From: Saccoglossus kowalevskii
Taxonomy: Eukaryota > Hemichordata > Enteropneusta > Harrimaniidae
Reading direction: 5' to 3'
NCBI RefSeq assembly: GCF_000003605.2
Contig: NW_003138320.1
Span: forward strand, 39,572-103,571
DNA: 64,000 nucleotides
Shown: piece by piece, positions 1 through 64,000 of the stretch
Numbering within the stretch: position 1 is the stretch's first letter
Layout of the letters: every line of letters starts with the position of its first letter
The notes under the pieces: generated by a model
What the model was told of the DNA's origin: nothing
Databases searched by the model: none
Seen by the model: only the letters and a program-made list of their open reading frames with translations
Made by a program: the position numbers and the translations under genes

Positions 1-222
1 GCCTATCATGTAATGGTGAATGCCTATCATGTTATGTTGAATGCCTATCATGTGATGGTGAATGCCTATCATGTGATGGTGAATGCCTATCATATAATGG
101 TGAATGCCTATCACGTTGTAGTGAATGCCTATCACGTTGTGGTGAATGCCTGTCATGTAATGGTGAATGCCTATCATGTAATGGTGAATACCTATCACGT
201 TGTGGTGAATGCCTATCATCTA
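1..222. repeat. 21-bp tandem repeat array
   Basis: About eleven copies of a 21-bp unit, roughly AATGCCTATCATGTAATGGTG, run from the window edge to about 222, so the array is cut by the edge. Because 21 is a multiple of three the array stays open and translates as a repeating VNAYHVM heptad. This follows from the period and is not evidence for a gene. Copies differ mainly at ATGTAATG versus ACGTTGTG. Confidence 0.9.
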
Positions 223-3200
223 GTGAAAACGACTAGAATAGGACAGTCATGGCTTTCCATAAATATGTGTCTATATACAGTAACTTTTGTGAGAGTCCAA
301 TCTCATGATAGACTCTCGTTCTATACATGCTGTCCCTTGTTCATCCAGTATAGGCAGGTTTAGACACGAACTGATGATGATGATAAAAATCATTTAGCCG
401 AACATAGAGAAAAATATCAACACAACTCTGGTTGTCTGGTGTCATGTTGTTACAGAATCTTAAATTCGAATTCAAACATGGTATTATAAGCATATGTAAA
501 TTGCGTTATGGAAGAGAAATTCCTTTTAGATATTCGAAACCTACTAAATTACTCTAGTTGTATATATATATATTTGTGTGATTTTTTTTTTTGCATTTTT
601 ATATTTCACCGAACAAAATGTATGGAGGAAACACTTTTGACAGAGACTCCAATGTAATCGCAAATATATTCTAGCTTCTTGAAGGGATGAACAAAATTTC
701 GCTCCCACATATATACACCATGGCATAATGGCCTGTTGTTAAGAAGGAGGATTGGCCCCACAGCGACCAAGATCGAGACCAACATTATTACATCTTAGCA
801 ACCATTGAGACATGTTTAGTGAATGATAGCTCTAAAAGGAGAAATAGAGTTGAAGAGTACATACGAAGCCTTTGGAGAGATGCACATATTCATTGAGACT
901 CAATTAATTCACTGAGAAACATACTCACTGATTTAAATTACCTGCACAAACAAATCCTTAGCTTTCATGAGAGCTAGTTATTACACAATTTCTAAATATG
1001 CCTTGATCGATGAAATGTTATCTTACTCTTCTGCACATTAATAATCATTATTTTGCCTTAACATTGTTACCCAGGACTATGAGATATTGCAATCTTTGTA
1101 GCAACATAATGAGAGGATGTATTGTGTTGAAAACCATTACAACTGACTATTAGCTCCGGTTTGATTGTGCCATGTACTTATTAGTTTTGTTAGATCGTCG
1201 TAATCAAGTTTGTTTGCCAGGAAGAACACAATTACCATGCAACTACGGAGCCCGATGAGCATCCCTAAATTAATTCTAAATTATGTTTAAATTTTGACAC
1301 CGCTTTCATAATACTTACAATGATTGGCAATATTCACTCGTGATTGGCAAAAGTCACGTGCGATTGCTAGTTCTGATCGCTAATTACATGAATGTCATGG
1401 CCAACCAACAAGCTCACATGAATGAACAGTTCATCAAACTGATTTTCAGCAAAATTCTGATTTGGGAATATTCATATAGACTATTAGTGCTAACAGCGTG
1501 CAATAGATGAACGATAGAAATACAAAGCATGAGTGAAAGTCATGTGATAATGACGTCAAGCGCGTCGAAATAAGTGGAACTTGCTATATACGCCGTGTAA
1601 AGTACTCATCGGAAATCACAGTGTACTATTGGCAGTCGTGTCCATTAGTGACACTGATACGAATTATATGTTTATCGATAAATTCCTGTCCTATACTTCT
1701 ATGTAGAGTACAGTGTGGGAGGGGGGATTAATACCGCATTGACCTGTGTCGATGATAACATTAAAATTGTCGCTTTTTCGCATAAGTCTAAGATGAGTTG
1801 TTACATTGGGAGGAAATGATTAATTTTCCCAGTTGGAATTTAATGGGAAAGTACGTTAATTACGTTTTCTATGTGTTTATAGCTTACGATTTTAAACAAT
1901 TTTCAAAAAAATGGAAATGGTTGTATCTGTGATATTGGCACGCAAATTACTACTCGAGCTTAATACGTCCTATATTATGCGGTCACACATTTGATATTCC
2001 ATTTCTCTCATAAATCCGTTTTGCAGCTTACAACGGTTAAAAATTAACACAGTAATCGTAATTTATGAACGCGTATTCAACTTGAAGGACAGCGTCGAGG
2101 CTCTTTCGCATAAAAGACCGCCTTTCATACACACCCAATACCGTCAGTTTATAAAACTGCGATTAAGGATTATACAATTTATTTTTAGAGTCATTTACTT
2201 TATGTAAGGTTTTCATTGGTAACGTAATTACTATTTATACAGTCAAATAAAACGATGATCTTTTCGTAATCTGTTAAATGTTGCCACTATACAGACACGA
2301 TTCTGCGTTGAGTATTGGGAAAATTTGAAATAAAGTCTCCCGTATATGAGGCGTTATCAAATATAATGTAAAACGGCTAAATAACTTATTGAAATATTGG
2401 TGTTTGTTGTCATAGCAACAAATAGATTTATATTACATAGATTGGATATATAGAAAATTATCATTTTACACTGCTTAATTACTCTGTCACAGAATATGTG
2501 AAACATATCAGCTTGGAGACTACTCGCATACAGTCTAGATCGCTTATTTTGTGTATCACTGTAATACAGCTCAATGTTGTTTTCATGCTCTAAAAACGAC
2601 TTAACGTTAAATAAATCTATGTGAACGCTTTATAACAGACTAACTCTGACGTAAATTAAATCGCTTAAAACTGTTGTTTAGCGGAGTTCGGTCGCCATAA
2701 CTGCGGGTGTATGTGAACGCATAAACGCACTCAAGTAATTGGAAGCGTTGTACACGAAGGACCTGACCGTGAGCATAAGTTCCCTTGGAATGAATCGGAG
2801 CTTTCTACCTGTAACGATTTGAACATCAAGACGACTATGAATGGTTCTTACAAAAAAGTTTCAGTTGTGTTCAGGAAAATGTCGAACGAGTTGTCAAAAC
2901 TTGGTATTACCCGGGGTACATATTTAACGATCACCAGATCAGTACAAACACGAGGTGAAAATAATAGGATCAACCTACAAATAAACCGTAGACAAAAATT
3001 GCGGTGGTCAAAACAGGAAAAGTTGTCTATTTCATTCAACGCTTCTAGGAAACTATGATGGCGCTTATTTGCAAACCAACCTGCAAAGCAGTATCATTGC
3101 TCATCAGCGTGCTAATCGTAACGCCGCGCTTATATTTAATTACGTGTAGAACTTGGTAATAGTCATATTAATCTATTATTAACTTTTTAGAGGAGAAATA

Positions 3201-4768
3201 GAATTATACTAGTACTTCATTGTTAGCTTATAGACTTATAGACGGGTTGGGTTACCCCTTTGCTGTGAAAAGACGTCATAAATGAATGTTGGTGGGTCAG
3301 CATTTCCACTTTCACTAAATTACGCGTGTGTGTAAGTCTGACAATATCGTCGCTGAGCGATGCACCCAGGCATCAATTCATCTATTCTCTCGATAACTTT
3401 GTATAGACGTAATCAAATAATAAACATATCGTTCATCTTATAGTAGTAATGCAAGTCACTGTATTGCCAACAGAGACGTAAATGTGGTATAACATGTAGT
3501 AAAGAAACGCGTTCAATTCATTAGTATTCATTGGTACGCATGCGCCAGGTAGTGAATGATGCAACATAGTCACGTAGTGTATCGAATTGAATATATTCAC
3601 TTTTCCGATGCTGTATGTCATGGGTATGACTACAGGGAATGGAATGCATTTATGATATTTGTGAAGAGAGTAGTTTTTAATTATTCAGATTTTCACTTGC
3701 ATCGTGAGTAGAAGACGCGTAGTTTACCTGAGAAGTAAATTATTAAAAAAACATCCCAAAAATGAAATTATTCTGATTATTTTTGTCAATCTCTCTCGTC
3801 TTACAATGTAAATCAAGTTACTAATACGATATCGTGTACGCAATAACCATTATATGCAAATCACAGCAATACCCTTTTATTTATTCATTCAGTCTAGTCA
3901 GTCTAGTTGCAGTATAACCATGCTACGACATGGAATTACAATTACGTAACTGAACTATGATCCATTTCTACAAATAGGTTATATACACTTGCAAATATAC
4001 AGATATTCTTAGATGTGTCAGTACTGTGGTTTTCGAGAGTGTATTTGACTTCTATTATGTTAAAAAACAATATTGTGAATCAGTCTTTAAAACATAATAT
4101 TATTATTTTAAAAATATTTTTAATATTACAATGCGTTTATCAGTTTCTGTTATTTCTATGTCTACCCTACATAGTTTTTATGGAATAAAGAACGACGCAA
4201 AGTGTATTAATGTTTAATATCGGGGCAAAGACGAGGATGTGCGCAATAATGGGTGAGACGGAGTCGAGCTCATTATTTTAGCAAATATTCCCGTCCGCAC
4301 ATTATCTAGATGAATATGATTTCTTCAACTGGATAAATAATGATGGGTTTGTTGTTCAAATTATCCATAAATTTGAAGAAACATTGAGTGTTGGCGAGTC
4401 GCACGCACATAAGCTTATTTGTGTGTGTGTGTGCATTGTCCTCAAGCACTGCCTTGATACCGTCTAAAAATCAGGGCTGCACGTGGTACTTACTGACCAA
4501 TGATAATGCGGCGTTTCATAATGAGCAGTCCATTATTACTTTCATTATCTTTATGAACGTAGAAAACATGACAAATTAAGTGAAAAGGCCGCTTAAAAAT
4601 TAAGGAATTATATCTGTTCGAAGAAGATAGAGGGTTTATAATTGTCTCAGTACTTGTGTAGGTATGATTGTTATACCATTTACACAATCATTGGAAGTGA
4701 ATCAAATACTTCATTCATATTACCGTTTAAATTTAACGCTAAATTTCAAATGCCTTCACCATCTTTAG
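223..4768. other. Unassigned DNA upstream of the first recognised receptor exon
   Basis: AT-rich sequence in which I recognise no coding exon. The receptor gene downstream lacks its signal peptide and the first part of its ligand-binding domain, so one or more 5' exons and the promoter should lie here or left of the window. The open frames at 2819-3058 and 4388-4579 show no match to the missing region. A perfect CRE palindrome lies at 1551-1558. No tandem repeat or transposon ends were noticed. Confidence 0.5.
1551..1558. promoter_or_regulatory. CRE-type palindrome TGACGTCA
   Basis: A perfect TGACGTCA, the consensus site for CREB/ATF bZIP factors, followed about 30 bp later by a TATA-like stretch (GCTATATACG). 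It lies upstream and on the sense side of the receptor gene, so a promoter is conceivable. One 8-bp match in several kilobases is weak evidence. Identical octamers at 48319-48326 and 60103-60110 have no gene beside them. Confidence 0.2.
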
Positions 4769-4909
4769 GGGGATATTAACGTTGCCTTGGAAGCAGTGGT
4801 GTCTCAAGTTTTCGATCCACCCCATCCGAAGCTCATGTTATTTGGAGGAGTTATGTCTACTGTGACTATAACTATGGCACGAGTTTTGGCACTATGGCAT
4901 GTCATCGTG
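4769..4909 (+). CDS. GABA-B receptor-like, exon 1 of those recognised
   Basis: Opens after an ATCTTTAG acceptor and closes at GTG|GTGAGT, phase 0 at both ends. It encodes GDINVALEAVVSQVF, then HPKLMLFGGVMSTVT and ends ALWHVIV. The KLMLFGGVMS stretch aligns with LMVFGGVCPS of human GB2 and with the GCSS loop of GB1. The preceding part, which in relatives holds the helix and strand ending near DTxCD, is missing, so this is not the true first exon. Confidence 0.88.
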
Positions 4910-7900
4910 GTGAGTATTACTATATGACCACCTCATTTTCCCGCAATATCTTTGCGTCAATACAAAACGTAAGGTGAATTTAGTAGTCTACGTGTATCTA
5001 CGTACTGTATTTAACTTTTTGTATGACATTATCTTTCTTGTCAAAGTGTTTTTTTTATTTTATGCGTTTTCTATAATTTATGCATGCCTCTATGTTATAG
5101 TTTTCAACCAAATGAACATAACTTCCTTTGGGCTACACGTCTTGATCAACATTTTGAAAACAGAAATCTGAAAAAAAATATGTCGGTGTTATTCTGTGTT
5201 ATGTGTCATGCAAGTTACATTTAGTCTGACTGAGAAAATACGAATATTGTGAAAACGATGTATCACATTGTTGCGTAATGGAAATGCACTAAATTAAACG
5301 ACTGTGTTCTTTACCCTTTAGGTATCACCTCTGGCTACGGCACCGACTCTGTCAAATCGTGATGAATTCCCCGGATTCTTTCGAACACATCCGAGTCAGT
5401 ACATCTACAATGATGCTAGATTGGAAATGTGTAAAGCTTTCGGGTGGACAACTGTTGCTACACTGTATCAAACGCATGAGAAATTTATAGTGGCACGTAT
5501 ATATCTGTTTGTCGTATAAGTTTTGATCAAATGCACGATATACGAGTGAAGACGACGTCAATATTATGATATGTTTTATCGTCAATTGAGAAAAAAACTT
5601 AAAGGGCGGCAGTCGTCGCGCCGCGCCCTATTCGATATGGGACTCATAGCGACGTATACAACGCGTGTAAAATACATTGTTTGTTTACATGAAATTCGAA
5701 CACGCGCTGCGCGACGACCACCGCGCACAATTGTCGCGTGACTTCTACTACTGTAACACCCATTAGCGGACCCACTACTGATATTATGACTGAGACGGCG
5801 ACTACTCGGTCTCAACATCACATTGTGTTAATTAGCTTATAGTCTGCCGTTCATTTATGTGAATACCAGAATGTCCTAGTGAATAATTCGTGGGCTCGGA
5901 GCAATTTATCACATCTGACTTCATTTTGGATAGTTTGGCGATCAAAATAAGTTGTTACCAACGTTGAAATTGCACAATGTTTGAAGGGCGGCAGTCGTCA
6001 CACTGCGCATATGCGACGTTTGTGTTGATAAACATCGTTTATCCAATGCGCTCTTCTAATGGAAATATGATATAAGTATGATATTTAACCTGGGCATGTC
6101 TTGCACTAATTAACGCCGGTGACCTTCTATCACCTAAAAAATATCTAATTAAAGCTTGGCATTGCCTCAGTTTGTACTGGTTGATCTGCGCTACAGTCAA
6201 AGTCGCCATCTTTGTTGATATGAGACCCACATATCTCGCGCAGGCGTGGCACGACAACTACCGCCCTTTAAAGTTATATTTAATCACTTACAATTGCGTC
6301 ATTTCATTATTTGCATTCATCAGGCCATGGACGCGTTTCACAAGCAACTCACTGAACGAAATATGAGTTTGTTAGTAACGGCAAGTTTTGATATTGATCC
6401 CAAAGAACAGTTAGCGAGACTTAAAGTAAGTTGAACTTATCTTCACATTTACCTAGTATCATCGTATAAATCACCTTCACCCCGAAGTTTTAAATTAAAA
6501 AAAAACGAATAATACGCATCACAAGTTTGTTTCCCTGATCTAGACACTTCGAAATCCATGTACCATATTACGAAATCAAGTAAGTCATGATTTGCAGACT
6601 ATCACATATAACAATTGTTATTTGTTTTTCTTTAACCCCATTTCTATAATTGTGGCTTCTACAGGGTGCTGATGCTAGAATTATTGCAGCTGCCTTTTAT
6701 CAAGACAGAGCATTGGAAGTTTTCTGCGAGGTGAGAGTTTTTTCATTTCGCGATTATCTATGAAGATTCTAGCTAAAGTCACAGTATTTCGCGCACTGAA
6801 TTGATGTTTCGTTATTTTCTTTACTTTTAATACAACATGCACGATTTTTTTGGAACTGAATTATGTTGATGATATTTTATGATCAAAATAGAATTCACAC
6901 CTTAAAAGATGTAATTACCTATTTTACGACGATTTATGTCGTTTCATTCCTTAGACTGTGTATACACCGTGAGTTTTCATACCATTTTCATTAAAATGAG
7001 TCACTAAGCGGCAGGTAATGCAAGCTCTAATGTTTATTGCATACTAGATCGGCCTCAGCCAACAAGTTTTAAACCCCAAGTTGGCAAATGAGTTGTTGCG
7101 TCCAGACATAGGCGATAACGTAACTGCACCCAGTCGGCTCGAGCAAAGATCGTACCCTCGGTCGATGCCCTTTTCATAATTAACTCAATGTTTCACAAAC
7201 TGCTTTTTTCATTTCATTCAAACATGTATTGCAGTTTTGTTAAATTTTACAATTGCAGATAATTAGTAGTCCCGGCAACCAATTTGATAAAGTTTTATGT
7301 TTGTTCAATGTCAGTGGTTCAGGTGGTTTATGATCTAAAAAGAATCTCTGAGTGAATCCGAGAGAATCCAGGAGAATCCGATATTGAGTTGTACATGTCT
7401 GATAATTCGTCATAAAAGGCATTGATAAAGTGAAAAGCTACAAGGAGTATCGTATTATTCAAAAGAAGTAAAAGAGAATATTCGCCAACCTTTTGACGCC
7501 GGCCTCTGAATGAGGACAACGGTATAACCTGTTGTTTTACGATGGTAATTGATTGAAGTTTGTAAACACAGTTAGGATTTTAGTCAAGTTTATATACAAT
7601 TCGTTCAACAACTTGGCCGATCCGAGTCGAGAGTTCAGATGAGCATAAGTCGGCACATAGTCAAAATCTTCCAAGGTGGGGCCCAGACAGGTTTCTTTAC
7701 GGTCCGTGCAAGAGCGTTGAGTCAAAGTTGTTGGTATGCGCCGACTAGCACATGCGAAGAGTATTCATCTGAATGCAGTCTTCAAATTATAACCATTAAT
7801 GTTGTCTGATGGAAGGATAAAGTAGTTGCTCGATGCGGTCTCCACAGCAAGCGGTCAGTCTAAGCGCTTTCCGCAGAGATAATTAGTACCGCATGCTGAT

Positions 7901-10900
7901 CATCGGTCCTCGATAATGGTCAATTACTTACTTACCTGCTGTTCGCAATACATATTGCATTGCTTCAACTTCCTGTTCTTTCTCCGTGTCGACTGAACAA
8001 TTGCTCTAGTTGTCTATAGTCAATCAATCAAATAATAATTAATAGTTAACAGAAGGTGTATTGCTTTCCTAGGCCAACGGTCCATATATAAACACTTCAA
8101 AACAATGCTTAAAATGTAATGTAGTCTTTGAAATTTATCAACGGTTGGTTAGAACGAATAATGTTGAGGGATTAACTCTCGTCTTAATGCGTTATAGGCT
8201 GGACAAATCAACACAAAATGATATTCATCCTCAACAAAATTAGCACGACATACTTTACAGACTCTTTCCGTATAAATTCTATGGGGTTAAACCCTGCAAC
8301 AAAAACAAAAAATGCGGACGAGTTTCAGACTGCGATTTAAAAATAAATATTTCTCCAGTTGTAAGGCACTCTTGAATTCAATGTAACTTGTGTTCATTTT
8401 AAAATTATGTATATTTGTCTTATTCTTCCAACTCTTTTTTACTATTTTATCAGTGATCCCTGACGTAGTCAATGCGGTGTTTATCTCATCGGATTACAAA
8501 TCTCAACTTGATGCAAATTTTAATCCTTGATTACACATCATAACTAACTAGCGAAACTAAAGTAATAAGTAAATTTGTAAACTTTTGATAACGAATCTTG
8601 TTTATGTAAAAACTCCGTGGTCACGATATGGGGTGTGCAGAAATAATTTCACCCGATGTATTCCAACTTCTTGTGACGAGCCTCTGTACTCTGTCTAAGT
8701 CTGGTCTGAATTGAGATGCTTGCTCCAAATGTTACATTTGCATAATACAGAGCTACTGCTGATTTTAGAACAAAGCTGTCAATAACCCCAAAACAGATAC
8801 GATTTAAAAATCAAAGGAAAAGGTTGGGCTTGATGATGATGCTGCATGGATTTAGACAATTATTGATCATTTAAACTTGAATCAATGTTAATACTTCGCC
8901 AAAAAACTACACTTTCTGTCAGTGGCATGTATAGGAAAGAAATTTGTGAGTAAATGTGTATAGCATCGACACAATTTGCCGGGAATTTTTTTTTTCATCC
9001 GATCCAATTTCTTCCTAGTAACAACTTGAAGGGGAAAAATGCCGAGATTATTCCATCAACGATATACTATAAAAATGTTATATCATTTTGCGTTTAGTAT
9101 GGCAAGATTTTTCTATTCAGTTCAGACAATGTTTGAGATGGTAATATTTTACTTTTAACGCGCGACGACCATATTTCACATGGCCCCAACAATTTTATTA
9201 TAAAGCCGATTTTTAGCGCAAGATTCTTATTTTGTGTTCGAACTATATATATCTGTTGAGTTCTTGGGGCATGTTTCACGGCTGCTACGTTACTGAGCGC
9301 GCCCGCGACAAAAAGAGGAGGGGTCGATTTCAAAACCAGTTATTCATGAACTGTACTGTATGATGTCCTTAGGAAATATATTACAAATGTACATACAGAA
9401 AACAAGATGTTTTAAATTGTATTTGTGTAGAACTGCATTGTGTTTATATGAATGAAAACTACATAGATGCCTGCAATTGATAATCAAAAAATAAAGGTTG
9501 GGCTTGATAATGCTGCGTGGATTGATTATTGACACTTAAACTGCATCGATATTGATACTGCCATAAAATACGTCATTTCCTGTCAGTGGCATGTATATGA
9601 CAGATCTGCGTTCCTGACATTCTGGGGAAAATATCATACAAGTACATACAAGTACACAAGTTAGATGCATGCTTTTCCATTGTGATATGGAACATAATGA
9701 AACAGAGAATGAAAGAATGAATAGAAAATATATACTATTTTCCCTAGGTTTATACAGTTTACCATGTTTAAATTAAATACTATACGTGTTCCTAAATATA
9801 AATGCACCGATCGATTCAATTCGAGCTAACAAGATGTTTATACGGCCTAGTAGCAAATGAGAAAATTATATTTGAAACTTTATTTATAATTTTACGTTTA
9901 CATTTGAATGATTGCCATCTATATTCAGATTGCCGCGGTCGCTAATTTAGCATCGTTTTAAGCATAATGTATAATCCTAATAATGATTGAAATTAACAAT
10001 ACTGATTCTACTCAATGGACATGAGCATTTGCCAGAACAAAAAAAATCAGAAAGCAGACACTAAAAGATACTGGTTTTGTTTTTTGTTTATAGGCGTACA
10101 AAATTGGTCTGTTTGGCCCGAAGTACGTGTGGCTCGTTCCATCTAGATGGCTGAAACAAGGCTGGTGGTTAGGTACTGACGAAGACTCGGTAGATTGTAC
10201 AGTTAATGAACTACTCGCTGCAAACAACGGAATGTTTGGACTCGATGTAAACGCATGGGATATCAGCAATGAACCCACAGTCAGTGGAATGGTATGCTCT
10301 TACTCGTTTATATTTATTTGACAAAAAATCAGTAAATTCGGGGAAGTGAGTGTTCGGTCTTATTCGGTGACACGTCGAGTATTAATCGAGTACGCCCTAA
10401 GCGTTATAAGTACATTAAAATCATTAAAATATGTCTCCGTATAGAGATAATAAACACATAAATGTTTTATAGCATCGATGCAATTTGCCGGGAAAACTTA
10501 TTTTTCTTCATCCGATCCAATTTCTTCGCAGTAATAAAAGACAAATGCCGAGATTTTTTCCGAAACTAGTTCCGAGATTATTCTATCAACCATATACTAT
10601 ACAAATGTTATAGTAATTTGCGTTTAGTATGGCAAGATTTTTCTATTCAGTTCAGACAATGTTTGAGGTGGTAATATTTTATTTTTAACGCGCGATTACC
10701 GTTTTTACATGGCCCCAACAATTTTATTCTAAAGCCGATTTTTAGCGCAAGGCTCCTATTTTGTGCTCGAACTATACATATATCTTGTGAGTTCTTAGGG
10801 CATGTTTCACGGCCGCTACGTTACTGAGCGCGCTCACGACAGAAAGGGGAGTGGTCGATTTCAAAACCAGTTATTCATATACTGTACTGTATGATGTCCT

Positions 10901-13900
10901 GAGGAAATATATTACAAATGTACATACAAATAGCAAAATGTTTTAAATTATATTTGTAGTACAAATATATTGTGTGTTTATGAATGAAAACGTCGGCAAT
11001 GGATAATCAACGTGCGCGACACAAAACTAAAAGTTGCAATTGCATAGTTACATATCTGCCTAAAACTACGCTTCCCTGATGAAAGTGAATTATCATCAAA
11101 CCTCTCCCTCCCTAACGCTTCTTTTCAAACAATTGTTAGCAGAATTATCTGTGACCTGTACTGCAATAATGTTGATTTTATTAATCAGTATCACTTCAAT
11201 GATTTAAATATGTAAATTAGAAATTATGTCACATTTAATCGATATCCAAACTCACATTTAACAATACAGGGATTTCAGTTTATAAATATGTGACATTTAC
11301 AGACTTCTCAGCAAATTAAATCGGTGTACGAGGCAGAACAGCAGGAGGTAAATCTCTACGGGTCCCTGTCGTATGATGCCATTTGGTCGATGGCTTTGGC
11401 GTTAGACAAGTCAGAAGAAAGGTTTCAGAATGGCGAAGCAGGTATTTTGTAATATATTTCTTTACGTTACATGTTTGAGTACTGCCAATGACGCGTAACA
11501 AAAGTATATTGTACAAATAGCGGAACACTTGAACCACAATGGCGGAACCGAAATAGTTGAACCGGGACCAGCATGGAGAAACTGACATTTCAGATAATAA
11601 TTATTTAGTTATTTATTATTGTTGTTAAACAATTAGAAAATAAGAAGTAAGCTCTACAAGAGGGATACAATTTGGATGTATGTTCGTAGAATTGTATGTA
11701 TCCACATATTGAACACATTACATATTAGGCTGTTGTAAAATTTAATAGTAGATTCGAATCCGATATATCCACGTTACTGTGTAGATTTAAATTGTTGATA
11801 AAATTGGTTTAAATCTATTGTAGTGTATATTTAAACCATTAATAAAGATCACTATTGTTGTGGATACAGTGTCCAGGTTTTGGTATAGTTAATATTGTCT
11901 TGAGGTTGTCTCATCTGTTTTTCGGTACCACTACTCATTTAACTGAACAAAGGCAATCAAGTCTATTTATTTTTTGGTTTTTATTATTTTATTCTAATTG
12001 TACTTTTCAGCATTTGCACATTCCATGCTAATGGTATGACAACTTACACTGAATGTAAACACGATGCAGACTACGCATGACTGCTGCGATCGCCAGGAAT
12101 TGCTAAACTAACGCTGATTGATATCCTCTTTTATAGGTTACCATGACAATGGTATACCCAAACAACTTCTAGATTACGATTTTTCTGACAATAATATGCT
12201 AAGAATCATGGAAGAAGAAATGCAAAATACATTTTTCAGAGGCGTATCAGTAAGTAGAAGTATGTTTTTTAAGAGGCTTGTATCGATTGGCTGAACAACC
12301 AAAACATCTAACCGACACGCCAATCATGTTTAGTGTTATATAGGAATATTGATCATGTGTATTCGTGTACGATAGACCATTCTCATTCACCGTGTGATCC
12401 CGCGTTGTGCGTGAAATCAAACGTAACAACAGAACAAAAAAGGTCATGGCGACGTCAAACGTGCGACGTGCGCCTCGACAAACGCGAAACCATTATAAGA
12501 GATCTCGCAGTGAACGTGAAATCGCATATCATATATCTGACGTTTGTAAAAAGGGTTTGGATGGCAACTTGTTCCATTTCATCATGGAAAGTAAATTTCG
12601 AATAGTATGTTTGTTCGTCAGATAAACTGTGCCCGCGATCAAGATATACATTTCCGTTTTATTTTTGTTCAAGACGTTTATCGTTTAATTACATTAAAAA
12701 CAAATTTTACCAAATGCATTGCACAAAGAATATTTGGCAACCTTTAACCTGATTTGAATATTACGTTACCGTCCATGTGAAATTTATTTATTTTCACAAA
12801 ATGGCCGGGACGTATTTTGTTACGTATCAAGACGCCATTCACACATGAACTGCCGACACCCAGAACACCTGAACACACATAAGTGTTCCGTGTGTGTTTG
12901 TTATTCTATAACACAAAGTCTTATAAAATAAACAACAAATTCGTTTGGAGAAGCTCGAGCACGAAAAAAATGGCTTGTGCATATAATATTATAACTTGAA
13001 TAATTCCCAAATGTTTGTATTGGTTCAGCTGGCTGATGGAAAATACTCGTGACGTAAAGTCGTATCACGACTCGTCAAATACTCGCAACGTTAGAGTAGT
13101 TTCATCTCCCGTCAAATACTCGTGACGTGAGAGTTGTGTCACTACTCGTCTTTGAATCGCAGTAATGCAGTTCACATGTCACTCGTCCTCCTTTAACTGA
13201 ACGAAGATATTTGATGTGCATTCGAATGTGGATTACGATTACGATTGCACGTTTATAAATACATGTACATATTCCCTCGCGATGATTGCCATTACTACCA
13301 ATTTCGCTCAAACAAAGAAATATTAATAATTTCAAAAACACAACTTCGTACCATTAGGGTACAAAACATTAACAAAAATCAAAGGAAGTTTTTTTCGAGA
13401 TTTATTTATTCTTGGATTTGGTTTGGTCTGTCGTCTTGTCTTGTTTCATTCGCTGATTGAATATTCTGATATTTCCCAACTGCCTCAGATATCTTGAAAT
13501 ATTTTCATTTCATTGCCGTTTTCTACCAATATTCAATGGACATTATATTGTGAATGAATAAATGAATGAATGAACGTACAGATACATAATTCAACTTTTC
13601 TAGCTTGAATTAATTTACTCTGATTATCGTTTGTCTGCAGGGTATAGTACACTTCGACGAGAATGGTGAGCGGGAAACGTTAGTTCACATTGAACAGAAT
13701 TTAGGTGAGTTGAATGCCACAATTAACGTTACACTTACTCATAAATGAAAATAAACAAAAATGTATTCATTTTTTGCGATAAAAATATAACGGTATTAAA
13801 CAGTTTGAGGTCTATTTGAGCATGTTATAATTGTAATAATTTAGTGAATGGCGGCCATTTTGTTAGATTGAGATTGGTTTCTATGGTGGAGTAATTATGC

Positions 13901-16900
13901 TGTATTACGAACTGTAGGCTGATGTCATACTGTCAATATATATACCGTGACTGATTAGAAACTTGATGTTATGGTCCTGAATTATTTAAAATGTCCATCA
14001 AAACTATTATTTTTTTAAACAATGTGTACTGTAGAGTTGCTCTAAAAACAGCAATTTGTGAATAATATCGCTCTAATTTTCTCAAAAATGTAACGCACAA
14101 CAATTCTCTTCCATGTATACCTCGATGAATGTGCATAAAAAAAATAATAACATTGTCATGCGATGTATAACCAATTTTCTCAAAACATATATTCTACACA
14201 ACAAACGTCGATATTAATATATAAGCTTATGCATATTATCATACATAAGTTACAGCGTGCCGTATTTAACGGGGTATTTTCATCCGACCATATAAGGAAA
14301 TGCGAATTCCAAATATGGAATGATTACGCGTGTAAACCTCCTCCTCTAATAAAAACAAACATGGCTGCCACCAGAGTTTGACCGGACTCTACACAAAGAA
14401 GTCCGCTGATTCTGTTCTAAACTTTTTTGATTTCGGCATTCCTATGATGTATCCTTGGAAGGAAAAGGTGTATATTAATAACTGTTATTACGAGGATACC
14501 TCAAAGTATGCACTCAGACAGTACGCCGTCGCATCGACCTCCGCTTCGCGTCGGTCGATACTTCCGTGTACTGTATTCGTGCATACTTTGGGGGTATCCT
14601 CTTAATAATCTCATATTATTTGATTTCAATGTTAATACGCAAGTGTAAATTCACATTGAAAGAAGCTATACAAAGATTTATAACGATGCATTCCTACTTT
14701 TGTATGATCTGCGGAAATAATTTTACAGTCTCCTGTAAATAACATAAAGGATTTGGATTTTGTACAATTCATGAAAAATCATGTACAACGGAATCCTTGA
14801 ATTGAATTTAGAAGCCCTCTTAAAGCCATAAAGAATTAAGAAACCATAACCTTGATTCAGTCAAGTGTAAGCTAGCTTCAGTACTCCGGAATTCTAGGAT
14901 GTGTTGCCATACCAACTGATTTTATCATTTCTCATTGTGATCACAATCAATAGGAGTAGATATGGTCTGCACATAGTAAAAAGTAGGGATGCAAGTTTAA
15001 GGTGTATGTCCATGAAACTCATAGTTTATTTGCATTCCATATATATAGACTGTCTTGGCTTCACAATGTAACAACTAACCGCGAAAAGTGTTTTTTTTAA
15101 ATGTTTTGTAGAATTTGCAAGGCTGTATATAAATAATGAAAAGTAGAATTTGGCTTTGAATTTGGCTTTTCAATTTAATATCCTATTAATGACATTTTAC
15201 AAAACAGTAATTAATCTGTTTATTTTAAATAAGTGTCTGTAAAATCGAAAATGGGTGAATTATTATGCAAATTAGTCATTCTCGCAACGTGTGTTTTGTA
15301 GTTGGTCAGGAAACCTCAAAGTTGAATAGTTATTTGGGTTGTTTTCCATGAAACTTTCCCACTATGCTTGAATTGAATTTTGTTTATCAACAAAAGAGCA
15401 TCTTTGATTGTTGACAACGTGTTTTTATCACTTGTAGCAATGTATCAAACAGGGCGATAACCACGTAACCAGGAGCACCAACGTATTTAACAGTTCTTAC
15501 ATCAATGTTTGGGAAAAAACACAAAATAATAAAAAATACTGTCGCAATATACGAAAAAGCAAAAAACATAATTGCAGGGAGTCGAGCGCTCACGAACCTA
15601 CATCTATACCTTAAGCTACATAAGATGTAAATTGTCTGTGAGCCATTGAATATTTAAATGAATTAAAGAAGAACTAAAACAAGTCAATAAATAATAAATT
15701 GTATTTTAACAACCGACTTTGCTTGTATACTGATCATACAATATTTTATTTCAAGCCAGAGACTTCATTCGACAGGGTAGATTAATTCACAGATTTCCAT
15801 TTCATCTGTAGGCCTTCAGGCGTTTTACGATAATAATACATTTAATATTTTGCAAATCTATCGCCCACTCATAAAACTATAATTATAATGGCTTTATCTT
15901 TTGTATTCTTCAGATGGAGTCTATCGAACAATTGGGTACTATGACAGCTCAACCGAGAATATCAATTGGACTCTTGAAATAAAAGATATCTTCACCACCA
16001 CAGGTAGTATTTCCTCCTTAAACAACATAATAAGGAACCATTCTCTGTACGGAAAATATGACCGGCGGAGTTAGCTTTGTAATAGAACACCCCTCCCCCA
16101 CGTGATAGGTTACTGTGAATTAAAGCGTGACCAGATAACAATAACTGTTCTTTATCGTACTTGTTATCAATCAACTCTAGGGGGCAGTGTTCCTGTCGAT
16201 GCAGTTAGTATCATCTACATTACAAATGTGATAACTACAATGAACGTTTTCGTTGTCATGGCAACATGTTCAGCAATCGGATTGCTCTGGTGCCTAGGGC
16301 TACTGACATTCAACCTATACCACAGAGAGAAAAGGTATGAAAAGTGTTATCCACAGTGCAAAATAGAAAATAAAAGGTTTACTTCACATGCATTTTTATA
16401 TGGTGGCATAGTAATTATGACAGATATCAAAACTAATATTCCAACATGATTTTCGCCATTAAATTACTTCACCATAATCTAAAATAATCGTCAATAAACA
16501 ACCGGAAATATGTCAATTTTAAATGAAATCGTTGTAGCTATTATACAGCTGATCTGCACGCCAATTTCAAATGAACATGTACATTGCACTATATCTGTTT
16601 AAAATGAATCTTTGGTGCGATTCATTTGTGTGGCTACTCAATAAATGCTCTATTTTTAAATAGTGAGGAAGTTTTAATCTACACTTGAATCATGTTTTTG
16701 AAAAAAACAGGTTATTTACCAGAACGCTTACTGTCTTTAAAATAATATCATCCCCCGAAAAATGGGCATTGATGAAATACAGACATAAGATTGTGAAATA
16801 AAATAAGCTCACCAGACTAGCGCTCCACCCTGACAGACCAGCCAATAGACTGGTTCCCTCGATAGACCAGCCACTGCCCAGTTCCCCAACAATACTCGTC

Positions 16901-19900
16901 TCCACTATACTATTTTAGTGTGTAAATCTCTATATAACTTGACACGTATTTAAGTTACCAGCATGAAATTGACCCACTAAAGTTACATTCTCCAATCACA
17001 TTGAAAGGCCAGACTTTTTTTATTCCTTTTTTCTGGAGTCTTTATAAGGCATTTTTTTGAGCAGGGAGGAAAAAAATAAAATTTATTCTTTTTTTCCATT
17101 AAATTTGTGTGATTCTCAAAGAGTTGTAAGTTAGATCATTGATCGGAGAGAAGAAATGAAATAAAATGTTATTCCATGTATAACCTTGTTTCTCATCTGC
17201 GCGAGACTTCGGTACTTTGATCATGATACTCCCACGAAAATGCAACCTGGGTTCGTTATGCGGCGGGCAGAAAAAAAATGAAGAAGAAAATAAGTTTTTT
17301 TAGCAATTTTTTGCACTTACAAGTCGGCGGACGCGAGAAATTACGCTGAAATAAAATAAAATTTTATTTTTATTTCATTTCGGCTCCTGTTCGCGAAACA
17401 AGGGATAATAAAAGTCTAGCCTAATATTTCTCATATAACCCAGTGTATGAAGTTACTTCAAAATCGTTCTGTGGTACTGTTTAAATTAAATTACTATTAT
17501 CGTAGAACTTTTAAATGGTTAAACACATGATGTTAACTTGTTATTAGAATGGCTCCAATTATACTTCGATATCATCGATTAAATCACTGCTTGCGTACCA
17601 TGGCCATACCATTATCAGCACAAAAAAACACACTAAATGAACTTTGACACAGCGTGGGAGTTTGACTGTGGTGCCAAACAGTTTGGGTCAACCCTCGGTC
17701 CTCTGAAATACTGACATACTTTCTTTAAGACAAAAAGTAGTAAAATAAGTATTATTATATGTATATAGTGATATAAAAATATGCATTCTTTTTCAGAGTG
17801 ATTAAAATGTCAAGTCCAAATCTTAATAACTTCATTATTCTTGGATGTTTGTTGTTGTACACTTTGGTTATCGTGCATGGATTGGACACATCTCAAATGC
17901 AAGGCCCACTGTGTCAGGTATGTCATTGTGTGCACGTGGTAATGGTTATGTAAGCGGCGAATCTGGCCGGTAATGTGAGGGCGCTTACACTGATGGAAAG
18001 TCTGTTGGGATTTCGCGGTCAAATGACTTTCGCGTTCACCCCTCGTTTACGCAATTTATATTTATTTTTCGAAAAATTTTCATTGGAATCGCAACAGACT
18101 GCAAGCAAGTCCACGGCGGACTGTCAACTGAATGACTATTTGAGGATGTATTAAAGGGACGGTTGTAGTCGCGCAGCGCGTGGTCGAATTTTGTGTCAAC
18201 AAAAATTTAGTTTTACACGCGCTGTATACGTCACTATAGTGCCACATCGAACAGGGCGCGACGCGGCGACCACCGCCACTTAAAGGGGGAGTCGTTACCT
18301 GCGCATGCGTCAGATGACCATAGCTTGTCATTGTTTACAAACAAGCGTCCACCCATGAGTCTTTGCGTTTTTAACCTGTGTTGTTATCATCGCTTGGGAC
18401 TCAATTCCCGCGCGTGCGCAGGTGACGACCCTCCCGCTTTAATAAATTGGGGTCTATGACTCTTCAATCTATCTCTTACTAATTTGTTGCTCTTGTAGAT
18501 TTATTTGTTCTTCGACTTTCCCTATACAACTTACGTTAAAACGATCTATGGTTGAGTATGTTATTTCAACATGGGACCTGCCAATGATACCAGATGTTTT
18601 AGCCTAATTGACAATTGTTTCATTTCGGATTGGCCTGCCAGTGATCTTTCCATCATAGTGTCATTATGGATTTAATAGATAAAAAAAAGTTACAACGACA
18701 AGGAAACCCATATGTCAGCAGTACAGTTGGGCGTGGGTTTTTTTGGAATGAGAAGTGTCACAAGTCTGAATCCTGTAGTGTAACTTGAATAGTATCAATA
18801 GTAGTCTTTGACTGAAATATCACATTATTCTGAATAATGTTACATAGTTCAAGTTAGTTGTACATTATACCAAGTATAATGTGTTAAAGCGGGAAGGTCG
18901 TCACCTGCGCACGCGCGGGAATTGAGTCCTAAGCGACGATAACCACACACGCTAAAAACGCAAAGGCTCATGTGTAGACGCTTGCTTGTGAACAATGAAA
19001 CGCTATGGCCATCTGACGCATGCGCACGTGATGACTTCCCCGCTTTAATCAATGTGTTAATGTGTTATTTTCAACCAGATGTGTGGCGAGGTATATAGTC
19101 TATATTATTGGGATGTTTTTTTTTTCATTTCAGATCGAAATGTGGTTAATATCCACTGGTTTTACGTTATCCTTTGGAGCTATGTTTTTAAAAACATGGA
19201 GAATTTTTAAAATATTCACAAATAAAACTGCCCAGAAAGTGGTGAGTATGCACCAATATTAATATACAAATAACAAGTAACCCTTTGTCAAAATTAGTTC
19301 ATTACTATTATTATTGTACATAGTGCAGTATTTGTTCTCACGGGTAATCATAAACTGAGTGGTTCGTAGTGAATCATAAATACTAGGCTTTCTATGTGTC
19401 TTGTTAAAATATTATATGTTACTTGTATTGTCCGAAATTCAGCAAAGTTCTGTTGTGTACCCAAGGGGGAGAACGTTTTGGTGTCTATATATTTTGGAAC
19501 CTTTTGACAGGGGCAGTTAGTCGATTACAGAAAAATATCAACACACAAGATTCAAGAACGTATTAAACTCATGCACATTGTTTTGTCCCAGATTGGCTTT
19601 GACTTCACCATTAGAAATGACATGCCTTATATACTTTCAATAGTCACAGGATAGCAATCATTTCAAGTGTTTAACCTTTAGTTCACCTCTTTGAAATGAA
19701 CTTTTTCCAATTTACTCGATAATATGATCCATCATCGACTTGACAAATTATAACTTTCTAGAGCCATGTACCATATACCATATACCATATACCTACTAAT
19801 ATGTTTACAAATTCATGGGCAATCATAGCTGATTTACATTCACAGGTAATCAAAGATAACCGGCTGCTATGCATGCTGGGAGCTTTAGTTTTCGTTGACA

Positions 19901-22900
19901 TCATTGTGCTCCTACTCTGGCTGTTTCTTGATCCTCCTCGTCCGACTGTATACAAGCTGGAAACTAAGGTATCGTCTTTGCGATTGTGAAATGAACACTT
20001 CATGTGGAATATTAAGTTGCACGGGGGAGTAATAACAACACAGTACTCACTTGATAACACAACAATTTATTTACTCAATTTTTATCTGTTATATACAGAG
20101 AGACGTCAGTCCCGAAAATGATGACGTAATCTTTCAGACAGAAAATTGTGTCTATATATGCAGTTCGAAGAATGCAACCTTTTGGATGACTGCATTAGCT
20201 GTTTATAAAGGAATCTTACTGGTGTTCGGTGTTTTCCTCACTTTCCAGACAAGGTAGATATTTGATATATTTGAATGGTCAATCAATCTTTGATAATATT
20301 ATTCTTATTGATTTCCCACAATTCCTTGCTTTCTTGAATTTGCACAACTCGTATATCCCATAATATTAACAAATTCACATTTAATATATTAACAGTGAAA
20401 TGATGCGATGACTCTCTATTGTTAATTTTTATACTAGTTTTACATATGTATTGTATATCTTCATTTGATTAGTTCTATTGTATCCGATGTTTTTTTTCCC
20501 AGGAAGGTCTACATACGAGCACTTAATGATAGTAAACATGTAGCTATAGCCATTTATAATGTCGTTGTGCTGTGTTTTATTGGCGTTCCAACATTTGTAA
20601 TACTACAAGATAAACCAAAGGAATCCTACGTCATCAGTGGATTATTTATATTAATTTGTGCTACAGCGACGATGGGACTGATATTTGTCCCAAAGGTAGA
20701 GCGTTATTTGTTTATATTTGTACAATTACAGTGATTGTCATTTTACCAGCAGTTATAAATGTATATAATATTCATAATTTTGTAGTTGTGAAGTGTTTAA
20801 TGTATTTGAATCGTCTATTGTATTTCTGTACATTCCAGTTATTATAAGAATTTGGAATTTGATATGAACATCCAGGGATATATAGAAACTAATATTCCAT
20901 GCGCTAGAGGGGTCTGCCATTTCCCTATACCTCTTTTTGAACTAATGTATTTATGTTCGTTTTTCCTGTGCTGAACATGGAAAAAATGTTAGTATTTACA
21001 ATTGTACAATGCTCCACCTATAATTTGTCTATAATATTTTCAAAACGGTGTAAACTCTATTTTCACTCACAGGTTGATTAAAAATATTCAAAAACACCAC
21101 AAATAAACATCAACTTAAACTGCTAAATGTGTAGAATGTGAGTTGATAATTAATGTTATGATCTGCTGATGTGTTACGTCACAGTGTGATGATGTGTACG
21201 ATTAGAATTTGTATGGAACGCTGATAGAAAGTCTGAATTTCTCACTATCGTGTATTCAGTAGACTAGATGCGTGAATAGGGAATTAACTATTACTATTGC
21301 GGCAACGAAGACAACCATACAACTGTCCTGTGTTGAATATTGTCCCGATATCGCTTCACAATCTTTCCACAATCAAATTTGTTTCTATAATTTTGATCTG
21401 TGCTTTGTATAAATAAGTGTTATTTTATATCTTGTTTTCATTACTATCACTTTTCTATGGAATCCTCTCAACAGAGATTTCCCTTCACTAACTTCAACTT
21501 TTGGATTTTGGTTTTGTGATCAAGATATAATATTTTGTTGAAGATTCTGTTTTTGTTTCTATTGTTATAATTCTATATTTCGGTGGTAGATGGTGCTAAT
21601 GTATTTAAATAGGAGAACTGAGTGAAAGAAAGGAAATATTCTCTGATAAAGGGTTAGGTAATAGAGGTCTCAGACACATTGGTATTACCTTATAATTCAT
21701 TTTACTCAATTCATGGGATGAACTTTGGATGTTTTTCATGCGAGAGTTGTCGGGACTAACCGACAGATATTAACAAACGTCTCATAAATATATACTAATG
21801 TTTATAAATAAATACAGAAATAATGTATTGTCATTACAGTGGCGTAAAACCGATTATGCATACAATAACAGGTTAATATATTGTTAAAATCATATGTTTG
21901 GTATCAACGTCATTTGTACAATGTAGAACTGAGTTTTCTAACTTAGCCCAGTTGATTGCGATTCAGAATTGAGTATGGTGGATTCCAGTTCTTGATTCGA
22001 TTATATACTCACTTTTTTCGAAACACGTGACATCACTTCTTATTTACCATGAAGGCCATAGATTTTACACACACTGATTTGATTATGTACTGGGGTGTAC
22101 TTCTCATTGTTTTTTGTTTGTTTTTTCATATCAAATGTTTGTCTGTTGTTTGTTTTAAAGGATTGTAGTATACTCTTTTGTGTTGTCTCTTCGACTTAAT
22201 AAACTTTAATTTCGATATTGTGTTATAACATTAACAATAACAAATCAGGAAACCGTTTGGACATGTTGACACATAGCTCTTGACCTATATCATACTTTTA
22301 ATATACATACATTCAACTATATTTGTATCTTAATTAACTCTTTCCTGTTGATTTATATTAAGATTATCTTGGTGTATCGTGGAAATGCTACAGTTGATGT
22401 GCAGACCAGTGAACTAACGGTATCTTCGATAGCGGAATGTCAAAAATGCCACGCTTTGAAACAAGAAATGAAATTGGTTAGTAACTTAATGTTTCATCAC
22501 AGTAATACTTTCTAAGTTATAATAGACTTATTGCGGGTGCGCCTTGGGTGTTTTATATGCTAATTTATGTGCGTTACCTTATAAGGTAACATCAACATAA
22601 AACGCGTTGCACATTCGCAAATGTTTAAAGAATATTTTACACATTCTATAAAAGGAAATCTTATAGTGTGGAAGTTTGATATTGAAATATTAACTGGTCT
22701 GATCTATGTGAGGACGCCATACACGTTTCTTTGACGTATGTTAAAATGAAAGAACATCAGATAATCATTTGGGACTCGCACTCACTCTAAGACTGCTACT
22801 ACTATAAGTATGTTTTTTTTTCCTAAGAAAAATATGCGTCTAGTGTATATGTTGTATTTTTATTATATTTTCAATTTTACAGTTACCGGTGATCACTGGA

Positions 22901-23327
22901 CTGGGTAGCTGCGGAAATACATAATTAGAGCGGGAGGGTCGTCACCTGCGCACGCGCGGGAATTGAGTCCGAGGCGACAATAACAACACACACTAAAAAC
23001 GCAAAGACTCATGGGTAGACTCTTGGTTGTAAACAATGACACGCTATGCCCATCTGGCATGCGCAGGTGACGACTCCCCCGCCTTAAATGTCTATGACAA
23101 TTTCTGTACTAGTGTATATGTTGACACATTTTATGTGAACATTTGCTGTGTTTACATCGACCAGTTATCATATTGTGATTTGATCTAATCTATGTAACAC
23201 GGGCTTACACAGTTGTTTTTAGGCTGGGGTTGCGTAATATAAAACGTCTTTATTTTGCTCACAGATTAAAAATAAACTGGTGAAAGCGGATATCAAAACA
23301 TCAAATCGGTGTGAGCCTACTGTGTGA
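4769..23327 (+). CDS. GABA-B receptor-like class C GPCR (17 exons, 5' incomplete)
   Basis: Metabotropic receptor of the GABA-B family, acting at the plasma membrane; relatives signal through Gi/o as GB1-GB2 heterodimers. Coding exons: 4769-4909, 5322-5492, 6324-6425, 6665-6730, 10094-10291, 11303-11441, 12137-12249, 13641-13704, 15914-16003, 16181-16334, 17797-17917, 19134-19241, 19846-19968, 20099-20253, 20503-20695, 22363-22476, 23265-23327. Phases join without a break over 704 codons. Exons 1-9 form a Venus-flytrap domain (FFRTHPS, FYQDRALEVFCE, LSYDAIW). Exons 10-15 give seven membrane segments with GB2-like motifs (KMSSPNLNN, FGAMFLKTWR, ALNDSK, FVPK). The tail after FVPK is only 58 residues. 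GB1-type pocket His and Tyr are kept, but the Ser cluster and the Glu are not. The signal peptide and first part of the domain are missing. Family assignment is firm; GB1/GB2 orthology is not. Confidence 0.93.
5322..5492 (+). CDS. GABA-B receptor-like, exon 2
   Basis: Begins VSPLATAPTLSNRDEF after a CCCTTTAG acceptor and contains PGFFRTHPSQYIYNDAR and FGWTTVATLYQTHEKFIV. The His of FRTHPS matches a GB1 ligand-contact residue (GB2 has Val). The GB1 serine cluster (YGSSSPALSNR) reads PLATAPTLSNR here. The 3' end is uncertain: the best alignment length puts it at 5492 with a GC donor (GTG|GCACGT); a GT donor at 5489 (ATA|GTGGCA) would drop one residue. Confidence 0.85.
5599..5728. mobile_element. 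TTAA-type MITE, family A (right end degraded)
   Basis: Starts TTAAAGGGCGGCAGTCGTCG and ends near GCGCGACGACCACCGC, the inverse of the start, but the closing TTAA is lost. The interior shares the motif ACGCGTGTAAAATACA with the family copy at 18151 (its ACACGCGCTG part inverted). It is a non-autonomous element in receptor intron 2. Confidence 0.7.
5981..6271. mobile_element. TTAA-type MITE, family A, long copy
   Basis: Starts TTGAAGGGCGGCAGTCGTCA and ends ACAACTACCGCCCTTTAA. The 291-bp length is more than twice that of its relatives at 5599 and 18151, so it carries extra internal sequence. Only 253 bp separate it from the 5599 copy, in the same intron, and it ends 53 bp before exon 3. Confidence 0.7.
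6324..6425 (+). CDS. GABA-B receptor-like, exon 3
   Basis: Acceptor CATTCATCAG, donor AAA|GTAAGT, phase 0/0. Encodes AMDAFHKQLTERNMSLLVTA and then SFDIDPKEQLARLK, the second-lobe strand and helix aligning with GB1 LDDLEERVKEAGIEIT and NLKRQ. The exon lies only 53 bp downstream of a TTAA-type MITE. Confidence 0.9.
6665..6730 (+). CDS. GABA-B receptor-like, exon 4
   Basis: Encodes GADARIIAAAFYQDRALEVF then CE; acceptor TTCTACAG, donor GAG|GTGAGA, phase 0/0. The Tyr of AFYQD aligns with the GB1 pocket tyrosine (GLFYETEA); GB2 has Asp there. EVFCE is the family signature (KVFCE/KVFCC). Confidence 0.92.
8040..8795 (-). mobile_element. Degenerate LINE, end of reverse transcriptase ORF
   Basis: Read on the - strand, 8790-8620 gives VIDSFVLKSAVALYYANVTF then G, matching the FDxLVxPVLLYGxEVWG block of many invertebrate non-LTR retrotransposons, followed by RLRQSTEARHKKLEYIG (compare IEKVHxKFCKxxLGV). 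Further on, ERVCKVCRANFVEDEYHFVL then ICPAYNALRRELI is the zinc-finger-like C-terminus (CxxC...EDExHFxLxCPxYxxLR). The frame breaks at least once between the parts (around 8280) and meets stops, so it is an inactive fragment without its 5' portion. It lies antisense in the receptor intron. Confidence 0.72.
8821..8940. repeat. Repeat block R1, copy a
   Basis: Starts AAGGTTGGGCTTGATGATGA and ends TCTGTCAGTGGCATGTATAG. A diverged copy lies at 9495-9600, just beyond repeat block R2a. The family is not recognised. Confidence 0.7.
8951..9487. repeat. Repeat block R2, copy a
   Basis: About 540 bp, beginning near TAGCATCGACACAATTTGCC. It is matched at about 90 percent, judged by eye, by the block at 10459-11009 in the same orientation. 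Landmarks in both are GGCAAGATTTTTCTATTCAG, CATGGCCCCAACAATTTTAT and CAAAACCAGTTATTCAT. No coding capacity or terminal repeats are apparent. The two copies flank receptor exon 5. Confidence 0.8.
9495..9600. repeat. Repeat block R1, copy b
   Basis: Second copy of R1 (AAGGTTGGGCTTGATAATGC through CTGTCAGTGGCATGTATATG), same orientation as 8821-8940. The order is R1a, R2a, R1b, exon 5, R2b. Confidence 0.7.
10094..10291 (+). CDS. GABA-B receptor-like, exon 5
   Basis: Encodes AYKIGLFGPKYVWLVPSRWL, a WW-containing loop, VDCTVNELLAANNGMFGLDV and ends EPTVSGM; acceptor TTTATAG, donor ATG|GTATGC. It aligns with the GB1 stretch from LFGKKYVW to INCTVDEM. The second-lobe tryptophan (SRW, GB1 IGW) is kept. 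A duplicated ~540-bp repeat lies in the introns on both sides. Confidence 0.95.
10459..11009. repeat. Repeat block R2, copy b
   Basis: Second copy of the ~540-bp R2 block, in the intron after exon 5. Small insertions and substitutions separate it from copy a. R1 is absent on either side, so only R2 was copied or retained here. Confidence 0.8.
11303..11441 (+). CDS. GABA-B receptor-like, exon 6
   Basis: Encodes TSQQIKSVYEAEQQEVNLYG, then SLSYDAIWSMALALDKS and ends in a split Gly codon (phase 1). SYDAIW is near-invariant in GABA-B receptors. The GB1 glutamate that contacts GABA (QEAPLAYDAIW) aligns with Tyr in NLYGSLSYDAIW, so that acidic contact is absent. Confidence 0.95.
12137..12249 (+). 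CDS. GABA-B receptor-like, exon 7
   Basis: Completes the split Gly, then YHDNGIPKQLLDYDFSDNNM and LRIMEEEMQNTFFRGVS; acceptor TTTTATAG, donor TCA|GTAAGT. It aligns with GB2 IQDFNYTDHTLGRII and NETNFFGVTG. The DYDF/DFNY motif and FxGVS are diagnostic. Confidence 0.94.
13040..13150. repeat. Two imperfect ~75-bp direct repeats
   Basis: The block containing ATACTCGTGACGT...GTCACGACTCGTC-type sequence occurs twice, with CGTCAAATACTCGCAACGTTA and CGTCAAATACTCGTGACGTG as the clearest pair. It lies in receptor intron 7 and is rich in CGT/ACG. Confidence 0.5.
13641..13704 (+). CDS. GABA-B receptor-like, exon 8
   Basis: GIVHFDENGERETLVHIEQN plus L and one base of the next codon; acceptor TCTGCAG, donor TTAG|GTGAGT. 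It aligns with GB1 [20 protein letters not shown], the last strand pair of the Venus-flytrap domain. Confidence 0.93.
14487..14605. mobile_element. Foldback MITE of about 118 bp
   Basis: Left arm starting CGAGGATACCTCAAAGTATG mirrors the right arm GCATACTTTGGGGGTATCCT; arms of roughly 35 bp flank a GC-rich centre (GCATCGACCTCCGCTTCGCG). TTAA closes the right side and TTAC the left, fitting a TTAA target. Nearly the whole element can fold into one hairpin. It lies in receptor intron 8. Confidence 0.75.
15914..16003 (+). CDS. GABA-B receptor-like, exon 9
   Basis: Encodes DGVYRTIGYYDSSTENINW then TLEIKDIFTTT and one base of a Gly codon. IGYYDS matches GB1 exactly. The exon closes the extracellular domain. 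The intron that follows is only 177 bp, one of the two shortest in the gene. Confidence 0.93.
16181..16334 (+). CDS. GABA-B receptor-like, exon 10 (linker and TM1)
   Basis: Encodes GGSVPVDAVSIIYITNVITT, then TM1 (MNVFVVMATCSAIGLLWCLG and LLTFNLYHREKR). GGSxPxD is the family linker without a cysteine-rich domain, which separates GABA-B receptors from mGlu and calcium-sensing relatives. TFNLYHREKR matches FNIYN/FNIKNRN at the start of the first intracellular loop. Phase 2 donor AG|GTATGA. Confidence 0.94.
16335..17796 (+). other. Intron 10 of the receptor gene
   Basis: A 1.46-kb intron without recognisable coding sequence. The stretch 17030-17410 holds repeated AAATAAAATAAAATTTTATT-like runs flanked by CGCGAGA and TCGCGAAAC segments, possibly an old inverted-repeat element, but I could not fix its ends. 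Confidence 0.5.
17797..17917 (+). CDS. GABA-B receptor-like, exon 11 (TM2)
   Basis: VIKMSSPNLNNFIILGCLLL, YTLVIVHGLD, then LCQ; acceptor TTTTTCAG, donor CAG|GTATGT. KMSSPxxNNxIILG is almost the GB2 sequence (KMSSPYMNNLIILG), whereas GB1 has QNSQPNLNNL. LCQ aligns with the conserved extracellular-loop cysteine (VCQ/LCT). Confidence 0.95.
18151..18283. mobile_element. TTAA-type MITE, family A, short complete copy
   Basis: Bounded by TTAA at 18151-18154 and 18280-18283. The ends TTAAAGGGACGGTTGTAGTC and GGCGACCACCGCCACTTAA are imperfect inverses. 133 bp long, no coding capacity. Its right TTAA is also the left TTAA of the next element. Confidence 0.8.
18280..18442. mobile_element. TTAA-type MITE, family B, reverse copy
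   Basis: 163 bp from TTAA at 18280-18283 to TTAA at 18439-18442. The ends TTAAAGGGGGAGTCGTTACC and GTGACGACCCTCCCGCTTTA are inverses. Copies of the family lie at 18884, 22924 and 46433. The interior carries AACGCAAAGACTCATG (here inverted). Confidence 0.85.
18884..19048. mobile_element. TTAA-type MITE, family B
   Basis: 165 bp, TTAA at both ends. It begins TTAAAGCGGGAAGGTCGTCA and ends TGATGACTTCCCCGCTTTAA. It is in the opposite orientation to the 18280 copy about 600 bp away in the same intron, so RNA across this intron could form a long hairpin. Confidence 0.85.
19134..19241 (+). CDS. GABA-B receptor-like, exon 12 (TM3)
   Basis: IEMWLISTGFTLSFGAMFLK followed by TWRIFKIFTNKTAQKV. FGAMFxKTWR is the GB2 form; GB1 has YGSMFTKIWW. 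The basic second intracellular loop follows. Acceptor TTTCATTTCAG, donor GTG|GTGAGT. A 165-bp MITE ends 85 bp before this exon. Confidence 0.95.
19846..19968 (+). CDS. GABA-B receptor-like, exon 13 (TM4)
   Basis: VIKDNRLLCMLGALVFVDII, then VLLLWLFLDPPRPTVYKLET and K. IKDxxLL and VDPLxRTVEK in GB2 match IKDNRLL and LDPPRPTVYK here. Acceptor TTCACAG, donor AAG|GTATCG. Confidence 0.95.
20099..20253 (+). CDS. GABA-B receptor-like, exon 14 (extracellular loop 2 and TM5)
   Basis: RDVSPENDDVIFQTENCVYI, CSSKNATFWMTALAVYKGIL and LVFGVFLTFQT. ENC..CSS.....W...YKG matches EHC.....W.GI.YAYKGLL of GB2, with the cysteine that bridges to TM3 conserved. NAT is a possible glycosylation site. Phase 2 donor AG|GTAGAT; the preceding intron is only 130 bp. 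Confidence 0.95.
20503..20695 (+). CDS. GABA-B receptor-like, exon 15 (intracellular loop 3, TM6, TM7)
   Basis: RKVYIRALNDSKHVAIAIYN, VVVLCFIGVPTFVILQDKPK, ESYVISGLFILICATATMGL, IFVPK. RxVxIxALNDSKxxxxxxYNV and the closing FVPK are GB2 signatures, and the ALNDSK loop is where GB2 couples to G protein. Acceptor TTTTCCCAG, donor AAG|GTAGAG. Confidence 0.96.
20696..22362 (+). other. Intron 15 of the receptor gene
   Basis: A 1.67-kb AT-rich intron between the FVPK exon and the tail exons. I see no exon-like reading frame, tandem array or transposon ends in it. Many T-runs make it hard to exclude a small skipped exon that would restore a longer tail. Confidence 0.6.
22363..22476 (+). CDS. GABA-B receptor-like, exon 16 (cytoplasmic tail)
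   Basis: IILVYRGNATVDVQTSELTV, SSIAECQKCHALKQEMKL; acceptor TATTAAG, donor TTG|GTTAGT, phase 0/0. The final part (AECQKCHALKQEMKL) has a weak heptad pattern continuing into exon 17 and sits where GB1 and GB2 have the coiled coil that pairs them. A CxxC pair is present. Confidence 0.85.
22883..22924 (+). CDS. Possible alternative last exon of the receptor
   Basis: A pyrimidine-rich TTTTCAATTTTACAG acceptor opens a phase-0 frame LPVITGLGSCGNT followed by TAA. Spliced from exon 16 it would give a tail 7 residues shorter and would lose the exon-17 lysine-rich part. The stop codon touches the first base of a MITE at 22924. No relative is recognised, so this may be a chance acceptor. Confidence 0.25.
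   Translation, partial: LPVITGLGSCGNT
22924..23087. mobile_element. TTAA-type MITE, family B
   Basis: 164 bp from TTAG (degenerate TTAA) to TTAA at 23084-23087, in the same orientation as the 18884 copy. The outer part GCGGGAGGGTCGTCACCTGC is intact. It lies in the last receptor intron and abuts the stop codon of the possible alternative last exon. Confidence 0.82.
23265..23327 (+). CDS. GABA-B receptor-like, exon 17 (C-terminus and stop)
   Basis: After acceptor TTGCTCACAG it encodes IKNKLVKADIKTSNRCEPTV and TGA. With exon 16 it makes a run KLIKNKLVKADI that could form about three heptads. There is no RSRR retention motif as in GB1 and no long serine-rich tail as in GB2. An AATAAATAAA polyadenylation signal follows about 130 bp downstream, which supports this as the true gene end. 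Confidence 0.85.
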   Translation: MKNKLVKADIKTSNRCEPTV

Positions 23328-23457
23328 AGAACGGGGTGCAACGTGCCTGTAGGATATTCTACAGTTGATAACATATTTTGACAATTGTATCTACCGAAAT
23401 ATTAGTGTTATATTGGAAATACTCTCTGAGATGAGATTTTATCTTCAGTGCAGATAT

Positions 23458-23467
23458 AATAAATAAA
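23458..23467 (+). terminator. Polyadenylation signal of the receptor gene
   Basis: Two overlapping AATAAA hexamers (AATAAATAAA) lie 131 bp after the receptor stop codon, followed by TG- and T-rich sequence. They are correctly placed for 3' cleavage of the + strand transcript at about 23480-23490. Confidence 0.7.
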
Positions 23468-26400
23468 TGGACTTCATTGAAAATATATTTTACCTATCGT
23501 CACTTCTTTTCGGTTAGCATGTTGTCAGCGTGTAGAAATCATACACCATGTACAATAACACGATAAACACTGTTTCACTTTCATTACTGATTCAGAAGTG
23601 ATACTATTTGGCACTGGTCACTGACACTAGAACTAAGTGCTGAGCTGTGTCACAAAATACCCGTAGTTGTCACTCGTAGGACAACGTTGCTTTATTGAGC
23701 TGTCAGTTTATTCCCTTGTTCGTATTATTGGCAGAGATAACATTTCGTTTCTAGATCGCTTGAGGTCTCATAATTGTAGAAATGATTTTGACAATGTAGG
23801 GCAGTGTGACATACGGGGGTTGTCAAACTCATCTCATTACCAATATGACAACGCCGCGTGTAATTTCATGGATGTATCGGAGGGTATTTTGCTCACCAAA
23901 GTCAAGATTTATTGATCAAAAATAAGTGAAATAAATGAATATATAATGTAAAATAGGTAAAATGTGACGTTGTTTGACCTTCCAGTGACAGATTTCCAAA
24001 CGATGCAAGAGAACACCGACTCTGTAATCTCAATTGGCGATTTCCGAAAGCGGTTGTTTAGCTGAACTTGTTTTCCGGTCGCAAAGTTTCAAATTGTTAT
24101 AGAAGATGTATTTGTCTCGGACAATTCCCTCACTGTACAATCTACGTGGACAGAAAATATATTTTACATTAGATTTCTGATCGTCCCAACGTTTATTGTC
24201 TACAGTATATACTACACTAGACATAACATTGTACCTTTCATGAACAATACAAAAGCACTCTAGGTTTTTATGTTAACAAAGAATTCTTGATTGTTAATTG
24301 AACAAAAAGAAGTGTTGAATATGAGCCTGAGGAGAATAAGTTTTTGATCAGACAGTTACATTACCTTGACTACTGTCGCAAAATTTGACGTCGGCTTCCC
24401 TATTTTGTTCTTCTGATTTTTTAGTAATTGTGTTATGCATACTCGAGTAACTTGAATATACTGGTATTGGTCAATATAAACGTATTGTTATTACAGACAT
24501 CCTATTTAGCGTGATTTCAATGTAGGTATGTATTAACAATGTATTTCCTGCATGTTTATACAATGTATTTCGACATTGATAAATTAAAGAATATTTTTTT
24601 TTACGGAATTAATTTTGTTTTGGCAGTATGTTTATACAGAAGCCTGGTGATCCCAGTCGAAAAGTGATATGGTCGCCGCATATTATTGGTTTCGTCTCTC
24701 TGGGGCCTTATCCCAAATGTGGTACTACTGGTATATTACAAGGCCATTGCTACCGGTGATGTAAAATAATAATAGATTTACTAGTAGTTTGTTGTGTTGC
24801 GCTTATATCGAACGATTTACACGCATGATGTCACCCGGAGCATTCGCCTGGTGTTCTAGTACCATCTTCGCCTATCTACCAAATAAAGCTCCAAAATGAG
24901 ACCACTACAGTACAATTCGGAAAACTAAATGAGATCTATGATGTAGTATTACACGATACCTGAATGAGACATCACGTCAATAACGTCAATAAAATAGATA
25001 CCATACACACTTATAAATATTGCATATTATTTATTAAACACATACCCCGTTTGGTTTTGGAGAAAGCCACCATATATCAATATTTCTCTAGCAGATACCC
25101 CGTTCACATGATCCTTTTTGGCGTAAATTCATACCCCGAACTCTAGAACGCAGCCAGGCCACCCAACTCACCGGGATATATTATAAACTTAGTTATTTGT
25201 TTTTCATTTGTATATATTTTTTGTACTGAATTTATACAGGATCCCCTAATGTCAGTGACTGGGAAATCAAAAAGACACACAGACACATTAGTACGCTGAT
25301 GTCATGAAGTGTTTTATTTGTCATTTTTAAATAGAAATAGGACCAATACAGAGGTAAATCGATCAAGTCTTTGGATTTTAGTGTTCATCAAATAATGTTT
25401 TTTTTTGGTCCTATTTCCCATGTTAAAAGAAAGATATCCTTTGTCAAAATGCCACATTATTATGCCAAATAGCTAAATGAATACATAAATAAATAAATAA
25501 GTGAATAAATAAATTAGTGCTGCGCTATATCGTCATTGGAAGCCATTTTAGCGGTCATCTTGGATTGTTTATAATATTTGAACACATCTGAACATGACCA
25601 TCATCCTGTCTTATCTAAAAGACATGAACCCGTATAGACTGCAGATTCTCAGTCATTTGATATTTAAAATATAAAAAAAATCCAACATATAAATTAGGTG
25701 GACCATAATTGTAGAGGGTCGGCAAGAGATATTTTCGTAAGCTGTAATAAATTGTTTTTATTTTCGTGATAATGTAATTTAAATAAATAATAAACGTAAA
25801 TTCATAGACATGATGTAAAATGTAATTAGCTATTTTATTCGTCCGTAATTTGTACAAAGATCTTAATTTTTGTAAGCGTATAAAGCACTCTCCAAATTAA
25901 ATGTCGTAGTTCGTACGCAATTTCCAATTTTGTTCTTAAACACAAAGTATCAAAAATATTATAAATTAAAAATGTAATTAGGAATTTGCCTTCGAAGTGT
26001 AAAAATCTATTTTTTACTGTAAATGGAACTGTAAAAACGTGAAACTGTAACTCGTACCAGCTCCCTCCATTGTAGGTTATGTGGTATGTGGTCTCTGTGG
26101 TGGTATGTGGTCTCTGGTCTATCAAAATACGCAGTGTTGTCTATTATTCAGTTCCAGTACATGCCGAAGCTTATTCAAGAAGGGCGCCGTTATCTCACAT
26201 TCATATTTAAATCAACTTTATTTTCCCAAACATATAAGATAAAATTACATTTGAAACAATTCTAAAAATCCGCCGCATAGTGATATATTCCTAAAAAATA
26301 AGAAGACAAAATACAAAATGGCGACCATTTTGAATTTATTCAAATTACACAAAATGCAGGTGGAAACATTGTACCCCAAAATACTTAGGTCATTTGCATT

Positions 26401-27239
26401 TGCACTTTTCTACGGCAGTCGGGAAATTAAAATGCGTTGACAATATGAAAAATACTGATTAATTTTAGAAGGATAAAATAAAGAGTCCCACTAGTGTGAT
26501 CAACAAATGGCAAACACAACATTTGTATATACAAATAGTCAATTCATTTGTTTTAACAATTTCTATCAAGTGTTTCAATAAGTGTGGCACATAAATAAAT
26601 AAACTTGCTGGCTGTGTTTATTTTTGTATACCTAAACAGATTTTCATAGCTGGCTTACATCTTCATGTTTGTCTTGTGTCATTCATTTGACAGAATACAT
26701 ACAACTTGTCTTTGCGGCTGTTATGTGTAACATTGTTGGTAGTGTATTTTGAACTTTTAAAATTGTAGGAACGAATTGAATTTATATTTATAGCATGAGA
26801 GCATATTTATACATGAGAATCAGTTGATGCAATATTTTATGGAACTCTAAATTCGTGCTGAATGTATAATAGTTAATTGGCACATATGTACTATCTCGAT
26901 AATGACATTTTCTGTATTGTCTTGATTAAATAAATTATTGCACTATTATTACTGCACTAACTTTTATAAAAACCCATGTTATATTATTATACAAGGGTCA
27001 TTGACCTCAATACTGTATATTAATACTGTAGTATTTAATTATTAATTGAGGAACGCGTTGGCTAGTATTTTTCTTGCCACATTTTGTCTAAATATGTTGC
27101 TGTTCTACCAGTTTTAGAAGTTTTTATACAACTCAGAGCAGAATTGTTCATACCTAAATTGTATTTAATATTTTCGCGCAAAATCATCATTGGGCAAGGT
27201 TGTAATAGTAACGTTATGCTCAATTAAAGGCAGACGAGT

Positions 27240-28060
27240 TACGCCCTCATCTGGCAGCGTCTCTGGTGTGTGGTCGATGGCAGAGGGCGCAACAAGTTTT
27301 GTACCGCTTGAAGATTACTAGTATCATGCAGGCCATGGTAACCATAATTACAACCAAATGCTTCATGAATATTCGAATAGTCCGCTTTTGCCAATATATA
27401 AATAACAATTGTTCCTGGACTGGTTTGCAAATTGACGATATTTTTGGAAAATCTGAGGTACTAAGTTTTCAAACATATGCCTGGCGTGGAAAATAGTTGA
27501 CAAGCCCCTGTGTGCTGTGGTGCCGCAAAGACTGTCAACACCATATCAGTACATGTCATTAGTGTTGGCAACTCTTCAGTTGGAGCAACGCCACTTTCCG
27601 ATTGGTCAAGAAAGACACTATTTCTGGTACGCCGGTGAAGGGGAGATGCTTTGACGTTACCGGAAGTGAGGAAAGGCACCCAGGGGTACTCTGACTCAGA
27701 TGTTCATTGGCCGCACAGAAGGGAAACAAACGTCAGCAAGGTGTACCACACTTTTCAGACACGTTTGCAGTCCGAACAGTGCTCTAGCTAACTACCATTA
27801 CATTGTGTGACTATCTGCTGGCAATAGGGTACTGGAAATCACGCAACACATTCATTGATCTTCATTTGTCAAAACCTCTAATCCCTCTCTCCTAACAGCA
27901 CTGATTATCAAAGATATAGTACGGTCATTGCTGTACAGAGAGTGACAAACTCGCGCATACAGTGACTCGCTGCCGGACTTTTGGTTGTGAAGTTGGGCTT
28001 ACTTTTTACATTTGCAACGAAGCATCGTCATTCAAGTTATGCCTTCGGAATTATTTAAGG
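27240..28060. other. GC-richer island with possible first exon
   Basis: Base composition rises here relative to flanks. On the + strand an ATG at about 28038 begins MPSELFK followed by a possible GTGTAG donor. No downstream exon is recognised, so a small gene, an enhancer or a decayed repeat are all possible. ORFs at 27266-27496 (+) and 27461-27679 (-) resemble no family I know. Confidence 0.2.
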
Positions 28061-29504
28061 TGTAGGCATTTCTTTAAAATAACACATCTCATACCAACTT
28101 ACCCTAGGGTGTATTAAGTGTTTGCATTGCATTGAATTTACACTGTCTTAATTGGGCCTGGAACGTCCGTGATGGCTACGGCTAACTGGAGAAGCCCCTC
28201 TAAAAGATATTCTCGGCGGTACATATATGCGACCTTATGACCCAAATTTTTGAATGAAAACAATGCCTCATATTTCACCCATAGCAGAACAAAGCAAGTG
28301 ACATGAATATTGATATGTTTACAATTTTATTTCTATTTTTACAATTTCATTTATATTTGCTACTTTTTACAGATTCTTAGAGATTCTATTCTCAACACAA
28401 CTACATGGTAGTACAAGCATTGACATGTAAATGATTGGCCAATTCTACCTTGCATCTGTCCACTGACCAATTGGCATGCTGTAAATTACTATGCAAATAA
28501 TTTAATTAGCATATCCAGAACTGTCAGTTTCATTGAAACAAAGTATTTGTTATTGTTGCTACTGACCAATCAGAACGTCATAAATGCATATGCAAATCAT
28601 CAAATTAACATATTCAGTACTACAGATACAGTGTTGAATGTCTACATACAAGATCAAACAGAGGTTTTCAAACAAACTGATATTTTCCACTCAGTGAATT
28701 TTTAGATACAGGTGATTCTTTTTTTACTCAAAATTTCTAAATTGAACCACTTGCAAGCACCTATAATATAAGTATGTAAGTAACCAATGAAATCATGGTA
28801 CATATTGACTATATCCCTTCTTTCTGAATGATTACAATGGTTAGAATTATCACATAAATCACTGAGTTGCCTCAACGTCAACTGTAGATAATTATTAGAT
28901 GGTTGATGGTATATGTCACTCATCATGAATAATAAATTTCAGTTTGGAGCATACAAGTGGATGCAATAAGGATTCTTTTTAAATAAATATACCACTCACA
29001 ATAACATTCTAGAAAAAAAAAACTTGTTTGCATATTCATTCACCTCTGACAATTAATTTGCATCCAAAAGAAACATGTTCCAGCAACAATTGCAATAGTT
29101 ATTTTTTCTCTCGGTGATGACAAATCAGAACAATTTTTTTTTCCAAACATGCTGCATCATCAGTTTATATTGGTTTCACTGTCTGATTGTACGCAGTTTA
29201 ATGCAGTTATTTGTTGTGAAAATCAACAGAAATCAATTACAATAACTTATCCCTGATTGGGGACAAAAACAATACACACCAAAAATGCTGTTTTCAGCAA
29301 AATCAAATTAACAAGAGCTATTACAACAGTAAGAAGATAATATACTGGCTTCAGAATGGTACACAATTGTTGCCTAGCAACAACGTAGCCAGTTGGACTG
29401 GAATTATAACATGTCAGGTCTGAAAAGTAAAATTGTACTCACAGCTGGCAGAAAATGAATTGAAACAAAACACAAAACTGAACAAAGACATTGATTATCA
29501 AAAT

Positions 29505-29622
29505 ATAAATGAAAACATTAAATAAGAAAAAAAACCAAAAAAATATAATAAATACATGTTACACAATGAAAACATTAATAAGAAAAATAACAAAAAAAAA
29601 TATAATAAATACATGTTACACA
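29505..29622. repeat. Tandem duplication of a ~60-bp A-rich unit
   Basis: AATGAAAACATTAA...AAGAAAAA...AATATAATAAATACATGTTACACA occurs twice in a row, copies differing only by small indels in the A-runs. Confidence 0.8.
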
Positions 29623-31315
29623 ATAAACTGAGAATAAAGCATGTTGAGAGCTCCCCTGTACCAGCCTTGCCAAGTCTTGGTTGTAAATACATCCAAGATG
29701 GCTGCCAGTGTAAGTGAAAGATCCATTCATGAGACTTCTTGTCTCTTGAATAGTTTTCCATTCACACAGGTACAAAATAAATATTAGTACAATCACAGTA
29801 TGACAAAAGAATGAATTACTGTCATTCATCCATAGACAAAGTACTGTCAAGATTTGCATATTTCTACAACACAAAGTAACAGAGTTTCTCATTGGCTAAT
29901 GTATATACACAGAATTTCACAGTTTCAAAAGTTATTACAAACGTATCTCAATAGAAAAAATAGTAAAAAAAATACTGTAAATCAGTGATAACTTTGTTCA
30001 AAACAAGCACTCAAAATTGGAAGCAATGAACATCCATTAAATTTGTCAAATGAATTCTTTGCTCAACTGATGTGGTTCAATTGGCAAGTAATCTTCGTTA
30101 AAAAGAGCCATCATGCTATACAACCATTTCAAAACATCCCTGAGGGCGCTCTAACAATAATTTGTCAAACTGAACCATAGAGGGCGCCCACAGCAATATT
30201 TTTACTACTTCGACAGTTATTCAACAGGTGAACTTATGCAGACAATTAAGAAGCTAGTGAAGTATTAGTTCCTTTTTAAATACATTTCACACAAAAGTTT
30301 TTTTTCCATTTAAATTCTCAACTGGATGAGTGTGCATATACAACTACATAAAACCACAAACAGTATGGTTAAGGAAGAGCATATGTCTGTCTTCAAACCA
30401 TTTTTTTTTTCCACAAATAAACATCATGCATTTCAATACTGCAATTTAAATATTACAAAACCATTTTTTTGGAAGTTTAATTATAAATTATTTTGAAAAT
30501 TCAATAAAGCTATAAAGGTAGCAAAATATTCAGATTAAGAAAGCTGTCTTTTTTTCGTCCTGAAAAATAATAAATTATTCCTTATTTTTGTGCATAATAA
30601 TGCAAGCATTAGGTCATGGACCAATAAAAAAAACACTGTTACAAAATCAATTTTAGAAATCAGGAAGTAGCCTACTCAAGTTAAAATACATTTCTTTATA
30701 ACCCGTAACACATACTTTTTTTTTCACAACAGGCTTGTCTTGATTCAGAATTCTACAAAAATTCTATGAAAAAAACATACATATTTATTTTTTTAAGTTA
30801 CTAAGGGAGTCAATTCGGCTGCCTGTAATTGTCATTTGCATGACAAAGTTGTTTCTGGGTGTACGTGACTAGAAAAATACTCACTCTAGGGAGCTTACAC
30901 TAAAATCTAATCTATGTTTCAAACTTTTTTTGTTAAAAGATAACATTCATCTCAAACAAATGTAATGATTATGTCTGTTACTTCAACCCTGAGCATATTC
31001 ACCTATGGTAAGATAACAACAAAGGGACGACATAATCGCATAGCTAATAGCGATAAAGGATTATTACACCATCGAATTTACATAAGTTTTAGATCTACTG
31101 ACTGATCTGAACTGAGTACTGGTAAGTTTATTAAATACAGGTAGGGAAGTCCAGCGAAAAGTCATATCATAGAACTAGTACCTTTGTTGGTCATAAAGAA
31201 ACTAGGAAAAGAATTGGATATTTCATACAGATGCATGAATCCCATACTTTTGTTATTGCAGTACTCAAATCATTAATAGTACTTTTACATTTACAATATT
31301 TTTGAATTAGTCAAA

Positions 31316-31326
31316 TTTATTTTATT
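31316..31326 (-). terminator. FBXO42: Candidate polyadenylation signal for FBXO42
   Basis: On the - strand two adjacent AATAAA hexamers (TTTATTTTATT on the + strand) lie about 745 bp after the FBXO42 stop, giving a 3' UTR of about 0.75 kb. Further AATAAA sites at about 26215 and 25316 would give much longer UTRs. Confidence 0.35.
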
Positions 31327-32069
31327 TTTGACTGACACTTAAGATTATAATCTGTCTAATACGAATATAATAACATTTTACAGGAGATTGCTTGCTCATA
31401 TTTCAAACCATTTTAATTACAAACCAAGCCTTACCTTTATGGAATGCTTATAGGATAGGTGTACATTTATTCAAATATCTTTCTGGAAAAATCCGCAGAG
31501 TAAAGACATTACAGTCACAAGGATAGACAATTCCACAACAAACTGGCAGACTCAAACAACACAGTCTTAATATGAACTATAAAAACAAATATCACTTGTG
31601 GGTCATTTCAAATTTTGGATGCTGTTATTATACGATGTGGAAAAACTTCTCTTAAGATACCAGAGTATCATCAATTAAAAAATGTCAGCACACAGTATAT
31701 TGAATAGTAAATACCAAAGCCAAAATCTTTGAATATACTTTTAACTGTCAGTTAAACAATTTTTTCAGTTAAATCAAAAGATTTGTGCCATGAGAGTTCA
31801 AAATTATAATCAAAAAAAAAAAAAAAGTATTAAATTTGCACCAATAATTTGGAGGGAAACAATTCTGGCTGTGAAAGTATTAATTGGTTGTACGAAATAC
31901 AAACCAGGGCATATCAGTTGAAAGTGCTCTTAAAAACTCATAGCACATATAACTGAGGATCGGAAACAACCCAATGTTTAGAAATGTTCAACAATATAAT
32001 ACAATAGTCATTCTGTGGTCCCGTCATAGGAAAATACAGTTATGTGTGCATTATGGAAGACAGACAATT

Positions 32070-33392
32070 TCAAAATGCAAAATACACTGCGTTAGTGGCA
32101 GTAGCTTTCGAATCAGGAGTAATTTTAGTGACATCGTCCAACATTCCACCAAACATGACCAACTCTCCTCTGCCAACCACCAACGAATACAAACTAGTCT
32201 CTGGAGGAGGTCCATGCTGGTTTGTAACGGCTGTGGTGATTGGTTGATTATTAGATAACCTAACAGGACCTGCACTGCTTCCTGGGATTTGTTGATGCAA
32301 CGGAGAACCGGGTTGACTTGATCGGTTACTTCGGACAACCTGACAGTTTGACGAATCAGACGGCGACGAGAGAGGTGTCCTGACTGGTTGCCAAGCGATA
32401 TACCTATTGTTCGCAACATTTGAAATGTCCAGTACATACATTTGCATAGTATTTCTCGGCCATGCGTTGAATTTAGTCCCTGAATTTGTGCGAAAGTTTT
32501 TACGACAAGGTGAACCAAAGGTTTGGGTGCTTTGACGGTGGCCAGGACTCCCTGATCTGTGACTGGGAGAAGTATGTCCATTTTCAGGAATGCCACCAAC
32601 AGCACCATTCAACTGCAGCGACGGGGAGCTCCTACCAGAGTTAGATCGAGAATCAAATCTATCGTTATCTGGAAGTTCATTTCTAAACGAACAGGCACCA
32701 AGCGAATTTAAAGTGGCAGCAGCAGCGGCGGCAGCATCAGCAACAGTTAATGACCTTGTTGGTGAACCATTATTGCTATCTCGATCCTCATACCGACCTC
32801 TTGGTGGTCGGAGTACTGAATCGCTAAAACTTCTTGCAGTATTGTCCATTGCGTCACTTCTGGATCGCAAATGTCGAAGTTTAAAGATTCGTGTCCTGGC
32901 TGGCGATCCAAAAGACGATGACGAGCTGCTGGACACACATCTAGAGAAACTATTACTACTGCCAGATGCACTAGCTCCTTCCACAGGTGTGGAGCCAAGA
33001 CTACATCTCCGTGACAATGTACGTTGTGGTGAAAAGTCTCGACTCTCAGAGTTAGCAACAGTTCTACTCGGCATTTCCCAATCTAATAGATTATTTTCTG
33101 GGTCTGAGAAAGTCCTAACAACAGGTCGGCGCCGGAGACTGCCATGTCTGGTATGTACTGGCGATTCACGTCCATCAGAAGGCATATTGACTCTCTGTGG
33201 AGAATGTTGTCTCCTAAAATCGTGATTTGCAGCATTGGCCCGTGGAGGGGAGGAATGATGTCTGTATGCATTAGCCCGTAGAACAAAATTATTGCCCGTA
33301 TGAGATCGCTGATGCTGTGGTTTTAGTGGAATGGTAGGGATGCTTGATCTGTTCTTCATACTTTTACTGAACACAACTACACGCTCACCAAT
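32070..33392 (-). CDS. FBXO42: FBXO42 last exon: Ser/Arg-rich linker and final kelch repeat
   Basis: Acceptor TTTCTATCAG then IGERVVVFSKSMKNRSS. A long low-complexity linker rich in Ser, Arg, Pro and Asn follows, with a run of seven Ala (DAAAAAAATLNSLG), then the conserved end NTMQMYVLDISNV, GPPPETSLYSLVVGRGELVM, FGGMLDDVTK and NAVYFAF, stop TGA at 32072-32070. 440 residues. The linker is poorly conserved in sequence but occupies the same place as in vertebrates and is typical of a disordered, phosphorylatable segment. Confidence 0.95.
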   Translation of the reverse strand: MGERVVVFSKSMKNRSSIPTIPLKPQHQRSHTGNNFVLRANAYRHHSSPPRANAANHDFRRQHSPQRVNMPSDGRESPVHTRHGSLRRRPVVRTFSDPENNLLDWEMPSRTVANSESRDFSPQRTLSRRCSLGSTPVEGASASGSSNSFSRCVSSSSSSSFGSPARTRIFKLRHLRSRSDAMDNTARSFSDSVLRPPRGRYEDRDSNNGSPTRSLTVADAAAAAAATLNSLGACSFRNELPDNDRFDSRSNSGRSSPSLQLNGAVGGIPENGHTSPSHRSGSPGHRQSTQTFGSPCRKNFRTNSGTKFNAWPRNTMQMYVLDISNVANNRYIAWQPVRTPLSSPSDSSNCQVVRSNRSSQPGSPLHQQIPGSSAGPVRLSNNQPITTAVTNQHGPPPETSLYSLVVGRGELVMFGGMLDDVTKITPDSKATATNAVYFAF

Positions 33393-36300
33393 CTGATAGA
33401 AAGACAAGAATAAATCAAGTACAGTTTGTGATGTGGTGTGATTTGATATACAGTGAAAATACTCTGTTAAACAAACAACTGCCCCATATACATGTATGTA
33501 TATATATATATTTCCCCTCAGACACGTGTAGCTCTTATTGATTACCCGGATTCTCATAACTTGAATTAACTATGCAATCCGCACTAGATGTCAAACTACA
33601 AATAACTGAGGGGAATACCAGAAATACTGAAAAACATCATTTACCGGGTACATAAAAAGTGACTTCCCATGAAAATGATATCAAATTTCCCTTTAAAAGT
33701 CTACATGGGAATAAGCACCCCAATATTATTTTCAAAGTTGGTATATGCAAGTAGTTGATGGTCAAAATGCAGCGGAATAATACCGTAAACAATAAGGCAG
33801 AGGTGTGAAAGGCTATGAATGTAAGGTCCAGTACAAAACCAGAAATTTCAAAACAGCAACATTGTCTTTTCTTTTTCACCACCTTTTTTCTTTAAAATGA
33901 CACTCCAAATATCTTGGTTGCATATGAAAAAGTCAAGCAAACGATACATTTCACACCATGATTTGAACTTGATGAATATTTTTTTAAAACAATAGTGTTG
34001 AAGAGACCTCAAGATGGATTGTAAATCAAGTTGTTGTAAAGTTATAGGGGCTTTTTTTCGTATAAAGACATTGAACAATTTGATGGGCCATACATACCTT
34101 ACACGCCGGGTGACACCATAGTTGTGGTGCAGCAAAGTCCTCATTAAGTATATCAACCTCCTGCCACATCCACGGCACAGTGTCCATTCGCAGTACCCAT
34201 GCATCATTAAACATCTACACAGAACAATCACAAAGAATTTGGTTAAGTATGGAGTTCAAATGCAATTTTTTTTTTTTATAAAATACTGTTAAAATATTCT
34301 TATTTCTTAGTAAGAGTGAAGTTAATCGGACCGTGCAGCTTTGTATGAGAATTTGACCTTATTCACTGCAGGTTCAGTTTCAACTGTAATTCTACAATAT
34401 TTGTGCTATTAATAGTGCATGTGCATATGTAAATGACAGGGACCAATATACATGAATCCATTTTAGTATACAGTTTGTTTTTGGGTTTCAACACATTGCC
34501 TAATGAAAGCATCCATGGACACCTGACAGTAAAGGAAAAAACATTGTCGGAGGATAATGTTTTAAGTGTGCCTCTATTGGGAATACAGTATAATCCCCCC
34601 CCCCCACCACCACCACCACCCCCACCACCACCACCACCACCACCACCACCACCACCACCACCACCCCCCCAGTAATGCAAATACTGTTAGTCTGATGTTT
34701 TAACCAAACAAGCAATCTGTTCTCATGAGATGTGAATTGTAAATTGTAATGCGATACTCCTTAGGCTGCTCAAAATAAAGTGTGAAAGATTATTTCTTTA
34801 CATTCTGTATAATCTAGCATGATTGTTATTATGATTTCTGCAAACACATGACATTAGTGAATAGACAAGACAATTTAATAATATGTTTTTGGCATAAAAA
34901 GTGGCATAAACTTATTTGGCATTGGCACATTTCCCAAAATAAGCATTGTGCGCCCCCTAGTTGCGCGGTATTCTGTGTCATCGAGAAAATTCATACTGAG
35001 CCCTATTCTGAGTTCCAGCTTTTTAAAAATGTAAAATCATAGACGGCAACAAATAAACTCAAGTAATCGGTTGGCTATAATTAGGCACAATCGGCAGATG
35101 AAAACACCTAAATTGCTCGTTTCCAATGGAGTAACATAACATCGAGTCGGACATATATTTTGTGAGGTCATTATCTGGAATATGATTTGAGTGGTTGAAT
35201 AAGGTGATGCTAAGAGGATGACAAAATCAGGCCACTGCAAGATAAATGCAGTTACAAACTCACCATATTAGCTCCACCACAGCCACCAAGAATAAGAAGA
35301 CATCTGTCATTAACAACAACCTGCAAGAACAAATGGCACTGTTTAACACAAAATATTTACTAGATGTGTCTTTTCAGTGATTAACGACATTATTTCAAAC
35401 AAACTGGATTAATTTGTATTTGACATTGCCTACATTTGTTGATCAGTAGTTTCCTGTGGTATAATTGCAAATAGTTTAAGCAATTTTTTGTATTATCTTT
35501 GCTAACAGCAAGGTAGAATTTGTTTGGTTAGCACATATGTGTGCTGAATAAAGTTTTTCATGTACATAGTCCCTTACATAGCTTTTAATAAAAAAATTAT
35601 CATAGTGGAAACAAATAATTTTTAATCATTTGTGAAATTACATTGACCATTCTGCAGACAATGACTAGTATAAGCATTAAAGTTATTGTTGATTTACTGT
35701 CCATGGAGAGTCAAGAAATGGCTACAGTGCAGAAAGCAATGCTCTAGAAGTTCAAGAGAAAGAGTTCTATAGTCTGTATAGACTGCTCCTACATAGATAA
35801 ATAAATTACTCATATATCTGGCCTCTAGAGGGCACTGTTTATGTATTATTGATGGTGTCATAGGATCTATAGTTTTATGATCGACAGTAGAACACAGTCA
35901 CACATGGAAAGACACATGGTGGGTAGCTGTCATACAGGTCTCATGCCACTAATCAACCAATAACCGTTTGTATCCCTCAATTTAAATGCCTCGCAAAACC
36001 AATAAAATGTTTTAATATTTTTTTCTCAGGTGTGTCAAAGGTTTTTTGTGGTTGATTACTGACATGTTGAATTCCCATTTTTGAGCCTATGTTTTCAACT
36101 TTGTTTATCGTTTTCATATAGCAATCTTCTCATATGTTAACATTGACGTCTATTGAGTTTCATTTAGTGGTATGAGCCCTACATTAAATGAGGTCTAGAC
36201 TGGCCAAGCTTTGACAATTTTATATATATTTTTTATTAAATCGTGGTCTGATGTGAAATTACCATGACTGGTCAATCCTGCAGCATATTCATCGCTATTC

Positions 36301-39300
36301 AGAAAAAATACCAAACATTTTAATGCTTATAACATTTTTTAAATTTCGCTGATTTACTATTTCAGGCATATTCAGTAGGTTATAAATTCACGGTTTTATC
36401 ATTCAGATAATGTGTTCTATGCTGAATTTTACATATTCACTGATTTTTAATTTAGGGAATTTTCCAGCTAGCGAAATAAGCAAAATTAAAACCCAGTGAA
36501 TAATTAACCCTTTTACAGTACCATAAGAATATGTGAATATGTTCTCTGTCATAGCTCCCTAACTTACTGGTTATTCTATATGGAAGGTGACAAGAGTTAA
36601 TGGAATGAGTGCAAGCATGGAAGGTGCCTATTTCGTAGAAATAAAGGTGCTGAAAATAGCAAGTAATTGTTGACAGTGAGCGACACCATGACTTTTCTCA
36701 TGGTAAATTAGTTATAATTGGTACATGCACTGTAATGGCGCCTGGCTTGTCATTCATTAAAGTGATTCATTTATGAAAGTATGACTTAATTGGTCTTGTA
36801 CATGTACATGAGTTTTCTCTCTGTATCTGTGCTTCAGTCTGGTGTTGAAAACTAATTAGTTAAAGTTCAGTTGTTGGTTACTTTATGCCAGCTATGTATG
36901 TAGTACGTCTCGGAGAGTGCTTGCTTAGAAAAGTTTCAAGCAATCTGCTTCCATTTTGGGGCAGAGCATTCAATCTAGTGTTGAATACAAAGACTGAAAA
37001 TGAAACTGCGGACACCGAGATACAGATTTTGAATTCACCTTGTTTTGAATAGTTGTTTTTCATAGTTTTAGGTTCCATATTTCATACAGAATGAAAGCAA
37101 TGCCAGTATTCTCATGGCAGTGAAAATGTTAGTTTTCTATGTAAAACTGGGTAAAACTTTGAACGACTAAGGATTTACTTTGAAATCAAGGGTGGTTTAA
37201 CCTAACATTTTTGTTAAATACTATAGTAAAAAGTTCACCGGTCACTGATAGCATAGTGGTTGTCGCTTCAGACTCATGATCGGTAGACCCAAGTTCAAAT
37301 CCTACCTTAGGCTGAACATCAAAGGGTCAACCCCTACCCTGGGTGAGTGTACTACAGACTCAATGGGAAGGCCAATTCCACTGGCCGAGATTCATTCACT
37401 AATGAATGCGATTTTGGGGGAACCTTTGTTAAGGTCCTGGGTGCTTGTGTTCGACCGAGCCTGGTTGACGCCAGGATAGCGCATTAAAATTGCCATTTGA
37501 CAGAGAGATGGCCACACAGCCCTGTCATGTAGTCCTAAACATGAATATGACTTCTGTGGCAAAATGCACTATGTGTCAGCACTAGCACTTGCAATTTGCA
37601 CATACAAAAAGAAAAAAAAAGTCAGGAGAGGCAACGGTGACATTCAATGTCCAGAACTGTCGCCTGGCACAAAAATATTTATAAAAAAAAAATGATCACA
37701 TTCTGTCTTGGTCTAAATTTACATTGAAACTTCAAGTTCAAAATTAAATTTGTGACTGAATCACCCATTTAATAAATGAGGTCTCCCTCACAGTTATGAT
37801 CAAAGACATTACTATACCAAGCTTTATAATTAGCTGGATTTTAATTTTGTTTATTCCCCTGAAAGCTAAATGCGGTAACATTGATGACTCCAAACGAATA
37901 ATTAGAAACAATGCACACAAACTAGTATCACTCATGTAAGGGCAAAGGAAATATTTCAAGAGAGAGGGCATAGTAAACTTAAGCCTTTCACCCCAATTGT
38001 GTAGCTCCCTCACCTAATTATTAAATGGTTGAACCCTTATATTAATGGCACACACATAAAGCATACAAAAACTCCAACATGTGGTTCTCATACATCATGA
38101 ACAGTGGTGGCATGACCCGCCGTTATTTGGCAGTAAACTGTTCCTTGTACGTCATCAACATCACTAATGATAACACAGTATGTATATCTCTGACGATGAT
38201 TACTTTCTGAATAGGAAAATAAATACATCTATTACCGTACCTGTGAGTGTCCAAAACGAGGTCTTGGTCTGATGCCATCAATCTGGACTAATTCCCATAA
38301 CATGACTTGTATGTCTAATATCCAAACATCATTTGATCTGAAAAGAAAAGGGAAGGATAGAAAATTCTGTATTTAATCTTTTCATCCCCAGAATTTCTCA
38401 CCCAGATATTTCTGCACTTGTTTCTTATATTCTTCAATATTGCTGGAAATGTACTCAAATTTTGGAGCCAACAGACAAAATTTGAATAAATTTTCAGTTT
38501 TTACTCAAAAAATGTGGATATTTTTGACCCAATCTTTTTAAGGAAAGTGCAGTCTACATGTACGTGTATAAACGGGACTATTTTGTCAATTTGTAATAAA
38601 AAGAGGATCCCAGTGGTGAAAAGGTTAAGTCACATGTTACAAGTGTAGCACCTTCATGATTACCAGCTGAATACATACATGTACTTCTAACTAGTCAAGT
38701 GATTCCTTTTGTGATAGCTTTTACAGGTAAATTGGCCTCCGGATCAAATTTAGATTCATTGTCGAGCTCGAGTGACAGAAGAAATCTAATTAAATAATTG
38801 CATGAATCCAGATTTTTCAATGCCTAGTGCTAAATACTAGCGTGTTGCGTAGACGAAATATTGAAGAAACCAAAGTTTTCATGATTGACTTATAATGTTT
38901 ATTCTACTATTTGGGATTTTTGTTACACATGGATACCCAAGTAATCAGGTGATACATAGCATCATTATAATAGTACCCAATGTAATATCTAGTCACGTAT
39001 TAGTATTTTTATGTATGCGACATTACGTTAAAGAAGAATCAAATTCATACTACTGAATACATACCTAAGTGGTCAAATGGCCACTAAGCTAGCAGCAGTA
39101 ACCAGGAAATGAAATTATGATGTGTTACATGCTGCTGAATACAAGCCTAGGTGGTCAAATAGCCACCTAAGCTAGCAGCATTAACCATGAAATAACGTTA
39201 TGTGTTACATGCTACTGAATACATGCCTAGGTGGTCAAATGGCCACTTAAGCTAGCAGCAGTAACCAGGAAATGAAATTATGTGTTACATGCTACTGAAT

Positions 39301-40228
39301 ACATGCCTAGGTGGTCAAATAGCCACCTAAGCTAGCAGCATTAACCATGAAATAACGTTATGTGTTACATGCTACTGAATACAAGCCTAGGTGGTCAAAT
39401 AGCCACCTAAGCTAGCAGCATTAACCATGAAATAACGTTATGTGTTACATGCTACTGAATACATGCCTAGGTGGTCAAATGGCCACTTAAGCTAGCAGCA
39501 GTAACCAGGAAATGAAATTATGTGTTACATGCTACTGAATACATGCCTAGGTGGTCAAATGGCCACTTAAGCTAGCAGCAGTAACCAGGAAATGAAATTA
39601 TGCGTTACATGCTACTGAATACATGCCTAGGTGGTCAAATGGCCACCTGAGCTAGCAGCAGTAACCATGAAATAAAATTATGTGTTACATGCTACTGAAT
39701 ACATGCCTAGGTGGTCAAATGGCCACCTAAGCTAGCAGCAGTAACCAGGAAATGAAATTATGATGCGTTACATTCTGATGAATACATGCCTAGGTGGTCA
39801 AATGACTACCTAAGCTTGCAGCAGTAACTATGAAATGAAATTATGTGTTACATGCTACTAAATACATGCCTAGGTGGTCAAATGGCCACCTGAGCTAGCA
39901 GTAGTAACCAGGAAATGAAATTATGATGCGTTACATTCTGATGAATACATGCCTAGGTGGTCTTACCTCTGATGGCCACATAAGCCACCAAATATAATCA
40001 TCTTGTCTTCAACAACACTGGCTGCGTGACTGGCAACCGGTGGTGGAGTGGGAGTAGTGACGATAGCACACCATTTATTCTCACTTGGGATGTACATGTG
40101 AAGCTCATTGAAGAGTCTTGGAGCTTGGTGGAGAGGATATGGTACAGGAGGAGCCCAACCTCCAAATAACAGCAATGTGTCTTTGTAAGAGACCATACTG
40201 GCACAGGCTTTTGGAGACGGATACATAC
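32070..40228 (-). CDS. FBXO42: FBXO42, kelch repeats and C-terminus (5 exons, N-terminus not in view)
   Basis: Substrate-recognition subunit of an SCF-type E3 ubiquitin ligase; mammalian FBXO42 (JFK) has an F-box followed by kelch repeats and is reported to bind p53. Exons in transcript order: 40228-39967, 38337-38241, 35320-35264, 34214-34098, 33392-32070; phases join and give 617 residues. Kelch hallmarks LLLFGG, MIIFGG, LILGGCGG and VMFGG recur, with NDVWILDI, NDAWVL and MQMYVLDI as the partner strands. The order, LWCHPACK motif and GPPPETSL...GRGEL ending closely follow the vertebrate protein (about 717 residues). The N-terminal ~170 residues with the F-box are absent from what I can recognise. 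Orthology is firm; function is taken from the family. Confidence 0.95.
34098..34214 (-). CDS. FBXO42: FBXO42 exon, kelch strand NDAWVL and LWCHPACK
   Basis: MFNDAWVLRMDTVPWMWQEV, DILNEDFAAPQLWCHPACK between TGTGTAG and AAG|GTATGT, phase 0/0. Human: [20 protein letters not shown], then ELWCHPACR. The ATG here is internal, not a start. Confidence 0.96.
34583..34673. repeat. Poly-C and (CCA)n microsatellite
   Basis: A C-run, then (CCA)n with interruptions, then another C-run, in the FBXO42 intron between exons 35264-35320 and 34098-34214. It encodes poly-Pro or poly-Gly open frames by chance. The length is probably unstable between individuals. Confidence 0.95.
34904..35010. repeat. Dispersed repeat, copy 1
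   Basis: Shares GCACATTTCCCAAAATAAGC, ATTGTGCGCC and TCGAGAAAATTCATACTG with 60730-60866 in the same orientation. Identity is high over the core and falls off outside. Family unknown; probably a fragment of an interspersed element. Confidence 0.65.
35264..35320 (-). CDS. FBXO42: FBXO42 exon, kelch strand LLILGGCGG
   Basis: A 57-bp exon encoding VVVNDRCLLILGGCGGANM between TTCTTGCAG and ATG|GTGAGT, phase 0/0. Human: IVIDDATILILGGCGGPNA. Found by motif and splice sites. Confidence 0.95.
35321..38240 (-). other. FBXO42: FBXO42 intron with SINE
   Basis: A 2.9-kb intron. It holds the SINE at 37236-37621. The stretch 36340-36540 carries AATTTCGCTGATTT and similar words resembling the ends of the MITE family at 45489, but complete ends could not be fixed. 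No exon-like frame is seen. Confidence 0.6.
37236..37621 (+). mobile_element. tRNA-derived SINE
   Basis: A pol III A box TAGCATAGTGG (37249-37259) and B box GTTCAAATC (37293-37301) stand 33 bp apart in a tRNA-like 5' head, with CAT at the anticodon position. A unique body follows (including GGGTGAGTGTACTACAGACT and GACGCCAGGATAGCGCATTA) and a short A-rich tail at about 37605-37620. About 385 bp, + orientation, antisense to FBXO42. Whether the body carries a named conserved SINE domain could not be judged. Confidence 0.82.
38241..38337 (-). CDS. FBXO42: FBXO42 exon, kelch strand NDVWILDI
   Basis: Acceptor CTTTTCAG, donor CAG|GTACGG. Encodes SNDVWILDIQVMLWELVQID and GIRPRPRFGHSQ. Human counterpart: SNDVWVLDLEQWAWSKPNI...PRGGQSQ. 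It begins with the third base of a split Arg codon and ends in phase 0. Confidence 0.95.
38373..38628. mobile_element. TTAA-type MITE, family C
   Basis: Starts TTAATCTTTTCATCCCCAG and ends CAGTGGTGAAAAGGTTAA, inverse sequences, TTAA on both sides. 256 bp, about 60 bp longer than its copy at 61814. It ends upstream in the intron next to FBXO42 exon 38241-38337 (start only 35 bp away). Confidence 0.8.
39045..39962. repeat. 80-bp satellite array touching an FBXO42 splice donor
   Basis: About eleven and a half units of 80 bp. Each holds an imperfect palindrome (CCTAGGTGGTCAAATGGCCA then CCTAAG) plus AGCAGCAGTAACCAGGAAAT. Alternate units show CCACTTAA/CCACCTAA and CAGCAGTAACC/CAGCATTAACC variants. 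The right end runs without a gap into the donor of the FBXO42 exon at 39967. Confidence 0.95.
39967..40228 (-). CDS. FBXO42: FBXO42 exon with kelch repeats 2-3
   Basis: Acceptor CTTCTAG, donor CAGAG|GTAAGA. Encodes MYPSPKACASMVSYKDTLLL, FGGWAPPVPYPLHQAPRLFN, ELHMYIPSENKWCAIVTT and VVEDKMIIFGGLCGHQ. Human FBXO42 has [20 protein letters not shown] and PYPLHQPERFFDEIH. Phase 1 in, phase 2 out. The donor sits inside the last, modified unit of the 80-bp satellite. Confidence 0.96.
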
Positions 40229-42884
40229 CTAGAAGTAGAAAGAAAACAAATTGTCCAAAATTAGATTTGCATATTTTTCGATATACCATTTTCTGTCTTT
40301 CTTGAAATACCATGTTGTGCATAAAATAGAAAGTATGTATATACATGTACAGTTAAAAATTTGATTAAATAAAGGAAATAATCTCAGTGCCATGTTCCTC
40401 GTTGAGAAGATTTTTGTCGTTGAACGACAATCAAATTAATTCAAGTTCAATTTTCTTGTTTTAATGTCAGATGTTTGATCTGCACAATATTACATTTGCT
40501 TTGAGATAAATCTGACAGAAAATCAACGTTTACGTAAACATTTCTACGAAATGAAAAAGTCTTTTGTTAATAAATACAATGTATTTTTTGACCACAGAAT
40601 CATATAATTGTATGTACCATTATATTTTCTAAGCAAAATATTTAAAATCTAAGCGAAGACGTGAAGATTTATCTAGCTTCTCTGACACTAATTTGCCATT
40701 TTATTATAAATGGATAATTTCACTGAGAATGGTTTTCCACGCACGAGTTGTACAATTGAGATGGACAGGTGTAATTAGTTACAAGAGTAATATATTATTA
40801 TAAGCCGTGACAATAATGAAAGTCAAGAACTGATGTGCTGTGTATACTGCCCTCTATTGGTTAAACATCTAATAACTGATAAGACAGTCAGGTGTGACTA
40901 TATTATGTCTGTGTGTCTTACACTACACTGTAAACATTTCACTGGAAATTTAAATCTGTGAATGTGTAAAAAATTTTACAGGAATATCTGGTGGATATAC
41001 GCTTGATACTAAAATTACATACTAGTATGTAAATTAATGCCTTTACAGTAATGTCACTACTCGTATTCACAATAAATATTGAAATACTGTAAACATGTAT
41101 GCTCTATTAAATATGCATGTTAATAGAAGCACATAGAAACCCCAAATCACAGTTGTTGTAACCTGAATCGATATAAAATAATATTTATTTTGACCATAGA
41201 GACACCTCTGTAATTTACACAAGCCCACTGGCTACTAATAGAGCAAATACAGTAAGCCAAATATTATAGGTTACATAAACATATATGTATGTACATTGTA
41301 ACAGAAAGTTACCAATTCCCCTCCCCTACCAATAATTTTAGATAAACCATAGACGTAATTATTATAACCATGGAGATGATTAATACATTAATTCTTTATT
41401 CCAGAAGAGAACATAATATTGAAAAGACAGTGTGCATTATATCAATCCATAGTTATACAAGTATATCTTTTCTATAACAGTCTAATTAGCTGCATTTATG
41501 TTCATGAGAAAAAGAAAGGTCACTTTTTTACTTTCCATCCAAGTACTGCAACAATCAGTATACAGCAAAAATTTATAAAAAAAGTGAATCTTCAAGAAAC
41601 AGCAATGAATTTCAAATTTGAATTATTTTCATGGTGTCTGAAGCATTGTCAATTGTTTTTGTTCACAATCTGATTGTGTTTAATACTTACAGTTTCAATT
41701 GTGAATTCGTTTTAAATCACGTTCTGATGCCTGAAGATTTGTTTCAGTTCTAAATTTGGTTCTGCATTCAATGGTAATTCAAAACAAAGGCAAATTCTTA
41801 AATATTTTGTGCAATTTTTCCGAACACGTACCATCAAATACATGTACATGTATATTACATAATAGACCCCAATGCTCCAGGAACGGTACAAGTATTGCGC
41901 AACTTACATGTATATGTATGAAACAATGTAAAATGTAAATACCAGCCAAGTTTAAAATTCATATGAACACACCATTTTGTGCAATTTCATTACATACCAT
42001 TATACATTGTACCTGTATGTAAATGCACTTCTACACTATTAAGACTTGTAGGGTTTAAAAAAAAATTATCCCAACCAGATTGAAGCGACTACCGTACTAG
42101 CGATTACACAACACTATGTATAAAAGAACAGAAAAATTCTTTTCACACCTAATATATACAGCGAGTAGGGAACTAAACCGCGATTACGAGCATTCTGTAT
42201 TAAATAAAACCTGTCCTTTCAAATCTAGTCAATGCATTTAGTACAAAAAGATTAGTTTGTTACTCAGCTCAAAGGATGAGTTATCAGCATGAAAAACTGG
42301 GTTGAAATAAGTGAATAAATGTGAAAAAAAACTAATTATGGCTCCCATTCTACAGAGCACTGAAGGTGAAAAGAATAAATTTATAAGTGTTTCTTCAGAC
42401 ACAAGTTTTTTCCCATCAACTCACTCAAAACTCAATATAGATTAACAACCTGTATTAGATGCGAGACTGTCACCATCGTAATTTATTGTTTTGTACGCTC
42501 CAAGTACGTCAAGCAGCTCAGCAGGGACCTGAAGCTTGCTACAGGGAAGCTGATTGTTTTTAGAAGATAGATGTATATGATTTTTAATATGTCTCTTTAT
42601 CACAGTAATTATTAATGGCCAAAAATCTGGTAATGTTTCTGCTTCAAAAATGTAAAAGGTTATCATTTATGGTTTGTTTTTTTATGAGAGAAAATGTGTT
42701 GCTTATTTGTGTGAAGATATCATGTACAAGAGCACAGAGCACAGAGTTACACACCTCAATCTGAAGAGTCACATGACACGTAATTGTAATTGTAAATTTT
42801 AGGTGTAGTCAATACAAATACAAGATGTTATTGATCAGAGTGGCTCATAATCATCTATAGTCTATAAATTTCAAAATACAAGGC

Positions 42885-44290
42885 ATTGTAAGTTAGCAGA
42901 AAGCCTTTAAATCAGCTGAAAGTCATTGCAAGTTAGGAGAAAGCCTTGAAAATCAGCTGAACGTTATTGCAAGTTAGCTGAAAGCGATGAAAATCAGCTG
43001 AAAGCCACTGCAAGTTAGCAAAAAGCCTTGAAAATCAGCTGAAAGCCACTGTAAGTTAGCAAAAAGCCTTGAAAATCAGCTGAAAGTCATTGCAAGTTAG
43101 CAGAAAGCGATGAAAATCAGCTGAAAGCCACTGCAAGTAAGCTGAAAGCCTTGAAAATCAACTGAAAGCCACTGCAAGTTAGCAGAAAGCCTTGAAAATC
43201 AACTGAAATCCACTGCAAGTTAGCAGAAAGCCTTGAAAATCAACTGAAAGTCATTGCAAGTTAGCAGAAAGCCTTTAAATCAGCTGAAAGTCATTGCAAG
43301 TTAGGAGAAAGCCTTGAAAATCAGCTGAACGTTATTGCAAGTTAGCTGAAAGCGATGAAAATCAGCTGAAAGCCACTGCAAGTTAGCAAAAAGCCTTGAA
43401 AATCAGCTGAAAGCCACTGTAAGTTAGCAAAAAGCCTTGAAAATCAGCTGAAAGTCATTGCAAGTTAGCAGAAAGCGATGAAAATCAGCTGAAAGCCACT
43501 GCAAGTTAGCAGAAAGCCTTGAAAATCAGCTGAAAGTCATTGCAAGTTAGCAGAAAGCGATGAAAATCAGCTGAAAGTCGTTGCAAGTTAGCAGAAAGCC
43601 TTGAAAATCAGCTGAAAGCCACTGCAAGTTAGCAGAAAGCGATGAAAATCAGCTGAAAGCCACTGCAAGTTAGCAGAAAGCCTTGAAAATCAGCTGAAAG
43701 TCATTGCAAGTTAGGAGAAAGCCTTGAAAATCAGCTGAAAGCCACTGCAAGTTAGCAGAACGCCTTGAACATCAGCTGAAAGTCAATGCAAAGTTAGCTG
43801 AAAGCCTTGAAAATCAGCTGAAAGTCATTGCAAGTTAGCAGAAAGCCTTGAAAATCAGCTGAAAGCCACTGCAAGTTAACAGAAAGCCTTGAAAATCAGC
43901 TGAAAGTCATTGCAAAGTTAGCTGAAAGCCTTGAAAATCAGCTGAAAGTCATTGCAAGTTAGCAGAAAGTGATGAAAATCAGCTGAAAGTCATTGCAAGT
44001 TAGCAGAAATCCTTAAAAATCAGCTGAAAGTCATTGCAAGTTAGCAGAAATCCTTGAAAATCAGCTGAAAGTCATTGCAAGTTAGCAGAAATCCTTGAAA
44101 ATCAGCTGAAAGTTATTGCAAGTTATCTGAAAGCTTTGAAAATCATCTAAAAGTCATTGCAAGTTAGCTGAAAGTCTTGAAAATCAGCTGAAAGCAAATG
44201 CAAAGCTGAGAACCTTGAAATTCAACAGAAATCCACAGTAAAGTAGGCTTAAAGTATTGAAAGTCAGCTGAAAGCCACTGACATTCTTCA
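42885..44290. repeat. 41-bp satellite array with higher-order structure
   Basis: About 34 copies of a 41-bp unit, roughly CAGCTGAAAGTCATTGCAAG then TTAGCAGAAAGCCTTGAAAAT. Units at 42889 onward reappear in the same order, with the same variants (CCTTTAAAT, GAACGTTATT, AGCGATG), from about 43257, a shift of about 368 bp or nine units, so a block of at least six units was duplicated. Units decay toward the right end. Confidence 0.95.
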
Positions 44291-45488
44291 CCAAAAGCAA
44301 GCTTTGAAAGCCAGCAGAGTTTGTATATATACCGGTAGGTTGCAAAATTGGCAATTATTTGAGGTTATGTATAACAAGAATGTTGTTGTGAAAAGGATCG
44401 TTATTATAATAATAACATAATAGTACACATATCCACCATTATATCCTCGCATTGGAATGATGTCATTATACGTATTATAATTACACTTGTCTGGGCCATT
44501 TTAATTTGCTCTCACTGTGTATGCAATATTTCAATCTTGTTTTTTTCATCAAGCAATTTGTTTTTTTTCATCAAAGAAAGCTAAATTTCCCTCAACTACT
44601 AATATTAGCCAGTCCAATTGCTGTCACGTACGTACATTGTGTATATAACCTATTTCAGAGAGTGATCATAAATCACTATTATGTCAATATTTTAATCTAT
44701 AACGGAAAGAGGCACTGATTGTCGTCAAAGTACGTCAAATCAGCAACAGCCAATACCATGCAACAGAAAGTGAGACTTGCAATACAATACAGCAGATGTT
44801 TTTTTAGAAGTCATTAAAATTTGATATCTACTGCTTTATAACCCAAATCATAAGATTGCGATAAATGCTTTGCCATAAAAATGTCTTTATGATCAATAGC
44901 TATAAGAGACTAATATTGATTTTCATTTTCTTCAAAATAGCGGTATTTATAAACGCTGTGAAAGATTTCACTCAACAGACCATGTGTTTATTCAATAGAG
45001 GTAAGAATTGTATGTAAAGATTGATGTATTTGTATAATACCTTGATAATTGCCGCTGTCCCAATTTTATTGTAAGCCATTTTACATTAAACTGCACTGAT
45101 TTATTTCATTTGACAAGTGAACAGTCTATACCTCACCACTATTGTTGGCCTTGTTACCTTCCGCCTATTTCTCAAGTTTTTCATCTTGCTCTCCATGCTA
45201 GTCCTGATATGTTGCCTAGATTTCTCTCATTACACAGCTAAATTTATTCTGACAACACAAAGAATGAGGCAGTTGCACTTTTATCTCAATAGCAACTGCA
45301 GGTATCAATTGATACAGAACGTGCAGAGAAAATAAAACTACCATCTTTTGTTCATGAAATTAGCATATTCATATTAACAGCATTCAATATTTATCAACCA
45401 ATCAACATCACAGTCACCCACTTATTGTGGAGAGGAAAGAAGGAATCATGAAATAAAAGGAAAGTAACCAAGCTACACCCAACTGGTA

Positions 45489-45691
45489 TACTGTAGAATA
45501 CTTTATTTTTGCTTGGAATTAATTATCGCTGAAGGAATGAATCAGTGAAAATAAAATTCAGCGAATGTACTTTTTTTCCTATATTTCACATTAAACTCAT
45601 CAATAATCAGTGAAAATAAATTCCATAAAAAACACCCAACAAACCTTTTCAGCGAAAATTAATTCCAGCGAAAATAAAGTATTCCACAGTA
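45489..45691. mobile_element. MITE, family D
   Basis: Left end TACTGTAGAATACTTTATTT, and the right end TAAAGTATTCCACAGTA is its inverse; the inverted repeats run for about 40 bp through GGAATTAATT and CGCTGAA. About 203 bp, flanked by TA. A diverged copy lies at 54529. Confidence 0.8.
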
Positions 45692-46432
45692 TGTAATATT
45701 ACTGGTGTTTCATACCAGATTTACTTGATTATTTCAGACAAATGTGGTGACAATTAATGTACATATTTTTGAACAAATTGTCTTTCAAAATTAATTAATT
45801 ACCATTTTTCTAGTAATTGATATCATTATTTTTTCCCTAAAAATTTAGATGCAACATTCTCATACATTTTTTTCATAATTTATTTGTTAATTTTGTACAA
45901 AAAATTACACTTAGTTAGTAAAACGTGACAAAAGTTGATTTTAAAGCTAAAAATCCAACACATAATAGAAGAATTGGTACTCGACTTAATTCAAATTGTA
46001 CTTGTTTTTTTTTATGCCATAATACAGACACTGAATCAAAAGAATCGATTAAGTTGCTGTTAGTACGAAGCATGGATGAAGGATGTACTATGGATTTCCA
46101 AGAACTACCGGTACCTACATGTAACAGGTGTCAAAACAAAACAAACTGGATTTGAAAAGTCATGTGACTAATGACATAAACCAGTATTTTGTACAATTGT
46201 TGGCTGCTGATATTTAGTGAGCTGCTACTGACATGTCTATGTTGGAGGAATGACCTTTGACCATTCTCATTTTAGCTACTCAGCACACGTTTACATCACT
46301 GTCAATAGTCCATATACATTAGACAGAAATGTCAGTAAAGATCTTGTGAAAAACAAGAGAGCCACAAGTCTTTTTTTGAAAATGTGCTTAATTTTTTCCT
46401 CGTTATCGCATTACATGTTTAAAATACTATGG

Positions 46433-46561
46433 TTAAAGTGGGGGAGTCGTCACCTATGCATGCGTCAGACGGCCATAGCGTGTAAATGTTTACAAACAAG
46501 TGTCCATCCATGAGCCTTTGCGTTTTTAGTGCTTGTTGTTATCAGCGCTTTGGACTCAATA
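46433..46561. mobile_element. TTAA-type MITE, family B, truncated
   Basis: Starts TTAAAGTGGGGGAGTCGTCA in the orientation of the 18280 copy and follows the family through CGCTTTGGACTCAAT, then stops. The last ~35 bp and the closing TTAA are missing. Confidence 0.8.
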
Positions 46562-49286
46562 ATAATATGAGGGGAGCTTGTCTGCCATTCTGTGTATTCA
46601 GCTGAAACATGGTATAAGCATTCAAAAGTCACATGTGGTTCTATTTACAATACAGAGAATTTGTAGTTCAGGTCATATTAGTCATATCAGGTGATATTTT
46701 CCTTGCGTTTTGAGACATTTTTAAAGAGAGATTTAAATTCTCTGAATCTGTTGCTCTGAAAGTGAAACCTGAAATCCACTATACACAAATCATATATCAT
46801 ATGTATGTCATCTCAAAAACCAGCAAATAAAACCTGTCACTTAATATATCATTAATAGTGACTGGGTAAATATCTTTATGTATATAGTCAGGAAATGTAT
46901 ATTTAATTTCTACTATACAGTTTATACATGTATGTACGTGACTTGGAAGGACAACTTTACTGAAATGAGACCACCCAAAATGTATATTGATGACAGATAA
47001 TGCATTTTAGTAAGAATTTCTTCTGTTAGGCGATTCAAAATGACCATTTTCATGATTTCTATGATAACTGAAAAAACTTTGAAAGATTATACACCCAACT
47101 AATTTTCACAGAATTTAATTATTTCCACTGACTCTGGAATTTCCAGAAATCTAGCATTTAACAGTACATTGTGTACCTACTGTTTAAGCAAAATGTTTTT
47201 GCTTCCTAACATTGTGCGTGTCATTTTCAAACCTTGATCTCGCACATATTATTTTTTGCAATTTCACATACTACTAAAGTGTGTGCACCACATATGTTAG
47301 AATGGCGAAATGTTTGTTATGTTGTTCAAACCAAGCGTAAATGAACGTATTCAAAAACGTTATTCAATAAATAATGTTGTTGAATGTTCATTAGATCTTA
47401 ATTATGTGGAATTGTTTTATCGCTAAAAAAAAATTCCTCCTTATTTTCCATGGGACGAGAGGCATATTTAAACCACTTAGTACAACTTTTTGTGGTAGAG
47501 CCACGTTTCCTGTTTACTTCTAGACAATCAGGAACTATTTTAATTGACAACGACTTTACTTCCCACTATCTGTGCATATTACGTTCAATCAAGCGTGTCA
47601 GGTTTATCTACGATGATAGCCATGGCCACCGCATTTGAGTATCAGCTCTTGCACTAGTAAAATCAAAAAGACAGTTAATGTGAAGACCAGACCATTTCAT
47701 ACTTACATGTAGTCTACTATTTTGAGTTCTACAAATGTAAATATATCAATTAACCACATCCATCAGTAATCAGTAATGAAGGTAATAGAATCACTTGCAT
47801 TTCTGAGAAGCCAAGACTTTGTGTCGTGTTAAGTAGGTTATTTTTGATACTGAGTATTCGACAATAACTACACACGCAGACAGAGACTAACACCTCTAAT
47901 GCTTTATGACAAATTAAGATGGATATACAGGACTAATGGGATTCAGAGATCTTAGCTTTTGAAGCGAATGTAATTTCCTTCCGAGAGAATCATGAAACGT
48001 TCACAATCTCAGAAACCATGAGTGACAGAACATGAGAATGAGAGCCGATTATGCTCAGCTGAGTCGGCTGCCTTAAAAAGCTTGCACAATAGCGCCGCGG
48101 ATACACACTCATCTCGACACTACTTAAAATTGGCACCGAATATACAAGAAAGGCTTCAACTGTATAACCTAAATGTGTTGCAGATGTTGTTACACAGATT
48201 CTATAATCTGCAGATATATTGAGGCAAACCTTTCCTAATTTGGTCACTTAGAATAAATGAACTGGATCTATTCTAAGAACGAGTGCACATCACGTCAATG
48301 AATGAAGGCATTTCCTCTTGACGTCATTCGAGGGATTCACTGTGACCACTGTTTCTGTAAAGTATTTTTAGACACATATACATGTATACAGTCGTTATCT
48401 AATTGTTGCTTTGTTAAGACGGTTTAAATTCTCCAGTGACAAATCTGACATTAAACGCAAGTTGTGAGAGAATATTTTCTAAACAAGAAAAGAGGATGAA
48501 TAAACATAGCACAACTATTACAACCTTGCCCATTGAGAATATTGATATAGATATTGAATAATGAATAAGAATTATTAAAGGATGGATACACCCTAGATTG
48601 TTTATCACACTGGTGATTATTTGATCACAAGTTAAACAAATGCTGGGATAGACAAGACTACTTATATTATTTTTAACATTTTTGTACCTTGAATACTATA
48701 CATACTGTATTAATCTCACAGTCCCTTATAGATTTACATGTCATAAAAGTTCCCAAATATTACAGCAATATACATGTGTATCTAAACAGAATGTGGGTGT
48801 AAAAAATGATTAATACCACATAATGGAAACAATACTAGTATATACATTTGTACATGTATATGTAGGTCTTAATTATCTGCAATTATTTAAAATATACAAT
48901 TGTATCTAACAAATGTATCAGTCTAGATACCTTAAAATTATTATACATGCTAGTCACATCAAAATTGGAAGAGTTTGATGATTTTAATATTGCGATTGAT
49001 GAGATTTTCAAGTTTGAAGATGATCAGATACTGAATGATTGATACATGTAGTAACAACAACAACAAGAAAATTTGAATTTATGCATGCTATTATTCTGGC
49101 AGTTATTGCCTAATACTAAAATATGTTATATAGTACATGTATATAGTTTACAGGCTATTAGCCAAGAATTTACAACTACCAGTCCAAAACAGTTCAATTT
49201 CAAGAAAATGTAGATGGTTTGATACATTTTCATAAAATTATCAAAGAACAATAGAAAAAACAAGACAAGCAGCCTATCGGCTGAGA

Positions 49287-50573
49287 TAGCTCCGCTGTTA
49301 GAAATGCACATTTCAATTAAAAAACTGAAGACATCATCAGAAAATGAACAATATGTATAGTATCAAAGCAATCGGACTCAACAAGAAGTGGAAAATATCA
49401 CTTTCTACCAAAAATGACTAAAATATTCACCAAAATTAGAGAATTGAAGATATCATCACGAAATGAACAAATCTGAGAAAGGTCTACATGTAGTATCTAT
49501 ATATGTAATATCAAAGCAATTGAACTTTTGGTTTTTAACAAGAAGTCGAAAATATCACTTTTTACCAAATATGACAAAAATATTCACCAAAATTATAGAA
49601 TCCAAAATATCATCACGAAATGAACAAATCTGAGAAAGGTCTACATGTAGTATCTAAATATGTAATATCAAAGCAATTGAACTTTTGGTTTTTAACAAGA
49701 AGTTGAAAATATCACTTTTTACCAAAAATTACAAAAATATTCACGAAAATTAGAGAATTGAAGACATCATCACAAAATGAACAAATCTGAAAGAGGTCCA
49801 CATGTAGTACCTATATATGTAGTATCAAAGCAATTGGACTTGCGTTTTTTAACAAGAAGTCGAAAATATCACTTTTTACCAAAAATGACTAAAATATTCA
49901 CCAAAATTAGAGAATTGAAGATATCATCACGAAATGAACAAATCTGAGAGAGGTCCATATGTAGTACCTATATATGTAATATCAAAGCAATCGAACTTGC
50001 GGTTTTTAACAAGAAGTCGAAAATATCACTTTTTACCAAAAATGACAAAATATCACCAAAATTAGAGAATTAAAGATATCAACATGAAATGAACAAATCT
50101 GAGAAAGGTCTACATGTAGTATCTAAATATGTAATATCAAAGCAATTGAACTTTTGGTTTTTAACAAGAAGTCGAAAATATCACTTTTTACCAAAAATGA
50201 CAAAAATATTTACCAAAATTAGAGAATTAAAGATATCATTACAAAATGAACAAATCTGAGAGAGGTCCACATGTAGTACCTATATATGTAATATCAAAGC
50301 AATTGCACTTGCGGTTTTTAGCAAGAAGTCGAAAATATCACTTTTTACCAAAAATGACAAAAATATTCACCAAAATTAGAGAATTGAAGATATCAACATG
50401 AAATGAACAAACCTAAGAGAGGTCTACCCAAGGTACATATACACCAAGTATCAAAGCATTCAGGCTTGTAGTTTTCAAGAAGAAGTCGAAAAAGTAAAAC
50501 ATTGACACGGACGACGACGACGGACAATCACTCATATGATAAGCTCCGCTCGACAAAGTCGACAGCGGAGCTA
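49287..50573. mobile_element. Helentron-like non-autonomous element with internal 157-bp repeats
   Basis: Perfect 12-bp inverted ends, TAGCTCCGCTGT at 49287-49298 and ACAGCGGAGCTA at 50562-50573. The right end folds into a hairpin (AGCTCCGCT ... AGCGGAGCT, 50542-50572). Between them are about seven tandem units of 156-158 bp (GAAATGAACAAATCTGAGA, AACAAGAAGTCGAAAATATC) and a GACGACGACGACGG tract. Inverted ends, a tandem core and a 3' hairpin are the plan of Helentron-associated interspersed elements (HINEs); no protein is encoded. A tandem-repeat MITE is the alternative. Confidence 0.75.
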
Positions 50574-51534
50574 AAAATGGAAAAAAGTTGCCAGTCCAAA
50601 ATTAAAGTTGCCAGTCTGTTTGGTGGGTGGACTGGTGGCTGGCTAACACCCTGATAGTTTATGTTCCTTTGAAGTCTGAGTGTACATGAATGCACACAAT
50701 TACAGCAGGCATGCTTTACCAGCCGAGTTAAAGTTTAGTGATACCCAGTGGTCTTGAATGGTAGATCACACTTCCACACGTGTCTCTTGAATTCACAAAT
50801 TACAGCGGCAAGTAAACCTTTCATGCGAGTCAAGATCCGAAAATAAACGAACAGTAGATTAAGGTGTAACAGAGAAGGAATTAATGCATTTTATACGGTA
50901 GCAGAAAAGCCCCTCTGGGCAACAGCAGAGTAGACAGTATTCAGTATTAAAATGTTAAGATGCTTGGGTGAGATAATATGCATAATAATAAGGTATACAA
51001 ATATCACGTTCACATTTCATCATTAGCATGGTGCCCCAAGACAATTTATGTTGAATCTTAAGAGGTTTGAGCTGAAATGAAGATTATACGTCTATTCTTT
51101 ACGCTTTCAACATTACGAGTAAATGCCATTAAGATATAGAAAATGAATAAAAACATAGCAAAACTATTACAACCTTGCCCATTGAGAGTCTGAATATTAA
51201 ATAACTAATGAGAAATCCGGATGGATAAAAACTAAACACAGGTGGAGGCTCAAAATTAACAGTAACTGGACGCGTATAGTACAGGACAAACTTAATTTTT
51301 GTGTTGGGTTACCGTTTTTCAAAATTAGTAGCTTAACTGGACTACTGTAGATATTTACTAAAAAAATACAATTTAATTTTACATATAAAATCTGTACGTC
51401 TTCAAAGCCATGGGTGCCAAATTGAGCAACACTTGTATAGCTCCAAGTACATTATGGGGCTACAAAATATTACTATGTGACTACCTACTCTTAAAATAGC
51501 CCAGCAAGATGGTTATCGAGGTCAGTGCAGAAAT

Positions 51535-52200
51535 GAGAGAATGACAGAGTGGGAGAATGATTGACAGAGTGGGAGAATGATTGACAGAGTGGGAGAATGA
51601 TTGACAGAGTGAGAGAATGATTGACAGAGTGAGAGAATGGGTGAGTGAGAGAATGAGTGAGTGAGAGAATGATTGAGTGAGAGAATGATTGAGTGAGAGA
51701 ATGATTGAGTGAGAGAATGGGTGAGTGAGAGAATGGGTGAGTGAGAGAATGGGTGAGTGAGAGAATGGGTGAGTGAGAGAATGGGTGAGTGAGAGAATGG
51801 GTGAGTGAGAGAATGGGTGAGTGACAGAATGGGTGAGTGACAGAATGGGTGAGTGAGAGAATGGGTGAGTGAGAGAATGGGTGAGTGAGAGAATGGGTGA
51901 GTGAGAGAATGGGTGAGTGAGAGAATGGGTGAGTGAGAGAATGGGTGAGTGAGAGAATGAGTGAGAGAATGAGTAAGAGAATGGGTGAGTGAGAAAATGG
52001 GCGAGTAAGAGAATGGGTGAGTGAGAGAATGGGCGAGTGAGAGAATGGGCGAGTGAGAGAATGGGTGAGTGAGAGAATGGGTGAGTGAGAGAATGGGTGA
52101 GTGAGAGAATGGGTGAGTGAGAGATATTGGGTGAGTGAAAAAATGGCTGTGTGAGAGAATGGGCGAGTGAGAAAATGGCTGTGTGAGAGAATAAGTGACT
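51535..52200. repeat. 16-bp purine-rich minisatellite
   Basis: First about five units of 20 bp (GATTGACAGAGTGGGAGAAT), then some 35 units of 16 bp (GAGTGAGAGAATGGGT and variants GATT, GGGC). The + strand is nearly all purine plus T. The reverse strand gives long SHSPILSLT frames, an artefact of the array. Confidence 0.95.
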
Positions 52201-52916
52201 GAGTGACAGAGTAAGTGAACAATCAAACAAGGATACAAGCAGGTGATAAGGTAATGGTTGCACAATAAGTGGACAAGAAACAACAAAGGTACATTTATAT
52301 GAGATACATGTACACTTGTGTTAAATATCAATCACCAAGTAAAACTTTCATTACATGTGCATATTATACAACTTGACAATAAGTAAAAGTGCATGTACAA
52401 GTGAAGAGACATGCAAGAGTATGCCTGGAAGTGAGATATGAATCTGTACACAGTACAGTAAACCAAGCAGTCTACACATGTATCTAGAGAATGTATGATA
52501 AATGAATAGCAGCAATCAGGGTTTGTAATGATCTTGACAAGCTAACAGCAGGTGATACATAAATATCTACGTGCACAAAAAGAACAAATCTGTCCAGGAT
52601 ATATTAGGTTTGTTAAAACCATGCGTTAATTGGAGGGATTCCAAATGATGTGTCCATTCCTCAGTAGATAAATGAGGTACCATTGTAAAGTCTAAAGAAG
52701 AATTATTTCACGCTGGGCGGAATAATATACTGAAACCATTTATATGTTTTGAAGTCAAATGAGTTAAACATTAGAAAATTGATATTCAAAACAGATTATA
52801 TAAGCTTTCCAGTGCAGTCAATAGATATCACAGTACATGTACCATTTTTCTGTACATGACTACAAGTACCGGTATTTCGACTGGTACAATATTGTGAAAA
52901 ACAAGTACAGCTATTG

Positions 52917-53545
52917 TGGAAATCACATGTACTACACATGTATCATAGAAATCACATGTACAAGTTTGGAAATCACATGTACAACTTTGGAAATCACATG
53001 TAAGAGTTTGGAAATCACATGTACAAATTTGGAAATCACATACGAATTTGGAAATCACATGTACAAGTTTGGAAATCACATGTACGAATTTGGAATCACA
53101 TGTACGAATTTGGAAATCACATGTACAACTTTGGAAATCACATGTACAACTTTGGAAATCACATGTACAACTTTGGAAATCACATGGAAATCACATGTAC
53201 AAGTTTGGAAATCACATGTACAAATTTGGAAATCACATGTACAAATTTGGAAATCACAAGTACATGTTTGGAAATCACATGTACATGTTTGAGAATCACA
53301 TGTACATGTTTGGAAATCACATGTACATGTTTGGAAATCACATGTACGAATTTGGAAATCACATGTACATGTTTGAAAAACACATGTATGAATTTGGAAA
53401 TCACATGTACAAATTTGGAAATCACATGTACATGTTTGGAAATCACATGCACGAATTTGGAAATCACATGTACAAATTTGGAAATTACATGTACGAATTT
53501 GGAAATCACATGTGTATTACACTGTACATGTATCCTAGAAATCAC
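52917..53545. repeat. 21-bp minisatellite
   Basis: About 28 units of GGAAATCACATGTACAAGTTT with variation in the last bases (AAGTTT, AACTTT, GAATTT, ATGTTT). Each unit contains ACATGT or CATGTACATG palindromes. The 21-bp period leaves frames open on both strands, but there is no codon bias or start context. Confidence 0.95.
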
Positions 53546-54528
53546 ATTTCACTAATCATGCATAAACATCTTTAAATAAATGATGTTGGCGAGCTTACAT
53601 GTACATAAGGTTTTGTGGTGTGTTTTTTTATGTTGTATTATTTATGTACATTATACACTACATAATGGGAAGTACATAAATTATATCTTACAATGTGTAT
53701 CAATTCAAATGTTTATCTAAATTCAGTTTTTAAGGTCTGTACCAGTTTTACCAGCACATCTCAGGATAATTAAAACTCAACAATGGCAGAATTTTGTATG
53801 TATCATGCATGTATTTGTATGTATCATGCATGTACGTGTACCTGTACAAGCACGTGTACGTGTAAGGTGGAGGCTTCAGCTACCACAAAGAAACCAGTGA
53901 TATGTGGGCTTAGTAATTTCCTTGGGAAAAAAACAGATCACGCTGTACTTTTCTGAACTCCACACAGTACAGTCGTTGCCATTCACCTCTTGGTGTTATT
54001 GAGTCAGCATATCTTACATTGTGCGAGATAACAAAAAAAACACCTGGACTTCTGGCATGTGTCAGGTATTACAGGTGCAATGCATTGAGTGGGAATTTCC
54101 TCATTGAGAAGTGTTGATAAGAAATTGTGTACTCCATTAGAAATGATACTCAAGAGAAAGACCTTTCTTCTTGCTAAAATGTAGGTGCAACAATGTATTT
54201 ATTCTCTTATCCAATTCTTTGTTAATTTTGATTATTAATTTTCAAGTGTTTTGAACTGATTATTACATGCGGGAAATGAAATGCAGGAAAAAGTGACTGC
54301 ATTCCTGTACATGTATACCATTATTCAAAGTGCATCTCCAATAGAAGCGCATGTTAACCATTAATTTTATACCGAATCATTTTTTTGCCCATAGACATGT
54401 ACGTTGCTGTCACTTACATATAGGTAATAAACTGCATGTGCTACTAATAGAGAAAATATGGTATAGCCGATTATTACATGCTTCAATCACAATCGTAGGC
54501 AATGTGACAGCATTCCTGTACAATTTAA

Positions 54529-54730
54529 CACTGTAAAATGCTTTATTTTAGCTGGAATTAATTTTTGCTGAAAAGACATTTTTGGCTGTTTTGTGTTCAG
54601 TTTGTTTTCACTCATTTTTGATGAGTTGAATGTAAAATAAAAGAGAAAAAAGGTATTTTCACTGATTTTATGTTTATTGTTTGATCTCTTCACTAAAAAA
54701 TAAATTCCTAATAAAAATAAAGAATTGTAC
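54529..54730. mobile_element. MITE, family D, diverged copy
   Basis: Left end ACTGTAAAATGCTTTATTTT then AGCTGGAATTAATTTTTGCT; right end AATAAATTCCTAATAAAAAT then AAAGAATTGTAC. Same layout and length (about 202 bp) as the 45489 copy, with more substitutions. Confidence 0.7.
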
Positions 54731-55799
54731 ATGCTGGAATGGCAAGGAAAACGAGCTGATTTTTTATCAGTGTTTATTTGAGGTTTTGAATTTTTATACA
54801 ATTCAGTTTAATATGCTTTCTTTGACAAATAAAATAATTGACATACAGTGTAGCTCACATGGATAAAACTATCGAGTATAGTCAGCAGTGCGGTGAACAC
54901 AATGTTATGAGTACTGCTTAGAGGAATCAACCATGCTGCGGTAGACATATCATTTATCTTGTCACTGATGAGTGTTGATCTTTCTAGCAAGCCCCTGAAA
55001 AACGTCTCCACCATTATCTCTTGAACATTCATCTATTACGAGCAACTACATGTATTTGTGGCACTAGAAACATGTACAGAACACTCTGCTTAAATGGAAA
55101 AGGGCAGTCGATTAGGATAACCTCTCATTAATGGTTGTAGTGATTTACAAAGATGCATTTATACATGGTTTGGCAGGAAGCCGACAATACTCAGGAAGAG
55201 TGGAGGGAGAGAGAGAGCAATAAGAGAAAGCAATTAAATGATAATTTTTCAGGATGGTGTATTTCTCAGTACGACACTGTTAGTAGCGAAAGGTTGTACA
55301 GGGTGTTCATTAATTCATAAAGTATATTATTATTTATACATGTATATACCCGGTATATATATTGTATATGTACTCCTTTTTAGTACCATCTTTCGCAAAT
55401 TTTCAAAACCTCATATTTTTTTTAAACCCACTTTGATATGTACATTTTAAAAGCTCTTGGTTCAAAAATTTCAAAATTCACACCCACCTACATGTGTATC
55501 AAAAACCAAAGTAATAAATCATGTGATCAGTAAACAAAGAAATGATATTTCTAGATAAAACTGATGTCAGCCTCAGAAAGTTGATCATGTGGGTAGAGGT
55601 AGCACATAACTCATCTACCAAAAATCCGTTCATGGCAAGTTGCCTTAAATAATGTGCGAGAATGAAATAATTTTTAAACTATAATTACTATATAATGTGA
55701 TAGTTTCAGTCATTTTATTTCAAGCCATAAATTGAAAACTTTAAACAAAAGGGGCAAGTACATGTAGTTAAAAACTCTATTGTGGACATCCAAGTTTAA

Positions 55800-56065
55800 A
55801 AGTTGTAGATAGTAACTAAACATCACAGATAACAACTAAAGTTATATTGATAATACAAAATAACTAAAAGTTGGTAAATCATTACTAAAAGTCATAGATA
55901 ATAACTAAAAGTTGTAGATAATAACTAAAAGTAGGTAGATAGTAAGTAAACATTCTAAATACTAACTAAAGTTAATACAACGTTACTAAAAGTTGGTAAA
56001 TAATTACTAAAAGTCATTCATACATGTACATGCAATGAATTGTTATTGACAAAAAGTTGTAGATA
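55800..56065. repeat. Degenerate ~20-bp tandem repeat
   Basis: Repeating AACTAAAAGTTGTAGATAAT with spacing of about 18-25 bp and many substitutions. An old, decayed array. Confidence 0.75.
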
Positions 56066-57769
56066 TGAACTGAAGAGTTTTCCCTGGATGGCAGAGGCAG
56101 GCTTATTAGCCATGTATTTTTGTTTATAATGACTAATTAAAATATTAGGGAAAACCGTGATACCTACTACATGTGGTTAAAAAAACAGATGATAACTATA
56201 AGTTGATGTTTATTGTCATTCATTGCCACTGAGCAGCATAAATGACCCATTTTAAGTAGGCACATGTACCTTCAGAGACTTCACCGATGTACTCAATACA
56301 CCCATCCACCGAGGACAATTTATTTTTCCTTCAATGTGATTTACAATGGCATTACAGGTGTGAAATTGAAATAGTGTTGGTCATGATTACGAGATGTTAC
56401 TAAAAATAGAACTGACAGAACGATAAAAGGTTGCTCAGTGTGTTAACAAGATTAAAGAACGTGAACAGATGATGGATTACTTCGTTCAGTGATTTGTTAT
56501 GAATCCTTAGAAAGCTTACCGCTTGAACAAATTAAGACATTGCAAAATTATTACGCACGAGACTATTCTACTTTTTGATAATGATCAGGGATTTTTTTAA
56601 ACAAGGAAACAGGGGCGCAGCGCCCTCATGCCATGGTCATGCACCCCCTTACCCTGGGGAGCAGATCCTCTGGCAACCATAAAATTCTGATTGACCAGGA
56701 ATCACATGTTGCCAAAGTCTTCAACTGTCACCTATCTGATTGTAATTTTGGCCCCAAGGAAGCCATAGAATGCTCAATTTTAACTTAGAATTATCAAAAA
56801 CTCCACACCCTGGTAGGGAGAACCCTATCTCCTCAACTTGGTGGCACTGCTAAATTGCAGTGCTCCATCTTGCAGGTTTTTTTTTTCTAGAAAAACCCTT
56901 GATGATTACTGTTTCGTTTGTCCAAATCAAAACACTCATAAATATTCTTGTGACTGTAAAGCTCAAATCAATGCTATTGGTAAATTGACACGTCAATCAT
57001 TAAATCATTTTGCGCATTTAATACATTTGTGTAAATTTGTCTAAAATTAACGTGAATCTGTTATAATAATTTAAAGTATATCCATTAACAGTTTAAACTG
57101 AAATTTTGACAAGCAGTGACCAATTAATTTGTCAAAAGTTACTATTCAATTTTCATCCTCATCATCTTGCCATGTCCCTTTTTATACATGCAATAACAAT
57201 ATTAACTGTCAACTATTTAAAAAAAAAATGAAACACATACAGACATACATCAGCCTAACGCTGTCCATTGAGCTTAGAAAAACAAACCATACTTCCTGTA
57301 AGAAACTTCCCACAGAAAAGAAAACAAAAAAAGAACTTGCTACAATTTAAATAGAAATGACCTGGACACAAGGGTCAGGAATACAGCTGTGTTCTTAACT
57401 ATACTTAACCATCTATTTTGAGTGGCATTCTCGCTAATTGTGTTAACTGTTTTTAACCTATCAAGGAAAGGTCATCCTTGGGTCAGTGCCAAGCTGCTGG
57501 AATTCCGCAAATCATGTTATACTAATTATTTTCTGGCACATGACCAAACAGACTGGATTAGTTGAATTCCAACTAAGCCTAGCATTGTACACAGATAATG
57601 TGTAATATAAGAACCATATGGCTTTGATTCTATACCCGCCAATTCCAATCACAATGATACAAACAGTTACAATATTTTCTAGGTGATACATTATTGTCCA
57701 GTTATAGTACCAACATATACCAATACTATTGTACTTGTGTATTTGATCATATTCTGACATAACAAAACA

Positions 57770-58262
57770 TTCTATTCAGATCCCGACATAAGATGCCATT
57801 TTATTCAGATTCTTGCATAAAGTGTTATTTTATTATTGTTATATTCAGATTCTGGCAGAACATACCATTATAATATTCATATTCTTACATAAAATATTGT
57901 TATCATAATATGGAATGAAATGCTATTTTATTCAGATTCTGGCATAAGACGCTATTTTATTATTTTATTCAGATTCTGGCATAAGACGTTATTTTAATAT
58001 TTTATGCAGATTCTGGCATAAGACGTTATTTTATTCAGATCCTGGCATAAGACGTTATTTTAATATTTTATTCAGATTCTGGCATAAGACGTTATTTTAT
58101 TCAGACTCTGGCGTAAGAAGTTATTTTATTCTGATTCTGGCATAAAACGTTTATTTTTTTTATTATTTTATTCAGATTCTGGCATAAACTTTTTCTTTTT
58201 TATTATTATTTTATTCAGATTCTGGCATAAAACGTTTTTTTTTATTATTTTATTTTATTAAT
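57770..58262. repeat. ~30-bp tandem repeat
   Basis: Repeats of TTCAGATTCTGGCATAAGAC followed by GTTATTTTATTA, with unit length varying through the T/A stretch. About fifteen units; the right side becomes T-rich. Confidence 0.85.
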
Positions 58263-58864
58263 CTTCCAGCATACATGTACATACATAAAGAGGTCAACAA
58301 ATAAGTCACTGGCCAAGATAGAATTCACTTACATATACGACTCTGTGCGAAACCTTGGAATACATGCATTAAAATGTCAAGATGGCCTTACTACAGTACT
58401 GACTTGTACACTGTGCATACAAATAGTTTTCAACTGGCAGTTTGCAAAAAAGACAGTCAGAAAAAGACAACAAAGTGCTGATACAAAAGTATTAGTGAAA
58501 AAATCATGATAGAGAGAAGACGTATCATTTGCAAAATTTCCAGGGCAGTACAAGCACAGTGTCAAAAACGTATTAAGTAGCAGTCCATCATTAAAAGTAG
58601 TTTTACTCAATTTCTATTCCCCAATGCCACCATATATCAATTAGATGAATAGACCCAATGGGAAGCCATTTCCACTCAATATTTGTTTCCATGTATACTA
58701 TGTATGTCCTTTATTTACACACAGCCTAGCAAAGACAGCTGACCAGATGCACAATTTTCTTTTCAGCAGATGTAATCTTAAATTCATGAAGACGTGAATA
58801 TCTTCACATTCAGTTTTACTACTTTCACTACACTGAAAAGATTAAATACAATTTTGACAGACGT

Positions 58865-59345
58865 GATGGATTTGGTGCCTATGGTACCCAGTTTATCTTC
58901 AATTGCAGCAATGAGTAGAGTTTGATACCCATTATATCCCAGTATATATTGTTACACTGTAACTACATGTATGATGGATTTGGTACCCATTGTACCCAGT
59001 TTAACTTCAAATGCAGCTATGAGTGGAGTTTGATACCCATTATATCCCAGTATATATTGTTACACTGTAACTACATGTATGATGGATTTGGTACCCCATT
59101 GTACCCAGTTTGTCTTCAATTGCAGCTATGAGTGGAGTTTGATACCCATTATATCCCAGTATATATTGTTACACTGTAACTACATGTATGATGGATTTGG
59201 TACCCATTGTACCCAGTTTGTCTTCAATTGCAGCTATGAGTGGAGTTTGATACCCATTATATCCCAGTATATATTGTTACACTGTAACTACATGTATGAT
59301 GGATTTGGTACCCATTGTACCCAGTTTAACTTCAAATGCAGCTAC
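58865..59345. repeat. ~109-bp tandem repeat, about 4.5 copies
   Basis: Units starting GATGGATTTGGTACCCATTG at 58973, 59081, 59190 and 59298 (108-109 bp apart), with a diverged copy before. Each contains TGATACCCATTATATCCCAG and ATTGTTACACTGTAACTACA, the latter partly palindromic (TTACACTGTAA). Confidence 0.93.
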
Positions 59346-60729
59346 AGTTGTATGAGTGCATCTACCATGATGGACCCAATACACACATTTAAATTTTCAT
59401 TTGTCAGCAATGGTGAATTTGTTGCCATTTAATTAGTATAGTACAAGTACAAGTACCGGGGTAAGTCTCCAACATCGATATATTGCATTTCTGTACTTGT
59501 CCACAGTTATAAACTGTAAAATGTGCAGTCAGAATGTTTTTATGATTTAACATTAATAATATGTTTCATTACAAACAGATCATGAATTCAGCTGTGTCTT
59601 GAGGGTTCTATTAACACTAATGGGCATTCAATAATTTCATTATCACGACTGCTGAAAATGAGGGATTTTAATTTTAATTATTCTCTCTATTACTGTGATC
59701 AATTAAGGGAATGTCTTAGAGGGAAATAAGAAAACTGCCAGAGTGATTGAAAACAGATATTAACACAATGTGGTATGGTGTCAGGAGAATTAAATAAGTG
59801 CAATTTATTCATAGGGAAATTACAGTGTGGCCTGAAGTGGTTCTGTGACCAGGTATACAATGTGGATATGTACAGTATATCGAAGAGAATAGCGTTAGAT
59901 TGATATGCTTAACGGGGAATGTGCAGTATAAAAGTGGAAATTAAAAACGGCATTGAATAGTATTAGTCAGGTATCCAAGGAGCTATTAGTAGTATTGGCT
60001 CAAATCTGATCAGCAGATTCTATTTTCTATGCATACTGTGTACACGTAATCCATCCTGCCCATCAAACATAAAATGAAAACACTTGATGGACGTCGTGCT
60101 TGTGACGTCAATGACAGTATAGTTTTAGGTTGCAAATACTATAGGGTCTGATGTAGCCTCAGCGATATCTTCTTTGCAACAAATTGACACAAAGCCTCCA
60201 GGTCTGATGTTAAAGTACCATATTAAATGGTAAGAGATTAAACATTTGACTGTAAGTCAATTTTGGTCACCTTTCATAAAATAAATAAAACTTAATTTTG
60301 TTATATTCTTGCAAACAAATATTATCAAAACCTATAGGCAATGGGAAATTATATGTATGGGCTGATAATAAAAAAAAATATAAACAAAATTCGGAAAGAG
60401 ATGCAAATTTCGACTGGAAAGTTAAGTGTACGAATGTAGTATGGATCATCCACCAGTGGCTTTTAGAGCTCTGTGCTGAATAGTGTTTGTCATCATTACA
60501 AGATCTCACAGAAAAATAAGACTCATGTAATCAAGATTTGGTGCATGTCATGGCTGTTCATACATTTAAACAAAAATGGAAATGAGCATAATTAAGATGC
60601 GAGATATTTATAAGTGAAGTTGCATGCTTGTATTGTACAGTCACACAACACAAATATTTTCAAAACCTTGTTAGGGAAGACATTTGCTATTACATTCGTA
60701 CATGTACAAGAGGTATGTGTGAGGCTCGA

Positions 60730-60866
60730 AATCGGTACTTTGCGCCAATGGACCGCGCTGGCGCATTTCCCAAAATAAGCATTGTGCGCCACCTCGTTGC
60801 ACCACCATTCTGCGCCGTATTCTGCGCCACTCATTCTGCGCCATCGAGAAAATTCATACTGTGTCC
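60730..60866. repeat. Dispersed repeat, copy 2
   Basis: Second copy of the 34904 repeat, containing several TTCTGCGCC/TTTGCGCC words spaced about 12-20 bp apart. The words look like a short internal tandem expansion of the element. Confidence 0.65.
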
Positions 60867-61364
60867 CAGAAGTTACGGCAATGATTATCAACGCAATCAG
60901 GATGGTTTTATGTGAAATACTGTCCATTTGTAGGGGCATCGAAAAGTACAAAATTATTGGAAACTAACAAATCATTCTGCTCTGGTCATTTAGTTGAGTA
61001 CGAACTATTTTTGTATTCAAGAACGCAATCTAGGTCAATTGTAACAAAGCTTAAACAATGTTTCCATTCTTAATCTATTAATTTTACAGTCCTTTTTTAT
61101 CAAAATTGCCCACTAGTTTGGCTGTCATTCTGCGGCATCAAAAAGCATTGTGATGTTGTTTTATATGACGCAATCTAGGTCTACCGTTACATAGTTGAAA
61201 CAATGTTTCACTTCATTGTACTCATTCCAAGGGCCACTTCTTTTGTATTTCATTACGGGATTTTATGAAGTTCCGATGCCAAAAAAATCCGACTCCACCA
61301 CACTTGCATGTCTTTGCACTGTCTCGTATTTTATAAAAACAGACGTGCTCATAGCTCATAGTCT

Positions 61365-61400
61365 TGCGAATTACAGTTGTGTGAACAACTGTAATTCGCA
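61365..61400. repeat. Perfect 16-bp inverted repeat with 4-base loop
   Basis: TGCGAATTACAGTTGT, GTGA, then ACAACTGTAATTCGCA. A perfect stem of 16 pairs. The flanks also resemble each other (GACGTGCTCATA before, CACGTCTTCATA after). Confidence 0.9.
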
Positions 61401-61813
61401 CGTCTTCATACTCATACATGTAGCCACGCGATGAGTGCAACCCAACAAAACAAGCAAAATTAAAATTCTCAAGATGGTAAATGTAATTGCTTTGTTAGTT
61501 ATTGATGTTGGTTTGCTTGTGAAGCTACAAACAAAATTGTAGCTCCCTGGTTTGCTACAATAAACATTGTTTTGAAACATTCCCGACGCATCCAGATTTC
61601 AAGTCGCCAAAGTTACTAACCACTTACGTTCACTTCATAGCAACAGTATTATTTGCGTTCAAAAAATGATTTCTTTATTCATGGAATGTACTATAAACTT
61701 TCAAATGCCGAAGTCAAAATAACATCGAATGTCACAAGCACTAATACATTTATGTGTTTACAAAAATGATGAGAAAGCAGTCATTTATAATAAAGGAAAC
61801 AAATTGAAAGTAT

Positions 61814-62007
61814 TTAACCTTTTCACCACCAGACTTTCTCGCCCAAATTTTTCTGCACTTTTTACTTATAGTCAATATTTCTGGAGATAAACTCTATTTT
61901 GGAGCCATTAGACAAAATTTTAGTCAATTTTCAGTTTTCACTCAAACAAAATGGGGCTATTTTGTGAATTTGTGATAAAACAAGGAAACTGGTGAAGAAA
62001 AGCTTAA
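61814..62007. mobile_element. TTAA-type MITE, family C
   Basis: Starts TTAACCTTTTCACCACCAG and ends CTGGTGAAGAAAAGCTTAA; 194 bp. The interior (TTTTGGAGCCATTAGACAAA) matches the 38373 copy in the same orientation. Confidence 0.82.
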
Positions 62008-64000
62008 GATGAGTAACTGGTATGCCTGCAGAATAATTTTTAGTTATGTACGAGACAACATTTAGTGAAATTTCACCGTTTTTTTTTTTTTTCTGGACAG
62101 AAAATCTCAGTGAAATTAAAGTATGAACATCTTAAAATTATCAATTCGTTGCAAAATAAAGTTCAAAAATGGAGCACTTAACACTTTATAAGTATATTTA
62201 TTGTCATAGATTTGAAATTGTGGAATAAAAGAGGCACATAAAAACACTTGTGGTTAATGTGTTTCAAGTATTACTGCATACCCTGGTGGCTGGATAATAC
62301 AAAATTAATCACAGCCTAATGGAAGTTTCTAATGAAAAATAAAAATGAATACAAAATTTCGGTATAGCCATTCCAGTTTTGAGAAAGGATATCAATTTTG
62401 AAATTGTGTACATTTTCAGCAGTGAAAATTAAGCGGCCTATAGTATACATTGTACAATAAGAAGAGAGATTGTGAAATATAGAATAAAACAAGGGAATAA
62501 TACACAAAAACTTGAATACAAAATCTCAGTACATGTACATGTACCTCAAATACAAACACGCATGTTTTTTGGAACGTTTTCATTTTGCTTCTTGCATTGC
62601 ATCATGGGAAAAGTTTGACATAGTGTCAAATGAATGATATTCTGAGAGTGTTTTATCAGGTACAAAATGTATCAACTTATTAGAGGTTTTCAAAAATAAG
62701 TTGAAATATTTGAGTGGGTGCAAATGATAATCTTATTCTCGAGTTCTATTCGATTTAGTCGCTAAAAATTGTAGCAAAAATAGGCTCACCGTAGTAATTA
62801 AGACATAATAATTATTAAGGTAATGGGCTGTGGGTGGAAAGAAAAATAAATGGGCATAATCTGAACTTGGTCCCAAATCTGAACAGACACATTATAAAAC
62901 AGAAAAATAACAGTTTATATATTAAGCAAATAGTTTTGGATTCTCGGTCGAGCGAGGGTAGTAGGAATCGTATTCATACCATTATGGTTATGTGATGAGA
63001 TTTAATATATTGGTCAACCAATACTAGATCAATTTTAATGAGTTGATGTGTTCCAATGCCGTGTAACAATAGAAAAATTAAGTTCAAATAGAGATGACAC
63101 ATTTAACATCAAAAAGACGTTGAAAACTGCATTTCTATAATATTAGTCAGTGAAAATACACAAATATGATAGCTGAACTGATGGTGCTTTGCATTTTTAT
63201 GGCATTCTGCACAAAACACTGTGTCGTTTGTACTGTAAAACACACAACTTGTTGACCCAGAGAGTTCTAAAGTCACATGGTTACTCGCTGTATTCGCGAT
63301 ACTGAGAATTGAAGAATGGTGAAACCTTGAAGCCGATTTTAATCCTCATATACCTCCCCATTATTACAGTGTCAAACTTAATTAGAGATGAACTAATGCC
63401 AAGTTCAAGATTGCTGATGTCATTATATTACTATTATTGATATTAAATCATATTCATTTTGTCATCCTTCATACCAGTATATGTATTCATATATTATAAC
63501 TCTGACCTCTCAGCTTGACTGAGAAATTGCACAGAGACTCCTTAACTTGATCACGAAATACAAAGTGAACACTCTTGGGGAAATAGATAATTCTTATCTC
63601 ATTTGACAAACCTTGTGCAAAAATTGATGGTTGATTTTCTCTTCTATATGCTATTGGATTTTCGCCTAATTCAAATGTATACATGTACATGTATGTCCTT
63701 TTCTAGATAACTATAGGTGTCCTTTGGAGAGGCATATACAATCCCTAATTTATAGAGTTTGCGTGTTCATTGTTTGTGCGCTTACACATATCGCATGACC
63801 TAAGGTCAACTAAGCGGAAGGTAGGACAGATTTTGAATGTTCCAAATGATCAGAGTCGCAGTACGCAGTAGTTGTAGGGATGAGGAATACTAAAGGAACT
63901 CCTTGCAAAACAAGCCATGCATGGCACAGTCCCCGTTAGTTATCAAATTTAAGATATATAGTTTTGTTTATAGTAATATAGCTGGAATATAACCATGTCA

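What the first reader, a model, noticed from the sequence alone, without database searches (positions are those of the whole stretch)
39045..40000. Satellite that seems to have grown out of an FBXO42 exon-intron junction
At the exon end the + strand reads GCCTAGGTGGTC, then TTACCTCTG (the donor region), then ATGGCCACATAAGC. Satellite units read GCCTAGGTGGTC, AA, ATGGCCACCTAAGC. So 12 bases on the intron side and 13 of 14 on the coding side match, and the units differ chiefly by lacking the 9 bases that hold the splice donor. The simplest reading is that the junction was duplicated, the copy lost its donor, and the donor-less copy was amplified to about 11 units of 80 bp. Each unit would thus carry a fossil of the codons for LCGH. 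Loss of the donor would avoid competing splice sites.
Basis: partly seen in the sequence, partly recalled or inferred. Interest (0 to 1): 0.75.

Follow-up and report, generated by a model that had tools for sequence, protein, structure and literature searches.

The report
Intron minisatellite abutting an exon edge
In an acorn worm, a short stretch repeated about eleven times inside an intron seems to have grown out of the edge of the neighbouring FBXO42 exon, much like the 'mirages' known from amphioxus; it probably has no function, but it would show how coding edges can seed repeats.

Summary
The array is real: 39046-39962, 11 units of 80-83 bp plus 29 bp, beginning at intron base 5 beside FBXO42 exon A (minus strand) of the acorn worm Saccoglossus kowalevskii. 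In the 572-Mb assembly a DNA search and a 3-mismatch pattern search hit only this place, but for one pattern hit that fits chance. The exon end is old: its LCGHQR loop is identical in Glandiceps talaboti, another family. The coding-side match holds, but only 4 of 11 units reach 13/14 and none keeps the LCGH codons. Chance of a colinear match this good is 5e-6 to 1.5e-5 at one preset place. Allowing for search weakens that: another boundary-array pair reached 13/14 in 560 tests. Against descent, the unit is a palindrome whose exon-like arm also resembles its own inverted other arm. Best reading: a junction-derived minisatellite of the kind called 'mirage' in amphioxus, without the donor in its units; confidence 0.62. 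Main rival: an ordinary intronic minisatellite with a chance 14-base match.

The parts
39046..39962 (.). Minisatellite array of the form X(YEX)n: 29-bp head, then 11 units of 80-83 bp, ending GCCTAGGTGGTC
   Evidence: Tandem Repeats Finder; anchor spacings and unit alignment; matches in the 572-Mb assembly found only here apart from one 3-mismatch hit
39963..39971 (-). TTACCTCTG on the + strand: last five exon bases (CAGAG) and first four intron bases (GTAA); the 11 units have AA instead
39962..39966 (-). Authentic splice donor GTAAG of FBXO42 exon A; its fifth base is the last base of the array
   Evidence: exon assembly and protein P0001; best of 62 GT sites scored
39972..39985 (-). Exon segment GC TTA TGT GGC CAT (LCGH) that resembles the unit's E arm, at best 13/14
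   Evidence: protein loop identical in Glandiceps
39967..40228 (-). FBXO42 exon A (third coding exon of the protein model), Kelch region
38241..38337 (-). FBXO42 exon B, next exon downstream; completes R and begins SNDVW
35264..35320 (-). FBXO42 exon C
34098..34214 (-). FBXO42 exon D
32070..33392 (-). FBXO42 last exon (E) to the stop codon
39703..39735 (+). Palindromic core of one unit: GCCTAGGTGGTC AAAT GGCCACCTAAGC
   Evidence: DNA fold z -2.8 (+ strand) and -3.6 (- strand); arms aligned at every anchor

Best explanation
The array is a minisatellite private to FBXO42 intron 3 of Saccoglossus kowalevskii, and it most likely arose by tandem duplication of a stretch that spanned the exon A/intron junction. 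The duplicate carried about 14 bases of exon end, lost the 9 bases with the donor, gained a filler stretch and a palindromic form, and was amplified and homogenised to 11 units by slippage or unequal exchange. It is most likely an inert by-product in the intron: the true donor remains the strongest site and splicing is expected to ignore the array. Shown here: the array, the lack of other copies in the searches made, the gene structure, the age of the exon loop at protein level. Inferred: descent of the unit from the junction, the order of steps, and lack of function.
For: The array ends 4 bases from the exon; it abuts 1 of 7 FBXO42 exons, the other six lying 709 bp or more from any of the 20 arrays counted (period 20 or more, over 100 bp). 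The flank resumes the unit in order, strand and phase: 13/14, P about 5e-6 to 1.5e-5 at a preset place; 0 of 400 random flanks reach 13. Copies: 6 of 6 exact, 9 of 9 DNA and 11 of 12 three-mismatch pattern matches lie here; the twelfth fits the 0.5 to 2.8 expected by chance. Edges fading into degenerate units are common on this contig: 8 of 38 scorable array ends against 0.5% of random flanks at 12/14 or better, 4 of 38 if ends beside an overlapping TRF row are dropped. Exon loop older than the split of Harrimaniidae and Spengelidae. Precedent: amphioxus mirages. The authentic donor scores 10.2; of 61 other GT sites one scores 8.2 (39064), the rest 4.5 or less.
Against: Only 14 coding bases are shared, and only 4 of 11 units reach 13/14. 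Another boundary-array pair reached 13/14 among 560 tests; two other places in the window score 28 or more with gaps, as high as the exon; random 40-mers of the window reach the exon's score in 4 of 10,000. The unit's palindrome runs past the exon match, so the exon-like arm may be an inverted copy of the other arm. The authentic junction does not favour that hairpin (fold z -0.1 to -0.7). In the edge test, with the nearest unit as reference, this array's right edge scored only 11/14, which 4% of random flanks reach. The array's far end stops after the X part, which needs a filler step. No second species' DNA was read.
Confidence: 0.62

Rival explanations
1. Ordinary intronic minisatellite with a palindromic unit, born in the intron next to the donor; its exon-like arm is the inverted copy of its own other arm, and the 14-base likeness to the exon is chance.
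For: The palindromic arms align, with gaps, past the 14 bases at which the exon match ends; unit folds reach z -4. Arrays are common here: 20 in 273 kb. 13/14 in any phase is not very rare (1 other of 560 tests).
Against: The match is in the right order, strand and phase and lies at the array's own end. In the 12-base core the unit consensus agrees with the exon at 11 and with the inverted other arm at 10, a difference too small to decide. Single-unit palindrome scores are modest: 16 to 30, where random centres reach 16 in 24% and 30 in 0.25%.
Confidence: 0.3
2. A mobile satellite or palindromic transposon that landed at the junction.
For: The unit is palindromic; nothing else.
Against: No other copy found in the 572-Mb assembly, with the caveat that the DNA search skips very common words and scores only the best candidates.
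Confidence: 0.03
3. Array to exon: the exon end was overwritten or extended by array sequence and the splice donor moved.
For: The loop between GG and SNDVW differs between animal groups in length and letters.
Against: LCGHQR is identical in Glandiceps talaboti, so it predates the array unless the array is as old; units 85-100% alike suggest recent homogenisation, which does not by itself date the array.
Confidence: 0.05

Closest known systems
Amphioxus 'mirages' (Adh3, globins BflGb6 and BflGb9, troponin C; PGBD5 repeats likened to them)
   Same: Minisatellite-like tandem duplications at exon-intron boundaries, unit lengths of 10 to 160 bp, unit identity of 81-100% in BflGb6, no apparent harm to regular splicing (passages of PMC3087553, and PMC3902484).
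   Different: Units there include exon and intron parts, and many keep AG/GT; here the exon part is 14 bases, the donor is missing from all 11 units, and the host is a hemichordate.
Ordinary intronic minisatellites
   Same: Period, high identity between units, degenerate edges as in other arrays of the contig.
   Different: The array abuts an exon and its unit resembles the exon edge.
Variable internal tandem repeats in human genes of segmental duplications (PMC2812944, passages)
   Same: Some of those repeats occur at exon-intron boundaries.
   Different: Those are reported to modify coding sequences or to give novel introns; here the coding sequence agrees with that of Glandiceps and nothing indicates a new intron.

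Membership tests
Mirage (boundary-spanning minisatellite) | Tandem array at an exon-intron boundary | tested here: met
   Array begins at intron base 5
Mirage (boundary-spanning minisatellite) | Unit contains the exon side of the boundary | tested here: inconclusive
   14 bases, 13/14 in 4 of 11 units; significant at a preset place, weaker after allowing for searching
Mirage (boundary-spanning minisatellite) | Unit contains the intron side of the boundary | tested here: met
   GCCTAGGTGGTC beside the donor is exact in 10 of the other 11 copies; this follows from the array abutting the exon
Mirage (boundary-spanning minisatellite) | Splice signal duplicated in units (many, not all, in amphioxus) | tested here: not met
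   GTAA absent at the corresponding place in 11 of 11 units; according to PMC3087553 not every unit has it
Mirage (boundary-spanning minisatellite) | Regular splicing is undisturbed | not testable with these tools
   Only a database protein whose sequence fits use of the true donor; no RNA data
Mobile or dispersed satellite | Copies elsewhere in the genome | tested here: not met
   the one outside hit has 3 mismatches and fits chance

The most novel reading that the evidence does not exclude
Boundary-seeded minisatellites (mirages) are not a peculiarity of lancelets but also arise in hemichordates, and a donor-less version can be amplified beside an exon, leaving a worn copy of coding sequence repeated through the intron.
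Probability: 0.5. Interest if true: 0.5.

Novelty: new member of a known kind. Interest (0 to 1): 0.35.

Why it matters
If the descent is real, it extends a repeat process described in amphioxus, and proposed there as a source of new introns, to hemichordates, and it would be a case in which the duplicated boundary lacks its donor in every unit. If not, it is an ordinary minisatellite lying beside an exon.

Tried and rejected
Hairpin that hides the donor, or loop deletion as the cause of donor loss: the 9 lost bases would lie in the loop of a hairpin between the intron arm and the exon end, but the junction does not favour that fold as RNA or DNA. The alignment of the junction's own two sides scores 18, within the units' range of 16-30, yet random centres reach 18 in 11% and random 40-mers against the exon flank in 5%. 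So I do not claim it.

Mobile satellite: disfavoured by the genome searches.

Array to exon transfer: disfavoured by the Glandiceps protein.

Likeness of the exon's other edge (acceptor, 40228) to the unit, 12/14: not beyond chance (8 of 560 tests reach 12 or more, this one included).

Base rate of arrays abutting exons elsewhere: a kinase family search listed 143 matches, but its loci were not cut out; I did not go on, because a few dozen exons could not measure a rate that I estimate at about one in a thousand per boundary.

Literature searches, seen as listings with abstract starts: 28 papers, 10 listed; 1; 29, 12 listed; 34, 12 listed; 8; 3. None of the titles or abstract starts listed names a hemichordate case. 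The original amphioxus Adh paper is not held; I know it only through the citing papers.

Full report
What it is. The window lies in a 572-Mb animal assembly, contig C2949:39572-103571. The gene on the minus strand is FBXO42: exon A matches the Protein Data Bank chain called F-box only protein 42, and over the 200 residues compared the protein is identical to a Saccoglossus kowalevskii protein, P0001, and 83% identical to one of Glandiceps talaboti, P0002. The species name rests on that match. Five exons lie in the window (40228-39967, 38337-38241, 35320-35264, 34214-34098, 33392 to the stop at 32070); two more coding exons lie upstream on the same contig.

The array. Tandem Repeats Finder reports 39046-39962, period 80, 11.4 copies. 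Twelve anchors give 11 spacings of 80-83 bp, and units are 85-100% identical to one another, gaps aside. It starts and ends with forms of the same 29-bp part, so its form is X(YEX)n. In the gene's direction it begins at intron base 5: of the donor GTAAG the GTAA is unique and the last G is already array.

The claimed match. The 12 intron-side bases are exact at 11 of 12 anchors; that follows from the array abutting the exon and says nothing about the exon. The 14 coding-side bases match the units at 13 (4 units), 12 (5), 11 (1) and 9 (1). In the exon's frame 0 of 11 units read LCGH. Outside the array only this 14-mer of the window reaches 13/14 in unit phase 0-5; 6 other windows, at 4 places, reach 13/14 in another phase or strand. 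The analytic chance for a preset place is 5e-6 to 1.5e-5. Weaker views: local alignment of 40-base pieces against the first 40 bases of the unit gives P 4e-4 over the window (19,681 random pieces), and 0 of 3228 pieces of FBXO42 exons reach the score; two other places in the window score 28 or more with gaps; and among 560 tests of 14 exon edges against 20 arrays on both strands one other pair reaches 13.

Background of the genome. In 273 kb of this contig 20 arrays of period 20 or more and over 100 bp were kept; TRF rows cover 5.8%. At array ends the next bases often resume the unit: 8 of 38 scorable ends (2 of 40 lie beside runs of N) reach 12/14 and 6 reach 13/14, against 0.5% and 0 of 400 random flanks. 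Four of those 8 ends lie beside another overlapping TRF row, so they may be artefacts of where the boundary was set; 4 remain. In this test the focal right end reached only 11, a score that 4% of random flanks reach, because its reference is the nearest unit, which has changes of its own.

Direction. The loop GGLCGHQRSNDVW is shared by the two acorn worms, 2 of the 69 proteins (of 93) in which my pattern found the loop; others read SLGSRQM, SHVPGVG, LHKQRSVGHYTS and so on. The two worms belong to the families Harrimaniidae and Spengelidae. So the exon loop is old at protein level, and the array is likelier to be its descendant than its source. In the assembly 9 of 9 DNA matches, 6 of 6 exact pattern matches and 11 of 12 three-mismatch matches are here; the last one lies on contig C4080, and 0.5 to 2.8 such are expected by chance. 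The DNA search skips very common words and scores only the best candidates, so this is strong but not absolute.

The palindrome. Each unit holds an imperfect palindrome, core GCCTAGGTGGTC AAAT GGCCACCTAAGC, whose arms align with gaps over 25 to 42 columns at the 11 unit anchors. RNA folds of four pieces gave z -4.0, -2.3, -4.1 and -1.0; DNA folds of one unit gave -2.8, -1.9 and -3.6. Scores of single palindromes are modest (16-30; random centres reach 16 in 24% and 30 in 0.25%). The exon-like arm therefore has two candidate parents: the exon (core 11/12) and the inverted other arm (core 10/12, continuing past the core). The authentic junction does not favour the hairpin. This is the chief weakness of the junction model.

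Splicing. With a simple donor matrix (recalled values) the true donor scores 10.2; the best array site, TAG|GTATGT at 39064, scores 8.2 and the others 4.5 or less, of 62 GT sites. The database protein fits use of the true donor. No RNA evidence was available.

Compared with what is known. Amphioxus genes carry 'mirages', minisatellite-like tandem duplications of exon-intron boundaries, which do not seem to disturb regular splicing (passages of PMC3087553, and PMC3902484). The present array is the same kind of thing if the 14-base homology is accepted. My literature searches listed no hemichordate case in their titles or abstract starts; long listings were cut.

Verdict. Observation partly confirmed, interpretation partly supported; new member of a known kind, confidence about 0.62; moderate interest.

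Noticed in passing
window 42880-44194, 49380-50492, 51542-52218, 52948-53513, 58864-59344: Several further long minisatellites in the FBXO42 intron upstream of exon A; 20 arrays (period 20 or more, over 100 bp) in 273 kb of the contig.
   Followed up: partly
window 40215-40235: The acceptor edge of the same exon (CTAG|GTATGTATCC) resembles the unit's CTAGGCATGTATTC, 12/14; not beyond chance.
   Followed up: partly
window 39064: The outermost, diverged copy holds a fair donor-like site TAG|GTATGT, a possible cryptic donor.
   Followed up: no
window 39967-39990 and 38325-38337 (protein loop after GG): The Kelch loop between GG and SNDVW, interrupted here by the intron, varies in length and sequence between animal groups.
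   Followed up: partly
window 34604-34665: A (CCA)n run, 96% matches, in the intron between FBXO42 exons C and D.
   Followed up: no
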